Positions 1 to 35,796 of a stretch of DNA of 35,796 nucleotides are shown here, piece by piece (positions within the stretch are counted from its first letter, which is position 1; each line of letters opens with the position of its first letter). The notes beneath the pieces are model-generated. The model searched no databases, had not been told where the DNA came from, and worked only from the letters and a program-made list of their open reading frames with translations. The translations under genes and the position numbers were made by a program. Origin of the DNA: Leuconostocaceae bacterium ESL0958 (GTDB lineage: Bacteria; Bacillota; Bacilli; Lactobacillales; Lactobacillaceae); the NCBI GenBank assembly GCA_029433265.1, contig JAQTHT010000015.1, positions 1 to 35,796 of the forward strand, written 5' to 3'.

Positions 1-89
1 GGCCCATGAAATTACATCACTATCGCACACCATTGGCAGTTTTTGCGGGGCGTTCGAATTAAACTTGTAATCTGCCAAAATAATAAAAT

Positions 90-479
90 TTATTCATCCA
101 TACTTTCGTATGCTTTTTCCATAATTTTAAGTTTATACGATGATTTAAAATGTACAAATAAATACATCAAAGACATTAAAGTAAACAGGATAACTTCAAT
201 CAAAAAAGGCGTCTTATTTGAAATTCTTTTGTTAATTGATATAGCCAGCGATAGCGCAGACATGAACAAAGGAATTGTTACCGACATTATATTTTTTATG
301 GTTAGTACAGTACAAGAAGCTCGTACGATATAAAATTCTAAAAGTTTTTTAGAGTATTTATCTCTAAACGTTTCTATTGATTTTTTGTATTTATCATATT
401 CCTTTCTAGTTCGTTGTATACGTCGCCTCTTTTTAGCTAATTTATATTTTAATATTTTTCTTTGTACCAATTTAAACAC
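90..479 (-). CDS. Small basic coiled-coil protein with two predicted membrane segments
   Basis: This 129-residue protein is not one I recognise. Residues 1-55 are very rich in Lys and Arg and look like a long amphipathic helix or coiled coil. Two hydrophobic stretches, at about 61-83 and 92-111, are probable membrane helices separated by a short basic loop, and a short charged tail follows. The start is GTG, with GGGAG seven bases upstream. The gene begins only 25 bases past the terminator hairpin after res, so it is read either by read-through or from a weak promoter overlapping that hairpin. Base use is AT-rich, like the two HEPN-type genes upstream of mod. The layout of a cytosolic helix followed by two membrane helices resembles small membrane effectors in defence loci, but this is only architectural similarity. 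It could also be an unrelated island passenger. Confidence 0.55.
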   Translation of the reverse strand: MFKLVQRKILKYKLAKKRRRIQRTRKEYDKYKKSIETFRDKYSKKLLEFYIVRASCTVLTIKNIMSVTIPLFMSALSLAISINKRISNKTPFLIEVILFTLMSLMYLFVHFKSSYKLKIMEKAYESMDE

Positions 480-504
480 TATAAAGCTCCCATCACTTAT
501 TTTT

Positions 505-541
505 AAAAAAAAGACTAATCCAAAATTGAATCAGTCTTTTT
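505..541 (-). terminator. Terminator after res
   Basis: On the minus strand a 12-bp stem with two G-T pairs (arms 528-539 and 510-521) and a 6-base loop is followed by eight T. It lies directly after the res stop codon. The plus strand also ends in a short T run, so it may work in both directions. Confidence 0.8.
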
Positions 542-547
542 ACGTAG

Positions 548-3421
548 TTATCTATCCAACCCTTTCAAAATCTCTTGCACTTCTTCTTTCTTCGTTACCT
601 TCGCCCAACGAACATTCAAATTCTTGAAGAAATCCTTTTGAGAAGCAACCGCGATCTTTTCAGAATCACGTAGTCCAACATTGCCAGCTGGCTTTGCTTC
701 AATCAATAGGAATAAGTTGTCCTTTGTAGCATAAACAAAGTCCGGTGTAGTTGTTCCACCCACATAAGTGGGCACTTGAATGGCCCGTCGTGGAAGTTTA
801 CCAAAGACTTTAACGTTTTCACCGGGGTCAAGTTGTGCAATTTTTTGTTCAGGATCTACACTATCCACGTAGGTTTCTTCAAAAAGGTTTCGTTGGTCTT
901 TTTCTGATTCAGCGGGAATATCCCCTAAAGCACCCTGCGCAATGGCATCCACAAAGTGGTCGCCCTTCAAAACAGAAGTCGAAGCTGACATATCCAAGGG
1001 ATCATAGGAATAGCGAGTGGCATAATTTTCCATAAAAATTCTTTGCCAGCTTGATACAACCTTAGACAGTGTTCGTTCATTGATTTTTTTATCAATGTTT
1101 TCAACACCTTCCAAACGCTTTACAAACTGGCTGTGGATAATCTTTGTTGGCAAGTTCGTCTGTTGGTTGATCAAACGGATAAAGCGGTTGTAGGCCAAGC
1201 GTCCAATATCTCCAAGGTTTTCAACCTCTTGGAACTTAGTCGTAAAGGAAAGGGCATCAGGCTGATCACCCTTTGCCATCCGCTGCACATTGACCTCGAC
1301 CGTCTTATTATCATCAAAGATTTCATCGGCTTTAATCGCTTCATAGAAGAGCTGTTCCAGTTGGGCTTCTGGAATCCGATCAAAGACAAGCATGTACCGT
1401 CTTGATAGTTCTTTCCAAAAGTCTTTAATCTGGTTCCAATTCGACTGAACTAGCTTAACTTTATGATCAAAGCGCGGATTACCCTTCCGAACCTTCTTAG
1501 TTACCTGCTTCTTTGGCAAAAGCTCTTGGATAGCTGATCCATCGAGGACGTTCCAGTCATCATCAACAAAGTTTTCATCGGCCAAACGGTTCAAAACGGC
1601 TCGCTTGTGTTCACCATAACCACTTTGTACCAACTTCTCAACGACTTCATCACTGATCTTTTCGTTATCTGGCACTGCCACAGTCGCATCACCATTGATT
1701 TCAGAAAGCAGACGATCTGCAAAGTCCTTTTCAGAAGAATCGACAACAAAGTTCAACCACCATTCTTGCTTATCTAAGCGGTTACCTTCCACGTCAACTG
1801 GCAAACGCAAACCACGTCCGACCTCCTGCAGCTTACTTATTTCTGAACCGGAACTTCTTAACTTAGCAATAGTAAAGACATTAGGATTATCCCATCCTTC
1901 ACGAAGCGTCCACTGAGAAAAGAAGAAACGCAAAATATTCCAGTCCCCATGCTCATCTTTCAAACGCAAGGACTTATTCTTATTACGCAAAATAACATCA
2001 ACTTCTTCTGCGACTTTATCATCTGCCTTCTTACTTTGGGCATCGCTGGCAAAATACCCACCATGGGCGTCGGCCAAATGATTCAAAGTCACTTGCAAAA
2101 ATTCCTTGTAACTTGGATCCGTCTCTTTTTCAATCAACGTTTTCAACTTAGCAGACAAAATTTCTTCAAAAGTATCTTTCAACCATGTATGACCATCACC
2201 CCGATCACGGTAGGAATCGATATTATCAATGAAGAAAAGCGCATTAGTCTTTACTGGGAAACCTTCCCGCAAGAAGTTCTCACGTTCTGACTCGAAGTGA
2301 GCATCCAGGGCCTGCTGTATCAAAATTTTTTGGTAAGAGTCGGTATAGACATCGGCTACCAGTTTCATTCCTTTTTCCACTTCCAAAGAGTTTGAAAGCA
2401 GTCCCTTTTCTTGGTAAGTTAAACCACCTTGGAAGCGTGAATCAACTTCTGCTAGTTGATCCCCTTTCTTCACCTCAAAAAGTCGTCCCTGACGTTCCAG
2501 AACCAGTTTATCCTTTGTCGTATTCTTGACAGTGTAGCTATCGGCCGCATCAGCACCCTTTGGCGTGTAGACGGCCACTCCTTTGACCAAACCCTGGTTA
2601 AAGGAATCTACAGCATCTAAATCGTACTGTGGTTCACCGCGAAAATAATCGGTTAATGTGACTTTATTCTTTCCACGGCCCTCGGTTACTTCTGGGAAGG
2701 TCGCCCCAAAACGAACAATCATCTCTGGCTTGAGCTTCTCTTGAATGTTTGTATAGGAACTCTTATCACGTTTAATCCGATGCGGTTCATCAATAATTAC
2801 AATCGGACGAGTTTTTGCTATCATATCGACGGGGGAAGAATCTCCTCCAAATAAGTTTGCTTCATAATCCTTTTTAAATAAGGAAGAACTGTTTCGATCA
2901 AGAAATCCCTTATCGTTCAACAGCAAAACCTGAATCTGATTCTTATCGTTCAGATCTGCTTCTGCAAATTCTCTAATGGCATTTGGAATCTCTTTGCGCC
3001 CCTTTTTACCAAAATCACCGGCATTGACTAAACCAACATTGATTTCAGTCTTGGGGAAAAACTTTCTAAAATGTTGCTTAGCATATTCCGCCGTTAGGAA
3101 AGAGCGCGCCCCTTCTTTGATTGCAGCACTTGGAACAACCACAATAAACTTAAACATACCCATCTTCTGATGCAGCTCGTACATCATTCGGGTATAGGTG
3201 TAAGTTTTACCCGTTCCCGTTTCCATTTTGACATCAATAAAGTTAGATTCGTTAAAGGCTCCCTTAATCAAGGGATTAGCATAAGGTGAATCAGCGTTCA
3301 AACCATTCTTATCAATCTGCTTACCAAAATCACGACCTGGAAACTTGTCCATGATCGCATGAATCGCTGCTTGTTGGTGTGGTAACTCAACAAGGTTAAT
3401 TGATAATTGTTTCTCTACCAT
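548..3421 (-). CDS. res: Type III restriction enzyme, Res subunit (helicase-nuclease)
   Basis: This 957-residue protein is the motor and nuclease subunit of a type III restriction-modification system. With Mod it hydrolyses ATP and cuts DNA carrying unmethylated, oppositely oriented recognition sites. Visible motifs in order are the Walker A box METGTGKT (66-73), the DEPH box VIIDEPH (208-214), which is typical of type III and related SF2 helicases, and the motif VI-like QEVGRGLRLP in the second helicase domain. A C-terminal PD-ExK nuclease site follows, PD at 893-894 and EAK at 908-910. The length is usual for Res and all key residues are present, so the gene looks intact. Its ATG shares one base with the mod stop (TAATG), which implies translational coupling. 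Confidence 0.95.
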   Translation of the reverse strand: MVEKQLSINLVELPHQQAAIHAIMDKFPGRDFGKQIDKNGLNADSPYANPLIKGAFNESNFIDVKMETGTGKTYTYTRMMYELHQKMGMFKFIVVVPSAAIKEGARSFLTAEYAKQHFRKFFPKTEINVGLVNAGDFGKKGRKEIPNAIREFAEADLNDKNQIQVLLLNDKGFLDRNSSSLFKKDYEANLFGGDSSPVDMIAKTRPIVIIDEPHRIKRDKSSYTNIQEKLKPEMIVRFGATFPEVTEGRGKNKVTLTDYFRGEPQYDLDAVDSFNQGLVKGVAVYTPKGADAADSYTVKNTTKDKLVLERQGRLFEVKKGDQLAEVDSRFQGGLTYQEKGLLSNSLEVEKGMKLVADVYTDSYQKILIQQALDAHFESERENFLREGFPVKTNALFFIDNIDSYRDRGDGHTWLKDTFEEILSAKLKTLIEKETDPSYKEFLQVTLNHLADAHGGYFASDAQSKKADDKVAEEVDVILRNKNKSLRLKDEHGDWNILRFFFSQWTLREGWDNPNVFTIAKLRSSGSEISKLQEVGRGLRLPVDVEGNRLDKQEWWLNFVVDSSEKDFADRLLSEINGDATVAVPDNEKISDEVVEKLVQSGYGEHKRAVLNRLADENFVDDDWNVLDGSAIQELLPKKQVTKKVRKGNPRFDHKVKLVQSNWNQIKDFWKELSRRYMLVFDRIPEAQLEQLFYEAIKADEIFDDNKTVEVNVQRMAKGDQPDALSFTTKFQEVENLGDIGRLAYNRFIRLINQQTNLPTKIIHSQFVKRLEGVENIDKKINERTLSKVVSSWQRIFMENYATRYSYDPLDMSASTSVLKGDHFVDAIAQGALGDIPAESEKDQRNLFEETYVDSVDPEQKIAQLDPGENVKVFGKLPRRAIQVPTYVGGTTTPDFVYATKDNLFLLIEAKPAGNVGLRDSEKIAVASQKDFFKNLNVRWAKVTKKEEVQEILKGLDR

Positions 3422-5274
3422 TAGTTTCGTACCTCTACCTGAATATCAAAGTCCTTATCCTTCAAGATTTTAATATTAGTCTTCAACTCCATCATAGCTT
3501 CAAAGGTCAACGCATACTCACTAACAATAATTGTGTTCAAGTTAAAGCTATGTTTACCTAACTCGTTCAATAACTGCTTTGTCGCTTCTGAATCCCAAGT
3601 GTTTTCAAAAATATAAAGTACAGATCCAGCAACATAGTAACCTGTACCATGGCTGAATCTCTTCTTCTCAACCGGCTCATCAAACTTATAACCATCAGCC
3701 GTCATCCAAGTAGTCAAAAGCGTATCAACGCCCCCCGGAATATCGGTAACCATGTCATCAGTCAAAACCACATCGGAATCAAACTTTTCTAACTTATCCA
3801 ATGTATCTGCCTGAACATTTTCGACCGTGTAGTGCTTATAACCTGAAGTATCCCCAATATTTTCGGCAGCCTTCTCAATACGAACGCGAGAAATTTCATC
3901 AATTGTTTTGAAACCAGCTTTAGCAGCCGCAGAATCAGTAGCCAATCCTTCCGGCAATTGAACCATGATATATTGACGTTCTCCACCATCTTTTTTGTTC
4001 AACTGAATTACAGCATCAGCAGTAGTTGCGGATCCGGCGAAGAAGTCCATAACTAGGGAATCTTTCTCTGTTGCAGTAGCTAATAATTTTTTTAGTAAAA
4101 TAATAGGTTTTGGATAAGAAAATACAGCACTGTCCTCTCCAAGTGTCTTTTCTAAATCAGTTCGTCCAACTGTAGTTCCACCGTAGTTAAGTATGCTTAA
4201 CAAATAAGTAGTTCTTCGTTCATCCAATGGAATGATCAAACGAGGTTGTTTATGCCCATCTGAACCCCAAAAGATCAGATCCTCAGCAATAAGTTCATCA
4301 ATTTTTTCTTTTGACCACTTCCACTGTTTAGTAAACACATCTCCTGAAGGATTAGTAATAGAGTAATAATTCTCATGATCAGTTCGTGCATTTTTTTCAT
4401 TGATAGCCAAATTTGCAGTCTGAAACTCATTTTCTCGACCCGCTACGGCTTCATGTATCTTTTTAAATTGTTTCTTTTTACCATTTTTATAGGCAACCTG
4501 GACGTATTCATGCACATTTCTGACATGCTTAACTTGCTTAAGATCTCCAGATTTACCTTCTGCATTTTTATTCCAAATTAGCGTTTCTGAATTTTCTTCA
4601 CCGAAGAGATCGTCCAGCATCAACTTCAAATTAGCTTGTTCGTTGTCGTCAATAGAAACGAAGATAACGCCATCATCTTTTAAAAGCTTACGAGCCAATA
4701 CTAAACGAGGATACATAAAAGTAAGCCAAGCCGAATGTGACTTTTTACCTTGCTGATCATAGCGTTCTTTAAATTCTGTGACTTCCTTTTTGTCGTTAGG
4801 ATCTACGCCAAATTCTACCAACATATCATCAGTGACTTGGAATGAATCAGGATAGACAAATCCATCTGATCCTGTATTATAGGGTGGATCAATATAAATA
4901 AAGTCAACCGAATTTGCGTAATTCTGGCGTAAATGGCGGAGAACTTCCAAATTATCACCAGTAAAGAACAAATTTTTACTCTTTTGGTTAATATCTTTGC
5001 CATTATGATAATCATCTGAAATAATTACAGAAGTAGGCCGCTCACCTACTTGACGTTTAGCATAATCTTTTCCGATGAAATCAAGCCTATATCCACTTGT
5101 CAATTCGGTTGGATTAGCTTTTCGAAGTTCTGCTTCAAATTTTTTTATATCGAAACCACTATCGTTAAAGAACCGCGGCAGCTTCTCCCTGAGTTCTTCT
5201 AAAAAGCTAGTATCTGCTTCAACATGTTTGTTGAACTTTTTGTTATCTTTTAAACCTTTTTCTAAATTTGTCAT
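3421..5274 (-). CDS. mod: Type III restriction-modification methyltransferase, Mod subunit
   Basis: This 617-residue protein is the DNA adenine-N6 methyltransferase and specificity subunit of the type III system. DPPYNTG (129-135) is the catalytic motif IV and FAGSA (412-416) is the AdoMet-binding motif I. The order of catalytic motif before AdoMet motif marks the beta class, as in other type III Mod proteins. The stretch between them, about 225-380, holds the target recognition domain. That part looks more AT-rich than the flanking gene, consistent with exchange of recognition domains, although I did not compute this. I see no simple-sequence tract that would make the gene phase-variable. 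Res follows with a one-base overlap. The start is ATG with only a weak GGGG upstream. Confidence 0.95.
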   Translation of the reverse strand: MTNLEKGLKDNKKFNKHVEADTSFLEELREKLPRFFNDSGFDIKKFEAELRKANPTELTSGYRLDFIGKDYAKRQVGERPTSVIISDDYHNGKDINQKSKNLFFTGDNLEVLRHLRQNYANSVDFIYIDPPYNTGSDGFVYPDSFQVTDDMLVEFGVDPNDKKEVTEFKERYDQQGKKSHSAWLTFMYPRLVLARKLLKDDGVIFVSIDDNEQANLKLMLDDLFGEENSETLIWNKNAEGKSGDLKQVKHVRNVHEYVQVAYKNGKKKQFKKIHEAVAGRENEFQTANLAINEKNARTDHENYYSITNPSGDVFTKQWKWSKEKIDELIAEDLIFWGSDGHKQPRLIIPLDERRTTYLLSILNYGGTTVGRTDLEKTLGEDSAVFSYPKPIILLKKLLATATEKDSLVMDFFAGSATTADAVIQLNKKDGGERQYIMVQLPEGLATDSAAAKAGFKTIDEISRVRIEKAAENIGDTSGYKHYTVENVQADTLDKLEKFDSDVVLTDDMVTDIPGGVDTLLTTWMTADGYKFDEPVEKKRFSHGTGYYVAGSVLYIFENTWDSEATKQLLNELGKHSFNLNTIIVSEYALTFEAMMELKTNIKILKDKDFDIQVEVRN

Positions 5275-5451
5275 AACGTATACCCCATTTTTACTATGTC
5301 TTCATTGAGTGTAACTGAACACATTCTATCCGGATTACTGTGCAAGTTAAATAATATGTTCTTCAGTTCATTCAATCTTACTTCCTACCGGTACCAAGAA
5401 AAGTATCTATTACGATTAGTAATTCGCTTCCATCTCTCAAAACATTTTATT
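5275..5451 (-). other. Gap between the unknown HEPN-like gene and mod
   Basis: These 177 AT-rich bases separate the 425-residue gene from mod. I see no convincing promoter: a TAGAAT at about 5324-5329 has no acceptable -35 box. I also see no intrinsic terminator. A short perfect inverted repeat (ATTAC, 5-base loop, GTAAT) lies at 5409-5423. The mod genes may therefore be co-transcribed with the two upstream genes. Confidence 0.4.
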
Positions 5452-6729
5452 CTATTTTTTTAATACTGTCTGATACTTGCGATTATAGTAAAACATTGCT
5501 ACTACATATTGAAAATATATACTACGATTAGTCTCACTATCGCCATTCTCGTCAATAAAGTGAATGTCCAATTCTGGTTCCTTCTTACAGAGTCCGTCTA
5601 ATTGTTGTAGTGCAAAGACACTGTTAGCATTGATACCATTGAAGCGGTTACTTTCCTCTGTACTCGAAAGTAAAACATCAACATCTCTATTTTCGTTGGG
5701 CTTCAAATAAAGATTTATTTTTTCTTGGGAATAATTCGTTGAAAATTGAGCTTTTCTGGCTAAAATTGTTAAATTTGGTTTTAGTAATGCACGTACTTTG
5801 TTAATCGAATTATCCTTATCATTCAAAACTGTGGATACGCTAAACTCCATTTGTTGAAGTTGTTTTTTATATAGCAAAATACAATTTTTTATATACGTTA
5901 CTAAGTCACTTCTATGCCATCGTTTAGCAAATTCCAGTAATTCGTATAAATCGCCTAACGGCCATGAATCCTCACAGATTAGTGAAGGATAACGTTTTAA
6001 TGTTTCGTTACATAGTAATGCAAGATCATGTTGATTAAATTCGGTTGATAATTCAATATGACATTGTTTATATTCATTTTCTTTTTCAGCAATTTTCCTG
6101 AGTAAATAATCATTTACTGGACCCATCTTATCTTCAATAATTCTCGCAATTTCAAAAACTTCTTCATCAAGGTTTATTGGTTGATTCCGAGAACATTTAA
6201 TAGATAACTCTTCACCTTGATAACAAATTTCTTTCAATAAAAAATCTGCTCCATTATACTTATCTCTATTAAAAAGTGAACTATAATTATCATTTAAATC
6301 GACAATATCCTCTAACCAAACCGTTCCATCAAATCCATATTTTTCATGACGATTAGTATTTAAGGGATGCGCAATTGATAAACTTCGAAACGCTAAAAAC
6401 CGATTAATTACATCTTGAGTACCATCTTTTTTACTCTGTTCTTTTACCTCATTCGAGATGTTCAATAATTTTGTTAAGCAAATAAAAGTATCTAACAATG
6501 TATCCACTTTAACCATCAACTTATAAAAAGAATCAATACTAAGGCTTTTTGATACATATTTCTGATGTAGAGTATCTACATCTTGACTTGCAAGTTCTAA
6601 ATAAATATTAGCTGCTTGAATATGACTAATTAATTCTCTATCATTATCTGGGAATAGTTCCATATATCGATACAATATTTCACGAAAACGTTGTAAATTA
6701 GAATACTCCATTGTATATGTCTCTGTCAC
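5452..6729 (-). CDS. Unrecognised protein with a HEPN-type R-x5-H motif
   Basis: I do not recognise this 425-residue protein. It is rich in predicted helix and has no membrane segment or signal peptide. FRSLSIAHP places Arg115 and His121 in the R-x(4-6)-H spacing of HEPN ribonucleases, preceded by a helix at about 63-112 that could be the other half of a HEPN fold. A cluster, TNRHEKYGFDG (125-135), follows. The C-terminal half (about 200-425) matches no domain I know. The start is GTG, chosen because AAGGA lies at a good distance; an ATG six codons later is possible. It begins 39 bases after the ApeA-like gene, so both are probably on one transcript. The sequence is strongly AT-rich, as expected for an acquired gene. 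RNase activity is inferred from the motif alone. Confidence 0.6.
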   Translation of the reverse strand: MTETYTMEYSNLQRFREILYRYMELFPDNDRELISHIQAANIYLELASQDVDTLHQKYVSKSLSIDSFYKLMVKVDTLLDTFICLTKLLNISNEVKEQSKKDGTQDVINRFLAFRSLSIAHPLNTNRHEKYGFDGTVWLEDIVDLNDNYSSLFNRDKYNGADFLLKEICYQGEELSIKCSRNQPINLDEEVFEIARIIEDKMGPVNDYLLRKIAEKENEYKQCHIELSTEFNQHDLALLCNETLKRYPSLICEDSWPLGDLYELLEFAKRWHRSDLVTYIKNCILLYKKQLQQMEFSVSTVLNDKDNSINKVRALLKPNLTILARKAQFSTNYSQEKINLYLKPNENRDVDVLLSSTEESNRFNGINANSVFALQQLDGLCKKEPELDIHFIDENGDSETNRSIYFQYVVAMFYYNRKYQTVLKK

Positions 6730-6768
6730 GAATAATCCTTTCTACTCAATTTTTTTCGATCGTATCCT

Positions 6769-8028
6769 TTATAAAGCTGTCAATTTATTTATTAAAACTT
6801 TTTGAAGAATATTTTTAAATTTTAACAAATCTGGAACTAAGTCGATTTCATTATCATAAGCTCCCTTTTCATTACCGTGAATAATGAAATCTCTTCTTTC
6901 TTTAATACGCTGATAAAATGACAAATTATCTTCAAAAGGTTTATCCAAAATCTTGTTTAAAAATTGTAACTTTTTAACTGCGTCTTGAACTTGCTTGCCA
7001 TTTTCAAATTTTTCTGCTTTAAAAAAACTTTCAACAGCTGATACCAGTGTTATTAACTGCGGTTCGACTGGTATATTAAATCTTTCAGTCATCAAAATAG
7101 TATCAGCAAATCTTTGAAATTCTATGTCTAATAGGTATTTTTCAAAAATATGCTGCATATTATCCTTAAGAAAATCGTAATTAATTGGGTAATCAAATTT
7201 TTCAGAAAAATTATTATGAAAAACTACCGGTTGACTTACAAACCAATTTTCTGCATCTTCGGCATTTTTTACGTCCCCTTTTTCATCTGTCAGCATATTA
7301 TTCAACAATATTTTTTGAATTCCTATTTTTTCTCCCATTGCTATCTGGAAAAAATTTCGTATTTTTGTTGATAAATCAAAAATAAAATCACGCGTTTGAT
7401 TTTCTTTAAAAACCAATCTCACAATGAGTGATACAGTTTTATTAAGACTATACCTCTCAGTTTTGTTATGCCATTTGGCAACAATGTTCAAACTAAATTC
7501 ATTTTCCTTATAAAATAAATTATTAAAAGTAATATCTGATATATCCTTTGGATCTTGTCCAACTGTGAATGTTTTAAACCAATATTTTAAATTTCCTATA
7601 TCGACTTCTGCTACATTAAATTCGTTACTTTCAGGTAATTTTTTCTGAATTGAAAAATCAAAAATATCCCACGATGAAGTTTGACCACCAAATTGACTAT
7701 TACTAGCAAAGAAGCTACCCGCTATATTCAGGTAATTTCGAATTACAAAATTTAATTTACCATCCCAAGACCTTGCATACCAAGTTCCGCCTTGTTCATG
7801 ACTTTTTACTTTTTGGACTTCTCCATTTTCTAAATTAGTTTTGTTATCATTTGGATAAATATTTAGTTCAAGAATATTGCTCCCATTCTTTCGAGTTAAA
7901 ACACCTGCAGCACTTCTTTGACTACTAACACCGTATATTCCACGAAATTCAGTTAAAGTATCAGTAACCATCACAGGAAGAGTAAAATCATCAAGCATGC
8001 TTATTTCACTAAAATTTTTATTTAGCAT
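6769..8028 (-). CDS. ApeA-like protein: beta-rich N-terminal domain plus C-terminal HEPN RNase domain
   Basis: This 419-residue protein resembles the ApeA anti-phage family, in which a beta-rich N-terminal sensor-like domain precedes a HEPN domain thought to cut RNA and arrest infected cells. Residues about 1-220 are beta-rich, with spaced Gly and aromatic residues as in ApeA N-terminal domains. The last 110 residues are helical and contain RRDFIIHG, giving the HEPN motif Arg379-x4-His384. The reading frame is open ten codons further, to a GTG at 8058. I chose the ATG at 8028 because AAAAGGAGT sits five bases before it and the -10 box lies just upstream of the GTG. It is the first gene of the island and is followed 39 bases later by the second HEPN-like gene. 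Family assignment is from remembered pattern, not a profile search. Confidence 0.65.
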   Translation of the reverse strand: MLNKNFSEISMLDDFTLPVMVTDTLTEFRGIYGVSSQRSAAGVLTRKNGSNILELNIYPNDNKTNLENGEVQKVKSHEQGGTWYARSWDGKLNFVIRNYLNIAGSFFASNSQFGGQTSSWDIFDFSIQKKLPESNEFNVAEVDIGNLKYWFKTFTVGQDPKDISDITFNNLFYKENEFSLNIVAKWHNKTERYSLNKTVSLIVRLVFKENQTRDFIFDLSTKIRNFFQIAMGEKIGIQKILLNNMLTDEKGDVKNAEDAENWFVSQPVVFHNNFSEKFDYPINYDFLKDNMQHIFEKYLLDIEFQRFADTILMTERFNIPVEPQLITLVSAVESFFKAEKFENGKQVQDAVKKLQFLNKILDKPFEDNLSFYQRIKERRDFIIHGNEKGAYDNEIDLVPDLLKFKNILQKVLINKLTAL

Positions 8029-8063
8029 AATACTCCTTTTTATGACGTTAAAATCCACGTAAT

Positions 8064-8099
8064 TGCACTTATTATAACAATTGAAATTCGAAAGCGTTA
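8064..8099 (-). promoter_or_regulatory. Extended -10 promoter of the ApeA-like gene with repeated operator-like motif
   Basis: TGTTATAAT (-10 hexamer 8071-8076) forms an extended -10 box. No good -35 box lies 17 bases upstream. The 10-mer GCTTTCGAAT occurs at 8086-8095, inside the spacer, and again at 8132-8141, which suggests a regulator-binding site. Start of transcription should be near 8064, giving a leader of about 36 bases before the ATG. Confidence 0.6.
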
Positions 8100-8427
8100 A
8101 CTAATTAGACTTTTTTATCGAATACTTTCATATTCGAAAGCTAATTAAATATTTACCAACCAAAATTTTACTAAAATATTGATTTATTTTCCCTACAATT
8201 AACTAAAATCAATGGCATCCACGAATCTTGACGAACATAGTCCCTAGCTATCAACCAAAATATGTAAAAAGTTCATTTACTGAAAAAAATCAATTGTAGA
8301 TATTGTTTGTTATTTCATTTTTCCTCCTTATCCGATATAGATCTACTTGCTCAAGATTTGTACGACACCATTAACAAGAAAAACTCAAAGCTAATTACTT
8401 ACTAGCGATGTTAATTATTCACAAAAA
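8100..8427. other. AT-rich intergenic region between fic and the defence island
   Basis: About 330 bases hold no convincing gene. On the minus strand a strong ribosome-binding site (AAGGAGG near 8325-8331) precedes ATG AAA TAA, a two-codon frame. This could be the remains of a lost gene or a regulatory mini-ORF. A second 10-base GCTTTCGAAT copy is at 8132-8141. The region marks the edge between the Fic gene and the AT-rich island. I see no tRNA, integrase or clear attachment repeats. Confidence 0.45.
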
Positions 8428-8449
8428 AAGAAGAACCCGCCGATTCTTC
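8423..8449 (-). terminator. Terminator after fic
   Basis: An 8-bp stem (arms 8442-8449 and 8430-8437, one T-G pair) with a 4-base GGCG loop is followed by seven T on the minus strand. It begins ten bases after the fic stop codon. Confidence 0.8.
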
Positions 8450-8458
8450 CTTTTATCT

Positions 8459-9757
8459 TTATAATCTAAGTGACTGACCTAGCCCATAACGAATTGGCCT
8501 AGCCTTTTTCATTTGGATAAAGCCCTCTGCTTCAAGCAACTTTCGCAATTGCTTGCTGTGGCTTTCCGGAACACCTAAGTACTCCTTTAACCCGGAGACA
8601 ATCTTGTTTAATTCAACGCCCTCTTTGGGTTCCCCCTCAAAGAGCTCGGACTGCAGGAGCACGTACAAAAAATTAAAGACAGCTTTTTGGTCAATTTCTT
8701 TCAGCCGATGCTTTTGATAGAAAGCCTTCAGCTCTTCTTCTAGAAGTTCTCGGCCGCTATCTAAGCGCTGTAAGCGTTCGCTAAGTTCCTGCAGGACTTT
8801 TTCCTGACCGTCCAAAATGATGGCTAGCAGCCCCTCTATGAACATCGTCATATCCGCGTAATTCATAACATCACTAGCTTCTTTGAAAAGCTGGTAGTAC
8901 TGCGAACGCGACTGATCAATGGCAGAAGAAATAGAGAGACCGGTGAACTTGTCATACTTGTCCGAGAGATAAGCAGACAGTAAGTAACGGCCCATCCGGC
9001 CGTTGCCATCGATAAAGGGATGCGTATTTTCAAAAAGAAAATGGCTGACCAAGGCCTTAATGACCGGTAGTGTTTCATGGCCATTCATGAAGGCAATCAA
9101 TGGTAACAATTGTTCACTGATTGCTTCTTCAGTGCTTGGCGGTAAGTGCCGTACCTGTGTGGAGGAGCCAATGTAGACTTTACTATTACGGAAAAGTCGG
9201 CCGTCTGGTAAATTCTTTTCTGGGATTTCATGCTCGAGCACTTGATCGTAAATTTTACGAAAATCCTTCAAGTGCTGGATCTTCGGTGCCCGCCCCTGCA
9301 TGGCATCATGATAGAGATTCATCGTAGAAATCAAACGCTTCTTTTTTACAGGGCGTCCATTTCTGGTCAGGACTTCTCCTGCAATGGTATTCAATTCCTC
9401 ACGGTTGGTTTTAACACCCTCAATCTCGTTTGAATGGTAGATTTCCTCCACCAAAGTCTTTTTCACGTAAGACTCTTCAGCAATACCAGGTAGCCTACCA
9501 GCAATTCGCCGAATGCTTTTAGAATTCTCTTGAACGGCATTGGCTAAAGCAATCATACGCTGTGTGAAAACGTAAAAAAGCGGATACTGATTCGTCTGAT
9601 CATAGGAATCCTTGTAGTTATCTAAGAGCGGGTAAAGTTGTGTTTGTTGCGTCGACCAGGAATTCAAACGATTTTGATATTCCGCTTGAATGGCCAACCT
9701 GGATAAGGATGGTCCATTTCCGTTATATTTTGCTTTTAACAATGATTGATAGTCCAT
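8459..9757 (-). CDS. fic: Fic family protein, class II autoinhibited AMP-transferase
   Basis: Fic proteins usually transfer AMP from ATP to a hydroxyl side chain of a target protein. This 432-residue protein has the full catalytic motif HPFIDGNGRMGR (246-257), including the catalytic His and the phosphate-binding GNG. SNEIEG (109-114) fits the inhibitory motif (S/T)xxxE(G/N), placed before the Fic core as in class II proteins, so activity should be held back by Glu113. The last 100 residues look like a winged helix, a common Fic tail that may bind DNA or a partner. The ATG has AGGAGG at an ideal distance. The gene has its own terminator and a candidate promoter, and no separate antitoxin gene lies beside it. 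Its target is unknown. It borders the defence island but need not belong to it. Confidence 0.9.
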   Translation of the reverse strand: MDYQSLLKAKYNGNGPSLSRLAIQAEYQNRLNSWSTQQTQLYPLLDNYKDSYDQTNQYPLFYVFTQRMIALANAVQENSKSIRRIAGRLPGIAEESYVKKTLVEEIYHSNEIEGVKTNREELNTIAGEVLTRNGRPVKKKRLISTMNLYHDAMQGRAPKIQHLKDFRKIYDQVLEHEIPEKNLPDGRLFRNSKVYIGSSTQVRHLPPSTEEAISEQLLPLIAFMNGHETLPVIKALVSHFLFENTHPFIDGNGRMGRYLLSAYLSDKYDKFTGLSISSAIDQSRSQYYQLFKEASDVMNYADMTMFIEGLLAIILDGQEKVLQELSERLQRLDSGRELLEEELKAFYQKHRLKEIDQKAVFNFLYVLLQSELFEGEPKEGVELNKIVSGLKEYLGVPESHSKQLRKLLEAEGFIQMKKARPIRYGLGQSLRL

Positions 9758-9770
9758 GTCGGCCTCCTTG

Positions 9771-9877
9771 ATTGAAATTCAGCGCTTTTTTCAATAAACA
9801 AAGTGATCAATGACTTATTTATGTAAATAATAGCATTTTTTCAATAAATATTCGCTGTCGAATGCTCTTGATTGAAA
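9771..9877 (-). promoter_or_regulatory. fic promoter region with four ATTGAAA/TTTCAAT half-sites
   Basis: TTGAAA (9839-9844) and TAAATA (9816-9821), spaced by 17 bases, form a candidate promoter. The heptamer ATTGAAA or its complement occurs four times (9771-9777, 9789-9795, 9839-9845, 9871-9877). The first pair is an inverted repeat with 11 bases between the arms; the second pair has 25. One half-site overlaps the -35 box. A separate ATTCG/CGAAT inverted repeat is at 9850-9863. Autoregulation by the Fic winged-helix tail is possible but not shown. Confidence 0.45.
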
Positions 9878-9922
9878 ATTCTTTTGATAAAGCCGCCTGC
9901 TAGCCATAATTCTCCACCCAAC

Positions 9923-9952
9923 AAAAAAGCAGTCCCAACGGGACTGCTTTTT
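9923..9952 (-). terminator. Terminator of the rplM-rpsI operon
   Basis: A GC-rich stem (AGCAGTCCC-type arms) with a very short loop is flanked by A and T runs, 18 bases after the rpsI stop. On the minus strand it ends in six T. The flanking A run makes it symmetric, so it can also stop transcription from the other side. Confidence 0.9.
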
Positions 9953-9970
9953 GAAAACGATAACAATAGA

Positions 9971-10366
9971 TTAACGCTTTGAGAACTGTGAAGCCTTACG
10001 AGCCTTCTTCAGACCTGGCTTCTTACGTTCCTTCATACGAGCGTCACGAGTCAAAAGACCAGCTTGCTTCAATGCGGAACGGAAGTCTGGGTCAACCGTA
10101 AGCAAAGCGCGGGCGATACCCTGACGCGTTGCTCCAGCTTGACCTGAGAAACCACCGCCGTTAACGTTAACGAGCACGTCGTAGTTACCCAAAGTTTCCG
10201 TAGCGTTGAATGGTTGCAAAACAACTTCACGCAAGTTAGGGAAAGGAATGTAATCTTCGATTGCCTTACCGTTCATCGTGATGGCACCGTTACCAGGGAC
10301 CAAACGGACCCGAGCAACTGAGTTCTTACGGCGACCAGTGCCGGCATATTGTACTGCTGCAGTCAT
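9971..10366 (-). CDS. rpsI: 30S ribosomal protein S9
   Basis: This is S9 (uS9), 131 residues, the usual length. The C-terminal tail is strongly basic and ends in SKR; in other bacteria this tail reaches into the ribosomal P site and touches the tRNA anticodon stem-loop. The N-terminal [19 protein letters not shown] is the family signature. The gene follows rplM by 20 bases and shares its promoter and leader. A strong terminator follows. Confidence 0.98.
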
Positions 10367-10386
10367 AGTTTAACTTCTCCTTTCCT

Positions 10387-10830
10387 TTAGACTAACTTGT
10401 TGATGTCAAGCATTTCAGGCTTTTGTGCTGCGTGCTTGTGATCAGCACCGGCATAAACGTGCAAGTTCAAGCCTTGTACGTGACCCAAGTGCGTCTTTGG
10501 CAACATACCCTTAATGGACAATTCCAACAACTTTTCAGGATCGTATTGACGGTAGTTACCAGCCGTACGTTCCTTCAAACCACCTGGGTGGTTTGAGTGG
10601 TGGTAATAGATCTTGTCGGTTGCCTTCTTACCAGAAAGTGCAACTTCACCAGCGTTGATGATGATCACGTGGTCACCCATGTCAACGTTTGGCGTGAAGG
10701 TTGGCTTGTTCTTACCACGCAAGATGGAAGCAGCCACCGTTGAAAGGCGTCCCAAAGTGACGTCCTTTGCATCGATGATATACCACTTCTTTTCAACTTC
10801 GCCTGGCTTTGCTAAAAATGTTGTACGCAT
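10387..10830 (-). CDS. rplM: 50S ribosomal protein L13
   Basis: L13 (uL13), 147 residues, is an early-binding protein of the large subunit. The text [20 protein letters not shown] and the central [13 protein letters not shown] stretch are characteristic. It is the first gene of the rplM-rpsI operon, which here has its own sigma-A type promoter and a structured 5' leader, so it can be controlled separately from the truA and ecf genes upstream. Confidence 0.98.
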
Positions 10831-10927
10831 AGTGCGCTCCTTTGATTGTTTTGTTTACGGTTTGGTCGTTCCTTACCAAACATTTTACAATAAGTTTCCG
10901 GGGCTTATCGTGAGGTAAACAATACCG
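10831..10927 (-). ncRNA. L13-type mRNA leader upstream of rplM
   Basis: The leader of about 97 bases holds a 7-bp hairpin (arms 10860-10866 and 10875-10881), a second hairpin with ATAAG/CTTAT arms near 10890-10908, and an outer pairing between GTAAAC (10915-10920) and GTTTAC (10853-10858). The outer stem encloses both hairpins and closes shortly before the ribosome-binding site. The position and the GTAAACAAAAC segment fit the L13 leader family of Firmicutes, in which L13 is thought to repress its own operon. Family membership is from memory; a covariance-model search would settle it. Confidence 0.7.
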
Positions 10928-10933
10928 TTTATT

Positions 10934-10962
10934 ATTTTATAAAATTCAGCGCCCGCTGTCAA
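10934..10962 (-). promoter_or_regulatory. Promoter of rplM-rpsI
   Basis: A consensus TTGACA (10957-10962) and TAAAAT (10934-10939) are separated by exactly 17 bases. This is one of the best sigma-A type promoters in the window. It lies about 105 bases before the rplM start, leaving room for the structured leader. Confidence 0.88.
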
Positions 10963-11014
10963 TGGATTCCCCACGATTGGCGCAATTTAAACAAATTTTA
11001 ACTGTCAAATCTGC

Positions 11015-11422
11015 CTAGTCAAAAGTCAGGTCTTGGCTGCTTTGATAATCGGCTAGCCGCACGCTCGACAAATGCAGTTCCAAGAGCACTTCTTCTTCTG
11101 GATGGGGGTGATTTTTAAAGAACACGGGATAGTGGAAATAATCTTTCACATCGGCCCAGGTCTTATTGGAGCGAACGAGCTTAGCCTGGTTGGACTCAAT
11201 CCGCATCCCCTGCTCGTTCAAGGGGGTCATAATGGCGACCTGACTGTTCACGGCCAGGTCATCCAGTTTGGCCGTTCCTGGCTGGGTCACTAGGTACCAG
11301 ACGTTCGGCTGCTGTTCATCCACCCCGAAGCCCATAATCCGTAAGGAGGGTTGCTCTTCCTTGGCCGTGGCCACAAAAATCAATCCACCAGCCGCTGCTA
11401 GATAAGCTTGTAAGTTTTCCAT
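11015..11422 (-). CDS. Pyridoxamine 5'-phosphate oxidase-like FMN-binding split-barrel protein
   Basis: This 135-residue protein has the pattern of the small split-barrel flavin-binding family related to pyridoxamine phosphate oxidase. It shows a short N-terminal helix, the strands GGLIFVATA and RIMGFGVDE, WYLVTQPGTAKLDDLAVNSQVAIM, and a C-terminal strand VLLELHLSSVRL. Members bind FMN or related cofactors, and most have no assigned substrate. It is too short and too divergent to call a true PdxH. The start ATG has AGGAGG upstream. It sits between truA and rplM, a place where many relatives have no gene, and no terminator separates it from truA, so it probably rides on the ecf-truA transcript. 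Confidence 0.75.
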   Translation of the reverse strand: MENLQAYLAAAGGLIFVATAKEEQPSLRIMGFGVDEQQPNVWYLVTQPGTAKLDDLAVNSQVAIMTPLNEQGMRIESNQAKLVRSNKTWADVKDYFHYPVFFKNHPHPEEEVLLELHLSSVRLADYQSSQDLTFD

Positions 11423-11463
11423 ATTGTCCTCCTTCGCTGTGTGACTACTGCGTCAAAACGCCG

Positions 11464-12249
11464 TCACGCTTTTGCATCATCTTGATAAAAAATTTCTTCC
11501 AAATACAGACCGGCCGCTGGCGCCGTGTAACGGGCCTGTTCACGGTCCCGGGCGGCAATCAGCGTCGGAATGGCATCAACGGGCCGCCGGCCCGTCCCGA
11601 TTTCTAAGAGGACGCCCACCATAATCCGGATTTGATTGTAGAGGAAGGCATTGCCTTCAAAGGTGAAGACCAGCTCTTGCTCGGCTTCCTTGACGGCTAG
11701 TTCGGCCTTGGTGATGGTCCGCACGGTCGTGGCGGTTTGATTCCCTGCTGCCGCAAAGGTCGCAAAGTCCTGTTCCCCGATTAAATCGGGTAAGGCCTGC
11801 TGAATCCGTTCAGGGTCCAAGTGCCAATGGAAATGGCCCGTATAGCGTTTCTTAAAGGGATCGACATAGTCGGTCGTCGACACCCGATAGACATAGCGCT
11901 TTGAGTGCGCGGAAAAACGGGCATGAAAGTCTGGCGCCACTTGTTCAACCGACCGAATCAGAATATCCCGAGGCAGAATCGTATTTAAGCCCTTACGAAC
12001 GCCTTCGCCAGGGATGTCAAAAGGCAGGTCAAAATGAACCACCTGTCCTTTGGCATGGACGCCTGTGTCCGTCCGGGAGGACCCAACCACCTTAATGGGT
12101 TCCGCAGGGAACTTCCCCATCTGATTGACCGCCTTAATCAACTCTCCCTGGACCGTCCGCTGCCTTTCGACGCCGTTTTTACTTTGTACTTGAAAACCAA
12201 AAAAGTCAGCCCCATCGTAGGCTAACACTGCGCGATAACGGTACATCAT
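11464..12249 (-). CDS. truA: tRNA pseudouridine(38-40) synthase TruA
   Basis: TruA converts uridines 38-40 in the anticodon arm of many tRNAs to pseudouridine. The protein is 261 residues, the family norm. RTDTGVHA (59-66) carries the catalytic Asp61. The frame is open 19 codons further upstream into the end of ecfT, but GGGAG lies five bases before the ATG at 12249 and the family consensus begins here (MYRYRAVLAYDGADFFGFQ). It follows ecfT by 16 bases, the usual arrangement in Firmicutes. Confidence 0.97.
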   Translation of the reverse strand: MMYRYRAVLAYDGADFFGFQVQSKNGVERQRTVQGELIKAVNQMGKFPAEPIKVVGSSRTDTGVHAKGQVVHFDLPFDIPGEGVRKGLNTILPRDILIRSVEQVAPDFHARFSAHSKRYVYRVSTTDYVDPFKKRYTGHFHWHLDPERIQQALPDLIGEQDFATFAAAGNQTATTVRTITKAELAVKEAEQELVFTFEGNAFLYNQIRIMVGVLLEIGTGRRPVDAIPTLIAARDREQARYTAPAAGLYLEEIFYQDDAKA

Positions 12250-12265
12250 GCTCACTCCCTGACTG

Positions 12266-13069
12266 TTATAACTGATAAAACCATAGGAAACCAAAGCCGA
12301 GCACAAAGAGCCCGGTCAAGGCTGCAACGGTCCCATCCAAAGAACCAAAGGCTAATTGTCGGTAGCGGGTCCGCTGGTCGGCGCTTTGAAAGCCCCGGAC
12401 CTCCATGGCATTGGCCAAGTCCAAGGCCCGCTGCAAAGCCCCCACAAAGAGTGGCACCAGGAGTGGGACCACTGCTTTGGACCGGGCAATCAAGGAACCG
12501 GACGACAGGGACATGCCCCGTGATTTCTGCGCCTTCATGATTTTCTCAGTCTCGTTTACCAGCAAAGGTACAAAACGGAGGGCAATCGACAACATTAAGG
12601 ACAGTTCGGCCACCGGCACCTTGATTTTCTTGAGCGGCCGGAGCAGCGCTTCCAACGCCCCCGCAATTTGGGTCGGCGCCGTGGTTAGCGTTAAGGTCGT
12701 CGACATCAGCACAATCATCGTGAAGCGCAAGACGACCTCAAAGGCATTCACTAGCCCGGGTCCGGTAACCTTCAAAAAAGACCACTGCCAGAGCACTGGC
12801 TGACCGCCGGTAAAGAAGACCTGCAAGAAAACCGTAAAGAGAATTAACCAAAAAACGGGCTTGAGCCCTTTCCAATAAAGACTGGCCTTCTGCCCACTGG
12901 CATAAAGCACAGCCGCCAAAAAAATTCCCGACCAGACATAGGTCCAGGGGTGGTTGGCAAAGACGAGCAGAAAAACATAGGCCAGCGTGACCAAAATCTT
13001 TGTGCGGGGGTCCAGCCGGTAGAGCGGGCCGTGGCCTGGCACAAATTGACCAATCACTAATCCATTCAT
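12266..13069 (-). CDS. ecfT: Energy-coupling factor transporter transmembrane protein EcfT
   Basis: EcfT is the membrane scaffold of the group II ECF transporter module. It couples the two ATPases to interchangeable substrate-binding S proteins for vitamins and trace nutrients. The 267 residues hold several hydrophobic segments (for example about 27-60, 70-92, 107-130 and a last one at 245-265). The coupling-helix signatures here read KAQKSRGMS (around 183) and NAMEVRGFQ (around 219), the two X-R-G motifs expected. The start overlaps the ecfA2 stop (ATGA). Confidence 0.96.
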
Positions 13070-13968
13070 TGCACCCCACCTCCTGCTCCTTGTTCTGCTA
13101 GCAAAGCTTTCGCCAGCTGCCAGTCTACTTGTGCTGTCAGCGCAGCCGCTAACTCTGCCGCCGTCTTCGGTTGCTGGTCAAAATGGTAACCCGCTTGCAC
13201 TAATTTTTTCGTAAAGGCAACCACAGAAGGCAGTGCCAGTGCATGCTCGGCAAACCAGGCGCTATCACGGGCAAAAAGAGCCGCCGTGCTTTCATGGGCG
13301 GCGACCGTGCCATCCTTCATGACCACGACTTGATCAGCCACAGCGAGCACCTGGTCCATTTGATGGGAAATCAGAATAATCGTTTTTCCAGCCGCCTTCA
13401 GTTCTTTGAGTAAATTCAAAAAATCGGCCTGCCCTTCCGGGTCCAACCCCGCCGTCGGTTCATCAAAAACCAAAATGGCCGGATCCGCTGCCAGCACACC
13501 GGCCAAGGCGACCCGGCGCATCTGCCCGCCGGACAGATTGAAAGGAGATTGCGCCCAATAATCTTCTGGTAAATGCACCGCCTGCAGGGCTTTTTTTGCT
13601 GCGGCCGTTGCATCAGCCGAACTTTGTCCAAAATTTTTCGGACCGTAGGCAACGTCTTCTAACACCGTCGGTGCAAAGAGCTGACTTTCTGGAAATTGAA
13701 AGACCATGCCGACCGTTTTACGGATTGGCGTTAAGTGCTTTTCCTTACTTTTAGCGGTAATGACCCAGTCCCGCACCCGTACCTGACCCGCAGTGGGTAG
13801 TAACAGCGCATTCAGCTGCTGGACCAAGGTCGATTTACCAGAACCCGTCTGCCCGACGATGGCCGTTAGCTGTCCGGCTGCAAAATCTAGATTGATATCA
13901 TGTAAAACCGTGTGTTTGGTCGACCCCGCTTGGTAAGCGAAGTCTAACGCTTCGATGCTGATAACCAT
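13066..13968 (-). CDS. ecfA2: Energy-coupling factor ATPase EcfA2
   Basis: This is the second ATPase of the ECF module and works as a heterodimer with EcfA1. In its 300 residues I see Walker [10 protein letters not shown] (39-47), the signature LSGGQ (145-149) and Walker B ILVFDE (165-170). The Q-loop reads QFPESQLF, the form typical of this subunit. The start overlaps the end of ecfA1 by 25 bases, with GGAG inside ecfA1 as its ribosome-binding site. It overlaps ecfT by four bases, so all three proteins are likely made in fixed ratio. Confidence 0.96.
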
Positions 13969-14771
13969 GCCAGTAGCTCCTGCTCATTCATCTGCGCTGT
14001 CGGCTGCACGGGTAGTGCGTTTGCCAGCGCACTCGTAAAGGGTCGCGCTAAGCCCAACCGTGCTAAGAGTTCCCCCTGCTGGAACAAAGCCCCTGGCTGC
14101 TCGTCAAAAGCCAGCTGGCCGTTTTCCAAACCGACGACGCGATCGGCCAGCGCCGCCTCTTCCATGTCGTGCGTCACCATGATGAGGGTCAAGTCTTTTT
14201 GATAGCGCGCCTTTAGCTTTTGTAATAACTGCAACACCGCTGCTTTCCCGGCTGGGTCCAACATCGCCGTCGCCTCATCCAAAATAATCACCTTGGGCTG
14301 CAGAGCCAAAACAGAGGCCAACGCCACCCGTTGCTTCTGTCCACCGGATAGCGTATCCGGCTGCCGGTCCGCATAGTCAGTCATGCCAACCTGGGCCAAG
14401 ACCTGGTCAATGGTTGCCTGCATGGCGCCGGGGTCGACCTGCTTATTTTCTAGGCCAAAGGCCACATCATCGGCTACCGTTGCCCCGACAAATTGATTAT
14501 CTGGATTTTGAAAAACTAGGCCAATTTGTTGACGAACAAAGGGCAACGTCTCCTCACTAAGGACTCGGTCGAAGACCTTCATTTCCCCTGACTGCGCCGC
14601 CAGTAACCCTAGCAATAACTTGGACAGGGTCGACTTCCCAGAACCATTATGGCCGACCACAGCCAGCCACTGCCCTTCGGGCACCGTCAGTGAAAAATCC
14701 CGCAAAATAGCGGGACCATCTTCGTAGGCAAAATTTAAATTGTGAATCGCCAGTGCATTTTTCATTGCCAT
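13944..14771 (-). CDS. ecfA1: Energy-coupling factor ATPase EcfA1
   Basis: This is the first ATPase of the ECF module, 275 residues. Motifs are Walker A GHNGSGKST (40-48), signature LSGGQ (141-145) and Walker B VIILDE (161-166). The Q-loop reads QNPDNQFV, the usual EcfA1 form. No Shine-Dalgarno sequence precedes either possible ATG (14771 or 14765). A TAAAAT box ends one base before the first ATG, so transcription may start at the second one and give a leaderless message. The gene starts 45 bases after the terminator of the LytTR/DUF3021 cassette. Confidence 0.95.
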   Translation of the reverse strand: MAMKNALAIHNLNFAYEDGPAILRDFSLTVPEGQWLAVVGHNGSGKSTLSKLLLGLLAAQSGEMKVFDRVLSEETLPFVRQQIGLVFQNPDNQFVGATVADDVAFGLENKQVDPGAMQATIDQVLAQVGMTDYADRQPDTLSGGQKQRVALASVLALQPKVIILDEATAMLDPAGKAAVLQLLQKLKARYQKDLTLIMVTHDMEEAALADRVVGLENGQLAFDEQPGALFQQGELLARLGLARPFTSALANALPVQPTAQMNEQELLAWLSASKR

Positions 14772-14772
14772 T

Positions 14773-14778
14773 ATTTTA
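14773..14778 (-). promoter_or_regulatory. Candidate -10 box directly before ecfA1
   Basis: The minus strand reads TAAAAT immediately before the ecfA1 ATG. No clear -35 box is visible at normal spacing; CTTTCA lies at 15 bases. The element could drive a leaderless transcript beginning at the ATG at 14765. Confidence 0.35.
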
Positions 14779-14815
14779 CCATATTGCTGCTATTGAAAGC
14801 GCCTTTGCTAGTCCT

Positions 14816-14846
14816 AGAAAAAAAGACTGAGATAACTCTCAATCTT
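14816..14846 (-). terminator. Terminator of the ABC/LytTR/DUF3021 cassette
   Basis: A 10-bp stem (arms 14837-14846 and 14823-14832, one T-G pair) with a GTTA loop is followed by seven T on the minus strand. The TGA stop of the DUF3021-like gene lies inside the stem. It separates this cassette from ecfA1. Confidence 0.88.
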
Positions 14847-15240
14847 CTTCGCTTCGTTTACGAGCCAAAACTCGGTTTATTTTTCTAACCTCTTGTTCTT
14901 GATACAACTGTAGTACACACCAAACTACTAGATAAATGGTGATAAAAATAATCCACATGCTCGGATCACTAATTTTCGAGCCAAAACAATTCGTAAGCCA
15001 ACCGGTTACCCCAACAATGATGGCTGTTCCAACAAAGTGAAGGAACAAAAGCGGTAAAAATGGTAGCCAGTCAAAATCAAAAATTGAAGACCAGAGCCCA
15101 ATTAGTGCCGACATGACAAGAATAGACAAAATCTTTTCCCGACTGACGGTCACCCCATTTGCCGAAAAACATAAAATAAAGAGATAGGCACTGGCCCCAA
15201 AGCCAACCCCAGGTAACATATGTTGCATTAAATGACGCAT
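14839..15240 (-). CDS. DUF3021-like four-helix membrane protein
   Basis: This 133-residue membrane protein has four hydrophobic segments (about 11-29, 38-55, 61-83 and 94-113) and a basic-acidic tail, KINRVLARKRSEED. Size, topology and position next to a short LytTR gene match the DUF3021 family, whose members are usually the membrane partner of such regulators. The partner role is an inference from that association. The frame begins with TTG one codon earlier, but AGGAG is better spaced for the ATG at 15240. The stop codon is inside the terminator stem. Confidence 0.75.
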   Translation of the reverse strand: MRHLMQHMLPGVGFGASAYLFILCFSANGVTVSREKILSILVMSALIGLWSSIFDFDWLPFLPLLFLHFVGTAIIVGVTGWLTNCFGSKISDPSMWIIFITIYLVVWCVLQLYQEQEVRKINRVLARKRSEED

Positions 15241-15250
15241 CAACTTACTC

Positions 15251-15703
15251 CTATAGCCCTAAACAGTTCATCAGGTCTTTCACATAACGACGACTCACAA
15301 CCGTTTGTTGTTCCTGACTCAGTTTGGCCACCATCGAACCTGAAAAAGAATTTTCCAGCAGTTTTAAATGTTTCATATTCACTGCTGCATGCTTAGAAAC
15401 TTGCACAAAATCTGGGCTTTTGAGACGGTGCAAAAAATTCGTTAACCTTTCTTTTGTCCGTAATGTCTCCTGTGTTGTATAAAGCAGCAGGTCATTTGCC
15501 TGCACATCAACATAAATTATATCGTCAATTTTAATAATTTGAATACCCGTATCTGTTTTTAGAGAAAGCACAGTTGGACTAGTTGTTTCCAGCGTAGCTA
15601 GGGCAGCTAGTACTTTTTCGACCTGCTGATTCTTTTCTGCAGCAGCAATGTGAACTTCCAGTTCATTTTCCGGTAAATCTTTTTGAATAAATTCGATTTT
15701 CAC
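15251..15703 (-). CDS. LytTR-domain DNA-binding regulator
   Basis: This 150-residue protein has a C-terminal LytTR domain at about 45-148: VLSLKTDTGIQIIKIDDIIYVD, then the core FVQVSKHAAVNMKHL, then VVSRRYVKDL. There is no response-receiver domain, so it belongs to the short LytTR class often paired with DUF3021 membrane proteins. It probably regulates its own cassette; a repeat of the right spacing lies upstream of the ABC genes. The start is GTG with only a weak AGG upstream, 17 bases after the permease stop, so it may depend on translation of the permease. Confidence 0.88.
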   Translation of the reverse strand: MKIEFIQKDLPENELEVHIAAAEKNQQVEKVLAALATLETTSPTVLSLKTDTGIQIIKIDDIIYVDVQANDLLLYTTQETLRTKERLTNFLHRLKSPDFVQVSKHAAVNMKHLKLLENSFSGSMVAKLSQEQQTVVSRRYVKDLMNCLGL

Positions 15704-15720
15704 GATGTGCCATACCTAGC

Positions 15721-16575
15721 TTAAGCAAAGCGCCTTTTCTTTAAACTCTGCAACGTTAATACGCCAGCAGCTAAGAGTATAACGATCAAAATAACCGAAT
15801 AACTCTGTCCCTGCGTTAACAGCGTTGACCATTCTATTCTAACACCCAAGATACGTTCAAAATGTTCAAGTTGTGCTGGGGATTGTTCAAATGCCGTCTG
15901 TAAGCCCTGGTTCATTAGGACCTGCCGATAGAGCGCCGCCACGTACGTGCCCGGCGTTAACTTCATCAGCAGTTGTGCAAAATCCGGTAAGGAACCCAAG
16001 GGTACATAAGTACCAACCAAAAATCCTGAAGCAGTGCCAACCAGAGAAGCTAATTTTGACAGCGAATCAACGGAATGAATCAGGCCCACAATAATAGCAT
16101 TTATTCCGGTCGAAACGATAGCTGAAAGCAGCATGATGCACATCAGCTCTGGTAAGACGTTCATCAACAAGGGTAGTCCATCTGCCCAGGCAAAATAAGC
16201 CATCATCACAACATACACAATCGCTTGCATAATCAAAGCAATCGTCGCAGCCGCGATCAAATAAGAAGCACGCACCGCAATGGGACTAATATCTGTTAAT
16301 CGTAAATCCAAATCAATTTTTTGTTCTTCATCTTTGACCATTTGTGACAAAGCAGTCAACGAAGTGGTCATTCCAGCGATGGTCAATGTGCCGGCGATCA
16401 ACCAATCATCCAGTAATTGAGAAGCATCGGGCACTGCTGTCCAAGCCGCTTGAATGGATTGTTTCAAAAAGACAAGGTAAAGTCCAAAGGAAATCAAGGC
16501 GCCGAATAATGAGAAAAAGACACCTGATCGATTTCTAAAGTAAAGCATGAGATTTCTTTTTACTAGAGCCAGCAT
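15721..16575 (-). CDS. ABC-2 type transporter permease
   Basis: This is the membrane subunit of an ABC exporter. The 284 residues hold about six hydrophobic segments (near 18-38, 58-80, 107-130, 140-165, 172-192 and 255-277), in the order typical of ABC-2 permeases. FLVGTYVPLGSLPDFAQ before the last part is a common motif near the outer loop in drug and bacteriocin exporters. Its ATG shares a base with the ATPase stop (TAATG). Substrate is unknown. Control by a LytTR protein fits peptide or antimicrobial export or immunity, but that is inference. Confidence 0.88.
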   Translation of the reverse strand: MLALVKRNLMLYFRNRSGVFFSLFGALISFGLYLVFLKQSIQAAWTAVPDASQLLDDWLIAGTLTIAGMTTSLTALSQMVKDEEQKIDLDLRLTDISPIAVRASYLIAAATIALIMQAIVYVVMMAYFAWADGLPLLMNVLPELMCIMLLSAIVSTGINAIIVGLIHSVDSLSKLASLVGTASGFLVGTYVPLGSLPDFAQLLMKLTPGTYVAALYRQVLMNQGLQTAFEQSPAQLEHFERILGVRIEWSTLLTQGQSYSVILIVILLAAGVLTLQSLKKRRFA

Positions 16576-17450
16576 TAGCGCATCTCCTTCCCTGTCAAAG
16601 CGACAAAGGCATCATCCATCGTTCCGGGACGATATTCAAAGTTCTCAATCACTGGTTGGTATTGGCGCAAGACAGCTAATGCTGTTTGCGTTTCTAGACC
16701 AGCAATTTGGTAGGCATCATCGGACAAGGTCGAATAGTCGATGTCCCGCTGGTCTAAGTCCTCTTGAAAGGTCTGACTGCCTGACTGCTTTAGCCAAACT
16801 GTTAATTGATTTTTTGCATAACGCGTTTTAATGGTCATTGCAGAACCAGTTGCAATCAAACGGCCATGGTCAATCACAAAGACCTCATCCGCACGATCGG
16901 CCTCATCTAGATAGTGCGTGGTCAGCACAATGGTTAGCCCTTGTTTTCGTTGCAGATGGTGCAACAACGTCCAAATAGCCTGCCGGGTTTGGATATCTAA
17001 TCCAGTGGTTGGTTCGTCGAGAAAGAGTACATCCGGCTGATTAAGCAAAGCTCGAGCAATATCAACCCGTCTTTTTTGTCCCCCTGACAGCGTCCCATAC
17101 TTTTGTTCTTGAAAATTAACTAGGCCTAATTCCACCAGCAAGTCTTGAATGTAGCTAGTATTAACTTGATGATATTGCTTAGCACGAATCATTAGGTTTT
17201 CGACAACAGTCAGCTCCGCATCTAAAACTGATTCTTGGAAAACCAATCCAATTTTGGTGCCTGACGAATAAATAACGGCACCGGCAGCAGGCTTCGATAA
17301 GCCCGTCAACATTTTCATTGTCGTGGACTTCCCAGCACCATTCGGTCCCAGCAGGGCCACCAGCTGCCCTTTTTCAATTTCCAAATTCAAATCATCAACT
17401 GCCTGATGATCCCCATAGCTTTGTGATAAGTGTTTTGTCTGAATTAACAT
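16575..17450 (-). CDS. ABC transporter ATP-binding protein (exporter)
   Basis: This 291-residue ATPase powers the ABC-2 exporter. Walker A is GPNGAGKST (35-43), the signature LSGGQKRR (121-128) and Walker B LFLDEP (142-147), followed by the H-loop TTHYLDEA. The C-terminal 80 residues form the extension common in drug-exporting DrrA-like ATPases. An ATG at 17456 lies directly against the AAAGGAG site, so I prefer the ATG at 17450, six bases from it. It is the first gene of a four-gene unit with the permease, LytTR and DUF3021-like genes. Confidence 0.93.
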   Translation of the reverse strand: MLIQTKHLSQSYGDHQAVDDLNLEIEKGQLVALLGPNGAGKSTTMKMLTGLSKPAAGAVIYSSGTKIGLVFQESVLDAELTVVENLMIRAKQYHQVNTSYIQDLLVELGLVNFQEQKYGTLSGGQKRRVDIARALLNQPDVLFLDEPTTGLDIQTRQAIWTLLHHLQRKQGLTIVLTTHYLDEADRADEVFVIDHGRLIATGSAMTIKTRYAKNQLTVWLKQSGSQTFQEDLDQRDIDYSTLSDDAYQIAGLETQTALAVLRQYQPVIENFEYRPGTMDDAFVALTGKEMR

Positions 17451-17472
17451 GTTCATCTCCTTTACTTGTTCT

Positions 17473-17540
17473 AGTATAGGAGCTTCTATTGATAAAAATT
17501 TTTTTGGACGCCAAGCGGTTCAGTTACCATGTTAAGCGGT
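17473..17540 (-). promoter_or_regulatory. LytTR-type direct repeat and -10 box upstream of the exporter
   Basis: The minus strand carries ACCGCTTRRC twice (17531-17540 and 17510-17519), exactly 21 bp apart, which puts both copies on one face of the helix. LytTR dimers are known to bind paired repeats with about this spacing. A TATACT -10 box (17473-17478) lies 31 bases past the second copy, and no -35 box is seen, as expected for an activated promoter. The likely regulator is the LytTR protein encoded three genes downstream. Confidence 0.65.
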
Positions 17541-17555
17541 CTTATAGGCAACATA

Positions 17556-17585
17556 AAAACCCCTAACCAATTGGTTAGGGGTTTT
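17556..17585 (-). terminator. Terminator at the end of the ribosomal protein superoperon
   Basis: A perfectly self-complementary 30-base stretch (arms AAAACCCCTAACCAA and its complement) is followed by T on the minus strand. It lies 11 bases past the rplQ stop and isolates the superoperon from the exporter cassette. Its symmetry allows action in both directions. Confidence 0.92.
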
Positions 17586-17596
17586 GAACAGTGAAA

Positions 17597-17980
17597 TTAG
17601 TCAACTAATTCCAAGATCACCATCTGAGCAGCATCGCCACGACGCTGAACAGTCTTCATGATCCGAGTGTAACCACCATTGCGGTCTGCAAAACGTGGTG
17701 CCACGTCTTCAAACAACTTTTGCAAAGCAGTCTGAACGCGAACCTTGTCGCCTTCTTCCTTCACGTCAGCAACTTCGTTACGAACGTAAGCGGCAGCCTT
17801 ACGGCGGGCAGCTAAGTCACCCTTCTTGCCGAGCGTAATCATTTGTTCAGCAGTCTTGCGGATTTCCTTAGCACGGGGTTCAGTGGTCTGAATCCGGCCG
17901 TTAATCAGCAAGTCCGTTGTCAAGTCACGCATCATTGCCTTCCGCTGTGATGAGGTACGGCCTAATTTACGGTATGACAT
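17597..17980 (-). CDS. rplQ: 50S ribosomal protein L17
   Basis: L17 (bL17), 127 residues, lies near the exit tunnel opening of the large subunit. [20 protein letters not shown] is the family start. It is the last gene of the alpha operon, 31 bases after rpoA, and is followed directly by a strong terminator. Confidence 0.98.
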
Positions 17981-18011
17981 CGGTCAATCCTCCTTTTCTA
18001 AACGTTTTTGA

Positions 18012-18956
18012 TTAATCTTCTTGACGGAATCCGAGGCCCATTTCAACTAGCTTTTCCTGAATTTCGTCCAATGACTTCCGGCCCAAGTTCCGGACCTTCA
18101 TCATGTCGCTTTCAGAGCGGTCGGTTAATTCATCAATCGTGTTGATACCGGCCCGCTTCAAGCAGTTATAAGAGCGCACAGACAAGTCCAAGTCTTCAAT
18201 TGGGGCAGCATCCGTGTCCTGCTGGACAGTTTTTGCTGACTCAACCATCACATCTGTGGCTTCCGCCACTGGTGAGATATCGGTGAACAAAGTCAAGTGT
18301 TCTGTTAGAATCTTGGAACCAAGACTCAAAGCATCACTAGGCTTGATTGAACCGTTCGTCCAAACTTCCATCGTGAGCTTATCAAAATCATCACGCGCAC
18401 CAACACGCTTTTGCTCAACGTGATAGTTGACGCGATCGATTGGTGTGTAAATTGAATCAACCGTTAAAACACCGATTGGCATTTCATCACGTAATTGCTT
18501 GTTTTCTTCGGCTGAAGCGTAACCGCGGCCCTTAATGACCGTGACCGTCATGTGCAATGACTTGCCGGCTGCCAAAGTTGCAATGTGCAACTCTGGGTTC
18601 AGAACTTCAACGTCCGCAGACCCTTGCAGGTCAGCTGCCGTGACTTCCTTAGGACCAGCAACATCAATTTCCAATGACTGTTCTTCAGCTGAATCGGTCG
18701 CGAAGACAACTTTCTTGAGGTTCAAGATCAGCTGTGTCACGTCTTCTGACACCCCATCAACGGTGGAGAATTCGTGAACAACGCCGTCGATTTGGACGGA
18801 GTTGATGGCGACACCAGGAAGCGATGACAGCAGAACGCGCCGGAGGGAGTTACCCAAGGTCGTTCCATAGCCACGTTCCAGAGGTTCTACGACAAACTTG
18901 CCGTAGTTGGCATCCTCTTCGATGTTATGAATATCTGGCTTTTCAAATTCAATCAT
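18012..18956 (-). CDS. rpoA: RNA polymerase alpha subunit
   Basis: The alpha subunit dimerises to nucleate RNA polymerase assembly. The 314 residues match the family. The N-terminal domain spans about 1-228 and includes [26 protein letters not shown] flexible linker rich in acidic and Thr/Gln residues follows. The C-terminal domain (about 245-314), with [20 protein letters not shown] and [11 protein letters not shown], contacts upstream promoter DNA and activators. The start ATG has no ideal Shine-Dalgarno: a G run lies about 15 bases upstream and AAGAG is nearer. Confidence 0.98.
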
Positions 18957-19004
18957 CTGTTAACTCTTACCCCCCTCTTTCAAAGCAAGCGCAATGAAAT
19001 TCAA

Positions 19005-19391
19005 TTAAACACGACGACGCTTTGGTGGGCGAGATCCGTTATGGGGAACTGGGGTAACATCCTTGATTGAAGTTACTTCGAGACCAGCTGCGGCCAATGC
19101 ACGAATAGCTGATTCACGACCGGAACCAGGACCCTTAACCGTTACTGCAACGGTGCGCATGTTTACTTCCATGGCCGTCTTTGCAGCGGCATCGGCTGCC
19201 ATTTGAGCAGCAAATGGTGTTGACTTACGGGAACCCTTAAATCCAAGGGCACCGGCTGATGACCAGGCAACAGCGTTCCCTTGGTTATCAGTAATCATGA
19301 CAATGGTGTTGTTGAAAGTAGCGTGGATGTGGGCCACACCGGTTTCAATGTTCTTTTTCGCGCGACGCTTGCGCTGAGTGCGAACTGCCAT
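19005..19391 (-). CDS. rpsK: 30S ribosomal protein S11
   Basis: S11 (uS11), 128 residues, sits on the platform of the small subunit near the mRNA exit. [15 protein letters not shown] and [13 protein letters not shown] are family signatures, and the basic tail SRPPKRRRV is usual. It is separated from rpsM by an unusually long 155-base stretch with three small hairpins. Confidence 0.98.
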
Positions 19392-19546
19392 AATATGCCT
19401 CCTTTTTCTATCTTATAATTTCTCGGATGGTCAAAGCCATCAACCTTACACAACTATGGTTGTGATAATCATTTCTCACGAAAGTGAGGCTCTTTTAAAA
19501 ATTGGCTTACGCCGCTTTTTTAGGAAAGAGATGGCAATCAGAAGAA
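19392..19546 (-). other. Structured intercistronic region between rpsM and rpsK
   Basis: This 155-base gap is long for a ribosomal operon. Its minus strand can fold into three successive hairpins: CTCAC/GTGAG with a TTTC loop (19475-19488), CACAAC/GTTGTG (19449-19464) and GATGG/CCATC (19426-19441). The ribosome-binding site of rpsK follows. None has a T run, so they are not terminators. They may be a processing, stability or translation-control element. Confidence 0.5.
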
Positions 19547-19918
19547 TTACTTCTTCTTACCTGCAATTGCCGTAGCTGGGCCTTTGCGCGTACGGGCGTT
19601 GTTCTTCGTGTGTTGTCCACGAACAGGCAAGCCCTTACGGTGACGAATACCACGGTACGAAGCGATTTCTTGCAAGCCCTTGATGTCAAGGGAGATCTTA
19701 CGACGCAAATCACCTTCCAACTGCAAGTTCAACTTAGCGATTGCTTCACGAATCTTGTCTTCGTCGTCGACGGACAAGTCACGAACGCGGATGTCTTCTG
19801 AAACACCAGCTTCTGCCAAGATCTTCTGTGCAGTGGCTGCACCGATTCCGTAGATGTATGTTAAGCCAATGACAATTCGCTTGTCACGTGGCAAATCGAT
19901 ACCTTCAATACGAGCCAT
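19547..19918 (-). CDS. rpsM: 30S ribosomal protein S13
   Basis: S13 (uS13), 123 residues, lies in the head of the small subunit and contacts the large subunit and P-site t[23 protein letters not shown] is the family start, and the basic C-terminus [20 protein letters not shown] is usual. It follows rpmJ in the alpha operon. Confidence 0.98.
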
Positions 19919-19994
19919 AACAATTTACCTCCTTTTGTTATTTTGATATAAAACTTTTGTTTTTAATCAAGCGATTATTAGTGAGTGGTAAGAC

Positions 19995-20114
19995 TTACTT
20001 ACCTGCGCGTTGCTTGTGCTTTGCGTTGGCTGGGCAAATAACCATTGTCCGACCATTACGCTTGATCACACGGCATGCATCGCACATCTTCTTTACTGAT
20101 GGACGTACTTTCAT
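19995..20114 (-). CDS. rpmJ: 50S ribosomal protein L36
   Basis: This 39-residue gene is too short for ordinary ORF cut-offs but is clear between infA and rpsM. The translation begins [19 protein letters not shown] and ends KHKQRAGK. Cys11, Cys14, Cys27 and His33 form the zinc-binding CxxC...C...H set of the metal-binding L36 type. A Shine-Dalgarno-like AGGAGG stretch lies upstream of the ATG. Confidence 0.95.
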
Positions 20115-20156
20115 AATCTATTCCTCCTATTCGGTTAACTGATTATCTACCGTGTC

Positions 20157-20375
20157 CTAGTTGCGGAAACGGTAAGTAATACGACCTTTTGTCAAGTCGT
20201 ATGGTGACATCTCAACTGTGACACGATCCCCAGGCAAGATCCGAATATAATTCTTTCGAATCTTACCGGAGACATGTGCTAAGATGACCGCACCATTTTC
20301 AAGTTCGACTTGAAACATTGCATTTGGCATCGTCTCTTTGATTCTGCCTTCAATTTCAATGACATCGTTGGCCAC
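20157..20375 (-). CDS. infA: Translation initiation factor IF-1
   Basis: IF-1 binds the A site of the small subunit during initiation. The 72-residue single OB-fold protein is standard length ([21 protein letters not shown]). The start codon is GTG with AGGAGG upstream. It opens a new transcription unit (infA-rpmJ-rpsM-rpsK-rpoA-rplQ) with its own promoter, located just after adk. Confidence 0.97.
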
Positions 20376-20435
20376 GCAGATTACCTCCTATGTAACCATT
20401 GCTACACATAATCAGATAAGTGCTTAACCTATCAA

Positions 20436-20464
20436 ATTATAGCAGAAAAACCCTGTTCTCACAA
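20436..20464 (-). promoter_or_regulatory. Promoter of infA embedded in a terminator-like hairpin
   Basis: TTGTGA (20459-20464) and TATAAT (20436-20441) are separated by 17 bases. The -35 box lies within an imperfect hairpin that starts at the adk stop and ends in a T run, so read-through from adk and initiation at infA share sequence. The rpsJ promoter has the same layout. Confidence 0.78.
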
Positions 20465-20472
20465 GGATTTTC

Positions 20473-21039
20473 TTAGTTTACCTGATCCAGTACCTGTTTC
20501 ACTTCTCCGTAAATGACATCCAAGTCATTGTCACCATTAATGGTGTGTAAGACATCGGCTTGACGATAATAGTCAACAACGGGCATGTTGGCTTCCTTGT
20601 TGACTTCGATCCGATGTTCAATGACATCCTTGGTGTCATCTGCTCGACCACGCTTCAACAGCCGGTCGACCAGCACGTCATCAGCCACTTCAAAGTAAAG
20701 CGCTGCTGATACCGCTTGGTTCTGTTCAGACAAGAATTCATCTAAGAACTTTGCCTGGTCCTGGTTACGGGGATAACCGTCCAACATGAAACCATTTGCG
20801 ACTACGTCTGCCTGGGTCAACCGGTCGGCGACCATGGCATTCGTAATTTCATCTGGTACCAAGTTACCGGCATCCATGTATTGACGGGCCTTCTCCCCCA
20901 GTGCAGTTTGATCCTTCAAGTTCGCACGGAAAATATCACCCGTACTAATATGCACCATTGGGTAGTCAGCCACAATCTTCTCGGCTTGTGTTCCCTTTCC
21001 TGCACCGGGCAGACCTAATAAAATAACATTCGTCGTCAT
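20473..21039 (-). CDS. adk: Adenylate kinase, short form
   Basis: Adenylate kinase interconverts ATP, AMP and ADP. The P-loop GLPGAGKGT is at 8-16, and the AMP-binding and LID arginines are present. The 188 residues correspond to the short type: the LID region ([19 protein letters not shown]) lacks the roughly 27-residue insert and the zinc-binding cysteines of the long Bacillus type. It follows secY by three bases, the usual gene order. Confidence 0.97.
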
Positions 21040-21042
21040 TTA

Positions 21043-22353
21043 TTACTCCTTCTTTGCTGAATGAATAAAGCCAACATAGTTCCGCTTCTGCATCAAACCA
21101 TCCACCTGGCGGAGCAAATCGAGGGTTACCCCGATTGCAATCAGCAAGGACGTACCGCCCAAGCCAATCTTTTCGTTCAAGCCCCAAACATCAGAGGCAA
21201 TCAACGGTACCAAGGCCACAAAACCTAAGTAGAGTGAACCAACAAAAGACAAGTGGAGCAAGAGGCTCGTAATGAACTTTTGTGTCTCTTCACCGGGCCG
21301 CACTGAAACAATGTAGGCCCCCTGCTTTTGCAGGTTTTCTGACAGCTTTTCAGGATTGACCTGAACAAAGGCGTAGAAGTAAGTAAAGAGAATAATCAGT
21401 ACCGTGTAGAAAATCGCACCAGTGGTCGTCTGCATGGAAAAGAGTTCCTTACATACTTTAAACCACTCAGCATTACCGTACTTGTTTTGGAAAGCAAACA
21501 AAATTGTTTGCGGTGTCGAAATCAAAGATGATGCAAAGATCACCGGAATCACACCTGAAACGTTCAGCTTCAAAGGTAGGTAAGCTTCTGATCCATAGGA
21601 TGAAGCAGACCGCGTGTACTGAATTTGCAGCTTACGACTGGCTTCGTAGAACCAAGTCGTAATGCCGATGACCAGCACAATAGCAGCAATCAAAACTGCC
21701 ATAAAAATCCAACCGGTGACTTCTTGCCCAGAACCTGCATCCAGAATATTTTCCTTGAACAGGTCATAGAATCCGCCGGGTGTTTGTGAAATAATACCGG
21801 CAAAGATAATCATGGAAACGCCGTTTCCAAGACCCTTTTCCGTAATCATTTCCCCCAGCCACATGGCAAAGAAAGTCCCCATGGTCATCACAGAGCCAAT
21901 CAATAGGAAGGATGTGACGTTGTTGGTGTGCTGAACCAGGCCATAGGCGGCCAAGGAATTGAAACCAGCGGTAATCCCCACTGATTGCAAAAAAGCAAAG
22001 ACGATGGTCAGCCAACGAGTTGCTTGATTGAGCTTTCGTCGACCAACTTCGCCTTGCTTACTCCATTCAACAAAACGTGGCACGATATCTAACTGCAGCA
22101 ACTGCACCACAATTTGGGCCGTCACGTAGGGCGAAACACCCATTGCGAACAATGAGAAGTTTAGCAACCCACCACCCGAGAAAATATTTAAGATATTCAA
22201 CAGACCAGAAGAGGAAACCGACTTCAAGGCAGCCGGGTTCACCCCGGGCACCGTGATGTGCGTCCCAATTCGGTAAACAAAAAGGATGAGGACAGTCCAC
22301 AACAACTTTTTGCGAATATCTTTTTGTCGGATAGCGTTAAATAGCGTGCGCAT
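21043..22353 (-). CDS. secY: Preprotein translocase subunit SecY
   Basis: SecY is the pore subunit of the Sec translocon that exports and inserts proteins. The 436 residues carry the expected ten membrane segments. GTHITVPGVNP near residue 35 and GGLLNFSLFAMGVSPYVTAQI around 62-82 cover the plug and second helix region. The cytoplasmic loop QVNPEKLSENLQKQGAYI is the SecA and ribosome docking part. It starts three bases after rplO. Confidence 0.98.
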   Translation of the reverse strand: MRTLFNAIRQKDIRKKLLWTVLILFVYRIGTHITVPGVNPAALKSVSSSGLLNILNIFSGGGLLNFSLFAMGVSPYVTAQIVVQLLQLDIVPRFVEWSKQGEVGRRKLNQATRWLTIVFAFLQSVGITAGFNSLAAYGLVQHTNNVTSFLLIGSVMTMGTFFAMWLGEMITEKGLGNGVSMIIFAGIISQTPGGFYDLFKENILDAGSGQEVTGWIFMAVLIAAIVLVIGITTWFYEASRKLQIQYTRSASSYGSEAYLPLKLNVSGVIPVIFASSLISTPQTILFAFQNKYGNAEWFKVCKELFSMQTTTGAIFYTVLIILFTYFYAFVQVNPEKLSENLQKQGAYIVSVRPGEETQKFITSLLLHLSFVGSLYLGFVALVPLIASDVWGLNEKIGLGGTSLLIAIGVTLDLLRQVDGLMQKRNYVGFIHSAKKE

Positions 22354-22356
22354 AAT

Positions 22357-22791
22357 TTAAAGTACCTCTACTGAACCACCAGCGGCTTCGATAGCTTGCT
22401 TAGCGGCGTCAGAGAACTTGTTTGCCTTGATTGACAACTTCTTGTCCAAAGAACCGTTGGCCAAGATCTTGATGCCATCCTTTTGGTTCTTCACAACACC
22501 AGCTTCAATCAACAAAGCAGGCGTTACTTCGGCACCGTTGTCAAATTGGTTCAACTTGTCCAAGTTGACAACAGCATATTCCTTGCGGGAAATGTTGGTA
22601 AAACCACGCTTAGGAATCCGGCGGTACAAAGGCATTTGACCACCTTCGAAACCAAGACGAGTGTTGCCACGGGCCTTTTGTCCCTTTTGTCCACGACCGG
22701 ACGTCTTACCATTTCCGGCAGAAGTACCACGGCCGACACGGCTGCGGTTACGACGGGAACCGGCAGCAGGTTGCAATTGATTCAAATCCAT
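22357..22791 (-). CDS. rplO: 50S ribosomal protein L15
   Basis: L15 (uL15), 144 residues, is a late assembly protein of the large subunit. The Gly/Arg-rich N-terminus ([20 protein letters not shown]) is characteristic and threads into 23S rRNA. It lies between rpmD and secY as in most bacteria. Confidence 0.98.
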
Positions 22792-22820
22792 CGTTTGGTC
22801 CCTCCTTTTCTAAAAGTTTT

Positions 22821-23003
22821 TTACTTAACTTCTTCGACAGAAACAAGGTGGGCAATGTGGAAAATTGCGCCACGAGTTGCTTCGTTATCTGGCTTCACCA
22901 CTGAGCTTGATACCCGGTTAAGTCCCAATGACTTAACGATGGCACGTTGCTTAGGCAAACGGTGAGCCGCACTCTTAATCAAAGTGATTTTCAAATCAGC
23001 CAT
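22821..23003 (-). CDS. rpmD: 50S ribosomal protein L30
   Basis: L30 (uL30), 60 residues, is a small protein of the large subunit. [19 protein letters not shown] followed by [20 protein letters not shown] is the family pattern. It begins 11 bases after rpsE. Confidence 0.97.
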
Positions 23004-23014
23004 GTGCTCACTCC

Positions 23015-23521
23015 TTATTCAGCCATGTGTTCCAAAGAAACACCACGTAACTTTGCTTGTTCCTCAGCATCCTTCAACTGCTTCAAGCCGTCGAACGTTG
23101 CACGAACAACGTTAACAGGCGTTGCAGAACCGAGTGACTTGGCCGTCACATCGTTGATGCCGGCCAATTCCATGACGGCACGAGTGGCACCACCAGCGGC
23201 AACACCAGCACCTTCAGCGGCGGGCTTAATCAAAATCTTACCACCACTGTATGAACCAAGGACATCGTGAGGAATCGTAGTACCAACCTGTGGCACCGTG
23301 ATCAAGTTGCGCTTAGCATCTTCAACGGCCTTGCGGATGGCTTCTGGCACTTCCTGTGCCTTACCAGTACCAAAACCAACGTGACCTTGCTTGTCACCAA
23401 CGACAACCAATGCACCGAAGCGCAAACGACGGCCACCCTTGACAACCTTGGTAACACGGTTAATGGCAACCACGTTTTCTTCTAATTCGCCCAATTCTTG
23501 TGGGTTTACGAATTCAACCAT
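23015..23521 (-). CDS. rpsE: 30S ribosomal protein S5
   Basis: S5 (uS5), 168 residues, acts in decoding accuracy and mRNA unwinding at the entry channel. The N-terminal RNA-binding domain includes [20 protein letters not shown]; changes in this loop are known for spectinomycin resistance in other bacteria. The C-terminal domain begins near residue 85. Confidence 0.98.
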
Positions 23522-23541
23522 TTGTGTAATTCCTCCTTTCC

Positions 23542-23895
23542 TTAGAACTTCAAACCGTTTTCACGAGCAGCGTCGGCCAAAGCCTTGACACGGCCGTGAT
23601 AAACATAACCACCACGGTCAAAGACAACTTCTTCGATGCCCTTTGCTTGACCGTTCTTGGCAATTAATTCACCGACCTTGATGGCTTGTTCAACCTTCGT
23701 ACCGGTTACTTCTGAACTTTGTGATGAGGCACTTGCTAGCGTTACACCCGCTACGTCATCAATCAATTGAGCGTAGATGTGAACATTAGAACGGAAAACG
23801 TTCAAACGTGGGCGAGCAGCAGTACCAGAAATCTTGCCGCGAACGCGCTTGTGGCGCTTAACACGGAGCTTATTCTTATCTGGTTTTGTAATCAT
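23542..23895 (-). CDS. rplR: 50S ribosomal protein L18
   Basis: L18 (uL18), 117 residues, binds 5S rRNA with L5. The frame is open 11 codons further to a GTG at 23928, but the family start [19 protein letters not shown] and the AAGGAAAG upstream of the ATG at 23895 favour the shorter form. It lies between rplF and rpsE. Confidence 0.96.
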
Positions 23896-23974
23896 AGCTG
23901 TGCTTTCCTTTTCTTGGTGGGTAACCACCAGTTAATATCTGCTTTTAAATGGTTAGACGGTGTAAAGGTTCGCT

Positions 23975-24511
23975 TTACTTACCAGTCTTACCTTCCTTAC
24001 GCTTAACAACTTCGTTTTCGTAACGGATTCCCTTACCCTTATAAGGTTCAGGCGTCCGAACGGCGCGGATTTCCGCAGCGAAGTCACCAACGAGTTGCTT
24101 GTTGATACCAGAAACTTTGATCGTCAAAGCGTCAGGCACTTCAACTTCCAAACCTTCCCGGTCTTCAAAAGTAACTGGGTGGGAGTAACCAGCGGACAAA
24201 GTCAAAGTAGAACCAGACTTTGCGGCACGGTAACCAACCCCAACCATCTTCAACGTCTTAGTGAAACCATTGGTAACACCTTCGACCATGTTGGCAAAGT
24301 TAGCGTTCGTGGCACCATGCAAGGCACGGTGCTTCTTGTCTTCTGCTGCACGAGTGAAGGTAACTTCGTTACCCTCCATGTGCATCGTGATTTCAGGTGA
24401 GAAAGTTTGTGTCAATTCACCCTTAGGTCCCTTAACAGTGACAACGTCGCCGTCTTGCTTGACGTCAACGCCTTCAGGGATGTGTACCACGCGATTTCCA
24501 ATACGGCTCAT
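23975..24511 (-). CDS. rplF: 50S ribosomal protein L6
   Basis: L6 (uL6), 178 residues, lies near the sarcin-ricin loop and the factor-binding site. It shows the two repeated domains of the family and the end motif [14 protein letters not shown]. The 79-base gap to rplR downstream holds nothing I can name. Confidence 0.98.
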
Positions 24512-24535
24512 GGTAAGTCTCCTTTCTTAGATATA

Positions 24536-24934
24536 TTACCAAACGTAAGCCAGCACTTCGCCGCCGACTTGCTTTGCACGGGCATCCTTATCAGTAATCA
24601 CACCTTGTGACGTTGATACGATGGCAATACCCAAACCGTTCAATACCTTTGGCATATCTTCGGCCTTCACATACTTACGCAAACCTGGCTTTGAAACACG
24701 CTTCAAAGTAGTAATCACACGGCGCTTGTCTTCCCCGTACTTCAAGAATACGCGGATCAAGCCTTGCTTGTTATCTTCCACATATTCCACGTCACGGATG
24801 AAACCTTCTTGCTTCAAGATTTCGGCCATGTTCTTCTTCATCTTAGATGCTGGGATTTCAACTGAATCGTGACGGGCCAAGTTGGCGTTACGAATCCGAG
24901 TCAAAAAATCAGCAATTGGATCAGTCATAGACAT
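24536..24934 (-). CDS. rpsH: 30S ribosomal protein S8
   Basis: S8 (uS8), 132 residues, binds the central domain of 16S rRNA and in some bacteria represses its own operon. [18 protein letters not shown] and the end [26 protein letters not shown] are diagnostic. An AGGAGG lies ten bases before the first ATG and 16 before the third codon's ATG, so I keep the first. The expected rpsN is absent upstream. Confidence 0.97.
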
Positions 24935-25061
24935 CTATCGATATCCTCCTTATTATTTTTGAACGCAATCAATTGCTTGACACGCTCTTAAGTAAAAAAG
25001 ACGGGTGGTCCTTTTTACTTAAAAACGCGTCACTCAAAGAGCGACTGCATTTTTAAATGGC
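24935..25061 (-). other. Intercistronic region where rpsN would normally lie, with two hairpins
   Basis: No S14 gene is found in any frame between rplE and rpsH. The 127 bases instead fold into a 7-bp hairpin (25029-25045, loop of three) and a 15-bp stem with a 5-base loop (24988-25022), each with one G-T pair. No long T run follows the long stem, so it is not an ordinary terminator. The ribosome-binding site of rpsH is at its end. Control or processing of the rpsH part of the message is possible. Confidence 0.6.
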
Positions 25062-25604
25062 TTACTTGGCAAAAGGCATGCCCAAGCCAGCAAGCATTTC
25101 GTGACTTTGTTCATCGTTTTCGGCCGTCGTGACAATCACGATGTCCAAACCACGAACGCGGTTCACCTTGTCAAAGTCGATTTCAGGGAAAATCAACTGT
25201 TCACGGATACCCAACGTGTAGTTTCCGCGACCATCAAAGGCCTTAGCAGAAACACCGTGGAAATCACGAACACGTGGCAAAGAGATGTTAATCAACTTGT
25301 CCAAGAACTGGTACATGCGGTCTCCACGCAAAGTAACCTTGGCACCGATGGCCATTCCTTCACGCAAACGGAAACCGGCGATTGACTTCTTCGCACGCGT
25401 AATTACTGGTTGCTGTCCAGCAATCAGCTTCAATTCTTCAACCGCTTCATCGAGGTTCTTGGAGTTTGAAACTGCATCACCAACACCCATGTTCAAAACG
25501 ATCTTTTCGATCTTAGGAACTTGCATTGGTGAAGTAAAGTTAAACTTCTTGATCAAAGCAGGTTGAACTTCATTAACATATTTTTCTTTTAATTCAGTTG
25601 CCAT
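25062..25604 (-). CDS. rplE: 50S ribosomal protein L5
   Basis: L5 (uL5), 180 residues, binds 5S rRNA and contacts P-site t[22 protein letters not shown] and [20 protein letters not shown] are family signatures. It follows rplX by 31 bases. Confidence 0.98.
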
Positions 25605-25635
25605 GATAATGATTTCTACCTTTCAAAAATAGTAA

Positions 25636-25944
25636 TTAGCCCAACACGTTGCCGGACTTCTTGGCAAAACGTACTTTCTTGCCATCTTCAACTCGGAAAC
25701 CAACCTTGGTTGTTTCCTTAGTTGAAGGGTCAATCAATTGCACGTTTGAAACGTGGATTGGTGCTTCTACATCAATCACACCACCCTGTGGGTATTCGTT
25801 AGAAGGCTTTTGATGCTTCTTAACGAGGTTAACGCCTTCGACAACAACACGGTCCTTGGCAGCAACAGTCTTCTTAACTGTTCCTTCCTTGCCCTTGTCC
25901 TTGCCGGCAATGACGCGAACCTGATCACCTGTTTTTACAAACAT
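25636..25944 (-). CDS. rplX: 50S ribosomal protein L24
   Basis: L24 (uL24), 102 residues, initiates large-subunit assembly. The frame is open another 42 codons into rplN, but the KOW-motif start [20 protein letters not shown], with AAGGAGGAGCCAATC upstream of the ATG at 25944, fixes the start. Confidence 0.97.
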
Positions 25945-25966
25945 GATTGGCTCCTCCTTGTCAGTA

Positions 25967-26335
25967 TTAGAGCACTTCTGGTGCCAATGAAACGATCCGT
26001 GAGAAGTTGCCTTCACGCAATTCGCGGGCAACAGGACCGAAGATACGCGTTCCAACTGGTGACTTGTCATCCTTTACGATCACGGCTGCGTTTTCGTCGA
26101 AGTTGATGTAAGAACCATCAGTACGACGAACTTGTGCGGCTGTGCGAACGATAACGGCCTTAACGACGTCACCCTTCTTCACGTTTCCACCAGGAATAGC
26201 TTGCTTAACCGTAGCAACAATCATGTCACCAATGCCAGCAACCTTACGGCCAGAACCACCGAGCACCTTAATCGTCAAGATTTCACGTGCGCCAGAGTTA
26301 TCAGCCACTTTCAAACGACTCTCTTGTTGAATCAT
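25967..26335 (-). CDS. rplN: 50S ribosomal protein L14
   Basis: L14 (uL14), 122 residues, lies at the subunit interface and forms a bridge to 16S r[23 protein letters not shown] is the family start and the length is exact for the family. Confidence 0.98.
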
Positions 26336-26381
26336 GGTTCATCCTCCTTGTTAGCAATAATTTACGACGATTGGTCGGTGA

Positions 26382-26648
26382 TTAGAGGATCACTGCCTCT
26401 TCGATAACCTTAACCAAACGGAAGTGCTTCGTTGCAGACAAAGGACGAGTTTCCATGATTTGTACAATGTCACCCTGCTTGGCAACTTGCTTTTCGTCAT
26501 GGGCCTTGAACTTCTTCGTATAGCGAACCCGCTTACCATAGACTGGGTGGTTGACATAGGTATCAACCGCTACAGTGATCGTCTTTTCCATCTTGTCGGA
26601 AACGACACGGCCACGGTAAACCTTGCGAGCGTTACGTTCTTCACTCAT
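26382..26648 (-). CDS. rpsQ: 30S ribosomal protein S17
   Basis: S17 (uS17), 88 residues, is an early-binding OB-fold protein of the small subunit. [20 protein letters not shown] and [18 protein letters not shown] are diagnostic. Confidence 0.98.
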
Positions 26649-26669
26649 TTTCAGCTTCTTCCTTTCGTC

Positions 26670-26876
26670 TTATTTGTTGGCCTGTGCCAACTGTTGGGCA
26701 CGAATAACAGTCTTTACTCGTGCGATGTCCTTACGAACTTTTGAAATACGGGCCGTGTTTTCCAGCTGACCAGTTGCCAATTGGAAACGAAGGTTGAACA
26801 ATTCTTCCTTGAATTCGGCTTCGCGCTTTTGCAAATCCGCAAGTGACAAAGCTTTTAATTCATTTGCTTTCGTCAT
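26670..26876 (-). CDS. rpmC: 50S ribosomal protein L29
   Basis: L29 (uL29), 68 residues, is a helical hairpin near the exit tunnel. [19 protein letters not shown] is the family motif. The start overlaps the rplP stop by one base (TAATG). Confidence 0.98.
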
Positions 26877-27289
26877 TATTCAGCCTCCCGAGCAATAATC
26901 TTCGTACGTACAGGCAACTTGTGTGAGGCAAGACGCAAAGCTTCAAGCGCGACGGGCTTAGCCACGCCACCAACTTCAAACATTACCTTACCACGCTTTA
27001 CTGGGGCAACCCAACCTTCGGGTGTACCCTTACCGTTACCCATTCGAACACCAACACCCTTAGAAGTGTAAGACTGGTGAGGGAAGATCTTGATCCAAAC
27101 CTTACCACCACGCTTCATGTAACGGGTCATTGCGATACGGGCAGCTTCAATTTGGCGGTTTGTGATCCAGCTTGAAGTCGTTGCTTGCAAGCCGTAATCA
27201 CCAAAGGCCACCGTCTTGCCACCCTTTGCTTCGCCACGCATGTGGCCACGGTGAACACGACGGAATTTAACACGCTTTGGTACTAACAT
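26876..27289 (-). CDS. rplP: 50S ribosomal protein L16
   Basis: L16 (uL16), 137 residues, helps form the A-site tRNA pocket. The frame is open 20 codons upstream into rpsC, but the universal start [19 protein letters not shown] fixes the ATG at 27289. [15 protein letters not shown] and [17 protein letters not shown] are conserved loops. Confidence 0.97.
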
Positions 27290-27303
27290 GTCTGCTTCCC
27301 TCC

Positions 27304-27972
27304 TTACTTGTTCTTCTTCTTTGGCAACACATCGCCGCGGTAGATCCAAGTCTTGATACCCAAGTTACCGTAAGCAGTGACTGCTTCATCCCATGAGTAA
27401 TCGATATCGGCGCGGAGAGTGTGGAGTGGAACCGTTCCTTCAGTGTACTGTTCAATACGGGACATGTCGCCACCGTTCAAACGACCTGAAACAACAACCT
27501 TGATTCCCTTGGCACCAGCACGGCGAGCCCGTTGGAGGGCACCACGCATAGCGCGACGGAAGGCAACACGGCGTTCCAAATCACCAGCGATTTGCTGACC
27601 CACCAAATGAGCAGACAAATCAGGCTTCTTAATTTCAACAATGTTGATGAACACGCGCTTGTGGCGGCCACGTTCATCCTTATCAGTCAACTTAGCTAAT
27701 TGTGTGCGGAGCTTTTCAACTTCGGAACCACCCTTACCAATGACCATTCCTGGCTTGGCAGTGTGCAAAGTCAAGTCGATCCGTGACTTCGTTGAACGTT
27801 CGATTTCAACGCGGTCAACAGCTGCGTCTTGCAGGTGTTCTTCGATGTACTTACGGATCCGCAAGTCTTCAAGCAGTTGGTTAGAAAAGTCCGCCTTGTC
27901 AGCGAACCACTTCGCATCCCAGTCACGGATGACACCGACACGGAAGCCAGTTGGGTTAATCTTTTGACCCAT
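27304..27972 (-). CDS. rpsC: 30S ribosomal protein S3
   Basis: S3 (uS3), 222 residues, lines the mRNA entry channel and has helicase activity with S4 and S5. The KH-type RNA-binding motif GMVIGKGG is at 75-82. The start shares one base with the rplV stop (TAATG). Confidence 0.98.
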
Positions 27973-28328
27973 TACTTTTCCTCCTTCTCAGCAACCACAA
28001 TCGTGATGTGGCTAGTGCGCTTGTTAATTGGGGAAGCAGAACCCTTGGCACGGGGACGGAAACGCTTGAGCGTTGGTCCTTCGTTGGCGTATGCTTCCTT
28101 GACAATCAAATCCCCACGGTCAAGTGAGTAGTTGTTCTCGGCATTAGCAACTGCTGAGTTCAAAACCTTGTAGATATCTTCAGTAGAAGTATTAGGTAGG
28201 AACTGCAAAATTGCAAAAGCTTCGTTGACATCCTTACGACGAATCGTGTCAAGGACGAGGCGTGCCTTACGAGGGGCAACGCGCACGATCTTGGCCGTCG
28301 CGCGAGCTGATGTTACTTGTTCAGCCAT
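27972..28328 (-). CDS. rplV: 50S ribosomal protein L22
   Basis: L22 (uL22), 118 residues, has a long beta hairpin that lines the peptide exit tunnel, a site of macrolide effects. The hairpin is visible as [20 protein letters not shown] (90-109). Length and order are as usual. Confidence 0.98.
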
Positions 28329-28342
28329 TTTATGTGTCCTCC

Positions 28343-28618
28343 TTACTTCGTCTTCTTATCGTCTACTTTGTGTCCCTTGAAGGTACGAGTTGGCACGAAT
28401 TCACCTAACTTGTGACCAACCATGTCGTCTTGGACATAAACTGGAACGTGCTTACGGCCGTCATAGACAGCGATCGTAAAGCCGATGAAGCTTGGGAAAA
28501 TCGTTGAACGACGTGACCAAGTCTTAATAACAGCCTTCTTCTCTTGGTCCTTTTGGGCCTCGATCTTCGAAAGCAAGTGTGGGTCCGCAAATGGTCCCTT
28601 TTTCAAACTACGAGCCAT
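28343..28618 (-). CDS. rpsS: 30S ribosomal protein S19
   Basis: S19 (uS19), 91 residues, lies in the head of the small subunit next to S13. [20 protein letters not shown] and [16 protein letters not shown] are diagnostic. Confidence 0.98.
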
Positions 28619-28635
28619 TAGTTATCTCCTTTCCC

Positions 28636-29472
28636 TTACTTACTCTTCTTACGACCACGAATAATGAACTTAGTTGAGTTCTTCTTCTTGTCGCGCGTCT
28701 TCTTACCAGCAGTCTTCTTACCCCATGGGGACAATGGACTTGGCATACCGACAGGTGCCTTACCTTCACCACCACCGTGTGGGTGATCGTTAGGGTTCAT
28801 AACAGAACCACGAACGTGAGGGCGGTGACCACGCCAGCGGTTACGTCCGGCCTTACCCCAGTTAATCAGGGAGTGTTCGGAGTTACCAACTTGACCAACT
28901 GTTGCACGGGCAGTACTCAAAACCAAACGAACTTCACCAGAAGTCAAGCGCACAATCGTGTACTTACCATCGCGACCCAAGACTTGGGCAGAGGCACCGG
29001 CTGAGCGGGCCAATTGACCACCCTTACCAGGCTTCAATTCAACGTTGTGTACAACCGTACCTTCTGGAATCTTTTCCAGTGGCAAAGCGTTTCCGATCTT
29101 GATATCAGCATCAACACCAGATTGTACCTTGTCGCCCACCTTGAGACCCTTTGGTGCCAAGATGTATGCCTTGATTCCGTCTTCATAGCCGATCAAAGCG
29201 ATGTTAGCAGAACGGTTTGGATCATATTCAATGGCCTTTACCGTTGCTACCTTGTCATCCTTAATCCGCTTGAAGTCGATAATCCGGTAGGCTTGCTTGT
29301 GTCCACCAGCCTTGTGGCGAACCGTCATGTGACCGGCGTTGTTACGAGCACCAGTCTTTGACTTTTTGGCCAACAAACTCTTTTCGGGCGTCTTCTTCGT
29401 GATTTCTGAGAAATCAGAAGCAGTCATGTTACGACGACCGTTTGAGGTTGGCTTATAACTCTTAATAGCCAA
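28636..29472 (-). CDS. rplB: 50S ribosomal protein L2
   Basis: L2 (uL2), 278 residues, is needed for subunit association and peptidyl transferase activity. [10 protein letters not shown] (226-235) includes the conserved His loop close to the catalytic centre. The start codon is TTG, supported by AGGAGG eight bases upstream and by the family start [16 protein letters not shown]. This is an uncommon start for such a highly expressed gene. Confidence 0.97.
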
Positions 29473-29492
29473 TGTCTTATCCTCCTATTGAA

Positions 29493-29780
29493 TTAACCTT
29501 CGTTAAAGATTTGAATATCTTTGGAATCAGCCTTCAAAGTGACCGTTGCCTTCTTACGCTTTGGCGTATAACCGACATAGCGACCTTGACGCTTTTTCTT
29601 ACCGCGTACGTTAGCGGTGTTCAAACGAGCAACTTGAACGTCAAAGACTTCTTCAATAGCTCGCTTGATTTCTGGCTTAGTGGCCCGAACATCTACTTCA
29701 AAGACATAACGCTTGTTTTCCGTTTCTGCCATTGAAGCTTCGGTGATGATTGGGCGGCGGATAATATCGCGTGCATCCAT
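29493..29780 (-). CDS. rplW: 50S ribosomal protein L23
   Basis: L23 (uL23), 95 residues, lies at the tunnel exit and docks trigger factor and [18 protein letters not shown] is the family start. Its ATG overlaps the rplD stop by one base. Confidence 0.98.
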
Positions 29781-30403
29781 TAGGCAAGACCTCCTTGGAT
29801 TTCTTCGATCGCAGCTTGAACAACCACCAGCTTGTCAGCGTTCACAACATCCAAGACGTTTACACCAGCAGCCGTCATTACTTGAACATTTGCCAAGTTA
29901 CGAGCAGCACGCATTGCGTTCACGTTACCGTTATCAACGATTACCAAAGTCTTGGAATCAACGGACAAGTTGGCCAGGATTTCCTTAAAGTTCTTCGTCT
30001 TTGCTTCTGCAAGGGACAAAGCGTCTACTACCACCAGCTTGTCATCGGCAACCTTTTGGGAAAGGGCTGACTTCAAAGCCAATTGGTAAGACTTTTGGTT
30101 GATCCGGTAGGCATAGGAACGTGGCGTTGGGCCAAAGACGATACCACCGCCACGCCATTGTGGTGAGCGGATAGAACCTTGGCGGGCACGACCAGTACCC
30201 TTTTGCTTCCATGGCTTCTTACCACCACCAGAAACAGCGGACCGGTTCTTCACGGCGTGCGTACCTTGACGCAATGATGCACGTTGCATCAAAACGGCGT
30301 CAGTAATCACGGCGTTGTTTGGTTCAACGGCGAAGACTGCATCTTGGAGTTCCAAGTCAGCGGCCTTTGAACCGTCTTGCTTTAATACAGCAACTTTAGT
30401 CAT
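29780..30403 (-). CDS. rplD: 50S ribosomal protein L4
   Basis: L4 (uL4), 207 residues, has a long loop reaching the exit tunnel, seen here as [20 protein letters not shown] (about 65-84). In some bacteria L4 represses the S10 operon, which makes it a possible ligand for the structured rpsJ leader; this is speculative here. Confidence 0.98.
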
Positions 30404-30430
30404 GATTGATTGTTCTCCTTTCTATTAGTT

Positions 30431-31111
30431 TTATGCTTCTTCTTGATCGGCGGCAGCAGTGCCAGCCATCTTGATTTCAGGGTGCTTAGCGTTGGTCTTA
30501 ACCGTTGACTTGATAGTCAACAAAGACTTGTTGGCGCCAGGAACATTCCCCTTCAACAACAACAAGTTGTTTTCAACGTCAACATGGACAACGGCGATGT
30601 TTTGCATCGTCCGCTTCCGGTTTCCCATACGACCTGGCAACAACTTACCAGGGAAAACACGGTTAATGATGGCGCCCATTGAACCTGGACGACGGTGATA
30701 ACGGGAACCGTGAGACATTGGTCCACGTTGCTGTCCCAAGCGCTTGATTGCTCCTTGGAAACCGTGTCCCTTTGTCGTACCGGTTACATCAACATAGTCA
30801 CCCGCTTGGAATGCATCGACAGCGATGGCATCCCCAACGCTGTATTCGCCTTCCGCATCACGGATTTCACGAATGTAGCGCTTAGGGGCTGTGTTGGCTT
30901 TTGCAACGTGGCCTTGTTCAGGTTTGTTGGACAAAATCTCGCGCTTGTCTTGGTAACCCAACTGCAAAGCGTTGTAACCATCCGTTGCTTGCGTCTTTAC
31001 TTGCAAGACAACGTTAGGACTAGCTTCGACAGCAGTCACGGCGATCAATTCACCAGATTCAGTGAAAACCTGAGTCATACCGACTTTACGGCCTAAGATA
31101 CCTTTAGTCAT
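30431..31111 (-). CDS. rplC: 50S ribosomal protein L3
   Basis: L3 (uL3), 226 residues, is an early assembly protein whose loop nears the peptidyl transferase centre ([21 protein letters not shown]). The C-terminus carries an extra acidic, Ala-rich tail, [11 protein letters not shown], beyond the usual end. Confidence 0.98.
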
Positions 31112-31161
31112 GACTATTCTCCTTAACTTTATCGCTAATTACTTAGCGTTGATACTGATTA

Positions 31162-31470
31162 TTACAACTTGATTTCGATTGCAACACCAGCTGGCAATTC
31201 GAGCTTACGCAATGCGTCAACCGTCTTGTCAGTTGGGTTCACAATGTCGACCAAGCGCTTGTGTGTGCGCATTTCGAATTGCTCACGGGCATCCTTGTAC
31301 TTGTGGGGTGAACTAAGCACCGTGTACAGGGTCCGTTCAGTTGGCAAAGGAATTGGACCAGCGATTTCTGCACCAGTCCGCTTTGCCGTCTCAACAATCT
31401 TGTCTGCTGATTGGTCCAAGATACGGTGTTCGTATGCCTTCAAGCGGATACGGATCTTCTTTTGTGCCAT
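31162..31470 (-). CDS. rpsJ: 30S ribosomal protein S10
   Basis: S10 (uS10), 102 residues, is a small-subunit protein that also serves as NusE in transcription antitermination. The frame is open 35 codons further into the leader, but [20 protein letters not shown] with GAGGAGGC upstream fixes the ATG at 31470. It is the first gene of the superoperon and is preceded by a leader of about 180 bases. Confidence 0.97.
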
Positions 31471-31650
31471 TTTGTGCCTCCTCGTTGTTTTTGTAAAACA
31501 GCTAACTCCGATCAAAAACCGACAACACTTCGTTGTGTTTGCGCGCCCATGGCAACGCGGCCGCGCGTGTCGCAACCTTAATCATCATCGCTAAACGTTG
31601 ATACACCAGTCTTTTTCGGGGTTTTGCATCAGCAATCCCCAAAGGCGTAC
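31471..31650 (-). ncRNA. Structured leader of the S10 operon
   Basis: The leader can fold into a first hairpin with GGGG/CCCC and TTGC/GCAA stems (31618-31640). A second, GC-rich structure at 31520-31573 allows two pairings: a long bulged stem joining CGACA and GCGCG to CGCGC and TGTCG, or a short ACAAC/GTTGT hairpin followed by CGGTTTTT. The two share bases, so they exclude each other, as in attenuators. The segment is much more GC-rich than its surroundings. I do not recognise it as a known leader family. Confidence 0.5.
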
Positions 31651-31656
31651 TTGACT

Positions 31657-31685
31657 AATATAGCAAAAAAAGCCTTGGTACACAA
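31657..31685 (-). promoter_or_regulatory. Promoter of the S10 operon embedded in the potD terminator
   Basis: TTGTGT (31680-31685) and TATATT (31657-31662) are separated by 17 bases. The -35 box forms the loop side of the potD terminator and the T run lies in the spacer. The arrangement matches the infA promoter closely. Confidence 0.72.
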
Positions 31686-31692
31686 GGCTTTT
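31665..31692 (-). terminator. Terminator of the potABCD operon
   Basis: A 10-bp perfect stem, AAAAGCCTTG with its complement and a 5-base loop, is followed by a T run of seven on the minus strand. It lies about 60 bases past the potD stop. Confidence 0.92.
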
Positions 31693-31752
31693 CTCGCATT
31701 TTATCAACTTTTTTGACCAGCCTAAGCCTGCCGTTTTTTGGCTGGAAAAATA

Positions 31753-32829
31753 CTAGCGACTCATCTTAAATTCCAAGAAGGCATCATTATATCGTTCTGT
31801 CCATGCCTGATTGAAATTCTGATAGACCTGAAGCTGATCGAGAATGCTTGCCTTAGGATAGAAGGCCTGGTCGTTACGGACTGATTGAGGTAAGCGCTTG
31901 TAAGCGCCCAGGTTAGGTGTCGCATAACCAATGTATTCGGCGTTCCGGGCTGCATTTTCGGGTCGATTCAAGAAATTGATGAGGGCGTAGGCCGCTTCTT
32001 TGTGCTTGGCATTCTTTGGAATGGCCAAATTATCGAGCCAAAGGTTAGCCCCCCCTTCTGGTACTAGATAAGCCAAATCAGGATTCTTTTCCATGGCCTG
32101 CTTGGCTTCGCCAGAATAGGTCACACCGATATTGGCCTCGCCCTGGGCCATGTACAGCTTCAATTCATCTGCCACAATGGCTTTGACATTGGGCATCAAA
32201 GCCGTCAAACGACCTTTGGCGGCCGCTAAGTCGGCTGCATTTTGGTCATTCACCGACTTCCCCTGCGACAGCAAGGTCAGACCCAAGATATCACGGGCTG
32301 AATCCACCAGCAAAATTTGTTTCCGGTAGCGGGGTGACCACAAGTCAGACCAGGTCCGTAGCTGCCGGCCATCCACCTGCTTTTTGTTGTACAAAATACC
32401 CAGTGTTCCCCAGAAATAAGGCAAAGAGTAGCGATTGCCAGGGTCAAAGGACTGATTTAAAAAGCGGGGGTTCAACTGATCCAGGTCCGTCAACTTGTTC
32501 TTATCAAGTGGTGCGAGCAGCCCTTCGTCCTTGAGCTTCTGTACCATATAATCCGAAGGTACCGTCAGATCATAGGAAGTACCGCCCTGCTTAATTTTCG
32601 TAAACATGGCCTCATTGGAATCGAAGGTTTGATAATTCACCCGGTAACCCGTTTCATGCTCAAAATCTTTTAACAGTTGGGGGTCAATGTAATCCCCCCA
32701 ATTATAGAAGTTCAAAACCCGATCGCCGGCAACCTTGCTCTGCCGGCTCTGATCCAAAGTATTTTTCCCCAATAAGAGCAGCCCAATGGCCAGCAGCAGG
32801 GCCGCAGTCGTCCATAATAATTTTTTCAT
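31753..32829 (-). CDS. potD: Spermidine/putrescine-binding protein PotD
   Basis: PotD is the extracellular polyamine-binding component of the importer. After an N-terminal hydrophobic segment (about 5-22), the 358 residues show the PotD pattern LNFYNWGDYIDPQLLKDFEHETG, then YDLTVPSDYMVQKL and a C-terminal NFNQAWTERYNDAFLEFK. There is no cysteine lipobox at the end of the hydrophobic segment, so it is more likely held by an uncleaved membrane anchor than by lipid. The start overlaps potC by four bases. Confidence 0.95.
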   Translation of the reverse strand: MKKLLWTTAALLLAIGLLLLGKNTLDQSRQSKVAGDRVLNFYNWGDYIDPQLLKDFEHETGYRVNYQTFDSNEAMFTKIKQGGTSYDLTVPSDYMVQKLKDEGLLAPLDKNKLTDLDQLNPRFLNQSFDPGNRYSLPYFWGTLGILYNKKQVDGRQLRTWSDLWSPRYRKQILLVDSARDILGLTLLSQGKSVNDQNAADLAAAKGRLTALMPNVKAIVADELKLYMAQGEANIGVTYSGEAKQAMEKNPDLAYLVPEGGANLWLDNLAIPKNAKHKEAAYALINFLNRPENAARNAEYIGYATPNLGAYKRLPQSVRNDQAFYPKASILDQLQVYQNFNQAWTERYNDAFLEFKMSR

Positions 32830-33638
32830 GACAAACTCCTAGCGGTTAAGAAAGACTTTTTCTTTTGCCGCTTCATCCGGTGCTGCTGATAGTAATACGT
32901 CCCCAGCACAATCAAAAAGGAAACGAAGACCATCAGTGCGGACAGGGCATTGATTTCTAATGAAATGCCCTGCCGGGCCCGGGAGTAAACTTCCACGGAC
33001 AAGGTAGAAAAGCCATTGCCCGTGACAAAGAAGGTTACCGCAAAATCATCCAGCGAATAGGTCAGTGCCATAAAGAAACCGGCCATAATCCCAGGTGCGA
33101 TGTTGGGCAGCACAACCTGAGTCATTACTTGCCGTGGGCTCGCACCCAGGTCGCGGGCGGCCAGTACCAAGTCAGGATTCATTTCCCGTAAGCGCGGGAG
33201 CACCATGAGCACAACAATCGGAATGGAAAAGGCCACGTGAGCTAAAAGCGTGGAAAAAAAGCCGAGCTGCAAACCGATGGTCGTAAAGAGGATCAATAAG
33301 GAAGCACCAATAATCACGTCCGGGGACACCAGCAAGACATTGTTTAAGGACAGCAGCACCGACTTGGTCAGCTGTCGCTGGCTCCGAAAGACCGTTAAGG
33401 CCCCAAGCGTCCCTACTAAAGTGGCAATCAACGAAGCGGATAAGGCCAAAATCAAGGTATCAAAGACGATATCTAATAACCGCGTGTCATCCCAGAGTTC
33501 CTGATAGTGTCGCAGTGAAAAGCCGGTAAATTGGCGCATGCCCTCCCCCGCATTAAAGGAATAAATCAACAGGTAGCCGATGGGCAGGTACAGCAGGAGA
33601 AAGACAAAGACGAGATAAGCTTTTTGCATTTTTTTCAT
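32826..33638 (-). CDS. potC: Spermidine/putrescine ABC transporter permease PotC
   Basis: PotC is one of two membrane subunits of the importer. The 270 residues carry six membrane segments and the ATPase-docking EAA loop LVLAARDLGASPRQVMTQVVLP. FNAGEGMRQFTGFSLRHYQELW is typical of PotC. It overlaps potB and potD by four bases each, so translation is coupled. Confidence 0.95.
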   Translation of the reverse strand: MKKMQKAYLVFVFLLLYLPIGYLLIYSFNAGEGMRQFTGFSLRHYQELWDDTRLLDIVFDTLILALSASLIATLVGTLGALTVFRSQRQLTKSVLLSLNNVLLVSPDVIIGASLLILFTTIGLQLGFFSTLLAHVAFSIPIVVLMVLPRLREMNPDLVLAARDLGASPRQVMTQVVLPNIAPGIMAGFFMALTYSLDDFAVTFFVTGNGFSTLSVEVYSRARQGISLEINALSALMVFVSFLIVLGTYYYQQHRMKRQKKKSFLTARSLS

Positions 33639-34456
33639 GAGCGAACCTCCTGTTTATCCTGGGTCAAAAGCATGGTGATGACCATGGCCACAATCAGCAC
33701 CACACCAATGGTAGCCCCAAAGGACCAATTTTGCGTGACCAGAAAGTGCTCTTCAATGGCCGTTCCTAACGTGATCACTCGGTTGCCCCCAATTAAGCGG
33801 GTCACCATGAAAAGAGAGAGGCTGGGGATAAAGACGGTTTGCACGCCGGCTTTTACCCCGCTAAGCGACAAAGGCCAGACAATTTTCCGCAACGTCTGCC
33901 ATGGGCTGGCCCCTAAGTCCCGACTAGCCGCCAACAGCAAGGGGTCGATTTCATCAATGGCATTGAAAATAGGCAAAATCATAAAGGGTAATTCAATATA
34001 GGCGGCCACTAATAGAAAGGCCCAGTTCGTAAAGAGCAACTGGTGACTACCAATCCCAAGCTCCTGAAGCGCTTCGTTGAAGAGCCCATCATGGCCCAAA
34101 AGGCCAATGAAGGCGTAGGTCTTCAACAATAGATTCACCCAAGTTGGCAAAATGACTAGCAACAGCCAAAACTGCTTATGCCGTAAACGGGTCAGCAGGT
34201 AGGCCGTGGGATAAGACAGCGCCAACGTTAACAGGGTGATCAAGAAGGCATACCAGACCGAATTGACGGTCATGGCCAAATAGGTCCCTGACTGGAAAAA
34301 GCGTTGGTAATTAGCCAACGTAAGCCCACCCGTGGTAGTAGAGACGGACTGATACAGTAGTAGCGCTAAGGGCGCAATGACGAAGGCCAGCAGCCACAGG
34401 CCATAGACCAGCTGATAGAGCTGAAAGGGCCGCTTTCGATTCGAAGACCGCATCAT
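33635..34456 (-). CDS. potB: Spermidine/putrescine ABC transporter permease PotB
   Basis: PotB is the second membrane subunit. The 273 residues hold six membrane segments, and the EAA loop reads [48 protein letters not shown] is common in PotB. Its start overlaps potA by four bases. Confidence 0.95.
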
Positions 34457-35598
34457 GCTTGCTCCTCCGCTGCTGCTGACTGAACCGCCGCATTGCCCAC
34501 CACTTCTGGGTCTTCCTCGTAGGCTTCCAAACGGGCTTCGAAGTCATCTTCGCTTTCATTAAAGCGCATGATGTGGATATCCTCAGGATCAAAGGTCAAG
34601 CCCACCCGGGCGCCAGTCGTCACGGGATTCGTGACCTGAACCTGCCAAAGGTTCAAATCATCATCTTGCGCAGTCACTTCGTAGTAGTCTCCCCGGAAGG
34701 ACTGATCCTGAATGGTCACCACTAATTTGCCAGCTTCGGGCGTCGTTAAATCTAAGTCTTCCGGTCGTAGCACTACTTCGACGGGCTCGTTCGGCCGCAT
34801 CCCTGCATCCACGTTTTCAAAGTCCTTGCCGACAAAGTGGACCAAGTAATCCCGTTTCATGATGCCGCGGACAATGTTACTTTCGCCAATGAAATCCGCC
34901 ACGAAATGGTTGATTGGTTCGTCATAAATGTCTTCCGGACTGCCCTTTTGCTGAATCACGCCGTCATTCATGACAAAGATCCAGTCGGACATCGCCAGCG
35001 CTTCTTCCTGGTCGTGGGTGACAAACACGAAGGTAATCCCCAGGCGCTTCTGAATCTGCCGGAGCTCATGCTGCATGTTTTTTCGCAGCTGGTAATCCAA
35101 TGCGGAAAGCGATTCATCCAGCAATAATAATTCCGGATCATTGGCCAAGGCCCGCGCAATGGCAATCCGCTGCTGCTGACCCCCAGACAGTTCGGCAATA
35201 CCCCGATTTTCATAACCAGACAACTTCACCAAGGCCAGCATCTCCTTTACCTTGGCTTCAATTTCAGCTTCTGGCCGGCCCTTTAAACGGGGACCAAAGG
35301 CCACATTGTCATAGACATTCATATTGGGAAAGAGCGAGTAGTTTTGAAAAACCGTATTCACGCGGCGTTTCTCGGCTGGTAAATCATTAATCCGCTCCCC
35401 TTCAAAGAGGATGTCGCCCCCATCGGCCGTCAACTGGCCCGAAATCAACTTTAAGATCGTGGATTTACCAGAGCCGGAGGGGCCAAGGAGGGTATAGAAA
35501 TAACCTGATTCCAAATCTAAATCAATTTGATTGAGGACTTTGGTCTCCCCGAAGGAAAGATCGACCGCCTTAAATTCGATAAGTGCTTCTTTTGCCAT
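34453..35598 (-). CDS. potA: Spermidine/putrescine ABC transporter ATPase PotA
   Basis: PotA powers polyamine uptake. Its 381 residues contain Walker [10 protein letters not shown] (39-47), Q-loop QNYSLFP (85-91), signature LSGGQQQR (137-144) and Walker B LLLLDE (157-162). A C-terminal TOBE-type domain lies at about 280-355 ([11 protein letters not shown]...), followed by an acidic tail. The ATG has GGAG seven bases upstream. It is the first gene of a four-gene operon with four-base overlaps throughout. Confidence 0.96.
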
Positions 35599-35625
35599 AT
35601 TCCTACTCCATTCGTCAATGTTTCT

Positions 35626-35654
35626 ATTCTACAACAAAGCCAGTCTTGGACCAA
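35626..35654 (-). promoter_or_regulatory. Candidate promoter of potABCD
   Basis: TTGGTC (35649-35654) and TAGAAT (35626-35631) are separated by 17 bases and lie about 30 bases before the potA start. The -35 match is weak (only TTG), the -10 match is good. Confidence 0.5.
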
Positions 35655-35796
35655 GAAGAAGGCAGCCAGCAAAGGCGGCAATAGCAAGGTCCGGCCCGCC
35701 CACCGGCAATCATGTTTCAGGGGTGAATTGTCAATTCAAGTGCAACAGTTTTTCCTGATAAACCTGGTTGGATGATTGCCAACCAAATATTTTTCT
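35655..35796. other. Non-coding edge upstream of potA
   Basis: I find no gene in these last 142 bases. A GAATTG-T-CAATTC inverted repeat (35725-35737) and a GGTTGG/CCAACC hairpin (35766-35784) are present. The hairpin is followed by a short T run on the plus strand, so it could terminate something on that strand, but no gene is visible there. Confidence 0.35.

Follow-up and report, generated by a model that had tools for sequence, protein, structure and literature searches.

An ApeA-like gene and a library-unmatched neighbour, P2, beside a type III restriction-modification pair downstream of rpsI in Leuconostocaceae bacterium ESL0958

Gene content and composition of the locus

The window analyzed is one whole contig of 35,796 nucleotides, in which five open reading frames, all on the minus strand, encode an ApeA-like protein, a second protein designated here P2, the methyltransferase (Mod) and restriction subunit (Res) of a type III restriction-modification (R-M) system, and a small putative membrane (TM) protein (Table 1). 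The first-pass annotation of this DNA had placed these genes on one strand with short intervals, and the intervals were found as it gave them: 39 bp between ApeA and P2 (6730–6768), 177 bp between P2 and mod (5275–5451), an overlap of 1 bp between mod and res (3421), and 68 bp between res and the TM gene (480–547). Its remark that the first two genes are richer in AT than the ribosomal genes is borne out by GC fractions of 0.287 (ApeA) and 0.302 (P2), as against 0.510 for rpsI and 0.468 for rplM (truA, 0.531; window beyond 12 kb, 0.481). The island itself is split by composition, ApeA and P2 being lower in GC than Mod (0.370) and Res (0.421); the TM gene has 0.267.

Table 1. Features of the locus, with positions in the window
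Feature	Position	Strand	Basis
Repeat end, transposon-like by eye	1..77		Matches inside own genome
TM protein, 129 aa, two hydrophobic stretches	90..479	-	Hydropathy
Terminator-like hairpin after res, 15-bp stem, 3' arm ending in U run	508..541	-	RNA fold
Res, type III restriction helicase-endonuclease	548..3421	-	ResIII 8e-21, RE_endonuc 1e-11, PADLOC REase_III 3e-244
Mod, type III DNA methyltransferase	3421..5274	-	N6_N4_Mtase 2e-37, T3RM_EcoP15I_C 5e-21, PADLOC MTase_III 3e-165
P2, 425 aa, invariant R115-x5-H121, proposed ApeA partner	5452..6729	-	Family match absent
ApeA-like protein, 419 aa	6769..8028	-	ApeA_NTD1 and C-terminal R379-x4-H384
Promoter-like site before apeA: TTAACG-18-TATAAT, TG preceding second hexamer	8071..8100	-	Consensus scan, 10 of 12
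Terminator-like hairpin between fic and apeA	8425..8454	-	RNA fold
Fic-domain protein, between rpsI and apeA	8459..9757	-	Pfam Fic 4e-12, PADLOC SoFic 4e-32

Judged by their sequences, mod and res form a type III pair of the usual kind, as had been proposed, with strong matches in Pfam, PADLOC and NCBIfam (for Res with NF012027, E value 4e-298, above the cut-off). Both proteins match their counterparts in systems of the EcoP15I kind, the genes overlap by a single base pair, and nothing unusual was seen.

Two strong terminator-like hairpins bracket the genes from ApeA to res. The hairpin after res (fold of 495–560) has a free energy of -16.5 kcal/mol (z -3.8) that was equalled by none of 200 shuffles, and the hairpin after fic (fold of 8405–8460) has -13.9 kcal/mol (z -3.0), equalled by 1 of 200. 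Neither was listed as a terminator by the consensus scan, which returned 2 terminator-like sites versus 6.2 in shuffles, i.e., fewer than chance sequence. No strong hairpin was found in the ApeA-P2 and P2-mod gaps, and co-transcription of the four genes is therefore possible. The promoter-like site upstream of apeA is weak evidence, as the scan gives 36 such sites versus 31.1 expected.

The TM protein, whose two hydrophobic stretches agree with the earlier description of a protein with two membrane helices, was rejected as a member of the unit. The hairpin separates its gene from res, and among the fetched loci it has no relative but itself at E values up to 1e-4; its library matches all lie far below the curated cut-offs (best E value 2.5e-5). 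The gene is probably outside the unit.

The ApeA-like protein

The reading frame is open to a GTG at 8058, but the ATG at 8028, from which residues are numbered, is the likely start, since it is preceded by AAGGAG and the DNA similarity to a sister species begins at 8030. The predicted protein matches Pfam ApeA_NTD1 (PF18862; E value 3e-8, 33.9 bits versus a cut-off of 25.5), a domain matched by three of six aligned members, and shares with five aligned relatives an invariant C-terminal R-x4-H. Four of the five relatives match HEPN_Apea (best E value 6.5e-8) and all five match PADLOC Cas13-ApeA at E values up to 0.1. The protein of the window is more divergent: it reaches an E value of only 0.16 with HEPN_Apea, below the cut-off, has no match to Cas13-ApeA at E values up to 0.1, and is found in PADLOC by PDC-S58 alone (8e-6). 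On these sequence characteristics its membership of the ApeA family, as first annotated, holds. The best match to a solved structure, a short stretch of an integrase (E value 0.005), was weak and was not credited. No ApeA was confirmed in viral contigs, none was found in phage records searched with a relative, and none in plasmids searched with the protein and one relative.

P2, a family without library matches

The new element at this locus is P2, a family without match in Pfam, NCBIfam or PADLOC. It likewise gave no match to the HEPN, nucleotidyltransferase or winged-helix families of Pfam, and a profile comparison found no relation to ApeA. The best match to a solved structure was weak (E value 0.088) and was not credited, and the AlphaFold models are of a confidence too low for use (pLDDT of 34 for P2 and 48 for its first 144 residues counted from ATG).

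The earlier description of a second R-x5-H protein is upheld as regards the motif, which is invariant in five aligned sequences (four lineages, since two are 98% identical), but not by any match to a HEPN family of Pfam. The motif alone carries little information, since R-x4-6-H is present in 68% of 5000 shuffles of P2. It gains weight because H121 is the sole invariant His of the alignment and R115-x5-H121 falls in its densest invariant stretch. The identification of P2 as a HEPN protein is accordingly a guess at the level of a motif.

P2 was found in 1 of 398 genomes of a class-level sample, its own, and in one plasmid record; none was confirmed in viral contigs and none was found in phage records. 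A scan of genome contigs returned one P2 locus, whose contig is identical to G096:C28. In a family sample, two marginal matches, G866 (E value 7.5e-4) and G939 (9.6e-4), were taken as chance and left out of the counts, the former as a fragment inside a 630-aa membrane-transport reading frame, recognized by eye, and the latter on its score alone. Among five distinct P2 loci, the close neighbor is ApeA in two, a DUF2971 protein in two (gap of 66 bp), and Mrr in one (gap of 48 bp).

The rpsI site in a sister species

In a sister species (G662), proteins with 58% identity to ApeA and 48% identity to P2 are encoded by adjacent genes that follow rpsI in the order seen in the window, and the likely start of P2, preceded by AGGAGG, lies within apeA, 17 nt from its end. 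The sister apeA contains an in-frame TAG and may not be functional. Positions 1–12400 of the window share DNA similarity with this genome only in ApeA, P2 and the core genes. Mod-res is missing from the site, and a type I system lies 2.5 kb further on (hsdR and hsdM, with hsdS recognized by eye). Four reading frames, two of them on the opposite strand, stand between P2 and hsdR, so the pair is only loosely beside an R-M system there. The sister pair is again lower in GC (0.32–0.36) than hsdRM (0.41–0.44).

Recognized defence genes occur downstream of rpsI in 9 of 13 genomes of the genus, or 10 if a lone Fic is counted, and the site downstream of rplM-rpsI, at which the defences differ between related bacteria, therefore looks like a defence hotspot. 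Fic genes reappear downstream of rpsI in sister species, and comparison of fetched loci shows relatives of the Fic protein of the window in G657 and G664. In the 12 other genomes of the genus, the rpsI site gave no match to Mod, Res or the TM protein at E values up to 1e-3.

Co-occurrence in other genomes

ApeA adjoins P2 in two species, with an R-M system near in both, and the pair rests on these two species only. Neither protein was found in any of the 23 other genomes with a Res match among 295 genomes of the order, a set in which the genome of the window is the only one to combine ApeA, P2 and Res, nor at any of eight close Mod-Res loci within the 20 kb fetched. The check proposed in the first-pass annotation, namely that both HEPN genes and mod-res co-occur in related genomes, thus came out negative, and its five-gene unit does not stand, as the sister site has ApeA-P2 without mod-res and the TM gene is cut off by a hairpin.

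In the stretches fetched, P2 is absent from seven of nine ApeA loci (12–20 kb) and ApeA from three of five distinct P2 loci (14–21 kb). Because each occurs without the other nearby, an antitoxin role for either as a general rule was rejected. The relatives of ApeA have varied neighbors: McrBC and T5orf172 (G679), a GIY-YIG-SLFN helicase and MrcB_N (G825), a type I HsdR (G847), and SIR2 and HerA (G833). No R-M system was seen in the stretches fetched at the ApeA loci of G849, G009 and G068.

Comparison with known systems

According to the first-pass annotation, this order of genes is not known from any named system. That is not contradicted, but the available text of PMC3710099 shows that ApeA embedded in R-M operons of epsilonproteobacteria, and HEPN proteins as a second line behind R-M, have been in print since 2013. 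The locus resembles the published ApeA arrangement in its nearby R-M genes and differs in that P2, absent from the account of ApeA in that text, directly follows ApeA. PrrC and the type Ic system PrrI, described in the same source, also place a HEPN RNase gene close to R-M genes; in the window, a Pfam search matched no ABC ATPase domain. The R-M partner is moreover type III here and type I in the sister species, and this difference, seen across two species only, makes a tie to one R-M complex unlikely. HEPN-MNT toxin-antitoxin systems and the type IX retron (HEPN and winged-helix), as far as the descriptions available to us extend, likewise join a HEPN gene to a partner gene, but P2 has no nucleotidyltransferase, winged-helix or other Pfam match.

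Proposed function and alternatives

We favor, with a probability of roughly 0.6, a reading in which the rplM-rpsI hotspot is loaded with independent modules: fic, an ApeA-P2 RNase defence pair as the conserved unit, and an exchangeable type III R-M system. It would be quite unlikely, by our estimate, that ApeA, P2, Mod and Res form one coupled system in which Mod-Res keeps the HEPN proteins inactive, or is needed for their function, and they come into play once a phage defeats restriction, in the manner of PrrC. The bracketing hairpins, with none found between the same-strand genes, would allow a link of the pair to Mod-Res, and the general HEPN-with-R-M model in the available text of PMC3710099 would accommodate it; yet the sister site has a type I system 2.5 kb off in place of mod-res, the surveys of 23 Res-positive genomes and eight Mod-Res loci returned neither protein, and the two gene pairs differ in composition. 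The earlier suggestion that the HEPN pair is regulated with Mod-Res survives in that a shared transcript is possible, but constant association with one R-M system was not found across the two species.

Chance stacking, in which ApeA acts alone and P2 is another cargo gene of unrelated function, would fit the loci at which either protein was seen without the other; we regard it as unlikely, given that ApeA and P2 keep their order and strand in two species, closely spaced in one and overlapping in the other, where only core genes are otherwise shared. Three kinds of close neighbor at five P2 loci would also suit a P2 that is a regulator or adaptor without RNase activity, working with different effectors (ApeA, DUF2971, Mrr), a doubtful but serious possibility. 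Against it stands the R-x5-H of P2, which is invariant, falls where conservation is highest and resembles a HEPN active site.

Under the independent-module reading, Mod would protect the host DNA and Mod-Res would cut incoming DNA without Mod methylation. A continuing infection would be sensed by the N-terminal domain of ApeA, and its HEPN dimer would then cleave RNA, which would stop the phage and probably the cell too. We infer an accessory role for P2, as a HEPN-like protein that either controls ApeA or provides a second site of RNase activity. The trigger of ApeA may be short DNA breakdown products; the title of a 2026 preprint reportedly states that deoxydinucleotides activate ApeA. A diffusible signal of this kind would explain both the presence of ApeA beside varied DNA-cutting systems and the exchangeable R-M partner. 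More speculatively, P2 could represent a new HEPN-like family and portable partner of different effectors (the ApeA RNase, the DUF2971 protein, the Mrr nuclease). ApeA-P2 would then be a new defence of two genes, with P2 supplying or controlling an RNase step, and would be activated by DNA breakdown products generated by whatever restriction system lies alongside.

If ApeA does respond to such products, a shared signal, rather than protein contacts, would explain its varied neighbors and, if true, would be a testable general rule for the assembly of defence islands. As a library-unmatched family with a candidate active site, P2 offers a function that is directly testable.

Parts of the repeat at positions 1–77 are matched at five other places in the same genome, two of them nearly full length, in contig C25 (1–77, 100% identity) and contig C10 (704–781, 94%).

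Conservation of the ApeA-P2 pair

The five ORFs of the first-pass annotation, their common strand and the gaps between them were all confirmed by ORF reading of the window, the ATG at 8028 being the more likely start of apeA. These genes, which had been proposed to form one system, are instead five neighbours, as mod-res is absent from the rpsI site of the sister species G662. The conserved unit is ApeA with P2, the unmatched 425-aa product of the second gene, and the restriction partner of this pair is exchangeable. Among the 13 genomes of the genus, ApeA is found in two, this genome and G662, and P2 in the same two. The G662 pair has the same order, also lies downstream of rpsI, and shares 58% (ApeA) and 48% (P2) identity with the window proteins. 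Its likely P2 start lies 17 nt within the 3' end of apeA and is preceded by AGGAGG, while apeA itself carries a single in-frame TAG. Genes for HsdR and HsdM start 2.5 kb past P2, with four ORFs between, two of them on the opposite strand; hsdS was recognised by eye. DNA similarity between the two genomes (window 1-12400) is restricted to parts of ApeA and P2 and to core genes. The rpsI site of the remaining 11 genomes was searched with tblastn (E <= 1; 4.3 kb only in G656). Fic relatives turned up in four of them, along with a single chance-level match to the TM protein (E value 0.47); neither ApeA nor P2, Mod or Res was detected.

Coordinates of features in the window and in loci (L) fetched from this and other genomes
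Sequence	Feature	Position	Strand
Window	TM (129 aa, two hydrophobic stretches)	90..479	-
Window	res	548..3421	-
Window	mod	3421..5274	-
Window	P2	5452..6729	-
Window	apeA	6769..8028	-
Window	fic	8459..9757	-
Window	hairpin after res	508..541	
Window	hairpin after fic	8425..8454	
Window	promoter-like site before mod	5350-5323	
Window	similarity to G662, P2	5803-6529	
Window	similarity to G662, ApeA	6808-8030	
L095 (G660)	522-aa protein	1916-3481	+
L095 (G660)	HEPN_AbiU2 protein	3504-4163	+
L095 (G660)	type I HsdR	5251-8379	+
L066 (G825)	GIY-YIG-SLFN group 3 helicase	7484-9310	
L091 (G659)	GIY-YIG-SLFN group 3 helicase	1265-3010	
L034 (E. hirae plasmid)	P2 relative + DUF2971 gene	9977-12328	
L035 (E. 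ratti)	P2 relative + DUF2971 gene	4549-6900	
L102 (this genome, C25)	Abi_2-like ORF	12-359	

The window Mod-Res is, based on profile matches, an ordinary type III pair. In the sample of 295 order-level genomes, 24 contain a Res match, including this one, and eight of the others match strongly (E < 1e-150). The suggested co-occurrence of the HEPN pair with mod-res was not borne out, as none of the 23 other Res-positive genomes recurs, by genome handle, in the ApeA or P2 matches listed from this sample. Both Mod and Res were found in the ~20-kb stretches around these eight close relatives (L042-L049), which held no ApeA, P2 or TM (tblastn, E <= 1e-4), and the stretches fetched around ApeA-positive genomes of the family sample held no Res.

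Defence genes at the rpsI site

Defence genes lie downstream of rpsI in 9/13 genomes of the genus, or 10/13 when a lone Fic is counted; none was seen by eye in G663, G654 and G665. Our literature search on an rpsI defence hotspot in Lactobacillaceae found nothing relevant.

Defence genes downstream of rpsI (this site only; ORFs chosen by eye, then profile matches; Fic relatives from sequence search)
Genome	Genes
This genome	Fic + ApeA-P2 + type III
G662	ApeA-P2 + type I
G661	AbiH + type I
G664	Fic + type I
G660	AbiU2 (also HEPN) + type I
G657	Fic + type IIG
G659	Cas9 (subtype II-A judged by eye from neighbours) + GIY-YIG-SLFN helicase
G655	AbiLi/AbiLii, ~11 kb away
G658	GmrSD
G656	Fic only

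In G660, the AbiU2 protein follows a 522-aa protein with no Pfam or PADLOC match, near HsdR, and the two are another HEPN-plus-unknown pair beside restriction-modification (R-M) genes at this site. Motifs resembling EWRDAFKxxNGREPSLxEFKxAK were noticed by eye in proteins of ~300-530 aa near rpsI in several species (L087, L090, L091, L093, L094).

Identity and neighbours of ApeA

The earlier ApeA-like assignment is upheld by a match to ApeA_NTD1 (Pfam; E value 3e-8), HEPN_Apea reaching only E 0.16. When it is aligned over its full length with five relatives whose genes have no internal stop, all from other family genomes, R...HG is invariant. At E <= 0.1, HEPN_Apea was found in four of these relatives and PADLOC Cas13-ApeA in all five, neither in the window protein, whose own PADLOC match is PDC-S58. 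Nine ApeA loci were compared, from 8 of 301 family genomes and from G068. Their neighbours are type III R-M (this genome), type I R-M at 2.5 kb (G662), type I HsdR (G847), McrBC with T5orf172 (G679), a GIY-YIG-SLFN helicase with MrcB_N (G825), and SIR2 with HerA (G833); no R-M was seen by eye in G849, G009 and G068. P2 adjoins ApeA at two of the nine (stretches of 12-20 kb), and a stop interrupts the ApeA gene in two, G662 and G068. GIY-YIG-SLFN group 3 helicase proteins have ApeA as a neighbour in G825 and cas genes in G659.

Passages of PMC3710099 link HEPN to many R-M systems, in at least 16 clades, describe epsilonproteobacterial R-M operons with embedded ApeA, and propose that R-M-associated HEPN proteins act like PrrC; a passage of PMC10952713 names ApeA among HEPN defence systems. 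ApeA with R-M is already known, and P2 is the part deserving work.

The P2 family

Searches of Pfam, NCBIfam and PADLOC left P2 unmatched, and its PHROGs matches are weak (E 0.05 or worse). It was found in 3/295 genomes of the order (this one, G096 and G229), 1/398 of the class (this one), 4/369 of the family, including two marginal matches that were dropped, and one plasmid record, from E. hirae. The distinct loci are those of this genome, G662, G096 (the same contig as E. ratti), the E. hirae plasmid and G229. At both Enterococcus loci a DUF2971 protein is encoded 66 bp downstream of P2, and recombinase genes adjoin the two (annotated in L034, by eye in L035); P2-DUF2971 looks like a mobile two-gene cassette. 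No literature on DUF2971 in phage defence was found. In G229, an Mrr-type gene precedes P2 by 48 bp, in a run that also holds an Eco57I-type methylase and a T5orf172-ResIII protein.

In the P2 alignment (five sequences, two of them 98% identical, hence four lineages), 45 of 425 positions are invariant. The densest invariant stretch (7/15) includes R115, S116, A120, H121 and T125, and H121 is the sole invariant His. Because 68% of shuffled sequences contain R-x4-6-H somewhere, the R-x5-H is only suggestive of a HEPN-type motif. Structure models of P2 are too low in confidence to be informative (pLDDT 34 and 48).

Transcription, composition and the contig end

Folding against shuffles revealed strong hairpins with T runs after fic (z -3.0) and after res (z -3.8), neither of which was listed by the consensus scan. 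Neither the ApeA-P2 gap (z +1.1) nor the P2-mod gap (folded as two overlapping pieces, z -0.2 and -0.8) is more stable than its shuffled versions, and the only promoter-like site that the scan gave in front of mod is weak. Since hairpins follow fic and res and none lies in the inner gaps, ApeA, P2, mod and res may share a transcript, with the TM gene probably outside the unit.

The description as AT-rich holds for ApeA, P2 and also TM (GC 0.27-0.30, versus 0.47-0.53 for rpsI, rplM and truA); Mod (0.370) and Res (0.421) are intermediate. The window corresponds to contig C6 in full. Parts of the first ~77 bases of the window match five other places in this genome, two nearly full length, one of these being the end of contig C25. 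A repeat, which is probably a transposon end, therefore truncates the island at the window start. Close to the copy on contig C10, an ORF resembling a transposase was seen by eye. On C25, the start of an ORF (L102) resembles Abi_2 (AbiD/AbiF) by eye and the ORF runs into the repeat, possibly representing a defence gene interrupted by a transposon.
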